A model generated the notes under the pieces. It saw nothing but the letters and a program-made list of their open reading frames with translations, ran no database searches and was not told where the DNA came from. DNA of 64,000 nucleotides from Weissella halotolerans DSM 20190 (GTDB lineage: Bacteria; Bacillota; Bacilli; Lactobacillales; Lactobacillaceae), in the NCBI RefSeq assembly GCF_000420365.1, contig NZ_ATUU01000002.1, positions 348,520 through 412,519 of the forward strand, written 5' to 3'. Shown one piece after another: positions 1 to 64,000 of the stretch; within the stretch, counting starts at the first letter, position 1, and the number at the start of each line of letters is the position of its first letter. Made by a program: the position numbers and the translations under genes.

Positions 1-673
1 CTTGGTCCAAAACGGTATCATTTGGATGTTCCAACATGCGTTCCAAATTGTTTTGAATAACCGTCATCGGTGTTTTAAATTCATGGGCTGCATCAGCCAC
101 AAACGTCCGTTGCTGCTCCCAAGAGCGCATAATGGGTCGCATATTAGCCCTGGTCAATGCCATTGCCATTAATAAAAGCGCAATCTCTGAAAGCGCAAAA
201 ATCCAAATTAAACGGCGCGAAATCTTTTCTAAAATTTCATGCTGATTAGTCACATTCAGATAGGCTAACCGGTTCCCTTGGCGTTCAAATAAAATCCATT
301 GATTTTGAAATTGTTTTAAAACCACTTGATTTTCCTGCTTGATATCAAGTGACTTTTTCAAAGCATCACTATAATCTACCACATAGGCCCCACCAACTGG
401 CGTTCCGGTAACTGGAGTTTCAAGTGCTCTTTGAACCTGAGCTTCGGCCGGCCCGTACATAATCTCTTTAAACTGACTAACAGCAAAAAGGCTAATCAAC
501 ATAAACACGAGGGTAAAGCCCATCACCATTAGGATAGTCATCTTCTCACTTTGCGACAAAGACTCACGAATTTTTTGGAGCGGACGCGGGAGCTTTAAAT
601 GTTCGAAATTATGTGTACTAGTCGTGCCATATTGGGGGCCAACATATTGTTCTTGATCATTCCGTTTTTTCAT
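1..673 (-). CDS. Sensor histidine kinase, CiaH-like (3' part cut by window edge)
   Basis: Membrane sensor kinase of the two-component system whose regulator lies just upstream on the same strand. Reading the minus strand from ATG 673-671 gives a soluble N-terminus, a membrane segment (about residues 45-65), an extracytoplasmic stretch of about 85 residues, a second membrane segment and the phospho-acceptor H-box FVADAAHEFKTPM, with the conserved His at about residue 197 (codon 85-83). The ATPase domain lies beyond base 1. The regulator stop (680-678) and this ATG are four bases apart, so the two are co-transcribed. The short sensor loop and the CiaR-like partner suggest a CiaH-type kinase; that assignment is inference. 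Partial only because the window begins here. Confidence 0.9.
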   Translation of the reverse strand, partial: MKKRNDQEQYVGPQYGTTSTHNFEHLKLPRPLQKIRESLSQSEKMTILMVMGFTLVFMLISLFAVSQFKEIMYGPAEAQVQRALETPVTGTPVGGAYVVDYSDALKKSLDIKQENQVVLKQFQNQWILFERQGNRLAYLNVTNQHEILEKISRRLIWIFALSEIALLLMAMALTRANMRPIMRSWEQQRTFVADAAHEFKTPMTVIQNNLERMLEHPNDTVLDQ

Positions 674-677
674 TTAC

Positions 678-1373
678 TTAAGCTTCTTGGGCGGCTGTTA
701 GTGTATAGCCGACATTTCGCAACGTTTTAATCGTAACAGCTGCTTGGGCATTCCTTAGGTTTTTTCGGAGATTACTCATATATACTTCGACAACGGTCAA
801 TGAAGTATCAGAATCAAAACCCCATAAACGGTCAAAAATTTGGTCCTTTGTCACAATTTGACCAACATGCTGCATTAAGTAAACCAAGAGACCAAATTCT
901 CTTCCCTGAAGATTAATTTCTTCACCACCAACCAGCACCTTGTGTTGGTCAACCAAAACTTGAATATTCCCCACTTCTAGGGCGCCATCCTGACCCAAAA
1001 CGCCAGCATGACGGAGTAAAGCCTTCAACCTGGCTAGTAATTCCTCCTTATAAAAGGGTTTAGTAATATACTCATCCGCTCCTAAATTAAACCCTTGCAT
1101 TTTATCAGCTAACTCCCCCTTAGCAGTCAACATCAAAATTGGCAGGTTCGGGTAGAGCTCCTTAGAGTCCTTTAAAATACTAAATCCATCTTTTCCTGGT
1201 AGCATAACGTCCAGAATGACTGCATCATAAACGCCAGATTCAATTTCATACCAGCCTTCATCTCCATCATGGACCTGCGTAATTTCACCAAGTTCATCAA
1301 TTGTTTCTTTCACTGTATCATTTAATGCATAGTCATCTTCTACAATTAACAATTTAATCGTTTGATCTGTCAT
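678..1373 (-). CDS. OmpR/PhoB-family response regulator, CiaR-like
   Basis: DNA-binding response regulator, 231 residues, the normal length. Receiver domain at residues 5-120 with all key residues: acidic pocket E12/D13/D14, phospho-acceptor D55 (VILDVMLP), T83 and K105. A winged-helix DNA-binding domain follows (about 130-228), ending in the typical VEVYMSNLRKNL and TLRNVGYTL. The stretch around DGDEGWYEIESGVYD closely resembles streptococcal CiaR, which acts in envelope stress and competence control; this resemblance is recalled, not searched. It heads the operon with the kinase. In streptococci CiaR switches on small RNAs, which is of interest because a candidate small RNA lies immediately upstream. 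Confidence 0.93.
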   Translation of the reverse strand: MTDQTIKLLIVEDDYALNDTVKETIDELGEITQVHDGDEGWYEIESGVYDAVILDVMLPGKDGFSILKDSKELYPNLPILMLTAKGELADKMQGFNLGADEYITKPFYKEELLARLKALLRHAGVLGQDGALEVGNIQVLVDQHKVLVGGEEINLQGREFGLLVYLMQHVGQIVTKDQIFDRLWGFDSDTSLTVVEVYMSNLRKNLRNAQAAVTIKTLRNVGYTLTAAQEA

Positions 1374-1526
1374 TCTGTCTACCTCGTTTCTTTAACTCCT
1401 ACACCCTTACTAGCTTTATACCCGTGAGATTATGCCTTTCAGCATAAAAGTTAAACCTTAAATAGGGCATATTAACATATGCATTCCCAATTCCATTATA
1501 TGCTATTGCTCCTAGCTTTACCTAAG

Positions 1527-1561
1527 AAAAAACGCATTGATTACTAGTAATCAATGCGTTT
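1527..1561 (-). terminator. Intrinsic terminator of the candidate small RNA / menE transcript
   Basis: Perfect 14-bp palindromic arms AACGCATTGATTAC / GTAATCAATGCGTT around TA, followed on the minus strand by TTTTTT (complement of 1527-1532). There is no U-run on the plus strand, so it works leftwards. Confidence 0.85.
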
Positions 1562-1634
1562 AGGACTGCAGATTATGTCTCTGCAGACACTACTGTGGCA
1601 TAACGCCATTCAGATTGTGTCGCCCTTGTTTCCT

Positions 1635-1676
1635 TTACAAGGGCGACACGATCTGATGATTTTCTAATCTACTCAA
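1635..1676 (-). CDS. Possible 13-codon ORF inside the candidate small RNA
   Basis: A TTG start (1676-1674) lies nine bases after the GGGGG of the extended Shine-Dalgarno-like AGGAAAGGGGGTGAT. It opens a frame MSRLENHQIVSPL, with TAA at 1637-1635 in the loop of the 19-bp hairpin. The frame runs exactly through the 5' arm of that hairpin, so translation would melt it. That makes a leader-peptide or dual-function RNA conceivable, but a TTG start and a 13-codon length are weak evidence and chance is possible. Confidence 0.25.
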   Translation of the reverse strand: MSRLENHQIVSPL

Positions 1677-1789
1677 ATCGTATCACCCCCTTTCCTAGAT
1701 TAGCCAACGCCTTACCAGCATTGGTGTATAGACATTTTAACACACATTAGTAGCAAATTGCTGGCAACCATTATTAATGCTAGTTATCG

Positions 1790-3247
1790 TTATGGAAGCA
1801 AGTCAAAGCTAGCAAGAACTTTCGCTAATTGATACCGTTGTAATTTCCCACTAGCTGTCCTAGGAAAAGAAGTCCCCTGATCAAGATAGAACGTTTGTGG
1901 CACCTTATAATGAGCCAGATGTTGTCGTCCATACGCTCGTAGGGCTTCGCTACTTAGGGAAGCCGCTGCTTTAAACCGAATAATAGCTACTGGAACTTGG
2001 CCCCATTCCTGATTTTTTTTTCCCAAAACCACTACTTCGTCAACTTCTGGCAAGGCTCGGTAAACCGCTTCAACTTCATCAGGAAATACATTTTCACCGC
2101 CCGATGAAATCATGTCACCTTCTCGGCCTACTATATACAAATAACCCTCAGAATCCAAATAACCCCAATCACCAGTATCAAACCAGCCCTCATCAAATGA
2201 CGCTAAATATTTCTTGGTCTGGTTTAAATATCCCGCAGTTAAGGTCGGTGATTTAAGTTGAACCCGTCCAACAGCATTAACACTTGTATCATTGGTCTTA
2301 ATCCGTAGGCTAACCGGGAATAACGGCTTGCCCACTGAACCTATTTTCTTAACAGCATCTTTGGGATCAAGCGCTACTACTTGGGAGGCCGTTTCGGTCA
2401 TCCCATAAGACTGTACAATCGTCGCCCCGCTTGCTTGAGCGTGCTCTAAATCCGTCCGGTCTATTGGCCCACCACCAACTAAAAAAGTTCGAAAATGCTT
2501 AGGGTAACGCTGACCAAGTGACAAATCAGCTTGCAAAGCGGTCAACATAGTTGGGACCACTGACATAATCGTGGCTTGTCCATCTAAAAGTAAATGGTTA
2601 ATGTCAGTCGCAGAAAATTTTTCAACTAATACTACTTTCGTCCCGTACAATAATGACCGCATCATAATTGACAGGCCACTAATATGAAAAATTGGTACTA
2701 CCGCTAACCAAGCTTCTTGATCAGTTAAACCCAAATTAAGCACTGAGCCCATTGCAGAATAAAAATGGTTACCGAAAGTTTGTAAAACCCCTTTTGGTTT
2801 CCCTGTCGTCCCCGAAGTATACATGATGGTTGTTACTTGATCATTATCGAATTCTACAACCGGTTCCACGGTTTTCCCTTGGGTATTTTTGATAGTCGTA
2901 AATGATAATTGCTCAACAGCTAACTGATACTGTAGTTGATCATCAACTACAACCTGACTCAGGTTTGCATCCGAAATTTGATACGCTAATTCATCATCTG
3001 CTAAGCGGCTATTCAACAAAACAATCTGACGTCCCAACTGTTGTAGGGCTAAAATCAATTCATACCCCATTAGATTATTACGGGTTAGCAAGCCCACGCG
3101 TTGATTTCCGTCTAATACATTAACTAACTTACCTGCTAAGGCTAATACCGCTACTTGTAACTCTTTAAACGTTAATTCTTGTGAACCATACTGCACTGCC
3201 GGGGCGTCAGGACTGAGGTAAGCCCGCTTAGACAACCAATTTTCCAA
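1790..3247 (-). CDS. menE: o-Succinylbenzoate-CoA ligase
   Basis: Acyl-CoA synthetase that adenylates o-succinylbenzoate and joins it to CoA in menaquinone synthesis. 485 residues, usual for MenE. The ANL-superfamily motifs are in order: the phosphate-binding loop TSGTTGKPKG (144-153), YGMTETAS near 280, GWFDTGDWGY near 356, the hinge VGREGDMISSGGENV, and the C-terminal PRTASGKLQR with the adenylation-half-reaction lysine. The frame begins with TTG (MENW) 11 bases after AAAGGA; no better start is seen. It follows menB on the same strand but a terminator-like hairpin lies between them. Short-chain ligases of other pathways are a weaker alternative because menB sits next to it. Confidence 0.9.
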   Translation of the reverse strand: MENWLSKRAYLSPDAPAVQYGSQELTFKELQVAVLALAGKLVNVLDGNQRVGLLTRNNLMGYELILALQQLGRQIVLLNSRLADDELAYQISDANLSQVVVDDQLQYQLAVEQLSFTTIKNTQGKTVEPVVEFDNDQVTTIMYTSGTTGKPKGVLQTFGNHFYSAMGSVLNLGLTDQEAWLAVVPIFHISGLSIMMRSLLYGTKVVLVEKFSATDINHLLLDGQATIMSVVPTMLTALQADLSLGQRYPKHFRTFLVGGGPIDRTDLEHAQASGATIVQSYGMTETASQVVALDPKDAVKKIGSVGKPLFPVSLRIKTNDTSVNAVGRVQLKSPTLTAGYLNQTKKYLASFDEGWFDTGDWGYLDSEGYLYIVGREGDMISSGGENVFPDEVEAVYRALPEVDEVVVLGKKNQEWGQVPVAIIRFKAAASLSSEALRAYGRQHLAHYKVPQTFYLDQGTSFPRTASGKLQRYQLAKVLASFDLLP

Positions 3248-3297
3248 AATTATCTTTATCCTTTCTACTACTTCATTTCACGGCTTTTCCAAAAAGT

Positions 3298-3333
3298 AAA
3301 AAGTCCCCTCATCCTACAATAGGGGGACTTTTT
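3298..3333. terminator. Hairpin terminator between menB and menE
   Basis: AAAAAGTCCCC (3298-3308) and GGGGACTTTTT (3323-3333) form an 11-bp stem with U-runs on both strands. Placed between two same-strand pathway genes it may reduce read-through from menB into menE. Confidence 0.8.
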
Positions 3334-3347
3334 AAACTAGTGCTGGT

Positions 3348-4172
3348 TTAAGGGAACTTAGGGAATTGATTAAAGTCTGGCTTGCGCTTCTCCAAAAAGG
3401 CGTCGCGACCCTCCTTACCTTCATCCGTCGTATAAAAGAGCATCGTGGCATCACCTGCTAGTTGTTGCAAACCAGCTACCCCATCCGTATCTGCGTTCAT
3501 TGCAGCCTTGATAAAGCGTAGTGCAGTTGGAGACTTCTCTAGTAATTCATAGGCCCACTCAAGGGTCGCCGTCTCAACCTCAGCTAAAGGTACTACTCGG
3601 TTAATCCACCCCATAGCTAGCGCTTCATCGGCCGAATAAAAATGATCTAAGAACCAAACCTCTTTAGCACGCTTATGTCCAATGACCCGCGCTAAGTAGG
3701 CTGATCCGTATCCAGCATCAAATGAGCCTACCTTAGGTCCAGTCTGTCCAAATTGGGCATTGTCAGCAGCCACTGTTAAATCACACACTAGCTGTAGGAC
3801 ATTACCCCCACCAACTGACCATCCTTTGACCATCGCAATGACTGGTTTTGGAATAACACGAATTAGTCGTTGCAGGTCCAACACGTTTAGGCGTGCAATT
3901 TCATCAGGACCTACATAGCCCCCGTTACCACGGACAGATTGATCTCCACCTGATGAGAATGCCTTGTCACCGGCACCAGTTAGTATAATCACACCAATTG
4001 ATTCATCATCACGGGCCAAAGAAAAAGCATCAATCATTTCTGACACCGTTACTGGGGTAAAAGCATTGTGTTTTTGTGGCCGGTTCATCGTAATTTTTGC
4101 AATTTTTCCCGTCCGTTCAAATAAAATTTCTGAGTAATCCTTAATTGGTGTCCACTCGGTTTGTATCTCCAT
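3348..4172 (-). CDS. menB: 1,4-Dihydroxy-2-naphthoyl-CoA synthase
   Basis: Crotonase-fold enzyme that closes the second ring of the naphthoquinone by converting o-succinylbenzoyl-CoA to DHNA-CoA. 274 residues, as usual. Visible family marks: the N-terminal [20 protein letters not shown], the oxyanion-hole segment [10 protein letters not shown] (about 92-101), KGWSVGGGN (about 136), the MenB-type [18 protein letters not shown] (about 165-182), and the C-terminal [21 protein letters not shown]. The DAGYGS segment separates MenB from ordinary enoyl-CoA hydratases. A promoter and a palindrome lie upstream. With menE, menA and a hotdog thioesterase also in the window, the late half of the pathway is represented. 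Confidence 0.95.
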
Positions 4173-4206
4173 CTTTTTTTCTCACTTTCGTCTTTAACTT
4201 ACGTTC

Positions 4207-4235
4207 ATTGTACTATTATCTGCCATAGCAGTAAA
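4207..4235 (-). promoter_or_regulatory. Probable promoter of menB
   Basis: On the minus strand a -10 TACAAT (4212-4207) lies 17 bp from a weak -35 TTTACT (4235-4230), about 35-40 bases upstream of the menB start. Confidence 0.45.
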
Positions 4236-4241
4236 AGCCAG

Positions 4242-4253
4242 GGAACATGTTCC
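4242..4253. promoter_or_regulatory. Palindrome GGAACATGTTCC upstream of the menB promoter
   Basis: A perfect 12-bp palindrome lies just upstream of the proposed menB -35 element. Its position suits an operator or activator site; the cognate protein is unknown. Confidence 0.35.
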
Positions 4254-4671
4254 TGTCATTTTACAACTAACAGAACGGATACATTGATTCTTTTTTGCTT
4301 CCTAAGGTAGCTGGCCTCAATCCATTAAACCAATTACCCTTGTTTTAATCATATCGCCAATCTACTTTCAACACTGTGGATATTCTTTGCGTGAGGTCCT
4401 AGCAAAGCGCTCAATCCGATCAGCCACTACCTATTTTAGAATGTTTATTTTACCAGCTGATTAGATTAATAGAATCTTTTGTTCCAGGTTATATAGCGAA
4501 AGATAAACTTATGAGGTAGCTCCGAACCCGACCTACCGTTACTTCACTGTATATATAGTTCAAAGGGAAAGCAATATTGATCACCCTACTACCAAACCTT
4601 TACGTGTCCTTTTTAAACAGCGTAAAATATAGATATGTAACCGCTTATCCAATTAAGAAGGGAAGAATTTT

Positions 4672-5052
4672 ATGAGTCTTAGTGAACTCCTTGGTATAAA
4701 AGTCCAAACCGTGTCACCCAGCAAGGTCACCTTATCTTTAACGATAAGTGACCAACTTAAGCAACCCTATGGTCTCCTACATGGTGGTATTAATGCTGTC
4801 CTAGCAGAACATGCAGCTAGTCTCGGTGCCAATGCGGCTTTAGAGGAACGTGGGCTGAACCAGGTAAGTGTCGGCGCCGATCTACAAATCCATTATCTTG
4901 CTAGTGCTCGGCATGGTGAATTGCTTGCAAGTGCTGAGCCCATCAAGATTGGTCAGCGCTTACAGGTCTGGCAAGTAGACATTTATCAGTTACCGGGCCA
5001 TGTTTTAACTGCTTTTGCGACGGTTACACTAGCTAACCAAACAACCAACTGA
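4672..5052 (+). CDS. Hotdog-fold thioesterase, probable DHNA-CoA thioesterase
   Basis: Small PaaI/YbgC-type hotdog thioesterase of 126 residues, the family's normal length. The hallmark PYGLLHGGINAVLAEHAASLGAN (about 32-54) forms the central helix, with the HGG turn and a following catalytic-type Glu/His; the C-terminal half has the strand-rich pattern GELLASAEPIKIGQRLQVWQV. Close by are menE and menB, so hydrolysis of DHNA-CoA to DHNA (the MenI step) is the most economical role. That specificity is inference from context. A good ribosome-binding site, AAGGGAAGAATTTT, precedes the ATG. pncA follows after 13 bases and is probably co-transcribed. Confidence 0.75.
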   Translation: MSLSELLGIKVQTVSPSKVTLSLTISDQLKQPYGLLHGGINAVLAEHAASLGANAALEERGLNQVSVGADLQIHYLASARHGELLASAEPIKIGQRLQVWQVDIYQLPGHVLTAFATVTLANQTTN

Positions 5053-5065
5053 AAGGATTATCCTT

Positions 5066-5620
5066 ATGAAGGCCTTATTAATCATCGACTATACTAATGA
5101 CTTCGTAGCGCCAGATGGTGCGTTAACTTGTGGTCTACCAGGTCAGACAATCGCTCCTCGCATTATTGACTTAGCAACTGAGTTTTACCAAAGGGGCGAT
5201 GCCGTTATCTTACCCACCGACTTACACCAAGCTAACGATCCTTATCACCCAGAAACCAGTCTCTTCCCTCCACACAACCTCGCAGGGACACCAGGTCGAG
5301 CATTTTATGGTCCTTTAGCTGACTGGTACCATCAGTACCGCCAAGCTGAAAATGTGTGGGCCTATCCTAAAAACCGTTATAGTAGTTTTGCTAATAGCAA
5401 TTTAGATAATTATTTACGTTCTCGGCATATTACCGATTTGCATTTAACTGGTGTTTGCACCGATATCTGTGTCTTACACACTGCAATTGATGCTTATAAT
5501 CTTGATTATCAATTAACCATCCATGCTGATGCTGTGGCTAGCTTTTCTCCGGCTGGGCATACCTGGGCCCTTGGCCACTTTAAAAACGCACTGGGTGCGA
5601 CGGTCACGCCTAGTGTATAG
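5066..5620 (+). CDS. pncA: Nicotinamidase
   Basis: Cysteine hydrolase that deamidates nicotinamide to nicotinate for NAD salvage. 184 residues. The catalytic triad is visible: D8 (LLIIDYTNDF), K102 (YPKNRYSSF) and C135 (GVCTDICVLHT). Metal ligands fit D52, H54 and H70, with E63 between them, almost the same numbering as I recall for the streptococcal enzyme. The isochorismatase fold is shared with other hydrolases but the TDICV active site and the metal triad favour nicotinamidase. It follows the thioesterase gene by 13 bases (ribosome-binding site GAAAGGATTATCCTT), so the two form a small operon. Confidence 0.92.
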   Translation: MKALLIIDYTNDFVAPDGALTCGLPGQTIAPRIIDLATEFYQRGDAVILPTDLHQANDPYHPETSLFPPHNLAGTPGRAFYGPLADWYHQYRQAENVWAYPKNRYSSFANSNLDNYLRSRHITDLHLTGVCTDICVLHTAIDAYNLDYQLTIHADAVASFSPAGHTWALGHFKNALGATVTPSV

Positions 5621-5628
5621 AGTTACTT

Positions 5629-5650
5629 TCACTAGCTTGTCACAGCTAGT
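5629..5650. terminator. Hairpin between convergent pncA and the 5670-6371 gene
   Basis: CACTAGCT / AGCTAGTG (8 bp) around TGTCAC. There is no good U-run on either side, so its role as a terminator is uncertain; the loop contains one of the repeated TGTCACA motifs. Confidence 0.4.
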
Positions 5651-5669
5651 GAACATGACAAAATGCTTA

Positions 5670-6371
5670 CTAGTGAACCTCCATTAGCAGTCCATTCATT
5701 TCTGTCACAGGAAAGCTTAAGCTCTTGGTTAAGGGTTGCATGCTCGCAACTGGCGCACCAAAATCTACAAAAACCGTTTGTTCTAGTGACCACAAATCTG
5801 TCGTTTGCTGTACCAGTTTCAGCCCAGACTGCCAACCTAGTTTCACCAATTTTGACTCCAAGTGCCTACTCGTGATCAGATAAATAGGTTTTATTTGTGC
5901 TCGCAATAAGTCGTGAACGCGATCGACTATCGCTTGCGTCAACGGTTCCTGGATTGGATTCACAACCACAGCACAAATCATCGCAGGGCTGTCAATCACA
6001 TGTAATTTAACCGTCGTTGAAATTTTACGAGTCCACATCCGACAATTACTTGTACGTTGCAAGAAGCCAACCCCAAGTTGGTAATCAACATGTAAATAAC
6101 TAGCTCCATATCCCCATGACCACTCATTCTTTTGCTGAAACAAGGCTTGGTAGAGATGAAATGCTAGGTTATCCTGATAGACACATGATATACCATCATT
6201 TGGTAAGGCTACTGGCCCAAAATCATGGGCCCGTCCAGCCTGAACGTGCTGACACACATTCAGGGCTACAATAACGTCTACTTGTAATTTTTGACAGGCC
6301 TGGGCCAGCTTATTACCATTTGGCAACCGCTGACTCTGTTCACGCGGACAATCTAACACTAATAACCGCAT
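5670..6371 (-). CDS. Uncharacterised protein, 233 residues
   Basis: I do not recognise this protein. It starts MRLLVLDCPREQSQRLPNG with a strong ribosome-binding site (GGGAGGGCAAGGAG before ATG), has mixed alpha/beta character, no signal peptide and no clear membrane segment. It contains two hydrophobic strands (LQVDVIVALNVC, MICAVVVNP) and a histidine-containing IDSPAMICAVVVNPIQEPLTQ in the middle. Its C-terminal half reads like an alternating strand/helix fold (IKPIYLITSRHLESKLVKLGWQSGLKLV). It stands alone, convergent with pncA and divergent from the small-protein/SPFH pair. Real gene judged from length, ribosome-binding site and codon pattern; function unknown. Confidence 0.6.
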   Translation of the reverse strand: MRLLVLDCPREQSQRLPNGNKLAQACQKLQVDVIVALNVCQHVQAGRAHDFGPVALPNDGISCVYQDNLAFHLYQALFQQKNEWSWGYGASYLHVDYQLGVGFLQRTSNCRMWTRKISTTVKLHVIDSPAMICAVVVNPIQEPLTQAIVDRVHDLLRAQIKPIYLITSRHLESKLVKLGWQSGLKLVQQTTDLWSLEQTVFVDFGAPVASMQPLTKSLSFPVTEMNGLLMEVH

Positions 6372-6676
6372 CTCCTTGCCCTCCCTAGGCTGACTCGCTC
6401 ATTGATTGATGTTTCATAGCATAGGCAATTCGGGTGTGAAAAACAAGCCAGTGTGTACTTGAATTTTATGCATCATTCTAAGCTTTATTTCATAGTTCAA
6501 CCCCTATCCTAAAAACAATGAGCATGCTTGCGTGTTTGTTAACTTATCCTTTACCTTTAATCTACTAAACTGTCACCGCCCTTTACTAATACAAAAAGGG
6601 TTCTCTTAGGCCATTATTTAACCTACTTGTTAACTTGTCACAGATAACAACCTACTAAGAAAGCGGGATTCTTAAT
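6372..6676. other. Non-coding gap, 305 bases
   Basis: Divergent intergenic region. It includes a TTGTCACAG motif (6635-6643), like those near 5.7 and 43-44 kb, and AT-rich stretches that probably hold the promoters, but I cannot assign -35/-10 elements with confidence. No RNA structure stands out. Confidence 0.4.
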
Positions 6677-6904
6677 ATGCCCAACCAGCAGCATCCAACT
6701 AAAACTTTTGAAGATCAATGGATCTTACATCAGATTGTTTCTCAAGATGCCCTTGATTTTAAGGCTCACCTTGTTAAAGTGTCTGGAATATATTATCGTT
6801 TTACTATTGTCACTTCCTCAAAGGCCAAACGAGCAAATCATTATATCGTTTCTGCCACCGAGGGAAACCGCTTAATTCTCAGCCCCTATCAAGTAAAGGA
6901 GTAA
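6677..6904 (+). CDS. Small uncharacterised protein upstream of the SPFH gene
   Basis: 75-residue soluble protein, MPNQQHPTKTFEDQWILHQ..., ending SPYQVKE, not recognised. The ribosome-binding site is weak (AAGAAAGCGGG before ATG). It has the alternating pattern of a small beta-rich domain (IYYRFTIVTSSKAKRANHYIVSATEGNRLILSP), with no membrane segment or cysteine. It ends only four bases before the next ATG, so it is very likely translated together with the SPFH protein; a partner or accessory role is inferred from that alone. Confidence 0.6.
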   Translation: MPNQQHPTKTFEDQWILHQIVSQDALDFKAHLVKVSGIYYRFTIVTSSKAKRANHYIVSATEGNRLILSPYQVKE

Positions 6905-6908
6905 CCCT

Positions 6909-7736
6909 ATGCCCTTTGGTATTAAAATTGTCTCGCAAAATCATGTTGGTCTAAAGGAAATGCTTGGTAAGTATCAACACGAAGTACAATCAGGATTGCA
7001 ATTCTACATCCCCTTAATACAAAAAATTCGCACCGTTTCTTTAGCCATGACCCCCTTAGCCTTACCAAACTACTCAGTGATTACAAAGGATAACGCTGAT
7101 GTTCAGGTGAGTGTTACCTTGAACTACCACGTAACCAATGCGCCTAATTATATGTATGAAAATACTGATTCTGTTGAATCAATGGCTCAATTAGTCCGCG
7201 GACACCTACGAGATATCATCGGAACGATGGACCTCAACCAAGCCCTCGGTTCAACTTCTGAAATCAACGCTAAACTAGCCGATGCGATTGGCGACTTAAC
7301 TAATATTTACGGAATCAATGTAGACCGGGTCAATATCGATGAACTCACGCCTAGCAAATCAATTCAAGAAGCCATGGACAAGCAATTGACAGCTGATCGT
7401 GAACGGGTAGCTGCCATTGCCAAGGCTGAAGGTGAAGCCCAATCGATTAATTTAACGATTAAGGCTAAAAACGATGCCATTATGTCAACTGCTAAAGCAG
7501 AAGCACAAGCCACTAAACTCAGGGCAGACGCTGAGCAATATCGAATTGAGGTCCTACAAACCGCCCTCAACGAGGTTACGCCAGCCTACTTTCAACATCA
7601 ATCCATTGAAGCCTTTGGTAAACTTGCTAACGGTCCAGCAAACACCATCGTACTCAATGGTGAACAAAATTACCAATTAGGCCAAATTCCGGCCTTTGGA
7701 AAATTATTTTCAACTGGTGAACAAACGAATCATTAA
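6909..7736 (+). CDS. SPFH/band-7 domain protein
   Basis: Member of the stomatin/prohibitin/flotillin/HflK family, which form membrane-associated scaffolds. 275 residues. The band-7 domain spans about residues 5-190: VSQNHVGLKEMLGKYQHEVQSGLQFYIPLIQKIRTVSL, the typical 'TKDNADVQVSVTLNYHV' strand pair, and YGINVDRVNIDELTPSKSIQEAMDKQLTADRERVAAIAKAEGEAQ leading into an Ala/Glu-rich coiled coil to about residue 225. Unlike many relatives there is no clear N-terminal membrane helix; it starts MPFGIKIVSQ, so membrane contact may be peripheral. It follows the 75-residue gene by four bases and ends at a strong terminator. Confidence 0.88.
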   Translation: MPFGIKIVSQNHVGLKEMLGKYQHEVQSGLQFYIPLIQKIRTVSLAMTPLALPNYSVITKDNADVQVSVTLNYHVTNAPNYMYENTDSVESMAQLVRGHLRDIIGTMDLNQALGSTSEINAKLADAIGDLTNIYGINVDRVNIDELTPSKSIQEAMDKQLTADRERVAAIAKAEGEAQSINLTIKAKNDAIMSTAKAEAQATKLRADAEQYRIEVLQTALNEVTPAYFQHQSIEAFGKLANGPANTIVLNGEQNYQLGQIPAFGKLFSTGEQTNH

Positions 7737-7742
7737 GCATAC

Positions 7743-7777
7743 AAAAAACGACCAGTTCGTAAACTGGTCGTTTTTTT
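7743..7777. terminator. Bidirectional terminator after the SPFH gene
   Basis: AAAAAACGACCAGTT / AACTGGTCGTTTTTT, a 15-bp stem with loop CGTA, serves both the SPFH gene and the convergent YdbC-like gene. Confidence 0.92.
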
Positions 7778-8135
7778 AAATGTCTGTCAGTTTATGCCAT
7801 TTAGGCCTTTCTGCTGAGCCATTAGCTTGATTACCCTGGTCTAAATCTTCTTCACCCGCCAAAGGACTATCATCCTGGTCCACTGCTTCCTCAACAGCTG
7901 TTATAGCCGCTTCAGGAGCCAACACTTTATCAATCACCTGGTCTAAATTGACTAATTCATCATGAGTCAGGGTAATCCCCTTACCCATCTTCTTATGATC
8001 AGGGGACCACGTTCTCAAGTCAAATTTAGGTTGATTGGCTCCCCACTTAACAAAATTAAGTTGTAGTTCCCAACCACTTTTACTCGTCGCTAAAGTACCA
8101 AACTCTTCTAAAATTTCAAATTTTAAATCGGCCAT
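7776..8135 (-). CDS. PC4/YdbC-family ssDNA-binding protein with acidic tail
   Basis: The N-terminal 70 residues match the YdbC (PC4-like) family: LKFEILEEFGTLATSKSGWELQLNFVKWGANQPKFDLRTWSPDHKKMGKGITLTHDEL. As I recall, lactococcal YdbC is a homodimer that binds single-stranded DNA and RNA. The start used is the ATG preceded by AGGAGGGGTTTG; the upstream TTG is ignored. This protein is about 45 residues longer than the usual 70-odd-residue family member. The extra C-terminus (from about residue 75) is rich in Asp/Glu/Gln (VEEAVDQDDSPLAGEEDLDQ), probably disordered, and ends AERPKWHKLTDI. Acidic tails on ssDNA-binding proteins often contact partners or mimic DNA; here that is inference. Confidence 0.85.
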   Translation of the reverse strand: MADLKFEILEEFGTLATSKSGWELQLNFVKWGANQPKFDLRTWSPDHKKMGKGITLTHDELVNLDQVIDKVLAPEAAITAVEEAVDQDDSPLAGEEDLDQGNQANGSAERPKWHKLTDI

Positions 8136-8179
8136 CAAACCCCTCCTCTAGGTGAGAAACATCTATCTTACCCGCTCAG

Positions 8180-9169
8180 TTAAACAAAATCCAAGTCATG
8201 CGCAATCGGTGTCTGCATCATCACGCGGACCGTATCTCGGTTTCTCGTTTGTGCTAAGACCCACATTAACTTGGCGACTACAGCCTCTGTATTCATATCG
8301 CCCACTGGTATCCCACCAGCATCAGCCACCCGTTTACCAACTTCATACAGATAAATATCTTGTCCTTCTTCTAAGATCTGGGTGGTGATAATAACAGGGA
8401 TGCCGGCCGCCGTCAATTTTTGAATACCTGGCACTACATTACGTCCCTCAAAGGGTAGCCCCCCATTACCAAAACTTTCAATGATAACACCATGAACATG
8501 GTCAGCTAGATAGTCAAATAACTCAACCGACATCCCAGGAAATGCCTTTAATACAAAGATATTAGGATCTAAGGCCAATTCACTAACTAAGACCTTATCA
8601 TTCACTTTAGGAGTAAAGTGCTGATGTAAAACGCCATCCTGAACACTGGCAATATAAGGATAATTAATACTTTCAAAAGCATCATAACTTTTCGTTTTTG
8701 TTTTAATGGCCCGCGTGCCCGCCATGACTAATCCATTAAAAACGAGATAAACTCCCGCCAAGGTCGTTTGACTAGCAAAGGTTAAAGCATCATGCAAATT
8801 ACGAACAGCATCCGTCCCGTCAATTTCCAAAGGTACTTGCGAACCAGTTAAAACAATCGGGCGATCAAAATCATTTAACAAATAAGATAGTCCCGCTGCC
8901 GTATACGCCATGGTATCCGTCCCGTGGGTAATAATGAACGCATCATAAGCCGCCCGCTCGGCCTTTAACTTTTCGGCTAAGCGCAACCAATCCTCTGGTT
9001 GCATATTTGATGAATCTTTGTTCATCATCCGCTCCACAGATAAATTCACTGCTGGTTGCTCACCAAAATAACTGATAATAACCTCATCAGATAATCCAGG
9101 TGCCAGTCCATTTTCAGTTTCACGTGATGCAATTGTACCACCAGTTGTTAATACTAAAATCTCCTGCAT
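8180..9169 (-). CDS. L-asparaginase, type I
   Basis: Hydrolyses asparagine to aspartate and ammonia. 329 residues. The N-terminal nucleophile motif TTGGTIAS places the catalytic threonine at T12; the second motif THGTDTMAYTA places T84 and D85; the family segment GTRAIKTKTKSYDAFESINYP supplies the conserved lysine and substrate-loop residues near 155. No signal peptide, so it is the cytoplasmic form. Ribosome-binding site GGGGATGATAGA before ATG. It is upstream of the ydbC-like gene on the same strand with a short gap and could share a transcript with it. Confidence 0.93.
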   Translation of the reverse strand: MQEILVLTTGGTIASRETENGLAPGLSDEVIISYFGEQPAVNLSVERMMNKDSSNMQPEDWLRLAEKLKAERAAYDAFIITHGTDTMAYTAAGLSYLLNDFDRPIVLTGSQVPLEIDGTDAVRNLHDALTFASQTTLAGVYLVFNGLVMAGTRAIKTKTKSYDAFESINYPYIASVQDGVLHQHFTPKVNDKVLVSELALDPNIFVLKAFPGMSVELFDYLADHVHGVIIESFGNGGLPFEGRNVVPGIQKLTAAGIPVIITTQILEEGQDIYLYEVGKRVADAGGIPVGDMNTEAVVAKLMWVLAQTRNRDTVRVMMQTPIAHDLDFV

Positions 9170-9325
9170 TCTATCATCCCCTGTCTATATGTCCATCTTT
9201 CTTATTATCGCATATAACCGTTATTTGTCAGCTCTTGAATCAATCAAGTGGTAAACTGGCCTTAACCAGTTTTTTTACACTAAAGATTAGGATTATAAAT
9301 TAAAAGTAGGAGGCACTATTATACT

Positions 9326-10237
9326 ATGCAAGCCATCCAACTAAGGTCATTTGGACCTGTTAGCCAACTTAATACGGCGACTGTTAACCGTCCAACTATA
9401 AAACCCAAACAGGTTTTAATTGAAACTCATGCTGTTGCTATTGAACCTTATGATGTTAAATTCGTCGCAGGCCAAATGCCCTATCAAAAGTCCCTGCCCG
9501 TGATTCCTGGTTCTAGCGTCATGGGCACAATTACCGCCATTGGTAGTGAAGTTACTGATTTTAAGATCGGCGACCGTGTAGCTGCTAATCGTTATCTCCA
9601 AACATACGCCGAATATGTGGCTGTTCCGGCCAGCGCCCTGGCACTGGTGCCACCCGAATTAAATGATAGCCAGGCAGTAGCGGTAGCGGTCAGTGGTGCC
9701 ACCGGATACCAACTGATTCATGATGACCTAGACCTAAAAGCTCAGCAAAAAATTTTGATTCAAGGAGGTGCCGGCGCAGTTGGTACGATTGCAATTCAGG
9801 AAGCCAAACTCTTAGGCGCCCATGTTTACGCAACTGCTAATCCCCGTGACTTTTCCCTAATTGAAAAATTGGGAGCCACACCAATCGATTATCATCAAGA
9901 TTACGCCCAACATCTGAGTAACTTTGATGCCGTCTTAGATCCCATTGGCGGTAAAACTGCCATTCAATCAGCCAGACTATTGAAAAAAGGTGGCAAATTA
10001 CGTAATTTGACAAGTTATGATGAGGCAACAATTGCAACCTTTCCAATCGACGCCGCCCAAACTTGGCTAAAGCCAAAAGGTGGTCCCTTGCTAGAAAAAT
10101 TATACCAAGATATCGTAAAAGAAAACTTTATGATTCGAATTGATACCATTGCCCCCTTTAATGAACAGACGGTTCGCCAGATGCACACTGCATTACGAGA
10201 AGACAGCAGTCATGGTAAACTAGTCTTAACATTTTAA
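9326..10237 (+). CDS. Zinc-independent NAD(P)H:quinone oxidoreductase-like MDR protein
   Basis: Medium-chain dehydrogenase/reductase of the quinone-oxidoreductase (QOR) group, 303 residues. N-terminal GroES-like domain (1-120, with EPYDVKFVAGQMPY and PVIPGSSVMGTITAIGSEV), then a Rossmann domain beginning ILIQGGAGAVGTIAIQEAKLLGAHVYATA near 145-170, the AxGxxG-type NADPH loop. The structural zinc cysteines of alcohol dehydrogenases are absent. Substrate unknown. The PgpA-like gene follows 41 bases later on the same strand. Confidence 0.88.
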   Translation: MQAIQLRSFGPVSQLNTATVNRPTIKPKQVLIETHAVAIEPYDVKFVAGQMPYQKSLPVIPGSSVMGTITAIGSEVTDFKIGDRVAANRYLQTYAEYVAVPASALALVPPELNDSQAVAVAVSGATGYQLIHDDLDLKAQQKILIQGGAGAVGTIAIQEAKLLGAHVYATANPRDFSLIEKLGATPIDYHQDYAQHLSNFDAVLDPIGGKTAIQSARLLKKGGKLRNLTSYDEATIATFPIDAAQTWLKPKGGPLLEKLYQDIVKENFMIRIDTIAPFNEQTVRQMHTALREDSSHGKLVLTF

Positions 10238-10278
10238 ACAAAACTGCTATTAAACCAACTAAAATAAGGAGTAATTTT

Positions 10279-10761
10279 ATGCCTGCTACTAAAGATTATT
10301 ATCAAACAGTCGTGAACAATCTAAAAGACCACGGGGTTAGCATAGACTCGCTCGTCCCTCTTGTGGTGGAAAGTCAAAAAGATCACGTTCCTGATTTAGA
10401 TGCTGCAAGGGCTCGCGATGCGATTGAACACGTTCTTCATAAAACAGAGGCCCAAGACGCCATTATGACTGGCCTAGCCTTAGATGAACTGGCTAATGCT
10501 GGCCAATTGCCTGAGCCCCTGCAGACACGTGTGTCAGAAGACCAAGGAACGTATGGTATTGATGAACAATTAGTTATGTCGATTTTGGGCATTTATGGCA
10601 CCATCTCCTGGACTAATTTTGGCTTCTTAGACCGTACTAAACCCGGCATTATCGGGCAGCTTAATGATAGCCAAAAGGAAGGCGGTCGCGTCAACACCTT
10701 CATCGATGACTTGGCCGCGGCTATTGTTGCCGCAGCTGAAGCCCGGATTGCCCACGACTAA
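10279..10761 (+). CDS. Phosphatidylglycerophosphatase A family protein (YutG-like)
   Basis: 160 residues with the PgpA-family C-terminal signature: SILGIYGTISWTNFGFLDRTKPGIIGQLNDS (about 104-134) and VNTFIDDLAAAIVAAAEARIAHD (138-160). PgpA enzymes dephosphorylate phosphatidylglycerophosphate; in Gram-positives the YutG-type members look soluble, lacking the membrane helices of the enterobacterial enzyme, as here. The N-terminal half is helical and charged. Ribosome-binding site AAGGAGTAATTTT. Enzyme role is by family only. Ends before a strong shared terminator. Confidence 0.8.
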   Translation: MPATKDYYQTVVNNLKDHGVSIDSLVPLVVESQKDHVPDLDAARARDAIEHVLHKTEAQDAIMTGLALDELANAGQLPEPLQTRVSEDQGTYGIDEQLVMSILGIYGTISWTNFGFLDRTKPGIIGQLNDSQKEGGRVNTFIDDLAAAIVAAAEARIAHD

Positions 10762-10792
10762 AATCGCTTGCTTACGCTAAATATAATCTACA

Positions 10793-10832
10793 AAAAAGGG
10801 CCGGCTACCAAATTGGTAGCCGGCCCTTTTAA
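10793..10832. terminator. Bidirectional terminator
   Basis: AAAAGGGCCGGCTACCA / TGGTAGCCGGCCCTTTT, a 17-bp stem between the convergent PgpA-like and aquaporin genes. Confidence 0.93.
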
Positions 10833-10841
10833 CTTACTTAA

Positions 10842-11570
10842 TTAATCTTCAACAACGTCAATCTCAACTTCTTCAACTGGTTCTGAACCCATAAACTTGG
10901 CAACCAAAGCTGCTAAGACGGCTCCTACCATTGGTCCAATCAAGTAAACACCAAACTGGGTCAAAGGACCAACGTTACCATAAAAGGCTGCAAACAAGGC
11001 TGGAGCTAATGAACGTGCAGGGTTCATTGAAGCACCAGTAATTTGAAGACCAATCAACATTAGTGCAATCACAGTAGCTGAAATTGCCAAAGGCGCCATC
11101 CGTTGATCACCAAATTGCTTTGATGTCACCATCAAGACAACCAAGACTAAGACAAAGGTCAAGAATAACTCAATTAAGGTTGCACTCAAGCCATTAATAG
11201 GTGATTGGTAAATTGTCTGACCAAAACCAATCTGCGCAATTGCCGTCTTCTTAGCTTGGAAAGCCATCATCAAGCCCCAAACAACAGCTGAACCTGCTAG
11301 AGCACCCAAGATTTGTGAAGCAAAGTAACCTAGGAAACGTGTCCATGACATACGCTTGTTCAGTGCCATGGCCAAGGAAACTGCTGGGTTAATGTTAGCG
11401 CCAGATACACGGCCAAAGGTATACATAACAGCCAGGGCTGCAAATCCAAAGGCAAAGGCCACTGGTAATGGACTAGCTTGTAAGCCAACAAATACTAATG
11501 TACCAGTTCCAAGGGCTACAAACATCATCGTGCCAAAAAACTCAGCGAGATAAACTCGTAAATTTTGCAT
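10842..11570 (-). CDS. Aquaporin / glycerol facilitator (MIP family)
   Basis: Six-helix membrane channel of 242 residues with the two half-helix motifs NPA (GANINPAVSLAMAL, about residue 61) and NPA (GASMNPARSLAPALF, about residue 185). The N-terminal EFFGTMMFVALGTGTLVF is typical of MIP helix 1. The residue context after the second NPA (ARS) is closer to water-type channels than to GlpF, whose second motif is followed by D; so water or small neutral solute transport is more likely than strict glycerol transport, by inference. The C-terminus ends in an acidic tail EPVEEVEIDVVED. The start chosen is the ATG nine bases after GGAGG; the upstream TTG is discounted. Confidence 0.9.
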   Translation of the reverse strand: MQNLRVYLAEFFGTMMFVALGTGTLVFVGLQASPLPVAFAFGFAALAVMYTFGRVSGANINPAVSLAMALNKRMSWTRFLGYFASQILGALAGSAVVWGLMMAFQAKKTAIAQIGFGQTIYQSPINGLSATLIELFLTFVLVLVVLMVTSKQFGDQRMAPLAISATVIALMLIGLQITGASMNPARSLAPALFAAFYGNVGPLTQFGVYLIGPMVGAVLAALVAKFMGSEPVEEVEIDVVED

Positions 11571-11683
11571 CAAATAATTCCTCCAATAAAAAACATCTAT
11601 AACTAAAGTATCCTATACAAGACACTATACAACACCCTTTACAATTAAATAACCTTAAAGGGGAAGCTTTAAGTCTTTCTAAA

Positions 11684-12010
11684 CTATCTACCTAGCGCTG
11701 CAACAGCCGCATCATTAAGATTATCCCAAACACTATCTGAATCCTGCTTGAATTGTTCCATGTAGTCTTTGGCATTAGGTTTTGCTTCGCCCATAATGGA
11801 ATCGTCAAAATTCAAGACTTGTAAGTTATGAAAGTCTGAATCCCAACGAACAGTAAAGTAACTGCCATCCGCTTGTTCATCGACAATTGCTTGAAAACCG
11901 CGTTTAAGTGTATCTTTGATTAAATCATCTTCGGTCACATCAAACCCATGGGCCTGCATGACAATCACTTGATCCCGTAATTCATCAATCGTTTCAGCCA
12001 GTCGATCCAT
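11684..12010 (-). CDS. Uncharacterised acidic protein, 108 residues
   Basis: Soluble, acidic, cysteine-free protein starting MDRLAETIDELRDQVIVMQAHGFDVTEDDLIKDTLK with strong ribosome-binding site AAGGAGGAGGGGACTA. Predicted helical N-terminus, then a short beta segment (GSYFTVRWDSDFHNLQVLNF) and a helical C-terminus. I do not recognise the family. It is single, with aquaporin downstream on the same strand and the NAD(P)HX epimerase divergent. Confidence 0.65.
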   Translation of the reverse strand: MDRLAETIDELRDQVIVMQAHGFDVTEDDLIKDTLKRGFQAIVDEQADGSYFTVRWDSDFHNLQVLNFDDSIMGEAKPNAKDYMEQFKQDSDSVWDNLNDAAVAALGR

Positions 12011-12125
12011 TAGTCCCCTCCTCCTTAATTAGCTTTATCCCTTATTGTATCAGTGCTTAGACTAATTATAAAGTCTTCTATCATGCTTTTCCGGCTCTTT
12101 AGCCGCCGGCCCCAGGTACTAATAT

Positions 12126-12154
12126 TTGTCCATAATTCAGAATGCGCTTATAAT
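12126..12154 (+). promoter_or_regulatory. SigA promoter of the NAD(P)HX epimerase operon
   Basis: -35 TTGTCC (12126-12131), 17-bp spacer, -10 TATAAT (12149-12154); transcription would start about 35 bases before the gene. Confidence 0.8.
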
Positions 12155-12196
12155 GAACGTAATTAAGCCAAACTTTATATAAGGAGTTCCTTTTAA

Positions 12197-12850
12197 ATGG
12201 TAGAAGCAGTCACAGCACAAGAAATGCAAAAGCTAGATCGGTATACCGTAGATACAATCGGCATGCCCTCACTAGTCCTCATGGAACGCACAGCCTTAGC
12301 GGTAATCGAGGTCATGGCCGCCGGTAAATTTGACCTGAGCAACGTCCTGGTGATTGCAGGGCTGGGCAACAATGGTGGAGACGGGATTGCCATTGCCCGC
12401 TTGCTTATGCAAAAAGGAATTCGTGGCGACCTCTTAGTTCTTGGTGATGAAAAACGAGCAGCCCCCAATACCGTGACCCAATTAAACATAGCCCGTGCTT
12501 ATGGTCTGCCGGTACAACATCGCGTTCGCGACTTTCGAAACTATACCGTCATTATTGATGCCCTATTTGGCATTGGCCTAACCAAACCCGTGCCAACCAA
12601 GTTGGGCGAAGTCATTAAACGAGTTAATGCCGCTAACATCCCTGTCGTATCCGTGGATGTGCCTTCCGGTCTTAATGCTACTACCGGCGAAATCCTTGGA
12701 TCTTCAATCCGGGCCGAAGCAACCGTGACTTTCGGCTACCCTAAAACAGGCCTATTGAAAAATGAAGGTCTTAAACGTGCTGGTGATATCTACGTCAAAG
12801 ATATTGGCATCTATAAGCCTGAACAATTAACACCTATTAGCAATAGCTAG
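12197..12850 (+). CDS. nnrE: NAD(P)H-hydrate epimerase
   Basis: YjeF N-terminal domain enzyme that interconverts the R and S forms of damaged hydrated NAD(P)H so the dehydratase can repair both. 217 residues; a stand-alone epimerase, not fused to the dehydratase domain. Motifs: TAQEMQKLDRYTVDTIGMPSLVLMERTA (5-32), VIAGLGNNGGDGIAIARLL (about 51-69), the catalytic-type DALFGIGL (about 117), SVDVPSGLNATTG (about 153) and VTFGYPKTGL (about 177). Preceded by a strong promoter and AAGGAGTTCCTTTTAA. The FAD protein follows nine bases after the stop, so they share an operon. Confidence 0.93.
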   Translation: MVEAVTAQEMQKLDRYTVDTIGMPSLVLMERTALAVIEVMAAGKFDLSNVLVIAGLGNNGGDGIAIARLLMQKGIRGDLLVLGDEKRAAPNTVTQLNIARAYGLPVQHRVRDFRNYTVIIDALFGIGLTKPVPTKLGEVIKRVNAANIPVVSVDVPSGLNATTGEILGSSIRAEATVTFGYPKTGLLKNEGLKRAGDIYVKDIGIYKPEQLTPISNS

Positions 12851-12859
12851 GAGAAGAAC

Positions 12860-14734
12860 ATGCAAATCGTACTTATTGGTGCTGGACCCCGCAACTTAGT
12901 CCTCACCGAACGTCTCGTTGCCTATGCACAACACACGGGCATTACCAGCCATATTCATCTAATTGATCCCTATCCCATTGGGGGTCACGTTTGGCAAACT
13001 AATCAAAATCCCCTTTTTTTGGCAAACACCATTGCGTCACAATTGACCCTATTTACTGATGCCACCATTCAAAAAGAATTTCCAGGTTTAACTGGTCCAA
13101 ATTTGTATGATTGGGCCAGCCAAGAGGCCGAGCACTATTTACAACACCACCACTTTGAGCACCAATCAGACTTTTTAAATGAATTGAGTCGGCTAACGCC
13201 TAATAACTACACATCACGTGGTTTATTTGGGGTCTATGCCCAGTGGTTCTTTGAACAAGTTTTAACTACCAGCCAGGCAACACCTGCTGATATTACCGTC
13301 ACCCATAATATAGTAACTCAACTGATACCTGATAAAGACCATGGTTATCAACTAACGTTAGCAAATGGTCAACAGTTAAAGGCCGATTATGTTGTCTTGA
13401 CCCCTGGTCATCTTGCAGCACGGCCCAATGACCTTGAAGCGACCTTTACTGCCTTGGCTAAAACTGAGGCAGATCGACATTATCTACCACCTATGCACCC
13501 AAGTGATGCTCCCTTGGCTTTAATTCCCGCCAAGGAGGATGTTTTAATCCGCGGGCTTGGGCTTAGCTTTTTTGACTATATGATTGCTTTGACGGTTGGT
13601 CGTGGTGGTCGCTTTACGCGTAATGCAGACCAATCCCTGGTTTACCAACCATCAGGCTTAGAACCCCACTTAATTGCTGGCTCCAGACGGGGTTTGCCAC
13701 CTCATGCACGTGGGATTAATCAAAAACAGAATACCCAACGTTTACAACCTCATTTCCTCACTCCAGTTCGCATGAAGGCCCTCGCTCAATCGCACCAAGG
13801 TTATGTCCCTTATGATGACTTTATGCATTTGGTACGGCAGGAACTTAGCTACAAATACTACCGTAATGTAGTAAATGATCTTAGCCAAACTTTTCCCTTT
13901 GCTAGTGCCCAATTTGTAACCGCCCTCAAAGAAAGCAACGATTTAGAGGCGACAGCCCAGGCCTATGCCTTTCCACCCGCAGAATTAATGGATTGGGAAA
14001 AGGTTATGGCGCCCAATCAGTCCGTAACAGCGGATCAATCTTATACTAATTTTTTAATTAAGTATTTAAAATGGGATATTCATGACGCCAAACTAGGTAA
14101 CCTATCTGCACCTTATGCAGGAGCCTTCGATATTCTACGTGATCTGCGTAATCAAATCCGTCACTATTTGGCTGATGGTTACTTCACCCCCACAGACTAT
14201 CAAAAGTTCTTAACAGACTTTAGCCCCTTAAATAATTTTATTGCTGTTGGGCCACCACTCTTACGAATGGAACAAATGAGCGCTCTAATGCAGGCTGGTA
14301 TCCTAACTATTACCGGTCCCCAAGTCCAAGCTAGCATCGGTCGTGAAAATAACTTTATGATTGAAGATATTTATCACCATCAGTGGTTTGCTCCTAATTT
14401 GATTGAAGCACGGTTGCCCGGGCAGGGTCTATCTCAAACAAAAGATGAACTCTTAGTACAACTACAAGCAGCTTCACTCATCAATCCTGCTACTGTTAAA
14501 ACGGCTGGTTATCCTAGCCTTTCACTAAATGCAGCTTTTAATGACCGTACGACCCTACAAGCCTTAACAACAAGCGGAAGGCCTGTTCCTGCTTTATATG
14601 TTTGGGGGATTCCAACTGAGGGTTGGAATTGGTTTACTACCTCGGCGCCTCGTCCTGACGCTGACGATAAGGCCTTAAATGATGCTGAACATATTGCACA
14701 TAACATTTTTACCCAGGAACGTCATAAGTCATAA
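12860..14734 (+). CDS. FAD/NAD(P)-binding protein, function unknown
   Basis: 624-residue flavoprotein. The N-terminus MQIVLIGAGPRNLVLTERL is a dinucleotide-binding GxGxxN-type loop, followed by HIHLIDPYPIGGHVWQTNQNPLFLANTIASQLTLFTD, the hallmark of the large FAD-NAD(P)-binding family often annotated in lactobacilli. DYVVLTPGH (about 175) and VLIRGLGLSFFDYMIAL (about 228) look like the second half of the nucleotide-binding fold. The C-terminal part ends YVWGIPTEGWNWFTTSAPRPDADDKALNDAEHIA, also family-typical. No membrane segment. The substrate is unknown; relatives include lysine/ornithine N-hydroxylase-like proteins. Co-transcribed with nnrE. Confidence 0.8.
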   Translation: MQIVLIGAGPRNLVLTERLVAYAQHTGITSHIHLIDPYPIGGHVWQTNQNPLFLANTIASQLTLFTDATIQKEFPGLTGPNLYDWASQEAEHYLQHHHFEHQSDFLNELSRLTPNNYTSRGLFGVYAQWFFEQVLTTSQATPADITVTHNIVTQLIPDKDHGYQLTLANGQQLKADYVVLTPGHLAARPNDLEATFTALAKTEADRHYLPPMHPSDAPLALIPAKEDVLIRGLGLSFFDYMIALTVGRGGRFTRNADQSLVYQPSGLEPHLIAGSRRGLPPHARGINQKQNTQRLQPHFLTPVRMKALAQSHQGYVPYDDFMHLVRQELSYKYYRNVVNDLSQTFPFASAQFVTALKESNDLEATAQAYAFPPAELMDWEKVMAPNQSVTADQSYTNFLIKYLKWDIHDAKLGNLSAPYAGAFDILRDLRNQIRHYLADGYFTPTDYQKFLTDFSPLNNFIAVGPPLLRMEQMSALMQAGILTITGPQVQASIGRENNFMIEDIYHHQWFAPNLIEARLPGQGLSQTKDELLVQLQAASLINPATVKTAGYPSLSLNAAFNDRTTLQALTTSGRPVPALYVWGIPTEGWNWFTTSAPRPDADDKALNDAEHIAHNIFTQERHKS

Positions 14735-14737
14735 GTC

Positions 14738-14775
14738 AAAAAAGGGAGACTGAACACATGTTCAGTCTCCCTTTT
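14738..14775. terminator. Bidirectional terminator
   Basis: AAAAGGGAGACTGAACA / TGTTCAGTCTCCCTTTT, a 17-bp stem with loop CA between convergent genes. Confidence 0.93.
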
Positions 14776-14783
14776 GATTTCAA

Positions 14784-16187
14784 TCAATCCATATTTAATT
14801 TAGAATGTTTCATACCGTAAGCTAGGTAAATGACTAATCCCAGGCCAAACCAAATGGCTGCTACAACCAACGTTTCACTGTGTAGTTGACTAATCATAAA
14901 GAGAGAGAGTCCCGCTGACACTAGCGGTAAAATTGGATAACCAGGCATATGGTAGCCATTGTTACTTAAGTCCGCCCGTTTACGCAAGGGGAGCACCCCT
15001 AAGGAAACTACAAAAAAGGCTAAAAGGGTTCCCATATTAACTAAATCAACTAACCGCTCTAATGGTACTAGTCCGCCAAAGGTGGCAATGACCACCGTAG
15101 CCACTCCTAAGGCCCTCGATGGCTCGCCATTCACGTTTAACTTACCTAAATTACCAGGAAGCAAACCATCCCGACCAATCGCATAAACCAAACGTGATGA
15201 CGCATAAACCATCGTATAAATCATCGTAAACATCCCGACCAGGGCACCCAAGGAAACAACCAAGAATATCCCCCTTTGCCCCACTGCATTTAAAGCATAG
15301 GCAACTGGGTCGGCAACATTTAACTTTGTATAATGAACCATTCCGGTTAACACCAGGGCAACTAAACTATATAACAGCCCGGCAATAACTAGGGTACCAA
15401 TAATTCCCAAGGGCATATTACGTTTAGGATTTTTGACTTCCGCCGCTGAAGATGATAGAGCGTCAAAGCCCAAGAAGGCAAAGAAGACCAAGGATGTACC
15501 AGTCAACACTCCTTGCCAGCCAAATGCTCCAGCATGCCGGGCCGGGATAAAGGGTTGGTAGTTACTCTGTTTAATATAAAAAGCACCAACGACAATAAAA
15601 AGTATAATAATCGCAATTTTCAATAAAACCATGGCATTTTGAAAATACTTAGATTCCTTCATCCCTCTGCTTAATAGAGCCGCCACAATAACGATGATAA
15701 GTACAGCAATTATATTTATGTAGGTGCCCTGGGCTGGGTTAAATGGTCCTGACAAAGCCTTGGGCAAGCTGAATACAGGAGCTACCAGACTGGTAAAGTA
15801 GGCAGCCCAGCCAGTTGATACAGCCGCAACAGCCAAAAAGTATTCTAAAATGAGTGCCCAACCTAAAATCCAACCAACTACTTCACCAAAAATAATATTT
15901 CCATAAGAATAAGCTGAGCCGGCCACCGGCAAGGTTGAGGCAACTTCAGAATAAGCCATCGCCACTAAGGCAGAAACGGCTGCAGCTAAGAGAAAACTCA
16001 ACGTAACTGCTGGACCAGCAGTGGTGGCCGCAACCGTTCCTGGCAGGATAAATATACCTGCACCAATAACAGCACCAACGCCTAATCCTAGTAAGTCCTT
16101 AGCCCCTAATGTCTTTTTAAAAGCCCCATCGGTTTTTAAATAATTCGCTAGTGATTCTTTTTTAAACATTCGCTGTAACAATTTCAT
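14784..16187 (-). CDS. APC-family amino acid permease (YfnA/CAT-like)
   Basis: About 12-helix amino acid transporter of 467 residues. The APC signature LGLGVGAVIGAGIFILPGTVAA in helix 1 (about 32-53) and SEVASTLPVAGSAYSYGNIIFGEVVGWILGWALILEYFL in helices 2-3 are typical of the cationic/branched amino acid (CAT, YfnA) subgroup; FFAFLGFDALSSSAAEVKNPKRNMP marks helix 6. Substrate cannot be told from sequence. The start used is the ATG five bases after AGGGGGAG; the longer frame began at a GTG inside that site. Confidence 0.9.
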   Translation of the reverse strand: MKLLQRMFKKESLANYLKTDGAFKKTLGAKDLLGLGVGAVIGAGIFILPGTVAATTAGPAVTLSFLLAAAVSALVAMAYSEVASTLPVAGSAYSYGNIIFGEVVGWILGWALILEYFLAVAAVSTGWAAYFTSLVAPVFSLPKALSGPFNPAQGTYINIIAVLIIVIVAALLSRGMKESKYFQNAMVLLKIAIIILFIVVGAFYIKQSNYQPFIPARHAGAFGWQGVLTGTSLVFFAFLGFDALSSSAAEVKNPKRNMPLGIIGTLVIAGLLYSLVALVLTGMVHYTKLNVADPVAYALNAVGQRGIFLVVSLGALVGMFTMIYTMVYASSRLVYAIGRDGLLPGNLGKLNVNGEPSRALGVATVVIATFGGLVPLERLVDLVNMGTLLAFFVVSLGVLPLRKRADLSNNGYHMPGYPILPLVSAGLSLFMISQLHSETLVVAAIWFGLGLVIYLAYGMKHSKLNMD

Positions 16188-16665
16188 ACCCACTCCCCCT
16201 CTTGTAAAGTCTTCAGTCTCAAGACTAATCTAGAGACCAACCGACCTGCTAGCAGTCACCACAATCCAATCTTAATCATTTTTAATCAACCCAAGTTGAC
16301 CTGCCTCATGGTCTTGAACTATCTACTAAGATAAGAACAAACCCTGTTGCAAGGCTGACCGGACACGATACCTTATACAAGATCATCTCCAACCCATTCG
16401 CTCATAAGGCTAATAACTGCTTCGTTAATCACCCTGGATAATGCCATAATTCTACGCAGAATAAGTGAACAGGTCAAGAATTTTATCATTCTCTCATTTA
16501 AGTGGCAGTAAGTCTTTGTCATCAATTCTCTTGTGTACTGTAACCCAGTCTTTTAATCCTACTCAGTTGAAAGGTCAATCAATTATGGTTATATTAGAGA
16601 GTAGCCTTTAACCATTTTACAGCTATTAGTTATACTAAATAACAGACCTAGTAGAAAGGATACCC
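16188..16665. other. Non-coding gap before the dus gene, 478 bases
   Basis: Divergent region between the permease and dus. Only the dus promoter at its right end is clear. I looked for T-box, S-box and other leader motifs on the permease side (minus strand) and found none. The rest shows no repeats or strong hairpins. Confidence 0.5.
16567..16595 (+). promoter_or_regulatory. SigA promoter of the dus gene
   Basis: -35 TTGAAA (16567-16572), 17-bp spacer, -10 TATATT (16590-16595), about 70 bases upstream of the ATG. Confidence 0.75.
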
Positions 16666-17715
16666 ATGACTAAAGCAAAATCAGCTTACTGGCAACATAT
16701 TATCGATGCTGCCCAAAAGCATCCGCAGGTGGCTGGTCTTGACCAGTTGCCTTTCTTCACTCTTGCCCCAATGGAGGCCGTCACCGATACTGTCTTTCGA
16801 CGCGTGGTCGCTGCCGCTGCCGCTCCTGAAGCATTTTACACGGAATTCACTAACGCTCGCAGCATTTCCCATCCTAAGGCCAAGTTCACTGTTCAAGGCC
16901 GACTATGCTTCGTGCCTGAAGAAGCATCTATTCCCATTGCCCAATTATGGGGTGATCGACCAATTGACTTTGAATTAGGAAGTATTGATCTGAAAGAGCG
17001 TGGCTTTGAAGCATTGGATATTAACATGGGGTGCCCAGACTCAACTGTCATTAAAAATGGTGGCGGTTCAGATTTGATTCGCCATGCAGAAAAAGTTCCT
17101 GCTCTCATTGCAGCAGCCAAAACAGCTGGACTTCCGGTATCTGTTAAAACGCGATTAGGGTTTAACCGTGTAGAGACTTACAAAGAATGGCTACCCTTAC
17201 TCTTAGAACAAGATATTGAAGTCTTGACGATTCATTTACGTAGTCGGAAAGAAATGTCTAAGGTTCCTGCGCATTTTGAATATATCGATGATATTCTAAA
17301 AATGCGTGACGCCATTGCCCCGCATACGCTCATTCAAATTAATGGGGATATCAAAGATCGTGCTCAGGGACTCGCATTAGCTAAGGCACATCCAGGTTTG
17401 GATGGTATCATGATTGGTCGTGGTATTTTTGAAAATCCTTATGCCTTTTCAGATACGCCGACTGAGCATACGCTAACCGATTCGCTTAATTTACTCCGAA
17501 TGCAATTGGACCTTCACGATGACTTTGTCACGAACTTCTGGCCTTCTAATTTTCAAAAGCTCAAGCGTTTCTTTAAAATTTACGTTCGTAATTTTTCCTA
17601 CGCTTCTGACTTGAGAATTGCCTTAATGGACACTAACTCTACTGATGATGCCCGTCAAATTCTTGATACTTTTGATCAACAGTGGCAGGCCAAACAAGAG
17701 CAAAAATTAGATTAA
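16666..17715 (+). CDS. tRNA-dihydrouridine synthase
   Basis: FMN-dependent reductase that forms dihydrouridine in tRNA D-loops. 349 residues. TIM-barrel landmarks: FFTLAPMEAVTDTVFRRVV (30-48) at the FMN site, ALDINMGCPDSTVIKNGGGSDLIR (117-140) with the catalytic C123, PVSVKTRLGFN (about 156-166), LTIHLRSRKEMS (about 189-200) and IQINGDIKDRAQ / GIMIGRGIFENPYAF at the phosphate-binding end. It differs slightly from DusB-type members in the first motifs, so the exact target uridine is not assigned. Good ribosome-binding site AGAAAGGATACCC. Single gene with its own promoter and terminator. Confidence 0.92.
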   Translation: MTKAKSAYWQHIIDAAQKHPQVAGLDQLPFFTLAPMEAVTDTVFRRVVAAAAAPEAFYTEFTNARSISHPKAKFTVQGRLCFVPEEASIPIAQLWGDRPIDFELGSIDLKERGFEALDINMGCPDSTVIKNGGGSDLIRHAEKVPALIAAAKTAGLPVSVKTRLGFNRVETYKEWLPLLLEQDIEVLTIHLRSRKEMSKVPAHFEYIDDILKMRDAIAPHTLIQINGDIKDRAQGLALAKAHPGLDGIMIGRGIFENPYAFSDTPTEHTLTDSLNLLRMQLDLHDDFVTNFWPSNFQKLKRFFKIYVRNFSYASDLRIALMDTNSTDDARQILDTFDQQWQAKQEQKLD

Positions 17716-17718
17716 AAC

Positions 17719-17754
17719 AAAAAACGTTCAAGATAATTATCTTGAACGTTTTTT
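17719..17754. terminator. Bidirectional terminator, 36-bp perfect palindrome
   Basis: AAAAAACGTTCAAGATAA / TTATCTTGAACGTTTTTT, between the convergent dus and YihY genes. Confidence 0.93.
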
Positions 17755-17762
17755 GCATGGGT

Positions 17763-18590
17763 CTATTTTTCAAAGCGCTTGAACGTACCCAACCAGGCAA
17801 TGCAGACTTGCCCCAAAACTAAGACCGACGCCATTAAATTGAAGTAAATTAACAAAACCACTAAAGACCCTAAGGATTGATAAAAGCCGACATTTTTCAA
17901 AGCAAACTGTGCATAAAAGCCAAAGACTGAATTAACGACCAATAATAATATAATTTCGATAATTGACCCGGTTACGACCGCGCGCCAAGACTGCTTAATG
18001 ACCGGGAGCAGAAAATTGAAGAGCGATAATAAAACAAACAGAGCTAAGCCTGCATATAACCAGGCCTGCTTTGCGACAGCCCCTAAAAAAGGTACCGAAA
18101 CAGGTAAGGCATCCACCACAGTTGGTAGGAACGAACTAGCTATAATAATCACTAAAGCTGCGGTTAAAAGCACCAGCATCCAAATAAAGCTCAAAATTCT
18201 GGTAATTAACCCATTTTCTTCATCTTCCACATCATATACTTGGTTAAACACTTGCCGAATGGTCGCTAAAATACTACTAGCACTCCAGAGGGTGATTACA
18301 ACAGTAAAAGATAGAACCCCTACGCCCCCTTTTAAAATTGATGCTACCAGTGGAACTAACACATGCGCCACGTTGGCCGGCAATTGACTAGCTAAAAAGC
18401 GATTGATCTCACTTGAATTAACACCAACTAGGCCAGCAACCGCGCCAATACTCATAACCAAGGGAACTAAAGATAGGAAAGTATAATAGGCAATGGTTGG
18501 TCCCACCATACTAATATTTGCTCGTTTAAAATACATGAGTAACTGCGGTAAGTGCCACTTTGACATCGCCTTTTTGGCTGTTTTGATCAT
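17763..18590 (-). CDS. YihY/BrkB-family membrane protein
   Basis: 275-residue protein with about six membrane helices. The family signatures are GPTIAYYTFLSLVPLVMSIGAVAGLVG (30-56) and LWSASSILATIRQVFNQVYDVEDEENGLITRILSFIWMLVLL (101-142), and the C-terminal LGSLVVLLIYFNLMASVLVLGQVCIAW. Early annotation of relatives as ribonuclease BN was mistaken; the true role is unknown, perhaps in envelope lipid or transport processes. Last gene of a three-gene minus-strand group with the esterase and a 71-residue membrane protein. A parS-like 16-mer lies in the gap just upstream. Confidence 0.88.
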   Translation of the reverse strand: MIKTAKKAMSKWHLPQLLMYFKRANISMVGPTIAYYTFLSLVPLVMSIGAVAGLVGVNSSEINRFLASQLPANVAHVLVPLVASILKGGVGVLSFTVVITLWSASSILATIRQVFNQVYDVEDEENGLITRILSFIWMLVLLTAALVIIIASSFLPTVVDALPVSVPFLGAVAKQAWLYAGLALFVLLSLFNFLLPVIKQSWRAVVTGSIIEIILLLVVNSVFGFYAQFALKNVGFYQSLGSLVVLLIYFNLMASVLVLGQVCIAWLGTFKRFEK

Positions 18591-18608
18591 TTTTAAATCC
18601 TTCTCTAC

Positions 18609-18624
18609 TGTTTCACATGAAACT
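18609..18624. promoter_or_regulatory. parS-like site 1
   Basis: TGTTTCACATGAAACT. It differs from the bacterial parS consensus TGTTTCACGTGAAACA at one central base and the last base. It lies in the gap between two same-strand genes, about 31 kb from dnaA. Confidence 0.6.
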
Positions 18625-18838
18625 AATTAAGCTTACCCGCCCGATAATCCTTCACATAATTCCAGAAACTAGCAACTGCTGAAACTAAATCGAACCCTGG
18701 TAAAAAGATAATATAAACAGCCGTTGCCCAGCCGGACGTTGGTCCAATTAAAAACAAAAATAGCGCATCAATTACTAGCGATGTTAGTAATTGCCCTGGT
18801 TGTGCATGGAAAATAGAGCGACTAAATCCACCTATCAT
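18623..18838 (-). CDS. Small membrane protein, 71 residues
   Basis: Not recognised. Two hydrophobic segments, LLTSLVIDALFLFLIGPTS (about 18-36) and ATAVYIIFLPGFDLVSAVASFW (about 39-60), followed by a basic C-terminus KDYRAGKLN. It begins MIGGFSRSIFHAQPG after the good ribosome-binding site AGGAGAACATT. It follows the esterase by a 12-base gap and precedes the YihY gene, so it is probably part of one transcript with both. Confidence 0.65.
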   Translation of the reverse strand: MIGGFSRSIFHAQPGQLLTSLVIDALFLFLIGPTSGWATAVYIIFLPGFDLVSAVASFWNYVKDYRAGKLN

Positions 18839-18850
18839 AATGTTCTCCTG

Positions 18851-19750
18851 TTAATTAAGCCATTTTTTCAAAAAGGCAGCTTTAATCTTCGTATATTCTG
18901 GTGACATATAATCTTTAATGCCATGCACCCCATTTGGCACTAAGTAATATGGTGTTTTAGCAGCACCCAATACTTTACGCGCAGCCGCCATCATATTAAC
19001 TGTTTGCTGGTAGGGAACAACTGGATCTGCTTTACCGGCAAAAGCTAAAATAGGGGGCATCCCTGGGGCAAAGTAGGTTGCTGGATTAACTTTTTGCACC
19101 AAATCAGGTACATCTTTAGGTGCCTGACCTTTAAATAACAAACCTTCAAAGGAAGTAGCTGTTCCCGTCTCCGCAAACTTTGGCTTTACTCCTGAACTAG
19201 CAAACTGCTCTTTGAATTTATCAAACTCATAAGGCCCATACATGGCAATCACAGCCTTCACCTTTTCTGATACTTGTGGATACAGGCCAAAATCACGCTT
19301 TTCCATTTTGCCCACATTCTCTGTCGCAGCTACCGTGACCGCTAATTGTGCTCCGGAAGATTCACCCATCAACGCCATTCGGTCTACATCTAGCTGATAT
19401 TGTGCCCCCTGGGCGTGCAAATAACGTAAGGCAGCTTTAACTTCATAGATTTGCGTTGGATAATCTGCCTGCCAGAGCAGTGAATAATCTGGACTAACAA
19501 TGGCATACCCATATTGTCGTAATAAAGCCATCGCCGGGGCTAGTTTAAATGATCCGCGCCGTCCACGATACAATCCACCACCATACAAATCAACAATGAC
19601 AGGAAAAGGGCCTTGACCTTCATTTGGTAAAAAAATATCCAGTTGATGATGGTCACCTGGCATATAGCTAATATCATGCCATTGCCGTTCAATATCCTCA
19701 GCTGGAATATCCTGTCTGACATATTTTTGATCAATAAAACGTCCCGTCAT
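18851..19750 (-). CDS. Alpha/beta-hydrolase (esterase/lipase family)
   Basis: BD-FAE/Aes-like esterase of 299 residues. The oxyanion region is VIVDLYGGGLYRGRRGSF (an HGGG-like turn with YGGG in place of HGGG), the nucleophile elbow is MGESSGAQLA with the catalytic Ser in GESSG, and the C-terminal FAGKADPVVPYQQT and VPNGVHGIKDY supply the Asp and His. No signal peptide. The start used is the ATG eight bases after GGAGG; the longer frame began inside that site. Substrate unknown. First gene of the group with the 71-residue and YihY genes. Confidence 0.87.
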   Translation of the reverse strand: MTGRFIDQKYVRQDIPAEDIERQWHDISYMPGDHHQLDIFLPNEGQGPFPVIVDLYGGGLYRGRRGSFKLAPAMALLRQYGYAIVSPDYSLLWQADYPTQIYEVKAALRYLHAQGAQYQLDVDRMALMGESSGAQLAVTVAATENVGKMEKRDFGLYPQVSEKVKAVIAMYGPYEFDKFKEQFASSGVKPKFAETGTATSFEGLLFKGQAPKDVPDLVQKVNPATYFAPGMPPILAFAGKADPVVPYQQTVNMMAAARKVLGAAKTPYYLVPNGVHGIKDYMSPEYTKIKAAFLKKWLN

Positions 19751-19813
19751 CAACTCTACCTCCATATAATTACTAAACTAAGTGTAAAACATTCGCCTGG
19801 TAATTACTATGCA

Positions 19814-19854
19814 AAAAAGGAGACCCACTGATTTAATCAGTGGGTCTCCTTTTT
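19814..19854. terminator. Terminator between the esterase operon and the permease
   Basis: AAAAAGGAGACCCACTGATT / AATCAGTGGGTCTCCTTTTT, a 20-bp stem with U-runs on both strands; on the minus strand it ends the permease transcript. Confidence 0.93.
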
Positions 19855-19859
19855 AACCA

Positions 19860-21224
19860 TTATTTTTTATTCGAGCGAAAGGTCCAACCAAACATAATGG
19901 CAAACCAAACCAAAGCTAATACAGCCGTTGCCTGGGTCTCCTTAGTGAAAAGCAAAATCATAAAAATACCTATTAAGAAGGTTAAGGTAAGATAATCTGT
20001 ATAAGGAGCTCCTGGCATCAAATATTGGTGCTGTCCTTGTTTAAAATCATTAGACTTACGGTACATCAAATGGGCAATGATCAACACCGCATAAATAACC
20101 ACAAAGGTCGCTGAAGCAACTGATGTGATGACCTCAAACGCACTAGCTGGTAATAAATAATTAATTACGACAGCCAGGCCAATGAATAAGGTTGAAAGAA
20201 TAATAGCATTCATTGGTAAATTACGCTTATTAAGGCGCCCTAATGCATTTTGTTCTGAACGATCAGACGCGCTATTTAACGAAAATAGCATTCTACCTGT
20301 CGTAAACAAGGCACTATTTAATGAAGAGGCAGCTGCGGTCAACACAACAAAGTTAATAATCCCCGCAGCAGCCGTAATGCCGATACCAGCGAACACTTGC
20401 ACAAAGGGAGATTGATGCGCACTATAATTAGTCCAAGGTTGAATACTCATAATTGCCATTAAAGCACCAACATAAAAAATTAAAATCCGCATAATAATGG
20501 AATTAATCGCTTTAGGAATCACCTTATCTGGGTCCTTAGCTTCTGCTGCAGTCATTCCAACAAACTCAATTCCTAAAAAGGCAAAAAAGACCATTTGAAA
20601 GGCTGACAGCAAATTATGCCCATGGTCAGCTACTAGTCCATACTGCCAAAGATTACTTAAAGAAGTTACCCCGGCTGATGTTTTGGTGTGCATTAAGATC
20701 ATCACAATGCCTGTTACAATCATGGCCAAGATCGCAATTATTTTAATCATCGCAAACCAAAACTCAGTTTCGCCAAAGGCACCCACAGCAATCACGTTAA
20801 TTGCAAAAAGAACACCTAAAAAGGCTAATTCCCAAATCCAAGCTGGTGTTTTAGGAAACCAAAACTTCATATAAGTTCCGATCGCTGTTAACTCAGCCAT
20901 TGCAATGGTGATCCAACCCAACCAATAAGTCCAACCAATTACAAATCCCGTTCTTTGGCCTAAGTACTTTTCGATGAAAGCCACAAAGGTCGGTTCATCA
21001 GGATTTGTTAACAGTAGTTCTCCCAAGGCTCTCATCATCCAAAACATGAAGAGACCGGTGATAATGTAAATAAATAAAATTGCTGGACCGGCCGTACTAA
21101 TCGACTTTCCAGCCCCCAGGAATAAACCAGTTCCAATGGTACCTCCCAGGGCAATCATCTCAACGTGTCGCCCACTTAAGCCCCGCTCCAAGTTCTGACT
21201 TGCTCCATCCTGCTGTGCTGACAT
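19860..21224 (-). CDS. AAT-family amino acid permease
   Basis: 12-helix amino acid:proton symporter of 454 residues. It opens with the AAT-family signature LERGLSGRHVEMIALGGTIGTGLFLGAGKSISTAGPAILFIYIITGLFMFWMMRALGELLL. Later landmarks are FFAFLGIEFVGMTAAEAKDPDKVIPKAINSI and the helix 8 region FTTGRMLFSLNSASDRSEQNALGRLNKRNLP. Substrate not predictable; relatives carry aromatic, branched, Ala/Ser/Gly or GABA substrates. It has its own promoter and terminator. A second AAT permease, at 44.2-45.5 kb, is about equally long and clearly paralogous. Confidence 0.92.
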   Translation of the reverse strand: MSAQQDGASQNLERGLSGRHVEMIALGGTIGTGLFLGAGKSISTAGPAILFIYIITGLFMFWMMRALGELLLTNPDEPTFVAFIEKYLGQRTGFVIGWTYWLGWITIAMAELTAIGTYMKFWFPKTPAWIWELAFLGVLFAINVIAVGAFGETEFWFAMIKIIAILAMIVTGIVMILMHTKTSAGVTSLSNLWQYGLVADHGHNLLSAFQMVFFAFLGIEFVGMTAAEAKDPDKVIPKAINSIIMRILIFYVGALMAIMSIQPWTNYSAHQSPFVQVFAGIGITAAAGIINFVVLTAAASSLNSALFTTGRMLFSLNSASDRSEQNALGRLNKRNLPMNAIILSTLFIGLAVVINYLLPASAFEVITSVASATFVVIYAVLIIAHLMYRKSNDFKQGQHQYLMPGAPYTDYLTLTFLIGIFMILLFTKETQATAVLALVWFAIMFGWTFRSNKK

Positions 21225-21305
21225 ATTCAGCCTCGCTTTCTGCTTCGTGTTTTATTTGGTGACTGCTTAAATTTATAAAGCAACCATAATATTTGTTTAG
21301 CTGCA

Positions 21306-21335
21306 ATTATATAAAATCTTTCCTTGTCTTGGCAA
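21306..21335 (-). promoter_or_regulatory. SigA promoter of the AAT permease
   Basis: On the minus strand -35 TTGCCA (21335-21330), 18-bp spacer, -10 TATAAT (21311-21306). Confidence 0.75.
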
Positions 21336-21419
21336 TTAGCCCCCTAAAAATCTCATGCTTTTTTAATAGTTGTAGATTAGTTACTGCCATTAAGCATTTT
21401 CCTATAACTCATTTTTTGC

Positions 21420-21425
21420 TATACT
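21420..21425 (+). promoter_or_regulatory. Extended -10 promoter of the ABC-2 transporter operon
   Basis: TATACT preceded by TGC (TG extension) about 50 bases upstream of the ATG; no good -35. Confidence 0.45.
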
Positions 21426-21475
21426 AACACCTAGGGTAAATGAATACACAAACTATACTTTTAAAAGGAGCTTTT

Positions 21476-22381
21476 ATGATTGACATCAGCCATCTCACGA
21501 AACGCTTTAACGACAAAATCGCCTTAGATGATTTAACGATGACCTTAGCCCCAGGGGAAGTAATGGGCTTAATTGGTCAAAATGGTGCTGGAAAGACCAC
21601 GACCTTCCGTATGATTTTAAATTTTATCCAACCAAGCTCCGGTACTATCAGTTGGGATCAAGCTCCAATCTCAACTACCAGGCGGACACAAATTGGCTTT
21701 TTACCAGAAGAACGCGGCCTTTATCAAAAACAGACTATTGAGCAGCAAGTACTCTACTTTGCCCAACTGCATGGCATGTCAAAATATGATGCCAAAAGAA
21801 AATTAACCGAATTAATGAAACGCTTAGCAGTAGTTGGGAAGGTAACTGATAAAGTGCAAACTTTATCTAAAGGAAACGCACAGAAGATTCAACTCATTTC
21901 TACAATTATCTTCGAACCAAACTTCCTGATTCTAGATGAGCCTTTTTCGGGCCTTGATCCCGTCAATACTGCCTTAATGATGCAAGAAATCAAGCGTTTA
22001 CAAGACCAAGGTTCCATGATTCTTTTTAGTTCACACGATATGGCCGGTGTCGAACAATTATCAGACCAAATCACCATGCTTAAAGCCGGCCGTACAGTCT
22101 TGCAAGGCCGGCCGACCGATATTCGTGCCCAATTTGGTCGCACGGAACTTTATCTGGAAGCTCCTATCGAAACCGCCAGCTTAGCCAAAATTCCAGGCAT
22201 ACTCTCCATTGTGCCACGTGGCGCTGGCCGACAAATTCATTTAGCTGACGCCAAAGTTGGTGAGACCATTTTTAAATTGGCTACTGCCAAAGGTTACATC
22301 CCCGTCTTTGCCCAGGAGCCACCAACCTTAGATGCAATTTTCAGAGAAAAAGCTAGCACAAATAACCAAGGAGGTCTTTAA
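21476..22381 (+). CDS. ABC exporter ATPase (NatA-like)
   Basis: ATP-binding subunit of a drug/Na+-type ABC-2 exporter, 301 residues from the ATG that follows AAAAGGAGCTTTT; the longer frame lacks a ribosome-binding site. Walker A GQNGAGKTT (about 37-45), the Q-loop region FLPEERGLYQKQTIEQQVLYFAQLHG typical of the NatA/EcsA subgroup, signature TLSKGNAQKIQL, Walker B FLILDEPFSGLDPVN and the switch His in SSHDM. A C-terminal DUF4162-like domain follows (about 205-295). The permease gene starts immediately after the stop. Confidence 0.92.
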   Translation: MIDISHLTKRFNDKIALDDLTMTLAPGEVMGLIGQNGAGKTTTFRMILNFIQPSSGTISWDQAPISTTRRTQIGFLPEERGLYQKQTIEQQVLYFAQLHGMSKYDAKRKLTELMKRLAVVGKVTDKVQTLSKGNAQKIQLISTIIFEPNFLILDEPFSGLDPVNTALMMQEIKRLQDQGSMILFSSHDMAGVEQLSDQITMLKAGRTVLQGRPTDIRAQFGRTELYLEAPIETASLAKIPGILSIVPRGAGRQIHLADAKVGETIFKLATAKGYIPVFAQEPPTLDAIFREKASTNNQGGL

Positions 22382-23611
22382 ATGTTTTGGAAGCAACTTT
22401 GGCTGGTCATTCACCATACCTTCACCCAGCGCTTAAAAAGCGTTGGCTATTGGTCCCTTGTGTTAATGCCCGCCCTTTCAGTCCTAGCAGTAGCTGCAGT
22501 ATTTTTTATCTTAAATATGGGCAACCAACAAAAGACACCAACCATGACTATTGTTAATCAACCAGCTCTGAGCCACTACCTAAAGGAACAAAAGCAACTC
22601 GACTTACACATCAAATCGAGTGACGACCTAACAGCAACTAAAAAATCCTTACACCAGGAAAAAATTGCCGCTTATTTAACAACCAACAAAGGCCGTTATC
22701 AACTAATAAAGGGGGCCAAAACCGAAGACCTTGATGATCAACATCTCAGAACCTTACTACAAGATTATACCTTTTTGCAGCGGGCTACAGCTTTACACTT
22801 ATCTCCCCAGCAGGTAACTCATCTAACTGAACCCGTAACTATTGACACTCAAGTTTTAAATAATCAAGGTCAGGCGAAAAAGGATAATCAATCGGCAAAC
22901 TATGCCTTAACCTCCGTTTTAGCTATTGTCATCTTTTTCTTCCTAACCTACTATGTTGGGCTAATTGCTAACGAAATTGCCAATGAAAAATCTTCCCGCA
23001 TTATGGAAATTTTATTGGCTGCCAGCTCGCCAGCAGTGCAATTCTTCGGAAAATTAGGCGGAATTGGTTTGTTAGCCCTTCTGCACGCCAGTATTTATCT
23101 AATTCTTGGTAGCATAGCCTTTATGTGTTTCCCTAACAATGAGTTCTTAATTCGTGCAAAGAATCAATTTAGTAATCTTGATCCCACTTTTTTGATCTTC
23201 ACCCTCCTAATGGTGCTTATTACCATTTTCCTTTATATGGTATTAACAGCGATTGTGGCAGCCATGGTAAACGATTTAAGCCAGGTGCAACAGGCCGTTA
23301 CACCGGTTACGACCCTAGCCCTGGTGAGCTATGCTCTAACTTTCATGGTCAATGGACAGGCCCACAACGGTCTAATTACGGTACTCTCCTTTCTTCCTTT
23401 CGAAAGTCAATCCCTTATGCCGGCCCGCTTAGCCTTAAACTATGCTAGTCCGTTGCAAGCCTGGCTTTCCTTAGCCATTGCAGTTATCACCCTAGTCTTG
23501 CTTGCCTACTACGGACTACGCTTATATACACGAAACGTCTTAACCTACCAAGAAGGCAACTTAAGTAAAGCTGCCTTTGCAACCTTCTTAAATCTCTTCA
23601 AAAAAAATTAG
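22382..23611 (+). CDS. ABC-2 exporter permease (NatB-like)
   Basis: Membrane subunit partner of the preceding ATPase, 409 residues. N-terminal helix (about 22-44), a large extracytoplasmic domain (45-170), then five C-terminal helices, the ABC-2 pattern. The start of the membrane core, FLTYYVGLIANEIANEKSSRIMEILLAASSPAVQFFGKLGGI, is the typical family motif. The ATG directly abuts the ATPase stop codon and its ribosome-binding site AAGGAGGTCTT lies within that gene, which implies coupled translation. Sodium or toxic-compound export is the family role; the actual substrate is not known. Confidence 0.9.
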   Translation: MFWKQLWLVIHHTFTQRLKSVGYWSLVLMPALSVLAVAAVFFILNMGNQQKTPTMTIVNQPALSHYLKEQKQLDLHIKSSDDLTATKKSLHQEKIAAYLTTNKGRYQLIKGAKTEDLDDQHLRTLLQDYTFLQRATALHLSPQQVTHLTEPVTIDTQVLNNQGQAKKDNQSANYALTSVLAIVIFFFLTYYVGLIANEIANEKSSRIMEILLAASSPAVQFFGKLGGIGLLALLHASIYLILGSIAFMCFPNNEFLIRAKNQFSNLDPTFLIFTLLMVLITIFLYMVLTAIVAAMVNDLSQVQQAVTPVTTLALVSYALTFMVNGQAHNGLITVLSFLPFESQSLMPARLALNYASPLQAWLSLAIAVITLVLLAYYGLRLYTRNVLTYQEGNLSKAAFATFLNLFKKN

Positions 23612-23648
23612 GCACTGTCAATTTAATTAACGCTGCCGATTGTAAAAA

Positions 23649-23685
23649 TAAAAAGCCCGCAAGCTTCAACACTTGCGGGCTTTTT
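23649..23685. terminator. Bidirectional terminator
   Basis: AAAAAGCCCGCAAG / CTTGCGGGCTTTTT, a 14-bp stem between convergent genes. Confidence 0.92.
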
Positions 23686-23697
23686 GATTACCTTTAT

Positions 23698-24822
23698 CTA
23701 TTCCATAATTGATTTTTGTTTATGTGCTTGGCGTTCAACCTGCCAGATTTGATATGCGTAAATCACAATTGTGCGGACTACTGCATAAAAAGGAACGGCT
23801 AAAATCATTCCAGCAATCCCAGCAATATTACCAGCAGCTAACAAAATAACCAATATCGTTAGCGGATGAATATTTAAAGTAGAACCGATAATCTTAGGAT
23901 ATAAAATATTACCATCAATCTGCTGAACAATTAATACGACAATCGTCACCCACAGGGCTTGTAAAGGACTTTGGGTAAAGGCAACAAAGACAGCTGGTAT
24001 GTAGCCAATATATGGCCCAACATAAGGAATTAAATTCGTCAGGCCAGCCACGAATCCTAATAAGAGAGCATAGTTTTGCCCAATCAACGTATAGCCAATC
24101 GTCGTACAAACCCCCACAAAGATCATCTCAATTGCCTGGCCACTAATATACTGGGACAAGGTTTTATTCAAACTACTAAGTAAGCCTGCAATATTATCCT
24201 GATTCTTATCCGAAAATAAGCGTTGTAAGAAGGGAGACAGCTTATTCCCATCTGACAACATATAGATGGTCATAATCGGAATCGTAATTGCTGACATGGT
24301 TACCGACGTTAACGTACCAACTACCGAGCCAAATCCGGTCGCTGTATTCATCACCATCGAACCGCCATACTTTTCAATCTGCTGTTGTAATTTATTAAAA
24401 TCGATTTGACTACCGTATTCTTGCACCCAGCGTGACCGGCTAAGCTGTCGTAACCACTCCTGCGCATCCTGCACAAACTGTGGCGTACTAGCCATAATTT
24501 TAGCTAACTGATTCGCTAAATTAGGGAGCAGGGTTAGTAAGCCTACTGCAATAATCGATACGAAAAATATCATTACAATTGCAATACCAACGCCCCGGGG
24601 AAGATAACGATTACCCATATGGATTTTTTGTAAAAGTTCAACCAATGGATTCATCAAATAATATAAAAAACCAGATACCAGTAATGGTACAAAAACCGCT
24701 CCAATAAATTGTCCAATTGGATTCATGATAAAAGCTAGTTGCGATAATACCCACACTAATGCTGCTGCCGCTAGCAGTTCAATCGTCCAAAAAAAGATTC
24801 GTGACCCTTTTAACTGTTGCAT
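23698..24822 (-). CDS. AI-2E family transporter (PerM/YtvI-like)
   Basis: 374-residue membrane protein with seven or eight helices in the AI-2E arrangement: two N-terminal helices, a pair near 65-95, a soluble stretch of about 60 residues, then four or five C-terminal helices. Typical segments are GAVFVPLLVSGFLYYLMNPLVELLQK (about 39-64), QNYALLLGFVAGLTNLIPYVGPYIGYIPAVFVAF (about 247-280) and NGNILYPKIIGSTLNIHPLTILVILLAAGNIAGIAGMILAVPFYAVVR in close variant. Family members export autoinducer-2 or act as Na+/H+ antiporters, so the substrate is open. Ribosome-binding site GGAGGAAGTAC. Confidence 0.9.
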   Translation of the reverse strand: MQQLKGSRIFFWTIELLAAAALVWVLSQLAFIMNPIGQFIGAVFVPLLVSGFLYYLMNPLVELLQKIHMGNRYLPRGVGIAIVMIFFVSIIAVGLLTLLPNLANQLAKIMASTPQFVQDAQEWLRQLSRSRWVQEYGSQIDFNKLQQQIEKYGGSMVMNTATGFGSVVGTLTSVTMSAITIPIMTIYMLSDGNKLSPFLQRLFSDKNQDNIAGLLSSLNKTLSQYISGQAIEMIFVGVCTTIGYTLIGQNYALLLGFVAGLTNLIPYVGPYIGYIPAVFVAFTQSPLQALWVTIVVLIVQQIDGNILYPKIIGSTLNIHPLTILVILLAAGNIAGIAGMILAVPFYAVVRTIVIYAYQIWQVERQAHKQKSIME

Positions 24823-24956
24823 GTACTTCCTCCAAGTTTCTCAATACAGTCATTATAGCATAGACAGGGCTCTAAAAAGGCTCTGCAAAGCCAAGTGAAA
24901 CTTTTCACTTATTGATTAGGTTTAACTTAACTAGTTACAACTGTTATGCGAACAAG

Positions 24957-24976
24957 TTATTCACAAGTTTTCCACA
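24957..24976 (+). promoter_or_regulatory. Tandem DnaA-box-like pair
   Basis: TTATTCACA (24957-24965) and TTTTCCACA (24968-24976) stand in the same direction two bases apart in the 257-base gap before menA. Each is one base from the DnaA consensus TTATCCACA. They lie about 24 kb from dnaA. Confidence 0.4.
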
Positions 24977-25035
24977 GGCTTTTCCCACATGTAGATATTC
25001 CTTTTGCTCCCTCTTTCCTATGCTAAAAACAAAAA

Positions 25036-25066
25036 AATAGCCAAGTTCATCATGAACTTGGCTACC
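25036..25066 (-). terminator. Terminator of menA
   Basis: TAGCCAAGTTCAT / ATGAACTTGGCTA stem (25038-25064) followed on the minus strand by seven Ts. Confidence 0.88.
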
Positions 25067-25079
25067 TACCTATTAAAAT

Positions 25080-25976
25080 TTATAAACACAATGCCAATCC
25101 CAGCCCTAGCGCTAGGAAAATTGAAATAACAAGTGCATTACGGATTGCTTGAATAAAATTGTGTCCCTTGGCCGGATCCGCCTGGAAGCGTCCTGTGTTT
25201 TTATATACAATTGGTATAGATAGTAGAGCAATTAATGCCGGCCATGGGAGCACCCGCAGTAAGACCGCAATAATCAACAATCCATACCCCATAACATAAA
25301 TCCAACCAAATAATTTCACTGCCCTTGCCTTTCCCAAATAGCTAGGTAAGGTGTGTCGACCTTCTGCTAAATCTTCTTCATAATCGCCAATGTTATTGGC
25401 CAACATAATATCGGCAATGGCAAACCAAGCCACAGCTGAAGCCAACATTGCCTTTAAAGCCATGGATAGGCTAAAAGAAGGCGCAACATTAACATAAACC
25501 CCAGCTAAGAAGATTAGATAACCCATGGTTAGTCCCGATGCTAGTTCACCAAAGGGCGTTCGTGATAAGGGCCAAGGCGTCCCAGCATACCAATAGGCAA
25601 CTACAAAGCCAATTACCCCCATGATGAGTAAGGGCCAACCTGTTTGACTAACTAACCAAAGCCCTACACTACCAGCAAAAAATACCAAGATAAACAAAAC
25701 AAGATAAGCTTGCCCTTCTGTAATCCCCGCGGATCCGATAATGTTATTAACCCCGTTTTTCCAATCATCACTTTGGGCATGCTTAAAGTCTTGTAAATTA
25801 TTCCAAACATTCACCCCCATTTGTAAAGCAAAGGCGACAGTTGCAAAGGCCAATGCCAGTAGCCAATTAAACTGATGGTAACTGTTCAGGCTATATAAAT
25901 TAGCCAAAATTAATGGAAGCAAACTTGCAACCAGAGATTGTATTTCAACAAACTTCAACAAACTTTTTACTGTCAT
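25080..25976 (-). CDS. menA: 1,4-Dihydroxy-2-naphthoate prenyltransferase
   Basis: UbiA-superfamily membrane enzyme that attaches the prenyl chain to DHNA and yields demethylmenaquinone. 298 residues, eight to nine helices. The first Asp-rich motif is NVWNNLQDFKHAQSDDWKNG (about 57-76), a MenA-like NxxxDxxxxxxD; the second is ANNIGDYEEDLAEGRHTLP (about 193-211), matching NxxRDxxxDxxxGxxTL of the family. Together these bind the Mg-diphosphate. The gene is separate from menE/menB by 21 kb. Whether quinone is made from imported DHNA or de novo cannot be judged since menF, menD, menH and menC are not in this window. Confidence 0.92.
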   Translation of the reverse strand: MTVKSLLKFVEIQSLVASLLPLILANLYSLNSYHQFNWLLALAFATVAFALQMGVNVWNNLQDFKHAQSDDWKNGVNNIIGSAGITEGQAYLVLFILVFFAGSVGLWLVSQTGWPLLIMGVIGFVVAYWYAGTPWPLSRTPFGELASGLTMGYLIFLAGVYVNVAPSFSLSMALKAMLASAVAWFAIADIMLANNIGDYEEDLAEGRHTLPSYLGKARAVKLFGWIYVMGYGLLIIAVLLRVLPWPALIALLSIPIVYKNTGRFQADPAKGHNFIQAIRNALVISIFLALGLGLALCL

Positions 25977-26025
25977 TATTCACCTCTCACGTTATCTATC
26001 GTACTAAAGATCTATCATAGCAGTA

Positions 26026-26062
26026 AAAAAGAGCAAGGACATCAGCTGCCTTGCTCTTTTAC
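26026..26062 (-). terminator. Terminator of the binding-protein gene
   Basis: AAAAGAGCAAGG (26027-26038) / CCTTGCTCTTTT (26049-26060); the minus strand ends in a T-run. Confidence 0.88.
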
Positions 26063-26070
26063 AGAAGAAT

Positions 26071-26901
26071 TTAATTTTCAAGCTTAGTCGTCAAATCTTT
26101 ACCAAAGTATTGTTCAGATAATTTACGAAGGGTTCCTTGTTCTGCTAATTTTTGTTCAGCCTTAGAAATTGCTTTTGCTAAGGCTTTATCTTGTTTGTTC
26201 AACATAGGTGCCGCTCCCGTAGCATCAACATCCTTAGTTGGAATCGCCTTGAGATTAGTCTTAGGATGCTTCTTTACAAAGATACTCCAAGCATCATCAG
26301 CATTCAACATCACGTCAGCTTTACCAGCGCTAATCAAATCTAAACCTTCAGCAAAGCCAGGTGTACCAACAATTTTAGCTCCTGCCTTTTGTGCCGCCTT
26401 ACCATAATTAGAAGATGTTGTTTGAGCTGCCCGCTTACCATTAATATCCTTAATGGTTTTAATCGTTGAATCCTTTCGAACAATCATAACTGATTGCGAG
26501 TAGAGATATTGGCTACCAAAAGTATAGTGCTCACGACGTTCTGGGGTTTCACCCATATCATTAAACACCACATCATACTTGTTAGCATCTAAACCAGCCA
26601 CTAAGGAATCAAATTTTGTCTCAACAAAAACCGGCTTTAACTTTAATTCTTTGGCCACCGCCTTGGCTACGTCAACGTCATAACCAACTAATTTCCCCTG
26701 CTTATTCTTATACGAAAAGGGGGCATAATTACCTTCTAAACCAATTGTTAATTTACCAGGCGTCTTAAGTTCTTTAACATAGCCTGATCCTTTTGTTTTT
26801 TCACCATCCGTCTGATGATTAAACAAACTGATTCCCACACCAATAATGGCACCCGCTGCAACAACACCTAGTGCGCCTTTCATCCACTTGTTCATATTCA
26901 C
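26071..26901 (-). CDS. Amino-acid ABC transporter substrate-binding protein, probable cystine binder (TcyA-like)
   Basis: Family-3 solute-binding protein, about 276 residues. An N-terminal hydrophobic segment (about 9-28) anchors or exports it, with no lipobox cysteine, so it is not a usual lipoprotein. The mature domain starts KLTIGLEGNYAPFSYKNKQGKLVGYDVDVAKAVAKELKLKPVFVETKFDSLVAGLDANKYDVVFNDMGETPERREHYTFG, in which a short variant of the 'PERxxxY' hinge is typical of cystine/polar amino acid binders. The C-terminus is EQGTLRKLSEQYFGKD. No cysteine in the whole protein. The GTG at 26901 is seven bases from GGAG and is my choice; ATG at 26895 is the alternative and the GTG at 26907 abuts the GGAG. 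A Cys-rich leader ORF lies 60 bases upstream. Confidence 0.85.
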   Translation of the reverse strand: MNMNKWMKGALGVVAAGAIIGVGISLFNHQTDGEKTKGSGYVKELKTPGKLTIGLEGNYAPFSYKNKQGKLVGYDVDVAKAVAKELKLKPVFVETKFDSLVAGLDANKYDVVFNDMGETPERREHYTFGSQYLYSQSVMIVRKDSTIKTIKDINGKRAAQTTSSNYGKAAQKAGAKIVGTPGFAEGLDLISAGKADVMLNADDAWSIFVKKHPKTNLKAIPTKDVDATGAAPMLNKQDKALAKAISKAEQKLAEQGTLRKLSEQYFGKDLTTKLEN

Positions 26902-26964
26902 TATCACACTCCATTAATCTTTTTTAACTTAACGCTCTGCTACTCCTTAACCGCTAATCTCAGG

Positions 26965-27027
26965 CTAACAACTACAAGCCAGCCCCGTCGGGTAACATCG
27001 GTGCGCAAATTGTAAGTTCGTCATCAT
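26965..27027 (-). CDS. Cysteine-rich leader peptide of the binding-protein transcript
   Basis: A 20-codon frame, MMTNLQFAHRCYPTGLACSC, starting at ATG 27027-27025 nine bases after a strong GGAGGG and stopping at TAG 26967-26965, about 60 bases before the binding-protein start. Cys is at 11, 18 and 20, the last two directly before the stop. Overlapping weak stems surround its end: GGCT/AGCC about the Cys18-Ser-Cys20 codons, UUAGCC/GGUUAA beginning at the stop (26968-26963 with 26952-26947), and UUAGCG/CGUUAA (26957-26952 with 26934-26929). These exclude one another. No U-run follows, so if it regulates it may do so at translation. It was found by reading the sequence; no database support. Confidence 0.65.
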   Translation of the reverse strand: MMTNLQFAHRCYPTGLACSC

Positions 27028-27177
27028 AACACAAAGCCCTCCAAAAATGGTCCAGATACATGAACAAACCATGGTTACTTACGTTTTGTTTGTATCTCCC
27101 AAAAATACGGTTTAAGCTTACCACAGCTATTAACAATTTAAAATACTTATTTTTTATCATTAAATTGTTATTTTCCC

Positions 27178-27206
27178 TTGCCTTTTACTAGGTAAAAAAA
27201 TATAAT
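27178..27206 (+). promoter_or_regulatory. SigA promoter of the Cys-leader/transporter operon
   Basis: -35 TTGCCT (27178-27183), exactly 17-bp spacer, -10 TATAAT (27201-27206). Transcription should start near 27213, giving a leader of about 200 bases before the permease. Confidence 0.85.
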
Positions 27207-27238
27207 TGTTAATAAATATACAAGGAAAAGAGCTTATC

Positions 27239-27301
27239 ATGACCGAAAGTCGGCAGAATGTCAATTTACTTTGCTGTTCCCTAACGTGTTTAGTACGTTA
27301 G
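27239..27301 (+). CDS. Cysteine-rich leader peptide of the permease operon
   Basis: A 20-codon frame, MTESRQNVNLLCCSLTCLVR, begins about 26 bases after the predicted transcription start and is preceded by AAGGAAAAGAG. Cys codons are 12 (TGC), 13 (TGT) and 17 (TGT). The third lies at the 5' arm of the hairpin CCTAACGT/ACGTTAGG (27280-27302) and the TAG stop ends in its 3' arm, so ribosome position would decide whether that hairpin forms. This is the classic layout of a transcription-attenuation leader peptide, here for cysteine. The regulation is inferred; the ORF, its codons and the stems are seen directly. Confidence 0.8.
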   Translation: MTESRQNVNLLCCSLTCLVR

Positions 27302-27382
27302 GCTATTTTGGTCTACTTTTAGTAATAAACGTATTAAACGCACATACCCTCCCCAGACAATGGATGGTTTGCGCGTTTTTTT
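27280..27382 (+). promoter_or_regulatory. Cysteine attenuator: pause, antiterminator and terminator stems
   Basis: Segment 1:2 is CCTAACGT (27280-27287) with ACGTTAGG (27295-27302). Segment 2:3 pairs GTGTTTAGTACGTT (27286-27299) with AACGTATTAAACGCAC (27328-27343), 14 paired bases with one G-U and a 2-base bulge. Segment 3:4 pairs AAACGCACATACC (27336-27348) with GGTTTGCGCGTTT (27366-27378), then seven Ts: an intrinsic terminator just ahead of the permease ribosome-binding site. 1:2 frees 3 for the terminator; a ribosome stalled on the Cys codons would block 1 and let 2:3 form, preventing termination. Confidence 0.75.
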
Positions 27383-27409
27383 ATTTAACTATCTTAGAAA
27401 GGATTCTTT

Positions 27410-28102
27410 ATGTGGAATTTTATCGCAACCTACGCCCCTCAGCTTATTATGGCCGGCATTAAATACACTATTCCCTTAGCCCTAATCTCATTTGTCATTG
27501 CTATGGTCATTGCTGCTTTTGTTGGCGTCATGCGTTCTTACCGCCCTCAAGTGGATGGTAGCAAGAAGATCTTATGGCGTCTTTTTCAAAGTTTATTAAT
27601 TTTTTACGTCTGGATTTTTCGGTCAACCCCCATGCTTGTGCAGTTATTCGTTGCCTTTTATGGTCTACCTAAATTAGGAATTAGCTGGTTGCAACCGTCT
27701 GCTTGGACAGCTGCCATCTGGGTTCTATCGCTAAACACCGGAGCCTATGCTAGCGAAGCAATCCGGGCAGCTATTAGTTCCATCCCCGCTACCCAACGCG
27801 AAGCCGCACAGGCATTGGGAATGACTGATAGCCAAACCTTTGGTCTCATTATCGTACCCCAGGCTGCTCGAATTTCAATTCCCACACTAGCCAATTCCTT
27901 CATTTCACTAATTAAAGATACCTCTTTAGCCTCTGTGGTCACCATCGTCGAAATGTTCTACCTTTCACAGCAACTAGCTGCCGCAAACTTTGAACCCTTA
28001 CAAATGTATTTGCTGGTAGCGGCTATCTACGCCCTCTTCGTTACAATTCTTTCCTTCCCCCAACGTTATATTCAACGCTGGGCCGACCGCTTTATTAAAT
28101 AA
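27410..28102 (+). CDS. Amino-acid ABC transporter permease, probable cystine (TcyB-like)
   Basis: Membrane subunit of the polar amino acid ABC family, 230 residues with five helices. It has the family opening MWNFIATYAPQLIMAGIKYTIPLALISFVIAMVIAAFVGVMR and FRSTPMLVQLFVAFYGLP. The EAA coupling loop is IPATQREAAQALGMTDSQTFGLIIVPQAAR (about 124-153). C-terminal helices follow to residue 225. The gene starts at ATG 27410, eight to ten bases after GAAAGGA, directly downstream of the attenuator terminator. The ATPase gene follows after 14 bases. The whole protein lacks cysteine. The cystine assignment rests on the family and on the Cys leader peptides; other amino acids are possible. Confidence 0.85.
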   Translation: MWNFIATYAPQLIMAGIKYTIPLALISFVIAMVIAAFVGVMRSYRPQVDGSKKILWRLFQSLLIFYVWIFRSTPMLVQLFVAFYGLPKLGISWLQPSAWTAAIWVLSLNTGAYASEAIRAAISSIPATQREAAQALGMTDSQTFGLIIVPQAARISIPTLANSFISLIKDTSLASVVTIVEMFYLSQQLAAANFEPLQMYLLVAAIYALFVTILSFPQRYIQRWADRFIK

Positions 28103-28116
28103 GTGAGGTTCCAATT

Positions 28117-28851
28117 ATGCTAAAACTTGAAAATGTTAACAAAACCTACAGTGAACACCAAGCTTTAAAGGATATTAACGTAACCTTTAATCCAAAGGAG
28201 ACAACCGTTATTGTTGGTCCTTCCGGTTCAGGAAAATCCACCCTCTTACGGTCATTAAATTTACTGGAACGTCCCCAAACCGGCCTTTACACCATTGATG
28301 AACGAACCATTAACTTTGCTGAACACATCGATACCGCGACGACCCTTTGGGTACGACGCAAAACAGGTATGGTCTTCCAACAACCCGGTATGTTTAATCA
28401 ACTGACCATTTTGGGCAATGTGATCGAGGCACCAATTCATGTCTTAAAGCAAAAAAAAGACGTTGCGATTACTGAAGCTCACCACTTACTTGAGGCAGTT
28501 GGAATCGGGGAAACTGCCGACCGTTATCCCTATCAACTTTCAGGAGGCCAAACCCAACGAGCTGCTATTGCACGTGCGTTGGCCATGCACCCTTCTTACC
28601 TACTACTTGATGAGCCAACCTCTGCACTCGATCCTGAGACCGAAGCCCAGATTCTTCGCATCCTCAAAAAAATGGCTGAACAAAATGAATCTATGATTAT
28701 AGTTACGCATAATATGGACTTCGCCCGCTATGCAGCTGATCGTATTCTCTTTTTAGAAGATGGGCGAATTGATTTCGATGGTAGCCCCAACGACTTTTTT
28801 GAACATCCTAATGAACGAATCAAAAAATTCCTGAATGCCTTTAAATTCTAA
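28117..28851 (+). CDS. Amino-acid ABC transporter ATPase, probable cystine (TcyC-like)
   Basis: ATP-binding subunit of the same importer, 244 residues. Walker A GPSGSGKST (34-42), Q-loop VFQQPGMFNQLTILGNV, signature QLSGGQTQRAAIARAL, Walker B YLLLDEPTSALDPE and switch His in VTHNMDFAR. It begins after GTGAGGTTCCAATT. It belongs to the polar amino acid group, next to GlnQ/TcyC. No cysteine in the sequence. The substrate is inferred from leader peptides and the divergent binding protein. A parS-like 16-mer begins two bases after the stop, and a terminator follows at once. Confidence 0.88.
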   Translation: MLKLENVNKTYSEHQALKDINVTFNPKETTVIVGPSGSGKSTLLRSLNLLERPQTGLYTIDERTINFAEHIDTATTLWVRRKTGMVFQQPGMFNQLTILGNVIEAPIHVLKQKKDVAITEAHHLLEAVGIGETADRYPYQLSGGQTQRAAIARALAMHPSYLLLDEPTSALDPETEAQILRILKKMAEQNESMIIVTHNMDFARYAADRILFLEDGRIDFDGSPNDFFEHPNERIKKFLNAFKF

Positions 28852-28852
28852 A

Positions 28853-28868
28853 TGTTCCACATGAAACA
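28853..28868. promoter_or_regulatory. parS-like site 2
   Basis: TGTTCCACATGAAACA, overlapping the base run right after the tcyC-like stop. It differs from TGTTTCACGTGAAACA at two positions, one of which (C at position 5) is a known natural variant. Confidence 0.6.
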
Positions 28869-28903
28869 AAAAGCGGTTGGTATTAAAATACCAACCGCTT
28901 TTT
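28868..28903. terminator. Bidirectional terminator after the ABC operon
   Basis: AAAAAGCGGTTGGTATT / AATACCAACCGCTTTTT between convergent genes. Confidence 0.92.
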
Positions 28904-29228
28904 AATTTGTTTCCCGATCTTTAGCCACATGTACGGCATGCTCCAAGGCCTCATTAAGAATATCCAACACATGGGGATCATTCAATTGGTAGTAAACTGC
29001 CTTTCCCTCACGGTGAGTCGAAATTAAATGGCCTGCTCGCAGTAAAGCTAGCTGATGTGATACCGCCGACTGCTCCATGTTTAGCCGCTCTACAATCTGA
29101 CTCACATTCAGCGCTTCTTGTTCTAAGATATACAATATCTGTAAACGTGTGCCATTACTAAATAGTTTAAATATATCACGCGCCCCTGCTAAGTCTGCTT
29201 CTTTCAATAAGGATACTTTTTCACCCAT
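28902..29228 (-). CDS. ArsR/SmtB-family metal-sensing repressor
   Basis: 108-residue winged-helix repressor: ARDIFKLFSNGTRLQILYILEQEALNVSQIVERLNMEQSAVSHQLALLRAGHLISTHREGKAVYYQLNDPHVLDILNEALEHAVHVAKDRETN. The C-terminal HVLDIL...EHAVHVAK has the Asp/His pattern of the alpha-5 Zn/Co-binding site (CzrA type). It lacks the alpha-3 CxC of arsenic and cadmium sensors, so zinc/cobalt is more likely. It is divergent from the P-type ATPase it almost certainly controls, with an operator-like inverted repeat between. Ribosome-binding site GAGGGGCTCGT. Confidence 0.9.
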   Translation of the reverse strand: MGEKVSLLKEADLAGARDIFKLFSNGTRLQILYILEQEALNVSQIVERLNMEQSAVSHQLALLRAGHLISTHREGKAVYYQLNDPHVLDILNEALEHAVHVAKDRETN

Positions 29229-29285
29229 ACGAGCCCCTCTTCTACACTAGCTTTTCTTTATTTTAGCATAAATGTAAAGCCACCC

Positions 29286-29314
29286 TTGTCCCTAATAAAC
29301 ACATATGATACTAT
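29286..29314 (+). promoter_or_regulatory. Promoter of the metal-efflux ATPase
   Basis: -35 TTGTCC (29286-29291), 17-bp spacer, -10 TACTAT (29309-29314), with the operator beginning at about the transcription start. Confidence 0.7.
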
Positions 29315-29319
29315 TTACA

Positions 29320-29337
29320 CATGAAGAAACGTTCATA
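29320..29337. promoter_or_regulatory. ArsR-family operator
   Basis: ATGAA-N6-TTCAT (29321-29336), the TGAA-N6-TTCA core used by SmtB/CzrA repressors, placed just downstream of the -10 element in the divergent gap. Confidence 0.65.
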
Positions 29338-29358
29338 TATTAATTGAGGGCTATAAAC

Positions 29359-31230
29359 ATGAAGCTTAAATCTAAATTGACTAGTTTATCTAGCGAACAA
29401 AAATCAACTTGTCTGGCCATTGTCCTTAGCATCACACTGGGCCTACTGGCATGGCAATTATCAAATTCTCCCTTGCAAACTTTCCTTTTCTTATGTGCTT
29501 ACCTGATAGCCGGAGGTAAGGTCCTTATTTCAGCCTTTCGCCATTTAACGCAAGGTAAACTTTTTGACGAAAACTTCCTTATGACCTTAGCCACCCTTGG
29601 CGCTATCATCTTGGGCGAATACCCAGAAGCCATTGCCGTTATGGTTTTCTTCTCAATTGGTGAGGTCATAGAAGATATTGCCACGGACCACTCAAAACGT
29701 TCAATTAATCAACTCTTGTCAGAACAACCAGTGTTAGTTCATTGGTTGAAAGATGGTAACCAACAAGACGTCACACCTGAAGAAGTGGCAATTGGTAGTG
29801 TTATCCAAATTTTGCCAGGAGAAAAAATTCCCCTGGACGGTACCGTTATTAGTGGCGAATCTACTCTAAACAAAGCTGCACTAACGGGAGAATCTTTACC
29901 CGAATCAGTTCAAACCGGTGACCATATTTTAAGTGGTTCCCTTAATGGCCAAGGTCTACTCACCGTGCGGACATCAAAAACCTTTGAAAATTCAACCATG
30001 ACTCAAATTCTCAAATTAATGACGGACAGCGCTCAACAAAAAGCCCCTACTGAAAAATTTATTAGTAAATTTGCTGCCTATTACACACCAATCATTGCTA
30101 GTATTGCGCTTTTGCTAGCCTTGATACCACCCATCTTCCTTGGTGGCGATTGGTCAACTTGGTTTGAGCGATCACTAGTCTTCTTAGTCATTTCCTGCCC
30201 TTGTGCCTTAGTATTATCCGTGCCCCTTGCTTATGTCGCTGGTTTAACTGCTGCTGCCAGGCACAAGATTATTATTAAGGGCGGAAATTATCTAGACGCC
30301 TTAAATCAGGTTAAAACAATGGCCTTTGATAAAACCGGTACCTTAACCAAGGGAACCTTTAAAGTGACGGCTGTTAATCCCGGCCCCAACTTTACTGCCC
30401 AAACGGTGTTAGCTATTGCCGCCGCTTGTGAAAGATATTCTACCCATCCCATTGCCCAATCAATTGTTGCAGCAGATAAAGGAACCCACAACCCTTACCA
30501 GGCTCGTTCAGTCACTGAATTAGCCGGGGTTGGCCTTACCGCTGTCGTGGATGAACATACAGTACAGATAGGTAACCAATCAGTTCTTACAAAGTTAAAG
30601 CATCCCGCTAACCTCCCTAAATTAAGGACAGGCACCCATGTTTTTGTCATCATCGACCAACATTATGCGGGCCAAATTATTGTTGCTGATACACTAAAAA
30701 CAGATGCTAAAGCGTCTGTACAAGCCTTAAGAAAAACTGGTATTGACCGAACTATCTTATTGACTGGCGATAATGAAAAAACGGCAAAGGCAATTGGTGA
30801 TCAACTGAAACTAGACCAAGTAGAAAGTAAGCTCTTGCCGGCCGATAAAGCAGCCTATATTAGACACTTGCAAGAGCAAGCCAAGCCTCAGGAACAGATT
30901 GGCTTCATTGGTGACGGCATCAATGATGCACCCGTGTTATTAACTGCTGATGTTGGTATCGCCATGGGGGCACTAGGTTCTGATGCAGCTTTAGAAGCCG
31001 CTGATATGATTATTACTGATGATCAATTGCATCACTTAGCACCGGTTATGCTGACCGCACAAAAAACACGCCGTATCGTCATAGAGAATATTAGTTTAGC
31101 CCTCATCGTTAAGGGTGTTGTATTACTACTGGGCGCTTTAGGCTTAGCCAATATGTGGGAAGCTGTTTTTGCTGATGTCGGCATCACATTAATTGCCGTT
31201 TTAAATGCCATGCGTTTGTTGAAAAAATAA
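29359..31230 (+). CDS. Heavy-metal P1B-type ATPase (Zn/Cd/Co efflux)
   Basis: Metal-transporting ATPase, 623 residues from the ATG eight bases after GAGGG; the longer frame begins at TTG. Eight helices. No N-terminal HMA domain or CxxC motif, so it is a short form. Landmarks: actuator TGES (KAALTGESLPE), the CPC ion motif ISCPCALVLSVPLAY typical of the Zn/Cd/Pb group, phosphorylation site AFDKTGTLTKG, the HP nucleotide motif STHPIAQ and hinge GDGINDAPVL. The last helix pair carries GITLIAVLNAMRLL, with the Asp of the Zn-type FADVGIT. Controlled by the divergent ArsR-type repressor. Confidence 0.93.
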   Translation: MKLKSKLTSLSSEQKSTCLAIVLSITLGLLAWQLSNSPLQTFLFLCAYLIAGGKVLISAFRHLTQGKLFDENFLMTLATLGAIILGEYPEAIAVMVFFSIGEVIEDIATDHSKRSINQLLSEQPVLVHWLKDGNQQDVTPEEVAIGSVIQILPGEKIPLDGTVISGESTLNKAALTGESLPESVQTGDHILSGSLNGQGLLTVRTSKTFENSTMTQILKLMTDSAQQKAPTEKFISKFAAYYTPIIASIALLLALIPPIFLGGDWSTWFERSLVFLVISCPCALVLSVPLAYVAGLTAAARHKIIIKGGNYLDALNQVKTMAFDKTGTLTKGTFKVTAVNPGPNFTAQTVLAIAAACERYSTHPIAQSIVAADKGTHNPYQARSVTELAGVGLTAVVDEHTVQIGNQSVLTKLKHPANLPKLRTGTHVFVIIDQHYAGQIIVADTLKTDAKASVQALRKTGIDRTILLTGDNEKTAKAIGDQLKLDQVESKLLPADKAAYIRHLQEQAKPQEQIGFIGDGINDAPVLLTADVGIAMGALGSDAALEAADMIITDDQLHHLAPVMLTAQKTRRIVIENISLALIVKGVVLLLGALGLANMWEAVFADVGITLIAVLNAMRLLKK

Positions 31231-31262
31231 AACCAAGACCCCAGTACTGGGGTCTTGGTTTT
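31229..31262. terminator. Bidirectional terminator, 34-bp perfect palindrome
   Basis: AAAACCAAGACCCCAGT / ACTGGGGTCTTGGTTTT between the ATPase and the convergent TetR gene. Confidence 0.93.
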
Positions 31263-31269
31263 ATTTTTA

Positions 31270-31839
31270 TTAAGCTTCATCTGCTTGCATGATAAGCGGC
31301 TGTATTTCTAACCAGGCAGATTCAAACATTGTCTTATAAAGGTTGTCCATCCAAGTATTTACAAAAAAAGGATGGTAATAATAAGTGAACGTTTGCATAA
31401 TGGTTAATCCGCGTCGATGACGGAAGGTCTTCCAAGCCATGATGGTTTCAACACTAGCCGCAAACTCCTCCATCCTTGCATCTAACAATACCCCACTGTT
31501 TTTTAACTGAGTACAATAAAAAGCAGTAATGGCCGGAGCTGCTAAAAATGCCTGCTTGCGCTGACTCGCCAACTGCCATAACCAATCATGTAAGGCTGAC
31601 TGCCTTTCTTCTTCCGGAGCTCGCTGTGCCAATGCCAAAATTGGCTCATCAATCTTGTTTAGCCAGGCCTGCTGTGCCTGGCTAAACAAGGCATCTTTAT
31701 CCTTAAAATGCTTGTATAGGGCAGCCGACGTAAGGCCCAACTTACGAGCCACATCAGCTAAACGTGCCTTCTCATAGCCCTTGTCTACTAGTACGGCTTG
31801 CGCTGCTAAAAAAATATCATCATTTGTCACTTTAGCCAT
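31270..31839 (-). CDS. TetR-family transcriptional regulator
   Basis: 189-residue repressor; the start is the ATG after CAGGAGGTTGTGG, since the longer frame begins at a TTG upstream of that site. N-terminal helix-turn-helix: AAQAVLVDKGYEKARLADVARKLGLTSAALYKHFKDKDALFSQAQ (about 10-55). The C-terminal ligand domain is not specific enough to predict an inducer; it contains an aromatic-rich stretch TFTYYYHPFFVNTWMDNLYKTMF. The 23S methylase gene is upstream on the same strand, with a 30-base gap. Confidence 0.88.
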   Translation of the reverse strand: MAKVTNDDIFLAAQAVLVDKGYEKARLADVARKLGLTSAALYKHFKDKDALFSQAQQAWLNKIDEPILALAQRAPEEERQSALHDWLWQLASQRKQAFLAAPAITAFYCTQLKNSGVLLDARMEEFAASVETIMAWKTFRHRRGLTIMQTFTYYYHPFFVNTWMDNLYKTMFESAWLEIQPLIMQADEA

Positions 31840-31869
31840 CCACAACCTCCTGTCTAGCAACCTTCACCC

Positions 31870-33351
31870 TTATTTTAAGGTGAATTTTACAATGCCTTCC
31901 CAACGTGCTGTCTGCGGAAACATATCAATGGACTGAATATAATCAACTCGATAAACCTTAGCTAAATCAACTAAATCGCGTGCTAAAGTTGATGCATTAC
32001 ATGAAATGTAGACAAACTTTGCTGGCCGCGTCTTGACGATTAGCTTACGTAAACTAGTATCCAGACCCGTTCTAGGCGGATCAACAATTAATGCATCAGC
32101 TTGCCAGCCTTCTGCCTGCCAAGCGGGAATCAACTGCTCAGCCTGTCCCACGTAATAGTGCGCATTGGTAATGCCATTCGCCTGAGCATTCTCAATTGCG
32201 TCATCAATCGCTTCCGGTATCGTATCCATTCCGCGTACTTCGCCAGCTTGGCCAGCAACCGAAAGTCCCAAGGTACCAACACCCGAATAGGCATCAATTA
32301 AGTTATCCGCATGGGTTAAATCTAACGCCACCAATGCCTCTTGATATAAACGTTCTGTCTGCTTGGGATTTAGTTGGAAGAATGCTCGGGGAGAAAGTTT
32401 AAAGTGTTTACCATTAATTTCCTCGGTAATGTACTCCGCACCCCACAAAAGGCGTGTATCATCGCCCCAAATAAGCGATCCCGTCCCTGGATTGATATTT
32501 TGATGAATAGATACCACCTCAGGTAATCGTTCATGAATAGCCTTAAATAAGGTTCTTTCTTGTGGCAACTGATGACTATTCGTTACCAAAGTTAACTGCA
32601 CATCCCCTGTAGATTCGGATACCCGTGCAATCAACGTTTTAATATCACCCTGATGTGTCTTTTCGTCAAATACAGGAATCCCTAACTGTGCAATAATGTC
32701 CCTCACTGTCCGTACTACATGCAAGGTGGCTGGGTGTTGCGTAGAGATTTTTGGTAGATCTACTAAGTGATGTGACTGTCGTCGATACATACCCACCGCT
32801 AACTTACCATTAACCTTACGGATTGGAAACTGAGCCTTATTACGGTAAGCCCGTGGCTCATCCATCCCCAAGGTTGGCTTCAATACATAATCTCGATAAC
32901 CCGCTGGCCGGTATTTTTCTAAGGCCTGTCGAATAACATCTTGTTTAAAAACTAATTGAGCTGGGTAAGCTAAGTGCGCTAACTCTGCCCCACCAACAGA
33001 TTGATCATCTTCTGGGGTTACCCGCTCGGGTGAAGCCTTTTTAATTTTTAGAAGGTTGGCCTCGATATAATGGTCAGCCACTTTTTTTACCCTGACCTCA
33101 ACCACCTCACCAGGAAGTGCTCCAGGGATAAAGGTTATCTTTCTTTTATAATAACCAATGCCTTCACCATTAATACCAAGTCGCTTAATGGTAATCAGCA
33201 ATTCATCATCTGGTTTAACCCTGGCTGTTCTTTTTGAATATTTACCTTGGTTGTGACCACTAGGTTTTGTTCTTACGTTTTTTGTCATTCGTTCTACAAA
33301 CATCCTTTTCAAAAATATAATTAGTTTCATTCTAACACGCTGCCTTAACAT
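31870..33351 (-). CDS. 23S rRNA (uracil-5-)-methyltransferase, RlmD/RlmCD-type
   Basis: SAM-dependent RNA m5U methyltransferase. After a TRAM domain (about 47-105: DDELLITIKRLGINGEGIGYYKRKITFIPGALPGEVVEVRV), the catalytic domain follows: AFFQLNPKQTERLYQEAL, LIDAYSGVGTLGLSVA (SAM motif I), VDPPRTGLDTSLRK and FVYISCNASTLARDLVDL with the catalytic Cys. The Fe-S cysteines of E. coli RlmD are not seen. Firmicutes commonly carry two or three such enzymes that modify U747 and/or U1939; which one this is cannot be told. The start is uncertain: the longest frame gives 493 residues but MTKNVRTKPSG (start 33288) or MFVERMT may be the true N-terminus. Confidence 0.87.
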   Translation of the reverse strand: MLRQRVRMKLIIFLKRMFVERMTKNVRTKPSGHNQGKYSKRTARVKPDDELLITIKRLGINGEGIGYYKRKITFIPGALPGEVVEVRVKKVADHYIEANLLKIKKASPERVTPEDDQSVGGAELAHLAYPAQLVFKQDVIRQALEKYRPAGYRDYVLKPTLGMDEPRAYRNKAQFPIRKVNGKLAVGMYRRQSHHLVDLPKISTQHPATLHVVRTVRDIIAQLGIPVFDEKTHQGDIKTLIARVSESTGDVQLTLVTNSHQLPQERTLFKAIHERLPEVVSIHQNINPGTGSLIWGDDTRLLWGAEYITEEINGKHFKLSPRAFFQLNPKQTERLYQEALVALDLTHADNLIDAYSGVGTLGLSVAGQAGEVRGMDTIPEAIDDAIENAQANGITNAHYYVGQAEQLIPAWQAEGWQADALIVDPPRTGLDTSLRKLIVKTRPAKFVYISCNASTLARDLVDLAKVYRVDYIQSIDMFPQTARWEGIVKFTLK

Positions 33352-33398
33352 TCACCTAAAGCCTCCTCCTGACACCAGCCGTGTCTAATATCTTTTTA

Positions 33399-33427
33399 TT
33401 GGAAAAGCCCGGCAAGTTCCGTATAAT
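33399..33427 (+). promoter_or_regulatory. SigA promoter of guaA
   Basis: -35 TTGGAA (33399-33404), 17-bp spacer, -10 TATAAT (33422-33427). The start site leaves only about 20 bases of leader, so no purine riboswitch is present. Confidence 0.82.
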
Positions 33428-33455
33428 AAAGACAATCATTTAAAAGGAGGCCCCC

Positions 33456-35009
33456 ATGGCGAACACAAAAAAACACGATAGTATTCTTGTTCTAGACTTT
33501 GGTTCCCAGTATAACCAATTAATTTCACGTCGTATTCGCGAGCTAGGCGTTTATTCTGAGCTTAAATCACACAAATTGACGGCTGCAGAGATTAAGGAAT
33601 TAAACCCCCAGGGCATTATTTTCTCAGGTGGTCCTAATTCAGTCTATGAAGAAGATGCTTTCACCATTGATCCTGATATATTCAAGCTGGGTATTCCCAT
33701 CCTTGGTGTTTGCTATGGTATGCAACTAATGGCCCACATGCTCCCCGGGGGCAAGGTGGTCGCAGCCGAACACGCTGCTGAATATGGTGAAACTGAAATC
33801 ACCATCGAAGATCCTAACACACTCTTATTTGCTGACACTCCTAAACAACAAGTTGTCTTGATGTCACACGGCGACTCTATTGAAAGCATTCCAGATGGTT
33901 TCACTGTTTCGGCAACCTCAGCCCACACCCCATTTGCAGCAATGGAAGATCGGCAACGGAATTTCTACGGCGTTCAATTCCATCCAGAAGTCCAGCATAG
34001 TGAATACGGTATGCAAATTCTAAAGAATTTCGTTGACCGGGCTGCACAAGTAAAACATGATTGGTCCATGGATGACTTCATCGATGAACAGATTGATGAA
34101 ATTCGCCAACAAGTAGGTGATAAAAAGGTATTACTTGGCCTATCAGGTGGCGTAGATTCATCTGTTGTTGGAGTTCTCTTACAAAAAGCAATTGGCGATC
34201 AGCTAACTTGCATCTTTGTAGATCACGGTTTATTACGTAAAAATGAAGCCCAGGAAGTCATGGATTCCCTAGGTGGTAAATTCGGCCTACATATCATCAA
34301 AGTCGATGCTCAAAAACGTTTCCTAGATAAATTAGCTGGCGTTACTGACCCTGAACAAAAGCGTAAAATTATTGGTAATGAATTTATTCAAGTCTTTAAC
34401 GAAGAGGCAACCAAGTTAAACGGTATCGACTATCTCGCTCAGGGCACACTTTACACCGATGTCATTGAATCAGGAACAGATACTGCCCAAACAATTAAAT
34501 CCCATCATAATGTTGGGGGCCTACCTGAGGATATGCAATTTCAACTAATTGAGCCCTTAAACACACTCTTCAAGGATGAAGTGCGTGAGCTTGGCGAAAA
34601 GCTTGGCATCCCCCATCACTTAGTTTGGCGACAACCTTTCCCTGGGCCTGGTCTTGGTATCCGGGTTCTAGGTGATATTACGGAAGAGAAGTTAGAGATT
34701 GTTCGCGAATCTGATGCCATCCTACGCGATGAGATTGCTAAACACAACCTTGAAGACAATGTCTGGCAATACTTTACTGTTCTAACTGGTGTGCGTTCCG
34801 TCGGTGTCATGGGTGATTTGCGGACCTATGATTATACAATTGCCGTGCGGGCCATTACCTCTGTTGATGGCATGACAGCTGACTTTGCCAAGTTACCTTG
34901 GGATGTACTTGAAGAGATTTCCCGCCGAATTGTCAATGAAGTTGATCATATTAATCGCGTCGTCTACGATATTACCGCTAAGCCACCAGCAACCGTTGAA
35001 TGGGAATAA
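33456..35009 (+). CDS. guaA: GMP synthase (glutamine-hydrolysing)
   Basis: Converts XMP to GMP with glutamine and ATP. 517 residues, full length. Class I amidotransferase domain: GVCYGMQL with the nucleophile C86, then [11 protein letters not shown] with the His and Glu of the triad near 176-178. ATP-pyrophosphatase domain begins [21 protein letters not shown] (about 222-242) with the SGGVDSS loop. The C-terminal dimerization domain ends [17 protein letters not shown], the invariant GuaA tail. Preceded by AAAAGGAGGCCCCC. Single gene with its own promoter and terminator. Confidence 0.98.
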
Positions 35010-35063
35010 TGTATCACCAAAAACTACTTATCTTACTTTTAAATTAGTATATTTTTCCATTCT

Positions 35064-35099
35064 AAAAAGCCTGAAAGCTCTCCAGCTTTCAGGCTTTTT
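35064..35099 (+). terminator. Terminator of guaA
   Basis: AAAAAGCCTGAAAGCT / AGCTTTCAGGCTTTTT, a 16-bp stem with loop CTCC and a T-run. Confidence 0.93.
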
Positions 35100-35120
35100 A
35101 TTTATATCATGGCAAAACTC

Positions 35121-35136
35121 AGTTTCACATGAAACA
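35121..35136. promoter_or_regulatory. parS-like site 3
   Basis: AGTTTCACATGAAACA in the gap between guaA and the DUF2252 gene. Differs from the consensus at the first base and the central G. Confidence 0.6.
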
Positions 35137-35198
35137 TAAACAAATTAACTTATAGTACAATGAAGGAAGAAATACCTTAATCAGAACTAGGAGTTCGT

Positions 35199-36569
35199 AT
35201 GCGTAAACCAAATTCACCTTATAATTTTCAACGAACCGACGTCGCTGAACCAACTGATAAACTCGTTTCTGCTGGCCAAAAATTAGCTAAACACATTAAG
35301 CATGATGATATCGCTTATTTTGAACCTATCAAGCGTCCAGTTGAGCCCATTTTAAACATCCGTAACTCGCTATTAGTTCCAGAACTATTAACCATCAAGC
35401 GCCAACGCATGTCTGAATCAGCCTTTGCCTTTTTTCGTGGAACCGTCGATTTAATGAACCATGATCTTGCTAAGCTTAAGACGAGTGGGGTCAAAGTTCT
35501 ACTAGACGGAGATGCCCATCTAGGAAATTTTGGTTTTTACGGTTCTCCTGAAGGACAATTACTCTTTGATATGAACGACTTTGATGAAGCACGGATTGGT
35601 CATTGGGAAACTGACTTGCGTCGGTTTTTGGTTAGTTGCCTCTTAGTGGCCGAACAGCACGCCTTCGATAAAAAGGACGTCGACCATTTTCTAGCAAATG
35701 CAATCGATACCTACGCCAATTCGCTCAGTCACATGAACGCCCTATCTCCTCTGGTTAAATTCACCTTACCCAGCACCCTGGAAAATATCATTCAAATTTT
35801 CGGGCAATTAGACGGAACCCCCGACCACTTTGAAACGTCCTTTGACAAACTCATTCGAAAAAGCATCAAAAAGGCCCTGCGCAGTGACTCAAATTTTGCT
35901 GTAAAAAAATATACCGAAATTAACAATGCTGGTCGGCGCCAATTCAAGGAAAACGCCCCTATTACGACCCACATTTCACATACAGACTACCAGCAATTAG
36001 TCGCTGGCTATTTAACGTACCGGGCCCATACCCGGTGTGATGCTCAACTTTTTTTAGAAGATTTTCACATCGTCGATATTGTTCGACACACAGTAGGTGT
36101 AGGCAGTGTTGGCACTCTATGCTATTTGATGTTATTAGAAGACGCTGATAACAACTATCTTGTTCTTCAAATTAAACAGGCTTTACCAATTTACCAAGGA
36201 GCCGAGATCTACAAAAGCCACCATCATACCCAGGGACAAAATATCGTTGACAGTCAACTAATTTTGCAAAGTGCCTCTGACCCCTTCCTAGGCTACCTTG
36301 ATACAGATTACGGAAGCTTTTACGTACGTCAATTCAAAGATATGAAAGGATCCATCAATCTTGATAAATTAGATTGGTCAGCCTATAAAGACTATGTCCT
36401 GGTCTGCATCACCTTAATGGCCCGTGCTCACAGTCAATCTCCTAATTCACCTATGATTGTCGGCTTTTTAGGTGCTAAAGGTTGGTTACCAGAAGCTTTC
36501 ATAACTTTTTCACGCAACTATCTAAAGCAAGTACACTACGACTATCAAACATTTATGCATGAGGATTAA
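35199..36569 (+). CDS. DUF2252 family protein
   Basis: 456-residue member of the DUF2252 family, recognised by KRQRMSESAFAFFRGTVDLMNHDL, the GDAHLGNFGFYGSPEGQLLFDMNDFDEARIGHWETDLRRF segment (about 107-146) and the C-terminal DYVLVCITLMARAHSQS. The HxGNFG plus NDFDE pattern resembles kinase-like aminoglycoside-phosphotransferase folds (catalytic loop and DFD-like metal site), so an ATP-dependent phosphotransfer role is plausible, by inference. Substrate unknown. The polyphosphate kinase gene starts three bases after its stop, an operon that suggests a functional link. Confidence 0.85.
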   Translation: MRKPNSPYNFQRTDVAEPTDKLVSAGQKLAKHIKHDDIAYFEPIKRPVEPILNIRNSLLVPELLTIKRQRMSESAFAFFRGTVDLMNHDLAKLKTSGVKVLLDGDAHLGNFGFYGSPEGQLLFDMNDFDEARIGHWETDLRRFLVSCLLVAEQHAFDKKDVDHFLANAIDTYANSLSHMNALSPLVKFTLPSTLENIIQIFGQLDGTPDHFETSFDKLIRKSIKKALRSDSNFAVKKYTEINNAGRRQFKENAPITTHISHTDYQQLVAGYLTYRAHTRCDAQLFLEDFHIVDIVRHTVGVGSVGTLCYLMLLEDADNNYLVLQIKQALPIYQGAEIYKSHHHTQGQNIVDSQLILQSASDPFLGYLDTDYGSFYVRQFKDMKGSINLDKLDWSAYKDYVLVCITLMARAHSQSPNSPMIVGFLGAKGWLPEAFITFSRNYLKQVHYDYQTFMHED

Positions 36570-36572
36570 ATT

Positions 36573-38765
36573 ATGATGCAAAGAGCAGAAGAACATTTTT
36601 ATAATCGTGACCTAAGTTGGCTTTTATTCAACCGGCGGGTCATTAGTCTATCAACGGACCCTACTGTACCTTTGTTAGAACGCCTAAAATTTATTGCAAT
36701 CGCAGCCAATAATTTAGATGAATTTTTTAATGTACGGGTCCCTAGTATCCAAAGTCTGATTACCCTAGGTCAAAATGGGCGTGATCCAAAATCTGGCCTA
36801 ACACCCCAAGCTTTATTGGCTGCTATTCATGACCGGAATTTAAAAAATATTAGTCTTCAATATGACAGTCTCAGCCACTTATTAGAAATTCTAAGTGACC
36901 AACATGTCTTTACCTTAACCCATTATAATCAATTAACCCAAAGGCAGCGTATGACTTTAGCTACCTACTTTACGCAACGGGTTACGCCCTTTATTACCGT
37001 AATCCCCTTTAACCCAGAACATCCTTTTCCAAAATTCAAAGATGGCTCCATGACGATCGGTGTTACCATTCATCAACAGGGTCAGACACGTAACTACCTG
37101 ATACCAGTCCCTGCCAAATTAAAACGACTGGTCAAAGTTCCAGCCGACCAACACAAAAAAACTTACTTGTTATTAGAAGACTTAATGGTCCATGAGCTAG
37201 CAGTCCTTTTCCCAAACGCTAGCATTCGCAACGCCTTTGTTTTTCGAATCACTCGTGATAAAGATATTGATATGGATGTTGAAAAGGATGAGACTGCTGG
37301 TACTGTCGCCAAGATGGAACAATACTTAATTGCTCGCGAAAAAGGCCACGCTACCCGGTTAGAAGTTGATGTAGCTAACAATGAACCAGACGCCGCCTTT
37401 TTAGAAGCGCTTATCACCAAAATTCAACTCCCAAGAACTGGCTATGACCCCATTCCTGGTCCACTGGACCTAACTTTCCTTTTCCAACTCTGTAAAAAGT
37501 TTGGCAAAAAGCATCCCCACTTGCTCTATCCCCCCTTTGTGGGTCGCACCTGGCCAAAGGATGCCTCCATGCTATCTTACTTAGAAAAACAAGATTTACT
37601 TTTACAATATCCCTATGATGCCTTCAGTCAGTTTCTCCATTTCTTAGAAGAGGCAATCAACGACCCCGAAGTCATTGCCATTAAACAGACAATCTACCGG
37701 GTTGCCGAACAATCACAAGTCATTGCGCTCCTTAAAAAAGCAGCTAAACGTGGTATCAAGGTCTCTGTATTGATTGAACTACGGGCCCGTTTTGATGAAG
37801 AACATAATTTAGAACTGGTCGATGAACTTGAGGATGCTGGCTGCACAGTCTACTTCGGCAAGGAACATATGAAGGTCCATAGCAAGACCTGCCTAATCCT
37901 CAAAAAAGCTGGAGCCGCTACCAAAGGTTTCGTCCATATTGGAACCGGTAATTATAATGAGCAAAGTGCCCAACAGTTTGTGGATCTTAATCTATTTTCT
38001 AGTCGTTCCGAGTATGTAAACGATCTGGAAGCCTTTTTCCATTATCTTGAAACACCAGATGCCCAACCCCCTACCTATGAAGTTGTTACTGCCTCACCAC
38101 ACCGGATTGAGGATATGGTCATTCAAAATATCCAACATGTTACAGACCGATTCTTAGCTACTGGCCAAGGGCGTATCTTTTTAAAAACGAATGCCATTAC
38201 TGATAAAGAAGTCATTGATGCCATTTACGCTGCAGCTAAACTAGGCGTGCCCTTCCGTTTAGTTGATCGTGGTGCTTGTTGTCTGAAACTAGGCGTGTGT
38301 GGTGATAAAGAAGATATCGTTGTTTCAAGTATCGTTGGCGAACTTCTGGAACACAGTCGTATTTATGCCTTCTTCACAGATGAAGAACCTAGCCTATGGA
38401 TTTCCTCAGCCGATTTAATGACCCGCAACATGGATAATCGCGTTGAATTAGCAGCCCCCATCCTTGATGCAAAGCTTAAGCAGGAACTTTTAACCATCAT
38501 TGAGCTTTATGCCCAAGATGACGTCGATGGCTTCTTTTTAAACAAAGATGGTCGCTATTTTAAAAGTGAGCATCCGCTTGGTCAGTCGGCACAGCAGACG
38601 TTTATCCAAATGATCGATCATCAACCAAAAACATCCGAACTTAACCAAGCAGTTAGTTTGTCCAGAACTAAGCTCCAGCCTTGGTTTACCCGGGACAAAA
38701 TCTACCAGGGCATTATTATCACCTTGCTAGCAATTATCCTTTGGCTTGTCTACTATCATAGCTAA
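36573..38765 (+). CDS. ppk: Polyphosphate kinase 1 with C-terminal membrane helix
   Basis: PPK1 makes polyphosphate from ATP. 730 residues against about 690-720 in relatives. N-terminal domain opens FYNRDLSWLLFNRRVISL; head domain includes FNPEHPFPKFKDGSMTIGV; catalytic C1 domain includes IAIKQTIYRVAEQSQVIALLKKAAKRGIKVSVLIELRARFDEEHN and the phospho-His motif KVHSKTCLILKK, then GFVHIGTGNYNEQSAQQFVDL. C2 includes CCLKLGVCGDKEDIVVSSIVGELLEHSRIYAF. The last 20 residues, GIIITLLAIILWLVYYHS, form a clear hydrophobic helix, unusual for a cytosolic enzyme, and would tether it to the membrane. Ribosome-binding site GAGGATTAAATT lies at the DUF2252 stop. Confidence 0.95.
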   Translation: MMQRAEEHFYNRDLSWLLFNRRVISLSTDPTVPLLERLKFIAIAANNLDEFFNVRVPSIQSLITLGQNGRDPKSGLTPQALLAAIHDRNLKNISLQYDSLSHLLEILSDQHVFTLTHYNQLTQRQRMTLATYFTQRVTPFITVIPFNPEHPFPKFKDGSMTIGVTIHQQGQTRNYLIPVPAKLKRLVKVPADQHKKTYLLLEDLMVHELAVLFPNASIRNAFVFRITRDKDIDMDVEKDETAGTVAKMEQYLIAREKGHATRLEVDVANNEPDAAFLEALITKIQLPRTGYDPIPGPLDLTFLFQLCKKFGKKHPHLLYPPFVGRTWPKDASMLSYLEKQDLLLQYPYDAFSQFLHFLEEAINDPEVIAIKQTIYRVAEQSQVIALLKKAAKRGIKVSVLIELRARFDEEHNLELVDELEDAGCTVYFGKEHMKVHSKTCLILKKAGAATKGFVHIGTGNYNEQSAQQFVDLNLFSSRSEYVNDLEAFFHYLETPDAQPPTYEVVTASPHRIEDMVIQNIQHVTDRFLATGQGRIFLKTNAITDKEVIDAIYAAAKLGVPFRLVDRGACCLKLGVCGDKEDIVVSSIVGELLEHSRIYAFFTDEEPSLWISSADLMTRNMDNRVELAAPILDAKLKQELLTIIELYAQDDVDGFFLNKDGRYFKSEHPLGQSAQQTFIQMIDHQPKTSELNQAVSLSRTKLQPWFTRDKIYQGIIITLLAIILWLVYYHS

Positions 38766-38767
38766 CG

Positions 38768-38802
38768 AAAAAGGTTCGCACCCATTGGGTACGAACCTTT
38801 TT
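38768..38802. terminator. Bidirectional terminator after ppk
   Basis: AAAAAGGTTCG / CGAACCTTTTT with loop CACCCATTGGGTA, which can add a small inner stem. Confidence 0.9.
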
Positions 38803-38817
38803 GTTTCATGTAAAACA
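38802..38817. promoter_or_regulatory. parS-like site 4 (weaker)
   Basis: TGTTTCATGTAAAACA, whose complement reads TGTTTTACATGAAACA. Two bases from the consensus. It abuts the ppk terminator. Confidence 0.4.
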
Positions 38818-38819
38818 TT

Positions 38820-39413
38820 TCAACTAAGCATTCTCATAACCCAGTCAGCACCATACATGACTGCCATACTATAAGCAAAGACCGTCGCTGGTTTACATAG
38901 AATGATAATCCAGGTAAATTCTCGCCAAGACATATCACTTAAACTCGTTAGCAAAACCAGTGCATCATCAGGGGCAAGAGGCATTAAGATCAGCAAGGCA
39001 AATGTTGTTCGCCAGCCCTTACCATCTAATCGCCTAATGTATTTATTAATCGTCTTTTCTGATACAAAAGCATCAACAATTCTACGCCCATAACGTCTGC
39101 CTAGGCCAAATAAGATCAGTGATCCGATAACAATCCCTAGATAATTGTAAACAAAGCCCCATAAAGGGCCAAAGATATAAGCACCTGCCGGTAACGTGAT
39201 TCCCCCCGGAATGATAGGAATAACAACTTGTACAATTTGAATGATAACAAAAATAGTGGGTGCCCAAACACCATATCCTTTCACTAATCTTATCAAAGCG
39301 TCTCCGTCAGTGAAAATTCCTTTACTATATAGATCATATACAAGCCACCCGGTGAAAATTAGGCCCAAATATGAAATTGACTGAATTAGCCATTTAGTAT
39401 ATTTTGTTTGCAT
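38820..39413 (-). CDS. VTT-domain (DedA/TVP38) membrane protein
   Basis: 197-residue membrane protein from the ATG just after GGGGGGTACT; the longer frame starts upstream of that site. The VTT/SNARE-associated region is IIQIVQVVIPIIPGGITLPAGAYIFGPLWGFVYNYLGIVIGSLILFGLGRRYGRRIV (about 54-110), with the reentrant-loop PGG...P and GxxxG motifs. Proteins of this type include lipid scramblases/flippases such as those for undecaprenyl phosphate; the substrate here is unknown. Single gene convergent to ppk. Confidence 0.88.
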   Translation of the reverse strand: MQTKYTKWLIQSISYLGLIFTGWLVYDLYSKGIFTDGDALIRLVKGYGVWAPTIFVIIQIVQVVIPIIPGGITLPAGAYIFGPLWGFVYNYLGIVIGSLILFGLGRRYGRRIVDAFVSEKTINKYIRRLDGKGWRTTFALLILMPLAPDDALVLLTSLSDMSWREFTWIIILCKPATVFAYSMAVMYGADWVMRMLS

Positions 39414-39603
39414 AGTACCCCCCATTACCACAACTACCCGCTACTTTAATGCATGTAGTTTCTCATTATGCCAAGGACTTAATAGAGAAAGCTTAAAACA
39501 AGACGCCCCCGATGATAATCACCTATGATTTCATTATACTTACTGTTAAAATTAGATTAGTTGGATTAAAACATATTAGTCTAAGAGGAGGGTCAGTAAT
39601 CTG

Positions 39604-40278
39604 ATGATCAACGAACACGATGGCCAGCGTACACTGACCCACTTGGAAATGTTATTCTATTTCATTGCCGGTTTATGTATTAATGCGACTGGAAATGGAC
39701 TTACAGTCGCAACTAACCTAGGCTCCGCTCCTTGGACGGCTGCCGCCGCTAACCTATCGGCAGCTACTCACTTACCGATTGATCTCTTTTTATTTAGCTT
39801 TGGCTTTGGGGCGGCTATCCTCGTAATCTTAATGGTTGGTAAGGTACAAATGAGCCGCTTTATTAAAAATATGATTTTTGTTTTCCTTTTTAGTGTCTTA
39901 GTTGGCTTTACCACCCGCATTTTTATTCACTTAGGGGTAACTGAACATATCCCCTACTTTGTGCGGCTGCTGCTCGATTTCATTGGAATTAGCATGATTG
40001 CCACTGGTATCTCAATCACGCAGCGCCTGGCCGTTGTTCTCCACCCCTTAGATGACTGGACAAATGTTATGCGTTTCAAGTATTTTCATGGAAATGTCGT
40101 CATCGCTCAAACGTTAAACTTTGCCATCCCTATTTTAATATCTTTAACCGTTTGGCTAATAAGTGGCAAACTGGTAGCCATTAACATTGGTACCATCTTT
40201 TCTTTTCTCTGTCAGGGGTATATCATATCTCAGGCAGACCAACATATCTTCCCTAAATTGGTCCACAAAACAAAATAA
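39604..40278 (+). CDS. YczE/YyaS/YitT-family membrane protein
   Basis: 224-residue protein with five helices. The recognisable family opening is LEMLFYFIAGLCINATGNGLTVATNLGSAPWTAAAANLSAATHLPIDLFLFSFG (about 15-70), and LAVVLHPLDDWTNVMRFKYF (about 141-160) between helices 4 and 5. Role unknown in the family. Ribosome-binding site GGAGGGTCAGTAATCTG. rnhA follows after 47 bases, so they could share a transcript. Confidence 0.82.
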   Translation: MINEHDGQRTLTHLEMLFYFIAGLCINATGNGLTVATNLGSAPWTAAAANLSAATHLPIDLFLFSFGFGAAILVILMVGKVQMSRFIKNMIFVFLFSVLVGFTTRIFIHLGVTEHIPYFVRLLLDFIGISMIATGISITQRLAVVLHPLDDWTNVMRFKYFHGNVVIAQTLNFAIPILISLTVWLISGKLVAINIGTIFSFLCQGYIISQADQHIFPKLVHKTK

Positions 40279-40325
40279 TTAACTTGAGAGGTCTTCCTCT
40301 CTTTTTTATTGAAGGAGTTAACACC

Positions 40326-41024
40326 ATGAAAACTTATGCCATTGTAGGTAACCAATACGAAGGTGTTTACACCAAACCCTGGTCACAGGTTCAAAAATTC
40401 ACCCAAACAAAACCTGCGCCTAAATACAAAGGCTTTACTAGCCAAGCTGCAGCCGAAAAATGGTTTGCAGAACAAACCGGTGCTGGCACTAACCAAGCTC
40501 ACCACTATGAAACCATCTATAATGGCCATATTCAACCATTAAGAGACCACTACTACCTATTCACAGATGGTGGTAGTCGCAATACCGGTAATCACCGAGG
40601 CAGCCACGTTCAAGCTTCTGATCTGGCTGCTTGGGCCATCGCATTGTTTAAAGGAACTGATATGCAAACGCCAACCTACACAGCAAAAAAGGCATACCAC
40701 GGTCGCACAAACAATGACATGGAGCTAGCAGCCCTTATCATGGCCTTGAACGTCGCCCAGGATTTGTCCCAGCCCGTAACCATTGTCAGTGACTCTAAAT
40801 ACGTTTTAGACACTGTAACGGATTGGATGTACAGTTGGCAGGCCAATGGTTGGCAAAAGGCAAGCGGCCCGATTGCTAACCTGGCGGGCTGGCAGACGGT
40901 TTTTGAACTCATGCAATCCTTACAAGAAAAGGTCAGCTTTATTTGGGTAAAGGGCCACGCAACCAGTAGGGGTAATCAACTAGTTGATCAATTACTCAAC
41001 CAAGCCATGGATAATCTGGATTAA
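40326..41024 (+). CDS. rnhA: Ribonuclease HI with N-terminal hybrid-binding domain
   Basis: Endonuclease that removes RNA from RNA:DNA hybrids. 232 residues from the ATG after GAAGGAGTTAACACC. An N-terminal viroplasmin-type hybrid-binding domain (KTYAIVGNQYEGVYTKPWSQVQKFTQTKPAPKYKGFTSQAAAEKWF, 2-47) is followed by the nuclease domain from about 78, with catalytic residues D (YYLFTDGGSRNT), E (NDMELAALIMAL), D (TIVSDSKYVLD) and D (GNQLVDQLL). This two-domain architecture is common in Firmicutes and eukaryotes and has the full DEDD set, so it is likely active. A terminator follows. Confidence 0.93.
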   Translation: MKTYAIVGNQYEGVYTKPWSQVQKFTQTKPAPKYKGFTSQAAAEKWFAEQTGAGTNQAHHYETIYNGHIQPLRDHYYLFTDGGSRNTGNHRGSHVQASDLAAWAIALFKGTDMQTPTYTAKKAYHGRTNNDMELAALIMALNVAQDLSQPVTIVSDSKYVLDTVTDWMYSWQANGWQKASGPIANLAGWQTVFELMQSLQEKVSFIWVKGHATSRGNQLVDQLLNQAMDNLD

Positions 41025-41057
41025 AAGACAATCATCTGTATCAGGCAAATCCTATCT

Positions 41058-41108
41058 AAGACAGTCACCTGATCGCATATACCTTACGAGTTAGACTGTC
41101 TTTTTTTA
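41058..41108 (+). terminator. Terminator of rnhA
   Basis: AAGACAGTC (41058-41066) pairs with GACTGTCTT (41094-41102) across a 27-base loop, and seven Ts follow. Confidence 0.7.
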
Positions 41109-41305
41109 TATGGTTAAGTCATGTAACATCCGCTACAAATCCTTACCTTTAGCGTTTGAACTTTTATCACAATCAAAAAAGGATACTTCCTTTTGCTTTT
41201 GCTCATTTTTTCACACTAATTTTCAAGCCTTGTTAAAGGTGCGCCAAATCAACAGGTGTAACACGAACAACTTTATTCCGACTTTGTGAAATCTTTTTTA
41301 CCCAC

Positions 41306-41344
41306 CAAAAAAACCCTTAGCAACAAATGTTGCTAAGGGCTTTT
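41306..41344 (-). terminator. Terminator of ktrB
   Basis: CCCTTAGCAACA / TGTTGCTAAGGG (12 bp) with a seven-T run on the minus strand. Confidence 0.92.
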
Positions 41345-41351
41345 GTTAACC

Positions 41352-42695
41352 TTATCCAATAATAATTTCTTCTGTAGGATAGCGGTAATGAGTTGGACGG
41401 TCACGAATATTTAAGACTGAAAACATGACTGTATACAAGCCGACTCGGCCAATAAACATCACCAACATAATGATGACTTTCCCAACTGCAGATAGATGGG
41501 GAGTAAGACCTAGTGAGAAACCGGTAGTAGAAAAAGCAGAGATTACTTCAAAGGTTATATATTCTAAACCATACCCTTTAGGAACAGTTTCCGTAATGCT
41601 TAATATCAATGACACAAACAGGACAAAGGCAATCGAAATCACTGCTAACATCATCGCTTTAATGATATTAGATTGACTAATCTGTCGATCGCCGAAATTC
41701 ACCTGTTCTTGCCCTCTAAGCGCTGCCATGGATTGCAACCATAATATACCTAGGGTAGTCGTTTTAATTCCCCCAGAGGTCGATCCTGGCGTTCCACCGA
41801 CAAACATAAGGGTCATCACAATAATTAGCCCGCCCGCTGATAAGGAAGACATTGGAATAACTTCAAGCCCAGCCGTTCGGGGCACAATCGCTAAAAATAA
41901 ATTATCAATTATGCGGTGGAAAACATCTAAACTGCTCATACCGGCCAAAAACTTTTCGGTCAACATAAAGCCAAAAAAGCCACCTGCTATTAACCACCCG
42001 GAGGTTGCTAATGCCATTCGCGTATGCAAACTTAGCCGTCGGTGGCGTGATTTCCAAGATAATAAATCACGCCAGACCAAAAAGCCTAAGGAACCGGCCG
42101 AGATTAAGAACATCAACACCAGCAAGACATAAGGATCACCCTTAAATTGAGACATTGGAGCCGAAAAGAAAGTAAATCCTGCATTTCCAAATGCCGAAAT
42201 TGAATGGGCCAAACTATAATATAAACCTTGTGCCCAACCAAAACGGGGGACAAAATCTACCGCTAGTAAAACCATACCAATCAGCTGAATAATGGCTGAT
42301 AGCGAAAAGACGTAAGTCAGCATAGTACGCACATCACTCAAATTCTGCAAATTTAAAGCCTGTTGAGCCAATAAACGTGCCTTCAAATCTAAACGCTGCT
42401 TGGTCAAGGTTAGTAAAAGTACCGCAAAGGTCATAAAACCTAACGCGCCAATTTCTATCATTACTAAGATAACCACTTGTCCAAACAATGACCAAGTAGT
42501 AGCAGTATTAACCACTGTGAGTCCGGTAATCGCGGTCGCTGATACCGCAGTAAACAAGGCATCTAAATAACTTACGTGTTGGCCTGGACTTTGTGCAAGT
42601 GGCAGGGTCAACAAGAAAGCCCCTACAATAATAATTAACAGAAAGCCCATCGTCAAAATTTGCGGTGGGGTTAAACGATCCATCACTTTATTCAT
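41352..42695 (-). CDS. ktrB: Potassium uptake protein, KtrB/TrkH family
   Basis: Ion-conducting subunit of a Ktr-type K+ transporter, 447 residues from the ATG ten bases after GGGAG; the longest frame has an unsupported 20-residue extension. Four pore-loop repeats are visible: SATAITGLTVVNT (filter TGLT) near 55-65, SAFGNAGFTFF, PRTAGLEVIPM, and SAFSTTGFSLGLTP, each with the conserved Gly of the selectivity filter. The C-terminal GRVGLYTVMFSVLNIRD is typical. The regulatory partner ktrA is at 45.8 kb on the same strand, separated by rlmH (opposite strand) and a permease. Confidence 0.93.
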   Translation of the reverse strand: MNKVMDRLTPPQILTMGFLLIIIVGAFLLTLPLAQSPGQHVSYLDALFTAVSATAITGLTVVNTATTWSLFGQVVILVMIEIGALGFMTFAVLLLTLTKQRLDLKARLLAQQALNLQNLSDVRTMLTYVFSLSAIIQLIGMVLLAVDFVPRFGWAQGLYYSLAHSISAFGNAGFTFFSAPMSQFKGDPYVLLVLMFLISAGSLGFLVWRDLLSWKSRHRRLSLHTRMALATSGWLIAGGFFGFMLTEKFLAGMSSLDVFHRIIDNLFLAIVPRTAGLEVIPMSSLSAGGLIIVMTLMFVGGTPGSTSGGIKTTTLGILWLQSMAALRGQEQVNFGDRQISQSNIIKAMMLAVISIAFVLFVSLILSITETVPKGYGLEYITFEVISAFSTTGFSLGLTPHLSAVGKVIIMLVMFIGRVGLYTVMFSVLNIRDRPTHYRYPTEEIIIG

Positions 42696-42784
42696 AATTA
42701 AATTACTCCCAACATTCCTCACCATTATACAAAAGTTTTGCACATAACCAAGCACATTTAGTGGAAAAATATTTTTCTTTTACC

Positions 42785-43364
42785 ACATTCTGTGGATAAC
42801 CTGTGTACAAGTACGCTATTTTTCCAAAGAAACCGTGATTTAAAGGGGAAAACCACGGTGTGGATAACTTGTTTAAAACCGCTTATCTAATGCAAACTGG
42901 GAATAGAAGGCTATTTTAGCGCCATTCTAGCTTGGGGAAAATCAACTAAAAGAAATCCTAGGTCATATTAAACGAATACCCTAGTTAATCATTCAGCCAT
43001 TTAGTCATTTAATGAATAAAAACCTTCTGAAAGGGGAACTTTGATATTAAAAGACGAACAATAATCGGACAAAGCAGTCATATTCTATGTGTTAGGTTTA
43101 ACTAGACAATTAAAGCGACCTTTTCTTGTGCACAAATAGAAAATTTCTCTCGGCGAGCCCTCCCTGTCACAGCCTTAAAAAACCCATAAACAGGGCCTTA
43201 AAACACTTTTCCACAGGAGTAATGAACAGCTGTGCATAAGTTAGCTATTCATACATATGCGAACACGCTAAACTCTGCTATAATAGGCTTTGTTCTTAGT
43301 TGTCTCCCGTGGATGTTCGTGTGTAAAACCTGTGTATATATAGTTTTTTTTACAGTTATCCACA
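42785..43364. promoter_or_regulatory. DnaA-box-rich non-coding region beside rlmH
   Basis: A 722-base gap (42696-43417) with DnaA boxes. Exact TTATCCACA or its complement at 42791-42799, 42859-42867 and 43356-43364. TTATGCACA complement at 43231-43239; one-mismatch TTTTCCACA at 43207-43215. Further near matches lie around 42807, 43126 and 43331. It is 6 kb left of dnaA and outside the usual dnaA-flanking origin. The base composition and box spacing resemble the oriC gaps. No ORF is supported. It may be an extra origin module, a DnaA-titration site, or a relic of an older gene order. Confidence 0.55.
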
Positions 43365-43417
43365 ATTACTTAAAAGACTAAAAATGTTGTTATAAAGTAT
43401 AAAAAAAGGTTAAGGTA

Positions 43418-43897
43418 ATGAAAGTCACAATTATTTGCGTTGGTAAACTAAAAGAAAAATATTTAAAGGCGGCCATTGCAGAATATGCAAAACGGCTCCA
43501 AAAATTCTGTACCTTTTCAATTATTGAAGTCCCGGATGAAAAGGCACCCGAAAATCTTTCCGCCGCTCAGATGGATCAAGTTATGGCTAAAGAAGGGGAG
43601 CGAATTCTAAGTAAAATTAAGGACCGCGATTATGTGCTCGCCTTAGCCATTCAGGGTAAGGAATGATCCAGTGAAGAGTTAGCGGCCGAAATAGAAAAAC
43701 TCACCTTGAATGGTCATTCATCGCTCGATTTTATTATTGGTGGCTCTTTAGGTTTAAGCCCAGCGGTTATGGAACGTGCTGATACCACGATTAGTTTTGG
43801 TCGCTTTACCCTGCCACATCAATTAATGCGCCTGGTCTTAACTGAGCAAATTTATCGGTCATTCATGATTAATAGTGGTTCTCCTTATCATAAATAA
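43418..43897 (+). pseudogene. rlmH: 23S rRNA pseudouridine-1915 methyltransferase, interrupted by in-frame TGA
   Basis: RlmH methylates pseudouridine 1915 in 23S rRNA (SPOUT knot methylase, about 159 residues). The reading frame is intact over 160 codons except TGA at 43664-43666, codon 83. Before it: [27 protein letters not shown]...[26 protein letters not shown]...LALAIQGKE. After it, in the same frame: [34 protein letters not shown]...[31 protein letters not shown]. The C-terminal half holds the SAM knot, so truncation removes function. Relatives have a hydrophobic residue before SSE; a TGG-to-TGA change would explain it. All other genes use TGA as a normal stop, so code reassignment is unlikely. 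Real mutation, read-through or a sequencing error remain possible. Confidence 0.85.
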
Positions 43898-43912
43898 GCT
43901 TTTTGGCAATAA

Positions 43913-43954
43913 AAAAGCACGGTCTTACCAAGAAAGTAGGACCACGCTTTTATC
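43913..43954 (+). terminator. Imperfect terminator after rlmH
   Basis: AAAAGCACGGTCTTAC and GTAGGACCACGCTTTT pair with two mismatches and one G-U; a short T-run follows. Confidence 0.6.
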
Positions 43955-44155
43955 ATATACTGTCACAGGGACAACTTAATGGTGAATTGGCTAAATTTTT
44001 GCCGTTTTCACCATGTTTATCAGGTTTGCTTATGTTTAATATAAAGCATTTTGCCTAGTACAATCGATACAGTTGTCACAAAATGCTAAAAAGATAACCT
44101 TTCTGCTTTAAACTTGATCCCACTGTCACAGCATTTGGCTTAGTCAAATAGGTTA

Positions 44156-45520
44156 TCATGACCATTTTGAAAGTCCTTGTTGTCTTTTCCACCAGCTATA
44201 GCCCAAGACCATAACTGCAAAGAAAATGATCGTCGCTAACACTGAAAGACGGGTGGCTGGACTAAGCGCCAAAATCACCAAGATTACTAAGAAGAACGTA
44301 ATCGTGGCATAACTTGAGAACGGAAAGAAAGGCATTGCAAAGGCGTCTGGTTCAAGAACAGACTTTTGCTGCCGATATTTGATATGGCTTAACATAATTA
44401 AAATCCAAACAAAAATGAAACTGATTGTTGCCACTCCCGTAATCAAGACGAAAATCTGACTAGGGTAGTAGTAATTCAATAACACGATGCTCAAAAAGAT
44501 AAAGGCTGAAGCTAACATACCAACAACTGGTACATTAGCACTAGATAGTTTCGCAAATAACTTAGGCGCCTGCTTATTTTGTGCCAAAACAAAAAGTGTT
44601 CGTGATGTAGAAAAAATAGCCGAGTTAGCTGCTGACATGGCTGAGGTCAATACCACAAAATTTACTAAATCAGCTGCAAAATGAATCCCTAAGCCTGCAA
44701 ATATCTGAACAAAGGGGGACTGATTAGCATTGATTTCTTTCCAAGGATATATAGACATGATTACAATCATAGAGCCAACATAAAAGAGACCGATACGAAT
44801 AGGTACTGAATTAATCGCCTTTGGTAAATCACGCCTTGGATTTTGGGTTTCTCCCGCAGTCAAACCAACCATTTCAATCCCCGTAAATGCAAAAATGACC
44901 ATTGGAAAGGACATGATAAACCCTTGCCATCCCGTTGCAAAAAAGCCGCCATCAGCGACTAAGTTACTAAAAGAAGCCTGGTTACCATGCGTATGGAATC
45001 CCGTCGCAATCATCCATAATCCGGCTACAATAAGCGCAATGATTGCAAAAACCTTAATACTAGCAAAGCCTGACTCTAATTCACCAAACCAGCGCACATT
45101 GATTAAATTAAGGGCTACTAAAATCAAGACGACCAATAAGGGCGTTACCCACTGTGGCAATTGCGGAAACCAAAATCGCAAATATATTCCAGTTGCTGTC
45201 AAGTCTGCCATTGCCAGACTAGCCCAACTCAACCAATATGCCCATCCAATAGCAAATTCCCAGCGCTCTCCTAGATACAAGCGGACAAAATCAATAAATG
45301 ACCGCAATTTAGTATTGGATAGTAATAATTCACCGACTGCTCGCATCATCAAATAAGCAAAAAAACCGGTGATAGCATAGGCTAAAATCAGGGCAGGTCC
45401 GGCCGATTTAATGGCCTCGCCAGAACCTAGAAATAAGCCGGTGCCGATTGCACCACCAATCGCAATCATCTGCACGTGGCGCGAACTTAGTCCTCGCGAT
45501 AACTCTGCCTGTTTACTCAT
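44156..45520 (-). CDS. AAT-family amino acid permease under T-box control
   Basis: 454-residue, 12-helix amino acid symporter with the AAT signature LSRGLSSRHVQMIAIGGAIGTGLFLGSGEAIKSAGPALILAYAITGFFAYLMMRAVGELLL. FAFTGIEMVGLTAGETQNPRRDLPKAINSVPIR marks helix 6. It is paralogous to the 19.9-21.2 kb permease but differs along its length. Ribosome-binding site GGAAGGGAGTTTTCA. A T-box leader directly upstream ties its expression to a tRNA charging level, so it imports the amino acid sensed by that T-box. Confidence 0.93.
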   Translation of the reverse strand: MSKQAELSRGLSSRHVQMIAIGGAIGTGLFLGSGEAIKSAGPALILAYAITGFFAYLMMRAVGELLLSNTKLRSFIDFVRLYLGERWEFAIGWAYWLSWASLAMADLTATGIYLRFWFPQLPQWVTPLLVVLILVALNLINVRWFGELESGFASIKVFAIIALIVAGLWMIATGFHTHGNQASFSNLVADGGFFATGWQGFIMSFPMVIFAFTGIEMVGLTAGETQNPRRDLPKAINSVPIRIGLFYVGSMIVIMSIYPWKEINANQSPFVQIFAGLGIHFAADLVNFVVLTSAMSAANSAIFSTSRTLFVLAQNKQAPKLFAKLSSANVPVVGMLASAFIFLSIVLLNYYYPSQIFVLITGVATISFIFVWILIMLSHIKYRQQKSVLEPDAFAMPFFPFSSYATITFFLVILVILALSPATRLSVLATIIFFAVMVLGYSWWKRQQGLSKWS

Positions 45521-45539
45521 TGAAAACTCCCTTCCATCT

Positions 45540-45767
45540 AACTAACCATAAAAAAAGTCCCTATGCCAAGTAACCTTGACATAGGGACGCTTATTCACGC
45601 GGTTCCACCCTACTTCTTAACCATAACGTTAAGCAGCTTCATTAACTATTTAACCAAGGAAGGTGCCGACCACTATGCCTTTACACCCTATCTCAGCTAC
45701 TAGGGCTTTCTGTAGTAACAAGCTATACTGTTTTGCCTTCCATACATCACTTCATAAGTAAAGTATG
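45540..45767 (-). promoter_or_regulatory. T-box riboswitch leader of the permease
   Basis: Reading the minus strand, the conserved T-box sequence AGGGTGGAACCGCG is present, followed by the terminator stem GTCCCTATG(TC)AAGG...CATAGGGAC and seven Ts at 45541-45596. Upstream lie a stem I with AGAAAG and a distal loop TAGCTGAGA (both conserved types) and an AGTA motif. The 3' side of the presumed specifier loop reads AAAGGCA, which would fit GGC (Gly) or GCA (Ala); I cannot settle the register. The tRNA is therefore unassigned. Confidence 0.93.
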
Positions 45768-45773
45768 CCCTAA

Positions 45774-45802
45774 ACCTTATCAAGAAATAAAACAATAGTC
45801 AA
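45774..45802 (-). promoter_or_regulatory. Promoter of the T-box/permease transcript
   Basis: On the minus strand -35 TTGACT (45802-45797), 17-bp spacer, -10 TAAGGT (45779-45774), overlapping the region immediately after ktrA. Confidence 0.6.
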
Positions 45803-45811
45803 CCTTTCGTC

Positions 45812-46477
45812 TTAAGCAACCTCAACCAGTAATTCAAATTTATGAACATCATCTTTCTTACCAACCACAGTTAGTACATCGCCAATCTGAATAATCGTAT
45901 CAGGACCTGGATTAACCACTACTTCATCCTGGGACTTAATTGCAACAACATTAAGCCCGTAGTTTTGCCGAATATTTAACTTTAAAATCGACTGATTTGA
46001 AAAGTTTAAATTTGCAATTTTGATTTCAGCAATCGCCATTTGATCACCCAAATCAACATAACTAATTAAGTTGGGGGACATCAGATTTTCAGCTAAACGC
46101 TCAGCCATTTCCAATTCTGGTCTTACAACCCGATCAGCACCAACCTTTTCGAGCACCCGTGCATGTAACTTTGTCTCAGCCTTAGCAATCACATCTTGCA
46201 CACCAAGATCTTTAAGTAAAATGGTCGTTAAAATAGAAGCTTGCTGGTTATGACCAATGCAAACTATTACGTGATCAAAACTTGCCAAATCCAAATCTAC
46301 TAAAGCTTCTTCATCTTGTGCATCCGCAATTACCGCGTGTGTTGCAACATCCATATAATCCTCTACCTGTTGAGGGTCATTATCAATGGCGAGCACTTCC
46401 TGCTTAGCCTTTATAAGCGAGGTTAGTAGAGAACTACCAAAGCGGCCTAAGCCAATAATGGCAAATGTTTGTTTCAT
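45812..46477 (-). CDS. ktrA: Potassium uptake regulatory subunit, KtrA/TrkA family
   Basis: Cytoplasmic RCK subunit that gates KtrB in response to nucleotide (ATP/ADP, NADH). 221 residues. RCK-N Rossmann domain starts FAIIGLGRFGSSLLTSLIKAKQEVLAIDNDPQQVEDY (5-41) with GxGxxG, and contains DHVIVCIGHNQQASILTTILLKDLGVQDVIAKAE. RCK-C domain from about 135 to 221. Ribosome-binding site GGAGAATGCAAG. Usually adjacent to ktrB; here 3 kb of other genes separate them. Confidence 0.93.
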   Translation of the reverse strand: MKQTFAIIGLGRFGSSLLTSLIKAKQEVLAIDNDPQQVEDYMDVATHAVIADAQDEEALVDLDLASFDHVIVCIGHNQQASILTTILLKDLGVQDVIAKAETKLHARVLEKVGADRVVRPELEMAERLAENLMSPNLISYVDLGDQMAIAEIKIANLNFSNQSILKLNIRQNYGLNVVAIKSQDEVVVNPGPDTIIQIGDVLTVVGKKDDVHKFELLVEVA

Positions 46478-46513
46478 CTTGCATTCTCCTAATTATTTAT
46501 TCATGTACTTTCC

Positions 46514-46551
46514 GAAAAAAATGCTGGCGACCTTATCGTCAACCAGCATTC
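46514..46551 (-). terminator. Terminator after lepB
   Basis: AATGCTGG / CCAGCATT (46520-46550) followed by seven Ts on the minus strand. Confidence 0.88.
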
Positions 46552-46554
46552 TAG

Positions 46555-47175
46555 TTAGTCAAAAAAGTGCTTCCATTCTTGATTGATATTTCGCTGTTGG
46601 CTTGTACTTCCCCAGAAAGGAACTTTTACGACACCCATTACCTTATTACCGTCAACAAAGCCCCAGTATCGGGAATCATTAGATACAGAACGGTGATCAC
46701 CAAGTACAAAATACTGGTTTTTAGGTACCTTATCTGTCACATTTCTGGACCAGTTCATCTTTTTCCCTAATTCACTTAAACTAGACCAATTGCCAATCTC
46801 AGCTGCGCTAGGAAAATTAGTAGCATACTGTTCGTTTTCGCTAATATAGTCTTGATTAACGGTTTTCCCATTAACTTTTAGCACACCATTCTGAGCACTA
46901 ACCGTATCGCCAGGCAAGGCAATTACCCGCTTAACGTATTTACGTCCAGCTACTGCATTAGGATCTTCTCCGTGGGCATCAAATACAATAACCTCACCAC
47001 GTTTAATTGGTTTATTTTTCAACTGGACCACCAATTCACCATTACTTAAATTAGGGTCCATGGAAGTTCCTTCTACCTTAGTTGGTTCAAACCAAAACTG
47101 CTTAATCAATAAGGCAATAACCAGCCCAATCACAATGGGCCAGACCCATGACATAATGCTTCGAAATCTTTGCAT
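46555..47175 (-). CDS. lepB: Signal peptidase I
   Basis: Membrane-bound Ser/Lys protease that cleaves signal peptides. 206 residues. An N-terminal membrane helix (about 8-28: IMSWVWPIVIGLVIALLIKQFWF) is followed by box B VEGTSMDPNLSNGE with the catalytic Ser (about 38), box D RKYVKRVIALPGDTV with the catalytic Lys, and box E YFVLGDHRSVSNDSRYWGFVD. Single-helix type, as usual in Firmicutes. It is downstream of yidC on the same strand, with a terminator between, and its own ribosome-binding site GGAGTAAAGC. Confidence 0.95.
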   Translation of the reverse strand: MQRFRSIMSWVWPIVIGLVIALLIKQFWFEPTKVEGTSMDPNLSNGELVVQLKNKPIKRGEVIVFDAHGEDPNAVAGRKYVKRVIALPGDTVSAQNGVLKVNGKTVNQDYISENEQYATNFPSAAEIGNWSSLSELGKKMNWSRNVTDKVPKNQYFVLGDHRSVSNDSRYWGFVDGNKVMGVVKVPFWGSTSQQRNINQEWKHFFD

Positions 47176-47244
47176 GCTTTACTCCTTGAATAGTCTTTCT
47201 CATAAGTTTAACACATTGCCAGACAACTTTTTAACAGACACAAT

Positions 47245-47282
47245 AAAAAAGCCAAGTCCATTCACTTAACAGACCTGGCCTT
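47245..47282 (-). terminator. Terminator after yidC
   Basis: AAGGCCAGGTC / GACTTGGCTTTTTT on the minus strand, with one internal G-U. Confidence 0.85.
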
Positions 47283-47300
47283 AATTCTTTTATTATCAAC

Positions 47301-48134
47301 TTATCGCTTATGTGTTCGCTTAGCTTTACGAATTGCCCGCTGACGCTGACGTTCCTTTTCCTTTTTAGCCTGTCGACTTGCTTGAATTTTAAAAGGGTTC
47401 TGTAACATCCAGGTTTGAACAACTTGGAAGGCATTGGAAACTACCCAGTACAGGGATAGAACAGCTGGCACATTAATGGCAAAAATAAAAATCATGATTG
47501 GCATTAGGAAGGTCATTGACGTTGTCATGCCATTGCGCTCAGGCTGCCCCAGCATCACCAAATAAGAAGATGCAAAAGTAAACAGTGCTGCCAATACTGG
47601 CAAAATAAAGTAAGGGTCACGACCACCTAATTGAACCCATAAAAACGTCCCATTCTGTAATGCGCTCGTAGATTGAATAGTCGAATACAAAGCCATCAGA
47701 ATAGGCATCTGCACAAGTAAGGGAATAAAACTTGCAAAAGGATTGACGCCCGCTTTTTTGTAAAGTGCACGCTGTTCCTCTTGCATAGCTAACATTGACG
47801 CTTGATCACGAGTAGGGTACTTAGCTTGTAATTTCTTTAATTCAGGGGCAACTTCTTGCATTTTAATCATTGATTCTGTCTGATGAACCATCAAAGGCAA
47901 AATCAAAAGACGAATTAAAATCGTGTAAGCAATAATCCCTAAGCCGTAACTATTACCTAACCAAGCTGATACTCCCAAAATTGATCGGGCAAAATTAGCA
48001 ATAATCAACCCGCCCCAAAATCCTGAGCCACTAACATGACCAGGGTAGAGAACTCCAGCAGCAATCATTACCACCAGGGCTAAAATTGCAACCGGAAATG
48101 AGCGCATCGACATATATTTTTTAAGCGTGTTCAT
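47301..48134 (-). CDS. yidC: Membrane protein insertase YidC/Oxa1
   Basis: Inserts proteins into the membrane with or without Sec. 277 residues from the ATG after GGAGATTGCC; a TTG two codons earlier is ignored. One N-terminal helix (9-27) then the five-helix core, with the Oxa1 signature YGLGIIAYTILIRLLILPLMVHQTESMIKMQ containing the conserved groove Arg, and NPFASFIPLLVQMPILMALYSTIQ. Basic C-terminus QASRQAKKEKERQRQRAIRKAKRTHKR for ribosome contact. Unlike many family members no lipobox Cys is seen near the N-terminus. Follows rnpA by 18 bases, as is typical near oriC; jag is not next to it. Confidence 0.95.
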   Translation of the reverse strand: MNTLKKYMSMRSFPVAILALVVMIAAGVLYPGHVSGSGFWGGLIIANFARSILGVSAWLGNSYGLGIIAYTILIRLLILPLMVHQTESMIKMQEVAPELKKLQAKYPTRDQASMLAMQEEQRALYKKAGVNPFASFIPLLVQMPILMALYSTIQSTSALQNGTFLWVQLGGRDPYFILPVLAALFTFASSYLVMLGQPERNGMTTSMTFLMPIMIFIFAINVPAVLSLYWVVSNAFQVVQTWMLQNPFKIQASRQAKKEKERQRQRAIRKAKRTHKR

Positions 48135-48152
48135 TGGCAATCTCCATCATTA

Positions 48153-48515
48153 TTAATCTGCTTGCTCGTTATCATCTATAAACAGGTGGGCTAATGAAAA
48201 GACATGGACCAAATTCTTTTTAATAATCGCCATATCTTGATCATGGGCACTTGGCCGGGCAATAACTAAGATGTCTACATCTGATCTCATTTTAGGCATG
48301 AGTTCTAACACTGATTGTCTAATACGCCGTTTAACCCACACTCGTTCATGACCACGTAACCCAACTTTTTTAGAAATTGATATACCTAAACGCAAGTGCT
48401 TAGGTTCAGCCCTTTGCATAGTATAGACAATAAACATCTTATTAGCATGCGAGTTATGCTGATCAAACACCTTTTGAAAGTCTTTTTCTGTTTTTACTCG
48501 ATAACTTTTTCGCAT
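48153..48515 (-). CDS. rnpA: Ribonuclease P protein component
   Basis: Protein cofactor of the tRNA 5'-processing ribozyme. 120 residues from MRKSYRVKTEKDF, whose ATG follows GGAGAGAAA; the longer frame lacks such a site. The RNR motif region reads LRLGISISKKVGLRGHERVWVKRRIRQSVLELMPKMRSDVDILVIARPSA, with the conserved KRRIRQ and the LGISISKK strand. Located between rpmH and yidC in the usual order, behind an attenuating hairpin. Confidence 0.95.
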   Translation of the reverse strand: MRKSYRVKTEKDFQKVFDQHNSHANKMFIVYTMQRAEPKHLRLGISISKKVGLRGHERVWVKRRIRQSVLELMPKMRSDVDILVIARPSAHDQDMAIIKKNLVHVFSLAHLFIDDNEQAD

Positions 48516-48547
48516 TTTCTCTCCATTATTAACTCTTAAGGCAAAAA

Positions 48548-48582
48548 GAAAACGCACGTTGCAGCGGAAAGCCACAACGTGC
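48548..48582 (-). terminator. Hairpin between rpmH and rnpA
   Basis: A 12-bp stem GCACGTTGTGGC / GCTGCAACGTGC (48582-48554, G-U pairs included) followed by TTTTCTTTTT on the minus strand. It probably reduces rnpA relative to rpmH. Confidence 0.82.
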
Positions 48583-48622
48583 GCGATCGTTATCAGTAGT
48601 CCTAATAGAAGGTCGAACCCAA

Positions 48623-48757
48623 TTAGGCTGACAAAACCTTGCGGCCCTTTTGGCGGCGACGTGCTAATACCTTACGACCGTTGCTAGTGCTCATGCGCTT
48701 GCGGAAGCCGTGTACACGTTCGCGATGACGCTTCTTAGGTTGGTATGTACGCTTCAT
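48623..48757 (-). CDS. rpmH: 50S ribosomal protein L34
   Basis: 44-residue L34: [20 protein letters not shown]... and ending [12 protein letters not shown], the exact family length. The ATG follows GGGGGGTGTCTTCAC; the longer open frame upstream is not coding. First gene of the rpmH-rnpA(-yidC) group. It begins about 690 bases from dnaA, which it faces divergently, the classic oriC neighbourhood. Confidence 0.97.
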
Positions 48758-48827
48758 GTGAAGACACCCCCCATTCTTAGTTAGATTTGGCCTGCGGTTG
48801 GCGAGGCCAAACCACAATTCATATTAG

Positions 48828-48856
48828 ATGATACCATGGTCAGCTAACATTGACAA
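48828..48856 (-). promoter_or_regulatory. Promoter of rpmH
   Basis: On the minus strand -35 TTGTCA (48856-48851), 17-bp spacer, -10 TATCAT (48833-48828). Confidence 0.75.
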
Positions 48857-48983
48857 GCCTAAATATGATCAAAAAAGCTGAAACATATAAAAGTAAGCAT
48901 AGCCTAAAAAACACATAAATGCCAGTCCTTTTAAATTTTTTTAAGGGTTCAAAAATTAAATAAAAAACTTAGTTTTCCAAAAC

Positions 48984-49032
48984 CTAACGCTCTGTTAGGT
49001 GGACAAACAAAACTAACCTAACGGAGCGTTAG
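48984..49032. repeat. 17-bp inverted repeat at the left edge of oriC
   Basis: CTAACGCTCTGTTAGGT (48984-49000) and ACCTAACGGAGCGTTAG (49016-49032), one mismatch, loop of 15 bases. There is no U-run, so it is unlikely to be a terminator. Each arm is followed or preceded by TTAGTTTTCC repeats. Confidence 0.75.
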
Positions 49033-49332
49033 ATTAGTTTTCCACAAAATCCACAGTTTATCCACAATGTCCACATAGGGGGAAAACCATTTCGTATAAA
49101 CCCTGTGAATATGTGGATAACTTCGGAAACGCCTGTTAAATACCCCTTTGTTTATACACAACATGCTCTTAATAACTGAATTTTATACTAGTTTTCCACA
49201 GATATCCACAAAAAGCGCCTTCTTTTTTCACACATCCCTGTGGGAACCTGAATAAGGTTTTCCACACCATGTGAATATCTCAATATGTTATACAATCTGC
49301 TGATTGCTTCACCTTTCCAGCCTTTTCTTCTG

Positions 49333-49361
49333 TGGAAAACTCTCTTTTCGCCTGTTACAAT
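49333..49361 (+). promoter_or_regulatory. Probable dnaA promoter
   Basis: Extended -10 TGTTACAAT (TACAAT at 49356-49361) and a weak -35 TGGAAA (49333-49338) 17 bp away. The -35 overlaps the DnaA box TGTGGAAAA, which would allow autoregulation. Confidence 0.55.
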
Positions 49362-49444
49362 GGTCTTTGTCACGTGGGATGTCCTAATTTTCTGTGGAAA
49401 ACTGCACCCCACTATTAATCTATTTAATAAGGAGGTCACGGTTA

Positions 49445-50848
49445 ATGGACCCCATTCAAGTCTGGAATGCCATTAAGGACCTATTACACGACGATGTAAT
49501 AGGGGAGTTTGCTTTTTCTACCTATGTAGATTCACTGACTCCAGTTGCTATCTCAGCCGATGAAAATAACACAACTGTTTTACAACTTACAACAAGTCAA
49601 GAAGAAGTCGCTAAAGAATGGCAAAATAGTAATAGTCTCTACTATTCAAAATTCGTTCCGGCCGCGATGACAGCAACCTTAACACTGTATGGTCAACCAC
49701 AGTTTGTAAAACCTTTGGTTACCTATACAAAACCCCAGCCAGTAAAGACTGATTTCCCCATCACTCAAACAGTGGAGCAAGGTGAAGGCGAATTGCCTAC
49801 TAACGCTTCGACATTTATCACCAAGGCGACCCTCAATCCAGAATTCCGTTTTGATACCTTCGTCTCTTCAGATGAAAACAGGGAAGCTTATTCTGTGGCC
49901 CAGGCTGTAGCCGATAATCCAGGTACACAGTGGAATCCACTGCTTATCTATGGAGGGGTTGGTTTGGGTAAAACGCATTTAATGCAGGCTATCGGTAATG
50001 CCGTGCTAGCACGGCAAGCAAATGCCAAAGTTAAATTTATTACAACTGAAGATTTTATTAATGACTTTACAGAAGCCCTACGCCGTGGCCCCAAAGCAAC
50101 CGAAGCCTTCAAGCGAGAATACCGTAGTACCGATCTTCTGATGGTGGATGACGTCCAGTTCCTATCTGGTAAAGAGAAGATTCAAGAAGAATTTTTCAAT
50201 ACCTTCAATGCCATTACCCGTGAAAACAACCAGATTGTACTGACTTCTGATAAACTACCAAAAGAAATTCCTGGTTTGGAAATGCGGTTAGTCACTCGTT
50301 TTGGTCAAGGTTATTCAGCAAACATCACCAAACCTGACTTACCAACCAGGGTAGCTATTCTGCGTAATAAATCAGACCAAGAAGGCCTTAATATTCCAAA
50401 TGATGTCATCGACGAAATTGCCGCGGCAGTGGACACTAACGTTCGTGACTTGGAGGGTGTCTTCAATCAAGTCGTTGGTAAGATGCGCTTCAGCAATGCA
50501 CCAATTACAGTCGATACAGCTCGTTCCATTCTTGAAACGATGAACTTTAAGCGACAACGAGCAATTACTATTCCCATAATTCAAGATATTGTTGCTCGCT
50601 ACTATGATGTTACAGTTTCTGACATTAATGGTAAAAAACGTAATAAAGAAATCGTCGTTCCTAGACAAGTTGCCATGTATCTTGCCCGTGAAATGACACA
50701 AGATTCACTACCACAAATTGGGCGTGCTTTTGGTGGCAAAGATCATACAACTGTTATGCACTCCACCGAAAAAATCGAAAAAATTCTTGGCGAAGATATT
50801 ACGCTAGAACATCAGGTCCAAGAAATTCGGGAACGCTTAAAAGAATAA
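49445..50848 (+). CDS. dnaA: Chromosomal replication initiator DnaA
   Basis: AAA+ initiator protein, 467 residues from the ATG nine bases after GGAGG; the longer frame has no such site. Domain I (1-85, MDPIQVWNAIKDLLHDDVIGEFAFSTY), a short linker (86-135), AAA+ domain with FDTFVSSDENREAYSVAQAV, Walker A GGVGLGKTHL, Walker B LLMVDDVQFLSGKE, the sensor segment ITRENNQIVLTSDKLPKEI, and domain IV with the box-binding signature GRAFGGKDHTTVMHSTEKI. Boxes flank the gene on both sides. Confidence 0.98.
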   Translation: MDPIQVWNAIKDLLHDDVIGEFAFSTYVDSLTPVAISADENNTTVLQLTTSQEEVAKEWQNSNSLYYSKFVPAAMTATLTLYGQPQFVKPLVTYTKPQPVKTDFPITQTVEQGEGELPTNASTFITKATLNPEFRFDTFVSSDENREAYSVAQAVADNPGTQWNPLLIYGGVGLGKTHLMQAIGNAVLARQANAKVKFITTEDFINDFTEALRRGPKATEAFKREYRSTDLLMVDDVQFLSGKEKIQEEFFNTFNAITRENNQIVLTSDKLPKEIPGLEMRLVTRFGQGYSANITKPDLPTRVAILRNKSDQEGLNIPNDVIDEIAAAVDTNVRDLEGVFNQVVGKMRFSNAPITVDTARSILETMNFKRQRAITIPIIQDIVARYYDVTVSDINGKKRNKEIVVPRQVAMYLAREMTQDSLPQIGRAFGGKDHTTVMHSTEKIEKILGEDITLEHQVQEIRERLKE

Positions 50849-51046
50849 ACTAAAGTGCATTGTGGATAACAAATGTTATAAGATGTAGTTATACACAAAG
50901 TAATGAACATAGCGAAACTGAGAGTAGGTACCGCTTTAAAGTGGTTATCCACAGTTTCCACACCCCTTATTACTATTACTATTTTTTATTTATTTAAATA
51001 AGTCATTAAGCAAGCCAGTCGTTTTCATTCATTTGAGGAGAACATC
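50849..51046 (+). other. oriC, unwinding module (dnaA-dnaN gap)
   Basis: DnaA boxes at 50861-50869 (TGTGGATAA), 50889-50897 (TTATACACA), 50945-50953 (TTATCCACA) and near match GTTTCCACA at 50955-50963. Then the C-rich ACCCC, the triplet series TTA-CTA-TTA-CTA (complement TAG/TAA, DnaA-trio-like) and an AT-only tract to about 51001. This order (boxes, GC patch, trios, AT tract) matches the Bacillus unwinding region, so strand opening is expected here. Confidence 0.85.
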
Positions 51047-52177
51047 ATGCAATTTACTATTAATCGAGCTGAATTTATAAAGGCAATGAATAATGTTAGC
51101 CGAGCTATTTCATCAAGAACATCAATGCCAATTTTAACCGGCGTAAAGTTAGACTTAGATGAGACCGGATTAATTTTAACGGGATCAGATACAGATATCT
51201 CAATTGAAATCAAAATTCCCGTAACAGACGATAAAGCACACTTAACTAATATCGAACCAGGCCGCATTGTTTTACCAGCCACTTTTTTCGCTAATATCGT
51301 TAAGCGATTACCAGGTGAAGAGTTTACGCTTACTAACCATGATGGTTTACAAACAAAGATTTCATCAGAAAGTGCTGAATTTGATATTAATGGTCAAGAT
51401 GCTAACGAATATCCTCGCTTACCTGAAGTTGAAGTAACCAATCATTTAGTACTTCCAGCGGCAACTTTGAATGAAGTTATCGGACAAACCGTAATTGCAG
51501 TCTCAAAACAATTAAGTCAGCCAATTTTAACGGGAGTACATTTCATTATAACCGGTGGGAATTTAACAGCTGTTGCAACGGATCGTCATCGGTTAGCACA
51601 AAGGACAGTTGCATTTGGTGAATCAGATGTTAAAGCTGACATTATTGTTCCTGGTCCCTCATTGGTTCAGTTACAGGCAATGTTAGATAATGTTGAGACC
51701 GTTGATGTACGTGTAGCTGAAAATCAGGTTATCTTTCAATTAGGAGACAATACGATTTTCTATTCACGTTTGCTAGAAGGTAATTATCCGGATGCTTCGC
51801 GTCTTATTCCTACTGAAAAGCAGACTACCTTGACGATTAATGCGCGAGATCTGTTACAAACTATTGAACGGGCGGCATTATTAAGTCATGAAGGCCGGTC
51901 GAATGTCATTCAATTTACAGTAAGTGATGAAGGTTCTTATATATCGTCTAATTCTCCGGAAGTCGGCCGAGTTGAAGAGGAAATATTTGCAGCTGATACA
52001 GCTGGTAATCAATTAACTATTTCGTTTAATCCGGATTATATGCGGGAAGCGCTAAAATCGTTTGGTGATGAAGAGATACAAATTGGCTTTAAGACACCAT
52101 TGGATCCCTTCACCTTGGTGCCAACAAATAATGAAACTAACTTTATTCAATTAATTACACCAGTTAGAACATACTAA
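51047..52177 (+). CDS. dnaN: DNA polymerase III beta sliding clamp
   Basis: 376-residue clamp, full length. N-terminus MQFTINRAEFIKAMNNVSRAISSRTSMPILTGVKLDLDETGLILTGSDTDISIEI and C-terminus TLVPTNNETNFIQLITPVRTY are characteristic; three clamp domains of about 125 residues each follow one another. Standard dnaA-dnaN order. Ribosome-binding site GAGGAGAACATC. A terminator separates it from yaaA. Confidence 0.98.
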   Translation: MQFTINRAEFIKAMNNVSRAISSRTSMPILTGVKLDLDETGLILTGSDTDISIEIKIPVTDDKAHLTNIEPGRIVLPATFFANIVKRLPGEEFTLTNHDGLQTKISSESAEFDINGQDANEYPRLPEVEVTNHLVLPAATLNEVIGQTVIAVSKQLSQPILTGVHFIITGGNLTAVATDRHRLAQRTVAFGESDVKADIIVPGPSLVQLQAMLDNVETVDVRVAENQVIFQLGDNTIFYSRLLEGNYPDASRLIPTEKQTTLTINARDLLQTIERAALLSHEGRSNVIQFTVSDEGSYISSNSPEVGRVEEEIFAADTAGNQLTISFNPDYMREALKSFGDEEIQIGFKTPLDPFTLVPTNNETNFIQLITPVRTY

Positions 52178-52186
52178 AAATTAAAT

Positions 52187-52238
52187 AAAAGGCTAGGAGC
52201 GTTGTTTTAAGCAAAAATGGGCGTTCCTAGCCTTTTTT
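52187..52238 (+). terminator. Terminator after dnaN
   Basis: AAAAGGCTAGGA / TCCTAGCCTTTT with an extended imperfect inner stem, followed by a T-run. Confidence 0.85.
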
Positions 52239-52337
52239 ATTAAAAACACCCGTCCTCTTCATAAGTAGCGTGAATTAGCGTATAATGGGAAATAAGTAAA
52301 TACTCAGTAAATAATAAAAAAGAAAAGAGGCACCCAG

Positions 52338-52574
52338 ATGGCGGAAGAGCTTCAAATCCAAACGCCCTACATTACGCTTGGGCAAGTGTTAAAAGAAGCA
52401 AGCGTGATTGCAACAGGTGGCCAGGCAAAGTGGTACTTACGAGAGAACACAGTTTTAGTTAACCAGGAACCAGATGAGCGGCGTGGTCGTAAATTATATC
52501 CTGGTGATATTGTTGCTTTGCCTGACGGAGAACATATCGTAATCAATGGTACAGGTGTTGATGGAATAAAATGA
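52338..52574 (+). CDS. yaaA: S4-domain RNA-binding protein YaaA
   Basis: 78-residue S4-like protein: [49 protein letters not shown] is the family signature, found between dnaN and recF in most Firmicutes. Thought to bind RNA or ribosomes; exact role unclear. Its stop overlaps the recF start by four bases (ATGA), which indicates translational coupling. Confidence 0.95.
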
Positions 52575-53701
52575 AACTTCTACAGCTAGAATTGGATAAT
52601 TTTCGTAATTATCAACATTTAGCAGCCACGTTTTCACCTGGTGTGAATGTGTTTTTAGGCCCAAATGCCCAAGGGAAAACAAACCTCCTAGAGGCAATAT
52701 ATGTCCTAGCATTAACAACATCACATCGGACTCATTCGGATAAAGAATTGATTAGTTGGGGCGAAAAAGACGCGTTAGTAGCTGGTCTAATTCAGCGGAA
52801 AACGAGTAAAATTCCCCTAGCATTGGGATTTGATACGAAGGGTAAGCATGCACGGGTAAATCATTTAAACCAACCTAAGCTGGCTGATTATATCGGTCAG
52901 CTTAACGTTATTTTATTTGCACCTGAAGACTTATCCTTGGTTAAGGGTGCGCCAGCAATTAGGCGGACCTTTATTGACCGTGAATTTAGTCAAATGAGTC
53001 CTAAGTACTTATACATAGCTAATCAGTATCGCGCAATTTTACGACAAAGAAATCAATATTTAAAGCAATTGCAAAGTAAAAAGAATACTGATTTATTATT
53101 TTTAGAAGTATTAACTGAGCGATTAGTCATGTTTGCTAGTGAATTAATCGAACGCCGTTTGCGCTTGATACAAAAGCTTAACGCTGCTGCTCAGCCTATT
53201 CAGTCAGCTATCACACAAACTGGTGAAGCTCTTGAAATTGAATACGTTTCGCAACTTAATCCTGAAGAACTGGTTGATGCAGCTACAATTCAGCAAGCCT
53301 TGTTAACACGGTTTGAAAAATTGCAAGCACGGGAGATTCAAGAAGGCGTAACTAAGTTAGGTCCTCATAGGGATGATTTAGCGTTCATTGTCAATGGTCG
53401 TAACGTTGCAGTTTTTGGTTCGCAGGGGCAGCAACGAACGACAGCTTTGGCTGTCAAATTGGCAGAAATTGATTTGATGAAAGAAGAAACGGGAGAGTAC
53501 CCCATTTTATTGCTGGACGATGTCTTATCTGAATTAGATAGAGAGCGGCAAACTCATTTGTTAAAGGCAATGCAGGGAAAGGTACAGACTTTTATTACCA
53601 CGCCTTCATTAAGCGATGTGGCCCGTCAGTTAATTGACCAACCCAAGGTTTTTAATGTGCGGGCGGGAAATTTAGTAACAGATGAGCATAGTAAGGAATA
53701 A
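52571..53701 (+). CDS. recF: DNA replication and repair protein RecF
   Basis: SMC-like ATPase that loads RecA at gaps. 376 residues. Walker A is [18 protein letters not shown] (about 30-47), followed by the family stretch [11 protein letters not shown], signature [42 protein letters not shown] and Walker [23 protein letters not shown]. Full length and in the usual place between yaaA and gyrB. Confidence 0.97.
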
Positions 53702-53721
53702 GAATTAACAATCAGGTTTAG

Positions 53722-55680
<1,959 letters not shown>

Positions 55681-55715
55681 ATTAAACCTGGTTTACGTAA
55701 AAAAGGAGGCTATGC

Positions 55716-58265
55716 ATGGCTGAGCAAGATAATGAAAACAGCCGAATTAAGGTTGCTAATTTAGGTGACCAAATGCAGACATCATTTTTGGATTATGCGA
55801 TGTCTGTTATTGTAGCGCGGGCTCTACCAGATGTGCGTGATGGACTCAAGCCAGTTCACCGCCGTATTCTGTATGGGATGAACGAATTAGGTTTAGCACC
55901 TGAAAAAGCCTATAAGAAATCTGCACGTATCGTGGGCGATGTCATGGGAAAGTACCACCCACACGGCGATTCAGCTATTTATGAATCGATGGTGCGAATG
56001 GCACAAGACTTTAGTTATCGTTACATGTTGGTTGATGGACATGGAAATTTTGGTTCTGTCGATGGTGATCCTGCTGCCGCAATGCGGTATACTGAGGCCA
56101 AATTAAGTAAGATTTCAGTAGAAATGCTCCGTGATATTAATAAAGACACGGTTAACTTTGTTGAAAATTATGATGGTACTGATCATGAACCAGAAGTTTT
56201 ACCTTCACGTTTTCCTAATCTATTAGTTAATGGTGCTAGTGGAATTGCCGTTGGAATGGCAACAAATATTCCGCCACATAATCTGCGTGAAGTTATTTCT
56301 GCTATTCATTTGTTAATGGAAAATCCAGATGTGACGACTGCAGAGCTGATGGAAGTGTTGCCAGGACCAGATTTCCCAACTGGTGGTATTGTGATGGGTA
56401 AGTCTGGGATTCGAAAAGCTTATGAGACGGGTAAAGGTGTCGTTACAGTACGTGCAAAAGTTGAGATTGAAACTGAAAAGACGAAAGAACGGATTATTAT
56501 CACTGAGCTACCTTACATGGTGAACAAGGCGCGCCTAATTGAGCGCATTGCTGAATTAGGTCGGGATAAGCGGATTGAAGGAATTACATCAATTAATGAT
56601 GAGTCTGATCGTGAAGGTTATCGGGTGGCAATCGATATAAGACGTGATGTTTCAGCCTCTGTCGTTTTGAATAATCTATATAAGTTGACAATGATGCAGA
56701 CCAACTTCAGTTTCAACATCTTAGCTGTTCAAGACGGTCGGCCAAAGCTATTGAGCTTAAAAGAAGTGTTACAGGCTTATTTGAAGCACCAGCAAGAAGT
56801 GATTAGTCGCCGGACAGTCTTTGAGTTAAAAAAGGCACAAGCTCGTGCACATATTCTTGAAGGTTTGCGGATAGCGTTAGATCATATCGATGCCATTATT
56901 ACAATTATTCGGACGTCTAAAACGGCTGATATTGCCAAAACGCAATTAATGGAAGGCTATTCTTTATCTGATAAGCAAGCTCAAGCAATCTTAGATATGC
57001 GGCTGGTTCGGTTAACTGGATTGGAACGCGACAAGATTGAATCAGAGTACCAAACGTTAAGTTCACAGATTGCTGATTATAAAGATATTTTAGCCAAACC
57101 TGAGCGCATCGATGAGATTATCTACCAGGAGTTACTGGAGATTCAAGATAAATTTGGTGATGACCGACGGACAGAGTTACAAGTTGGGGATGTCACCTCG
57201 ATTGAAGATGAGGATCTCATTGAGCAAGAAGATATCATTGTTTCCTTGACGCATGAAGGCTATATTAAGCGAATGGCCCAAAGCGAATTCCGAGCACAAA
57301 ATCGTGGTGGTCGAGGTGTTCAAGGGATGGGTGTCAATAGTAATGATTTCATCGACAAGATTGTTGGTGCCTCAACCCATGATACGTTGTTGTTCTTTAC
57401 CAATAGCGGTAAGGTCTATCGGCTTAAGGGGTATGAAATTCCTGAATATGGACGGAGTGCAAAGGGCATCCCGGTGATTAACCTATTGGGAATTAGTAGT
57501 GGAGAAGCCATTCAAACGGTCATTAATATTCATGGTGACTTAGCAGCTAGTGAAGATGACTTATTCTTTACGACCCGTGATGGAGTGGTCAAGCGTACCC
57601 CTATTAGTGAGTTTAGCAATATTCGTAATAATGGTTTACGCGCTATTAATTTACATGAAGATGATGAGCTAATTAATGTGATGACTACGGATGGTTCTCA
57701 CAATGTCTTGCTTGGTACGCATGGTGGTTATGCTGTGAGTTTTAATGTGTCTAATGTGCGTTCCATGGGACGTTCAGCGGCTGGCGTGCGTGGTATTCGC
57801 TTAAGGGATGATGATTTTGTTGTTGGTGCACAAGTCTTAGAACCGGAAGATGATGTCTTAGTGATTACCGAGAATGGTTATGGTAAGATGACACCGGCTA
57901 GTGAGTACCCAATTAAGGGTCGTGGTGGTAAAGGTATCAAGACAGCACAGGTTACAGAAAAAAATGGTCCTTTGGTAGGAGTATCAGTCGTGAAAGGGCA
58001 TGAAGATGTTATTCTGACGACCAACCTGGGGGTTATGATTCGCTTTAATGTGGATAATGTATCCTTAACAGGTCGAGCCACTCAAGGAGTACGGTTGATC
58101 CGCTTAGATGACGATTCTAAGGTTGCGACCTTTACCACGGTAGCCCCTGAAGAGGAAACAGTGGTAGATGGACAAACTGCTAACGAAGACGAACAGCCAG
58201 AAGGCGTTCAAGCCTTGTTAGAGCGAGCACAAACTGACCCTGAGCTAACAGATTCAAATGAGTAA
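55716..58265 (+). CDS. gyrA: DNA gyrase subunit A
   Basis: Cleavage subunit of gyrase, 849 residues. The catalytic tyrosine is Y125 in [11 protein letters not shown]; the quinolone-determining loop [10 protein letters not shown] shows S86 and E90, the sensitive-type residues at the two main resistance positions. The C-terminal pinwheel contains the GyrA box [10 protein letters not shown] (about 529-538) and six blade repeats such as [12 protein letters not shown] and [11 protein letters not shown]. Acidic tail to the end. Preceded by AAAGGAGGCTATGC. Strong terminator after it. Confidence 0.98.
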
Positions 58266-58282
58266 CAGTTAGTGGGTAAGTT

Positions 58283-58318
58283 AAAAAGATGCTAAGCTTT
58301 CAAGCTTAGCATCTTTTT
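58283..58318 (+). terminator. Terminator of the gyrase operon
   Basis: AAAAAGATGCTAAGCTT / AAGCTTAGCATCTTTTT, a 17-bp stem with loop TC. Confidence 0.93.
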
Positions 58319-58322
58319 AGTT

Positions 58323-58340
58323 TTACTTGATATCAAGTAA
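58323..58340. promoter_or_regulatory. 18-bp perfect palindrome before the LtaS-like gene
   Basis: TTACTTGATATCAAGTAA lies about 100 bases upstream of the gene, just upstream of the AT-rich stretch with TATAAT (near 58380). It is too symmetrical to be a terminator and has no U-run. Likely operator of unknown protein. Confidence 0.4.
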
Positions 58341-58444
58341 GCTTTGTTTCCTTTTATAGGCTTGTTTTAAAGTTTAAGCGTATAATGAGCAAGATTAGCT
58401 GAAATGATTATTGAAATCGTAAATGATGAGTAAAGGAACTTTTT

Positions 58445-60619
58445 ATGAAACACTATGGTCGATTTGATTGGATAAATACGCGACTAGGTTTCGTGTTGTT
58501 GTTAGTTGGTCTCTTTTGGGCTAAGATGCAGCTCGCCAATGTATTAGATTTTAAAGTATTTGCGGGGGCAAGTCCGGTACAATATATAACCCTACTGGTG
58601 AATCCGATACCAATTGCACTTTTAATGATTGGTTCGGCCTTATATTTTAAATCAGCTAAGGTATTTTATCCGTGGGCATTGTTGATGTATATTATCAATT
58701 TGGTGCTCCTGCAGGTGAATGTAATCTACTACCGGGAATTTTCAGACTTTATGTCCTTTTCAGTTATGACCGGTTATGACAAAGTAAATCAAGGGTTGGG
58801 CGCTTCAGGATTAGCCTTGAGTAATTTTCATGATATCTTTTTTTGGTTGGATCTGGTTATTTTAATCTTCTTTGTGATTTTTAGAAAAGTAAAGTTGAAT
58901 GCACCAGCCGTGTCAAAATTTGTCGGTTTTGCTGCAACATCCTTTGCACTAGCAGGTGCAATGTTTGTTTTGATGGTAGGTGAAATGGAGCGCCCACAAT
59001 TAATTACGCGCCAATTTGATAGTAAATTAATGGTGAAGTATCTTGGTTTAGATGCCTATACAGTGTTTGATGCTGTTCGGCAAAAACATGTATCCGAGAT
59101 GAAAAGTACGGCTAAAAAGTCAGATGTTCAAAAGGCACGCGACTATGTTAAGAGTCATTATGCAGCGGCTAATCCTGAATATGCTGGTATTGCTAAGGGT
59201 AAAAATGTGTTTGTCATTCATCTGGAGTCATTCCAGCAATTTTCGATTGGGATGCGGGTAAATGGTCAAGAAGTTACGCCTTTTCTAAATAGTTTGTATA
59301 ATTCCAAGGAGACGTTAGCCTTTGACAACTTTTTCCATCAAGTGGGTCAGGGAAAGACGTCCGATGCGGAAAACTTATTAGAAACATCAACCTTTGGACT
59401 ACCGCAAGGGTCTTTATTTGCTAATCAAGGAGCAGATCAAACCTTTCAGGCTATGCCAAGTATTTTAAAACAACAAGCTGGTTACTCGTCTGCTGTTTTT
59501 CATGGAAATAATGCTAGTTTTTGGAACCGTAATAATGTGTATAAGGGGATGGGGTATCAATACTTCTTTGATGCTAGTTACTTTGATACTTCTGGAGATA
59601 AAGCAATGGGCTATGGCTTAAAGGATAAACTTTTATTCTATGATTCCGTTCCATATCTAGAACACATGCAAGAGCCCTTCTATGCTAAGTACATTACGGT
59701 AACAAACCATTTTCCTTTTAGTCTAGATGATCAAGATAAAGATCCAAATTTTCAGACGACTAATTCGGGATCCGATGTGGTTGACGGCTATTTTGAAACA
59801 AATCATTATTTAGACCAATCCATTCAGGAGTTTTACACTTATTTGAAAAAAGCCGGTCTATATGATAATTCTATTATCGTCTTATATGGGGACCATTATG
59901 GTATTTCTAACTCTGAAAATAAGTATCTTGCATCAATTTTAGGTAAGAATCCAGAAAAATGGACTGCAAATGATAACGCGCAGTTGCAACGGGTTCCCTT
60001 CATGATTAATATTCCTGGCTATACTGGCGGACATGTTGATCATACCTACGGTGGTGAAATTGATGTGGCCCCTACATTATTGCACTTACTTGGCATAACA
60101 AATACCGAGAAATACATGCAATTAGGTCAGGATTTGTTAAGTAAGCAACGGCAGCAGGTAGTTGCTTTTAGAGATGGTGATTTTGTAACGCCTGATTATA
60201 CAGTGGTTAATAGTACAATCTTTAATACAAAGACCGGGGAAGAAATCGAAAAGCCAACTACAGCAACGTTAGAGGCGGTAGAGAAGAGTAAGCAGATAGC
60301 TCACCAGCAGTTGAAATACTCTGATTTAATTAATCAAAAGGACCTCTTGAGACTATACACGCCAGCCGGCTTCAAACCGGTAAAGTCACAAGAGTATAAC
60401 TACTCTAATGGCTTGGAACGCTTGAAGGAATTAGAGAAACAAAAGGGAGCGGCTTCTAGGGACGTCTTCCAAAGCCACAATAACCAAACTACCCAGGATC
60501 TGTATCAAACAGATGCTCCAGAAAAAGGAGCACCAAGGTCTAACACATCACGGCTAAAGCAGGTTAATCCTGATGGTAGTGATGGGACTTCTATGATTGA
60601 TAAAACGCCTAATCCCTAA
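58445..60619 (+). CDS. LtaS-family polyglycerolphosphate synthase (sulfatase fold)
   Basis: Membrane enzyme of the lipoteichoic acid synthase family, 724 residues. Five N-terminal helices (about 10-180), then an extracellular sulfatase-type domain: GKNVFVIHLESFQQFSIGMRVNGQEVTPFLNSL (metal Glu), catalytic threonine in VGQGKTSDAENLLETSTFGLPQGS, VFHGNNASFWNRNNVYKGMGYQYFFD, and IIVLYGDHYGISN with a metal Asp/His. The C-terminal 100 residues are polar and low complexity (QSHNNQTTQDLYQTDAPEKG). It may build LTA chains or act as a primase; both types exist in this group. Own promoter and terminator. Confidence 0.9.
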   Translation: MKHYGRFDWINTRLGFVLLLVGLFWAKMQLANVLDFKVFAGASPVQYITLLVNPIPIALLMIGSALYFKSAKVFYPWALLMYIINLVLLQVNVIYYREFSDFMSFSVMTGYDKVNQGLGASGLALSNFHDIFFWLDLVILIFFVIFRKVKLNAPAVSKFVGFAATSFALAGAMFVLMVGEMERPQLITRQFDSKLMVKYLGLDAYTVFDAVRQKHVSEMKSTAKKSDVQKARDYVKSHYAAANPEYAGIAKGKNVFVIHLESFQQFSIGMRVNGQEVTPFLNSLYNSKETLAFDNFFHQVGQGKTSDAENLLETSTFGLPQGSLFANQGADQTFQAMPSILKQQAGYSSAVFHGNNASFWNRNNVYKGMGYQYFFDASYFDTSGDKAMGYGLKDKLLFYDSVPYLEHMQEPFYAKYITVTNHFPFSLDDQDKDPNFQTTNSGSDVVDGYFETNHYLDQSIQEFYTYLKKAGLYDNSIIVLYGDHYGISNSENKYLASILGKNPEKWTANDNAQLQRVPFMINIPGYTGGHVDHTYGGEIDVAPTLLHLLGITNTEKYMQLGQDLLSKQRQQVVAFRDGDFVTPDYTVVNSTIFNTKTGEEIEKPTTATLEAVEKSKQIAHQQLKYSDLINQKDLLRLYTPAGFKPVKSQEYNYSNGLERLKELEKQKGAASRDVFQSHNNQTTQDLYQTDAPEKGAPRSNTSRLKQVNPDGSDGTSMIDKTPNP

Positions 60620-60636
60620 TAGGCTTGACCTTTATT

Positions 60637-60671
60637 AAAGAGGCAATTCTTGAAAAGAATTGCCTCTTTTC
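60637..60671 (+). terminator. Terminator of the LtaS-like gene
   Basis: AAAGAGGCAATTCTT / AAGAATTGCCTCTTT, a 15-bp stem with loop GAA and a T-run. Confidence 0.93.
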
Positions 60672-60749
60672 TAATTTACTTGTAAACTTAACTTTAGTGT
60701 TAAATAAGTTAACAACAATGTAAAAAATACTTCTACACGAGGGTAATAA

Positions 60750-61208
60750 ATGGAATACTTAGGTAGAAAAGACTTTATTAAATCAGCTTTTAAGACCGAT
60801 ATCTTTAAGTTTCGAATTGGAGACCTAGCCCAGATGACTGGGGTATCGACCCGTCAATTACGTTACTGGGAAAGCAAAGGCATTATCGAATCACTATCAC
60901 GTGAGGGTGAACAAAATGCGCGTGTTTATAATTATGCGACCTATCATCGCGTACAACTGATTAAGGATTATCTTGATGAGGGTTATACGTTACAAGCGGC
61001 TGTTGGCAAAGCTAATGACATTATGTCGGCTTTTGCTGGCTTTGCAGATATTATATACAGTGCTGTTCAGGGAGTTGACACTATTGATGATCAACGAATG
61101 GTTGATTTAGGGTATTTTGATGCAGCAAAGACACAGCGTTTATGGGCTTCCATTGATGACAATAAAGAGGTTCATTATCATGTAAAGCCAGTGGAGGATG
61201 AGCAATGA
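60750..61208 (+). CDS. MerR-family transcriptional regulator
   Basis: 152-residue regulator. MerR helix-turn-helix at about 22-60: FRIGDLAQMTGVSTRQLRYWESKGIIESLSREGEQNARVYNYATYHRVQLIKDYLDEGYTLQAAV. The effector region is short and lacks metal-binding cysteines. Its stop overlaps the HMG-CoA reductase start (ATGA), so both are co-translated, and it may control the mevalonate-pathway gene it precedes. The ribosome-binding site (ACACGAGGGTAATAA) is moderate. Confidence 0.88.
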   Translation: MEYLGRKDFIKSAFKTDIFKFRIGDLAQMTGVSTRQLRYWESKGIIESLSREGEQNARVYNYATYHRVQLIKDYLDEGYTLQAAVGKANDIMSAFAGFADIIYSAVQGVDTIDDQRMVDLGYFDAAKTQRLWASIDDNKEVHYHVKPVEDEQ

Positions 61209-62464
61209 ATTGGCGAGGACTGCACCATCTGCCTTGGAAGAAACGTCTGCAAGCAACCGGTGATAATTGTGGGCTTGACGATGAACAATTAGCTTTTATT
61301 AAAGCGCATTACAGTTCAATTGGTGATCAACAGGTAGAAAATTACCTTTATAATTTTGGAGTGCCCACTGGTTTATTGGTTAATTTACCAGTGGATCATG
61401 GCCTACATGTTGTAACTATGGCGACGGAAGAGCCCAGTGTTATTGCAGCTGCTAATAACGGAGCGCGAATGATGCGCTATGGTGATGGTGTAGAAACTTC
61501 TATGGAGCAACGATTGGTTAGAGGGCAAATTGTTGTGATTAACATTGATGACCTGAAGAAGTTGGAACGGTTTGTTAGTGAACATAAGGAACAACTATTG
61601 AAAGTAGCCAATGATAGTCGCCCTTCAATGCGTAAAAGGGGTGGTGGAGCAGTCGACCTTTTATTTGAACCTTTGGATGAGGAAAGAGCGATTGTCAATC
61701 TTCTTATTAATCCTAAAGAGGCAATGGGCGCTAATGTTGTTAATACGATGGCAGAGGCGGTTGCTCATTATTTGCAAAATAAAGGCTATGAAATTTTAAT
61801 GGCCATTTTGTCTAATTATGCAACTGAGGCACAAGTTAAGGGTACTGTACGGATTCCGTTTAGCGCATTGCAGACTAAGGATGGGTTAGCTGGATCAGTT
61901 GTGGCAAGACGTATTGCGGAAGCTAGTTATATTGAAACGTTGAGTCCCTACCGAGCGGTTACTGCCAATAAAGGAATCTTGAACGGCATAGAGGCTGTTG
62001 TTTTAGCTAGCGGGAATGATACACGGGCTGTGAATGCAGCGTTGCACGCACACGCTGCCAGCCAGGGCCGATATCGCGGCTTAATTCGTTGGCAAGTTGA
62101 AGGGGATGCCCTAGTAGGTCGGACCAGTCTACCTATGCTAGTAGGATCAGTTGGTGGCTCAATTGGTATTGTGCCAGCGGTAAAAATTAATCGGCAAATT
62201 ATGGGGCAGCCGACTGCAAACGAACTAACTCGGCTGTTAGTAGCAGTTGGGTTGGCGCAAAACCTAGCAGCTTTACGTGCCTTAGTGACAACGGGTATTC
62301 AAGACGGTCATATGGGATTACAGGCGAAGTCATTAGCATTAGAAGTTGGGGCAGAGTTAACGGAAGTGCCAGTTTTAGTGAAACGTATTAAAAAGGCGGG
62401 ACATTATGACAGTGCTTTTGTGAAGCAGCTCTTAATGGAATTACGAAACGAAGAAAGCCAGTAG
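61205..62464 (+). CDS. mvaA: Hydroxymethylglutaryl-CoA reductase, class II
   Basis: Converts HMG-CoA to mevalonate for isoprenoid synthesis (including undecaprenyl and menaquinone side chains). 419 residues, the class II bacterial length. Catalytic residues fit the motifs: Glu in ENYLYNFGVPTGL (about 47-59), Lys in TANKGILNGIEAV (about 255-267), Asp in LASGNDTRAV (about 272) and His in DGHMGLQAKSLAL (about 367). The NAD(P)-binding segment MGANVVNTMAEAV (about 178-190) is present. Starts by overlapping the MerR gene by four bases. Confidence 0.95.
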   Translation: MNWRGLHHLPWKKRLQATGDNCGLDDEQLAFIKAHYSSIGDQQVENYLYNFGVPTGLLVNLPVDHGLHVVTMATEEPSVIAAANNGARMMRYGDGVETSMEQRLVRGQIVVINIDDLKKLERFVSEHKEQLLKVANDSRPSMRKRGGGAVDLLFEPLDEERAIVNLLINPKEAMGANVVNTMAEAVAHYLQNKGYEILMAILSNYATEAQVKGTVRIPFSALQTKDGLAGSVVARRIAEASYIETLSPYRAVTANKGILNGIEAVVLASGNDTRAVNAALHAHAASQGRYRGLIRWQVEGDALVGRTSLPMLVGSVGGSIGIVPAVKINRQIMGQPTANELTRLLVAVGLAQNLAALRALVTTGIQDGHMGLQAKSLALEVGAELTEVPVLVKRIKKAGHYDSAFVKQLLMELRNEESQ

Positions 62465-62499
62465 ACTAAAAGTTAAGTTGTGAGAAAGGAAGTATTTTA

Positions 62500-63459
62500 A
62501 TGCATTTTTCTAAAGAGACGTTGGCCCTCCTGGATCAAGTGAATCAATTGTATCCAGGTTCTATTGTTTTACGTGGTAGTGGTGAAGACTCTGGAATTTT
62601 GAAGCATGATCAAGTATCAACGAGCATGTTAGGGCCACGAATGGCGATTGAAGTGAATGATTTGACAGCAGCAGATGTGTTAGCAACGGATGAGTTATTA
62701 CATATTATGTTGTCACTTAATGGCTATCCACAGTTATTTTTCCAGCTAGCTGTTGAAAAGGATGAGAGTTTGACGGAGCAAATGATGGTGATGACAAGCT
62801 ATCTTTATCAACCAGTTATTCATAGCATCATTTATCGTGAACAAGCTAAACATGGTCAGCTTACTGGCAAGGTTATTCAAGCATACCTACGAGGTGTTGC
62901 AGACACCCTTGAACCTGAACAAGGGGATGATATGGCACAGGCTGCCTTGCGAGTAATGGTTTTGCTTGATGCACGGGTTTTCTTGGCTGCTGCAGAAGCT
63001 GAGAGTGACGGGAAGCACTTAGAAGCCAGTTATCCACTAGCTTGGCAAGCGGCAGGACGTTTATATCAAACAATGGACAGTGAAAATATCACAGATCCTT
63101 TCACTATGCATAGAGCAATTGAAGCTGTTTTTAGTGGCTTTGATGAGCAAATGGCCGACTGGAAACTACCTCTTTTAAATGCAAAAGAGTTTGTTACTGT
63201 AACGCCTGTTTTATCACAACGTCAGTTACGTTTAAAAGTTAATCAGGTATTTGATATTAAACATGTACCATTTACGGTTCGTGATACAAATCAAGCAGCT
63301 TACGTTGGACTGAATAAGGCTGACAAGCAGAATAGTTTTGTCTTGCCTACGCCAGATGGTGAGCAGCAAGCATTCTTTTTAGCCTTTTATCAGATGACTG
63401 TTCAGGATTTATTTGCACAGTTAAAGCAGCCTTATACTGTGCGTGAAAGTAAAGCATAG
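62500..63459 (+). CDS. IpaB/EvcA-like uncharacterised protein
   Basis: 319-residue soluble protein, MHFSKETLALLDQVNQLYPGSIVLRGSGEDSGILKHDQ..., resembling a family annotated in lactobacilli as 'IpaB/EvcA'; I recall the resemblance and have not checked it. The segment ATDELLHIMLSLNGYPQLFFQLA (about 63-85) looks like a metallopeptidase HExxH helix that lost its first His. The central part is helical and the last 90 residues form a beta-rich domain (VTVTPVLSQRQLRLKVNQVFDIKHVPFTVRD). The ribosome-binding site is GAAAGGAAGTATTTTA. It follows mvaA by 35 bases on the same strand. Function unknown. Confidence 0.65.
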   Translation: MHFSKETLALLDQVNQLYPGSIVLRGSGEDSGILKHDQVSTSMLGPRMAIEVNDLTAADVLATDELLHIMLSLNGYPQLFFQLAVEKDESLTEQMMVMTSYLYQPVIHSIIYREQAKHGQLTGKVIQAYLRGVADTLEPEQGDDMAQAALRVMVLLDARVFLAAAEAESDGKHLEASYPLAWQAAGRLYQTMDSENITDPFTMHRAIEAVFSGFDEQMADWKLPLLNAKEFVTVTPVLSQRQLRLKVNQVFDIKHVPFTVRDTNQAAYVGLNKADKQNSFVLPTPDGEQQAFFLAFYQMTVQDLFAQLKQPYTVRESKA

Positions 63460-63525
63460 GGGAGTAGTGATTATTAGAAACTAGGTGCCGGTCCTTTAAT
63501 GGACTAGAGTAGCTAGTTTTTTTAG

Positions 63526-63554
63526 TTGACAAATTTAAATCGGCTCTGTATAGT
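63526..63554 (+). promoter_or_regulatory. rRNA operon promoter P1
   Basis: Consensus -35 TTGACA (63526-63531), 17-bp spacer, -10 TATAGT (63549-63554). Confidence 0.85.
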
Positions 63555-63615
63555 ATTAAGAGTTGTCGACGGTTGATGCAATTCAACGTTGATAAAAAAT
63601 AATTCAAAAATAGTG

Positions 63616-63644
63616 TTGACAACAACTTTTGTTTTTGATATTAT
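63616..63644 (+). promoter_or_regulatory. rRNA operon promoter P2
   Basis: Consensus -35 TTGACA (63616-63621), 17-bp spacer, -10 TATTAT (63639-63644), about 90 bases after P1. Tandem promoters are usual for rRNA operons. Confidence 0.85.
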
Positions 63645-63654
63645 AAATAAGTTG

Positions 63655-63834
63655 TCGCTTGAGGTTACCGCTTCAAAAAACGACGGTAGATCATTGAAAA
63701 CTGAATATCGTTTCGATATAACAAATGTGTAGGGTCACCACGTATGTGGTGCAAACATTTGCGAAGTCAATTCGCTAGTAAATTCGTTTAACATCTGTTA
63801 AACAACAACATAATTTGAGTACTACTCAAATTCT
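63655..63834 (+). other. rRNA leader
   Basis: Transcribed spacer before 16S. It contains AACTGAATATCG, the hairpin CACCAC/GTGGTG inside AAATGT/ACATTT (about 63722-63760), and the hairpin AATTTGAG/CTCAAATT (about 63812-63832) right before 16S, probably part of the RNase III processing stalk. Confidence 0.6.
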
Positions 63835-64000
63835 CAAAATGAGAGTTTGATCCTGGCTCAGGATAAACGCTGGCGGCGTGCCTAATACATGCAAGTCGAA
63901 CGCCTTGTCGTTCTACTGATTTAGAGAGCTCGCTCAATACTGACGTAGAACTATACAAGGAGTGGCGAACGGGTGAGTAACACGTGGGAAACCTACCTCT
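63835..64000 (+). rRNA. rrs: 16S ribosomal RNA, 5' end
   Basis: GAGAGTTTGATCCTGGCTCAG at 63841 is the universal 16S 5' region, followed by AACGCTGGCGGCGTGCCTAATACATGCAAGTCGAACG in close form and, further on, GTGAGTAACACGTGGG. The 5' terminus is estimated by alignment with the usual start seven bases before AGAGTTTGATC. The V1 loop and 'aacctacctct' look Weissella-like. The rest lies past the window. Confidence 0.97.

Follow-up and report, generated by a model that had tools for sequence, protein, structure and literature searches.

An ABC importer locus in Weissella halotolerans

The stretch of DNA analysed here, which we call the window, comprises 64,000 nucleotides of W. halotolerans DSM 20190 and holds the genes of an ABC importer, with the permease and ATPase genes lying behind a structured leader and the gene for the substrate-binding protein pointing the other way. 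The features of the locus and its surroundings are listed below by their positions in the window.

26071..26907, minus strand: substrate-binding protein of the importer (family-3, PF00497), divergent
26965..27027, minus strand: MMTNLQFAHRCYPTGLACSC, a further leader ORF with Cys codons, divergent from the first and preceding the binding-protein gene
27178..27206, plus strand: candidate sigma-70 promoter TTGCCT-17-TATAAT, 10/12 matches, alone not above chance
27239..27301, plus strand: leader ORF MTESRQNVNLLCCSLTCLVR, stop TAG
27272..27274, plus strand: putative control codon Cys12 (TGC)
27280..27302, plus strand: hairpin 1:2, which reaches back over the last codons of the leader ORF; -9.8 kcal/mol, 0/200 shuffles as good
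27286..27299, plus strand: antiterminator 5' arm, 14 bp with 27328-27341
27303..27315, plus strand: conserved post-hairpin motif from the alignment of leaders, consensus TCGTTTTGGTG, candidate pause site
27328..27341, plus strand: antiterminator 3' arm (the same 14-bp pairing), overlapping the terminator 5' arm
27336..27382, plus strand: intrinsic terminator with stem 27336-27378 and T run 27376-27382; -14.7 kcal/mol, 0/200 shuffles as good
27410..28102, plus strand: ABC permease (PF00528); best NCBIfam model the cystine permease NF011680, 163 bits, cut-off 300
28117..28851, plus strand: ABC ATPase (PF00005); best NCBIfam model arginine ArtP, cystine TcyN third, all under cut-off
28868-28903: long symmetric hairpin, terminator-like on both strands, between the ATPase gene and the convergent ArsR-type regulator
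28902-29228: ArsR-type regulator, convergent with the ATPase gene
29344-31230: heavy-metal P-type ATPase, divergent, after the ArsR-type regulator
63835-64000: first part of a 16S rRNA gene, where the window ends

The initial annotation, made from the letters of this DNA, had described a promoter, a 20-codon ORF with Cys at positions 12, 13 and 17, three stems, and a seven-T terminator just before an ABC permease, and as a whole this observation was borne out. The substrate of the importer is likely cystine, judging from sequence similarity. The best NCBIfam model for the binding protein is that of a cystine substrate-binding protein (NF008426, 134 bits, cut-off 312), and neither this protein nor the permease reaches the curated cut-off of the cystine ABC importer models (NF008426 and NF011680, respectively). 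Among solved structures the binding protein is nearest to chain 2yln_A (1.2e-52), which we take to be a cystine-binding protein, and the next chain follows at 1.5e-31.

The cysteine-synthase profile TIGR01136 gave strong matches in only two of the 28 Weissella genomes (G012 and G019) and weak matches, none above the cut-off, in three others. It had no match in the 1.36-Mb genome to which the window belongs (G000), and the same profile matched all 14 control genomes. Because so few of these genomes match, most of these Weissella probably depend on imported cysteine or cystine.

Conservation and structure of the permease leader

Close orthologs of the permease (74-86% identity) were found in 22 further genomes, so that with the window's own 23 of the 28 Weissella genomes have one, and the leader element lies upstream of all 23. 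The other five genomes (G004, G009, G013, G014 and G022) have at best a permease paralog of 51-55% identity, which lacks such a leader. A 33-letter pattern allowing three mismatches proved too strict (0/151 genomes, the window's own included), and a covariance model of the 57-nt core was used instead. This model finds one copy in each of 23/28 Weissella genomes, matches that include the source sequences of the model and so show restriction rather than independent discovery. Across the Lactobacillaceae it matched 21 of 397 genomes, all of them Weissella (one of 40 genera), and none of the 371 genomes outside the genus, which itself accounts for 26 of the 397; this search used stricter filters, under which weak matches may be lost. 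At 14 related loci with a substrate-binding protein and a permease, from Leuconostoc, Fructobacillus, Convivina and unplaced relatives, the binding-protein gene stands directly before the permease, where we found no such leader and no T-box over the gathering score, and where Rfam gives tRNA alone.

A T-box or riboswitch at the Weissella locus was also considered and rejected, since a search of 26600-27700 against Rfam, carried to E 1, returned no match. T-boxes occur in all 28 Weissella genomes, with 11 to 28 matches each; the window's genome has 12, none of them at this locus.

The window's leader is 20 codons long, and its codons for Cys12, Cys13 and Cys17 start at 27272, 27275 and 27287. 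Among the three Cys codons that had been singled out, Cys12 alone is conserved. When the leaders are aligned on the hairpin, this position is Cys in 23/23, encoded by TGC in 12 and by TGT in 11, and an invariant residue whose third base varies points to selection on the codon. Cys13 and Cys17, in contrast, are each Cys only in the window (1/23), while the second position after the conserved Cys is Cys in 5/23 leaders. The pattern named in advance as contrary to cysteine control, Cys codons lost where the stems are kept, was not what we found. The conserved codon stands two codons ahead of an invariant CTA within the stem, which leaves 5 nt between the Cys codon and the first stem base in 23/23 leaders. 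Cysteine is otherwise rare here, with 36 of 16637 residues in those window ORFs that have 200 or more residues.

The reading frame around this codon is also well kept. An ATG lies in frame 10 or 11 codons ahead of the conserved Cys in 22/23 orthologs, a purine-rich ribosome-binding region ahead of the ATG was recognized by visual reading in 22/23, and the ORF stops at a TAG within the hairpin in 21/23 or at a TAA in the hairpin loop in 2/23. In the one exception, L003 from W. viridescens DSM 20410, an 8-nt insertion breaks the frame that ATG and Cys codon otherwise share; the remainder of the element is intact, and the near relative L002 has an intact leader. The leader ORF thus has a conserved codon for the amino acid that would be sensed, and the orthologous leaders conserve a single Cys rather than a run. 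A run of control codons is usual for ribosome-mediated transcription attenuators and not essential to them, and the element is still assigned to this class, as a variant.

One invariant Cys instead of a run is also what might be expected of an arrest peptide, in which a ligand, for example free cystine, or the nascent chain itself would stall the ribosome at the conserved Cys and the RNA part would act either as in an attenuator or in the opposite sense. Free tryptophan stalls the ribosome on the tnaC leader peptide. However, the residues ahead of the Cys, on which arrest would draw, vary freely among the 23 leaders, where only the Cys and the stem-encoded Leu are invariant, and we regard an arrest peptide as highly improbable.

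A candidate promoter with ideal spacing is present, but the match alone is weak evidence, as 13 promoter-like sites occur in 4 kb, compared with 8.4 ± 2.7 in shuffles, and only 3/23 orthologous leaders have a promoter with at least 10/12 matches. The three proposed stems were all recovered and are stronger than those of shuffled sequences, with one correction: the antiterminator 3' arm ends at 27341, not at 27343. Hairpin 1:2 is drawn in 23/23 leaders at -7.5 to -12.2 kcal/mol. The stem is almost invariant, with no change at six of its eight pairs, and so offers little room for covariation; one pair fails to close in 11 of the 22 distinct rows. The terminator, whose run of seven T ends 27 nt ahead of the permease gene in the window, is drawn in 23/23 leaders as well, weakly (-4.6) in L022; the shuffle control for terminators covers the window. 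L022 has a reduced layout that lacks a separate antiterminator arm, and its conserved post-hairpin motif itself forms the weak terminator.

The antiterminator was evaluated on the assumption of a ribosome that holds the Cys codon in its A site and covers 12 nt from that codon on. In the window, antiterminator and terminator are mutually exclusive, and the 14-bp antiterminator, which includes two G-U pairs, has a duplex energy of -18.1 kcal/mol versus -9.0 ± 2.3 in shuffles (0/300 as good). With L022 left out, the pairing is equalled by 5% of shuffles or fewer in 16/22 leaders and is weak in the remaining six, namely, L002, L003 and L005 (5-8% of shuffles), L016 and L018 (12-13%) and L020 (33%). 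When the arms were swapped among seven clade representatives, with clade groups set by eye, the true assignment ranked first among the 5040 permutations in both sets tried, so that the arms are co-adapted between clades. The window is also predicted to refold as a switch: the segment 27240-27378 folds into hairpin and terminator (-40.3 kcal/mol), and the segment 27284-27378, in which everything before 27284 is omitted as if a ribosome sat on Cys12, folds into the antiterminator (-25.6; 6/200 shuffles as good). Pairing between the TCGTTTTGGTG motif and the leader start region was tried separately and is unsupported, since the 8 bp seen in the window are matched by 60/300 shuffles and the permutation test among eight clade representatives gave 552/5000.

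A stop codon placed within a hairpin could respond to any ribosome delay, and Arg codons recur near the end of the ORF too, as might be expected if the element sensed slow translation in general, whether from any starvation or from a ribosome-targeting drug, and not cysteine. Yet the terminal Arg and Leu are encoded by the hairpin, whereas the Cys codon falls outside the stem and persists with only synonymous changes, which makes this possibility less probable still. Least probable of all is an incidental ORF on a protein- or metabolite-binding RNA, to which the conserved motif after the hairpin and the one genome with a broken ORF might point, but which fits poorly with an ATG and Cys frame kept in 22/23 leaders, synonymous change at the Cys codon and the lack of an Rfam match.

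We conclude, with a probability of roughly 0.84, that the element works as a ribosome-mediated transcription attenuator controlled through one cysteine codon, which would raise synthesis of a probable cystine importer when charged Cys-tRNA is scarce. The reading rests on the Cys codon kept in every leader with synonymous change, its fixed spacing and the conserved ATG; on a hairpin and terminator drawn throughout, co-adapted arms and the predicted refolding of the window; and on the rarity of Cys, an importer closest to cystine systems and the absent cysteine-synthase match. Counted against it are the one conserved Cys codon compared with the runs in known leaders, the L003 frameshift, six weak antiterminators, the weak L022 terminator, a substrate similarity under curated cut-offs, and a hairpin 1:2 too invariant for covariation and with one pair open in half of the distinct rows. 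The trp/his-type attenuator architecture that had been proposed is supported by the conservation of Cys12 together with the co-adapted arms, and comparison strongly supports the view that the element is by design a cysteine attenuator. On this reading the cysteine supply would decide between termination and read-through, and we infer that cysteine starvation operates the switch.

When cysteine is plentiful, the ribosome would reach the stop codon inside the hairpin and cover the antiterminator arm, and the terminator would form. When cysteine is short, the ribosome would halt with Cys12 in its A site, covering about 12 nt (27272-27283) and blocking hairpin 1:2, and 27286-27299 would stay free to pair with 27328-27341. 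The antiterminator would then take the 5' arm from the terminator, and transcription would continue into the permease and ATPase genes. The conserved motif behind the hairpin may, we conjecture, hold RNA polymerase back long enough for the ribosome to keep pace.

A second leader and a split binding-protein gene

In addition to the permease leader, the divergent binding-protein gene has upstream of it a second leader ORF, which in the window holds three Cys codons. A CGATGT motif occurs in 16 of the 17 loci counted, with six loci whose binding-protein gene is split set apart. Reading by eye, we found that at 14 of these 16 loci it encodes Arg-Cys within an ORF that opens with ATG, directly followed by a stop in 10 of the 14. 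The two CGATGT loci outside the 14 are L020 and L021, and L022, which does not have the motif, has an ORF whose last two codons read Val-Cys. A Cys codon in the leader therefore tends to occur on either side of the importer. A model in which the second leader sequesters the ribosome-binding site lacks general support. The effect in the window is ordinary (36 and 19 of 100 shuffles), and the predicted opening on stalling was matched by no more than 5/100 shuffles in 6 of 20 rows from the 17 loci, those of L002, L004, L009, L013 and L015 and the last-Cys row of L018.

The split genes belong to W. confusa/W. cibaria (L005, L006, L007, L008, L010 and L019; four W. confusa and one W. cibaria among the six) and have no separate leader. 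Their signal peptide runs into SAGVCNR and then a stop, and the mature part of 245-246 residues is open in another frame, with no ATG, GTG or TTG from the preceding stop up to the first mature residue in 6/6. The split site lies around GGTGTGTAA (L019:2636, L005:2645). Comparison of L005 with L019 gives the mature part a dN of 0.12 against a dS of 1.13, a sign of purifying selection on the split protein; the permease values are 0.04 and 0.93. A gene split at a Cys codon and under strong purifying selection suggests, on these sequence grounds, that recoding takes place there.

Predicted public proteins of this kind start internally, P0001 (86 member sequences) and P0005 (148) at about the second residue of LEGTYAPY and P0006 later. 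The relatives P0003 and P0004 (78-79% identity) have an unbroken start, and P0002 (84%) starts just ahead of the mature part. A scan of viral contigs found no relative of the split binding protein. The motif GGTGTGTAAYYRCTAAT occurs once each in 8/28 genomes; six of these copies sit in the split genes, and the other two lie in the L020 and L021 leaders. At the split genes' 17-letter motif, the binding-protein leaders of L020 and L021 read MRKVCNC or MVMVCNY and then stop; by eye, the other frame would lead to the conserved Arg-Cys-stop. An ORF starting MMRVSQVCYARR before a second binding-protein gene in L057 (W. cibaria) is perhaps another Cys leader.

Were the ribosome to change frame at GUG-UGU-A, where the A-site codon calls for cysteine, the binding protein would be made. 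It is conceivable, and we offer this only tentatively as something we consider rather unlikely, that the importer is wholly run by Cys codons, through the permease attenuator, the binding-protein leader and, in W. confusa/W. cibaria, a sensor relocated into the binding-protein gene, where a ribosome short of Cys-tRNA would shift frame at GUG-UGU-A and thereby make the cystine-binding protein. A 2016 review states, in the portion available to us, that no trans-frame protein with a starvation-specific function is known (PMC5009743). The split gene makes this question testable, and if the proposal is true, hungry-codon frameshifting would for the first time be seen to produce a protein as a regulated starvation response.

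Relation to known leaders and significance

The initial annotation knew of no described cysteine attenuator in this family, but leader-peptide attenuators of Firmicutes have already been published, as have cysteine leaders from other phyla, and polycysteine leaders are reportedly the subject of Canestrari 2020. A literature search on Weissella and cysteine leader attenuation, cystine transport and auxotrophy, covering mostly open papers, returned no title on the element.

One close parallel is uORFC-8-2 (PMC8632094), for which cysteine attenuation is predicted ahead of cysS in Rhodobacterales. As outlined in the accessible part of that paper, it likewise combines a short Cys-codon ORF, stems and a U-run terminator, with predicted read-through when Cys-tRNA is scarce. 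It has two tandem Cys codons and precedes a cysteinyl-tRNA synthetase gene in alphaproteobacteria, whereas the Weissella element has one conserved Cys codon and precedes an importer in Lactobacillaceae. In mycobacteria and other Actinobacteria, short Cys-codon ORFs stand before cysteine genes (PMC1262725); in the sections of that paper at hand, the Cys codons come in runs and a conserved terminator hairpin is lacking, in contrast to the intrinsic terminator and one conserved codon seen here.

Within the Firmicutes, his leaders occur (PMC2965389, PMC9413887), and the element resembles such trp/his-type leaders, to the extent that these sources cover them, in its leader ORF, alternative hairpins and terminator. 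The Firmicutes his leaders are given with three to five consecutive His codons in the corresponding part of PMC9413887, unlike the single conserved Cys in Weissella. Cysteine leaders in Lactobacillales are not named where the available text of these two papers treats Firmicutes leaders. A cysteine-specific T-box before an amino-acid ABC transporter gene is described in Lactobacillus paracasei, in the excerpt available of PMC6004538. This T-box, from the same bacterial family, shares with the proposed attenuator the sensing of cysteine tRNA ahead of a gene for a transporter, but it binds the tRNA itself, and the Weissella locus has no T-box match.

What seems new here is an apparently single control codon in an element found only in Weissella among the genomes searched. 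If our reading is true, a genus with T-boxes in every genome searched also has a cysteine-specific switch that senses through the ribosome, and one control codon would show how little a leader needs. The element moreover allows a prediction of the importer's regulated substrate, in bacteria that mostly have no cysteine-synthase match.
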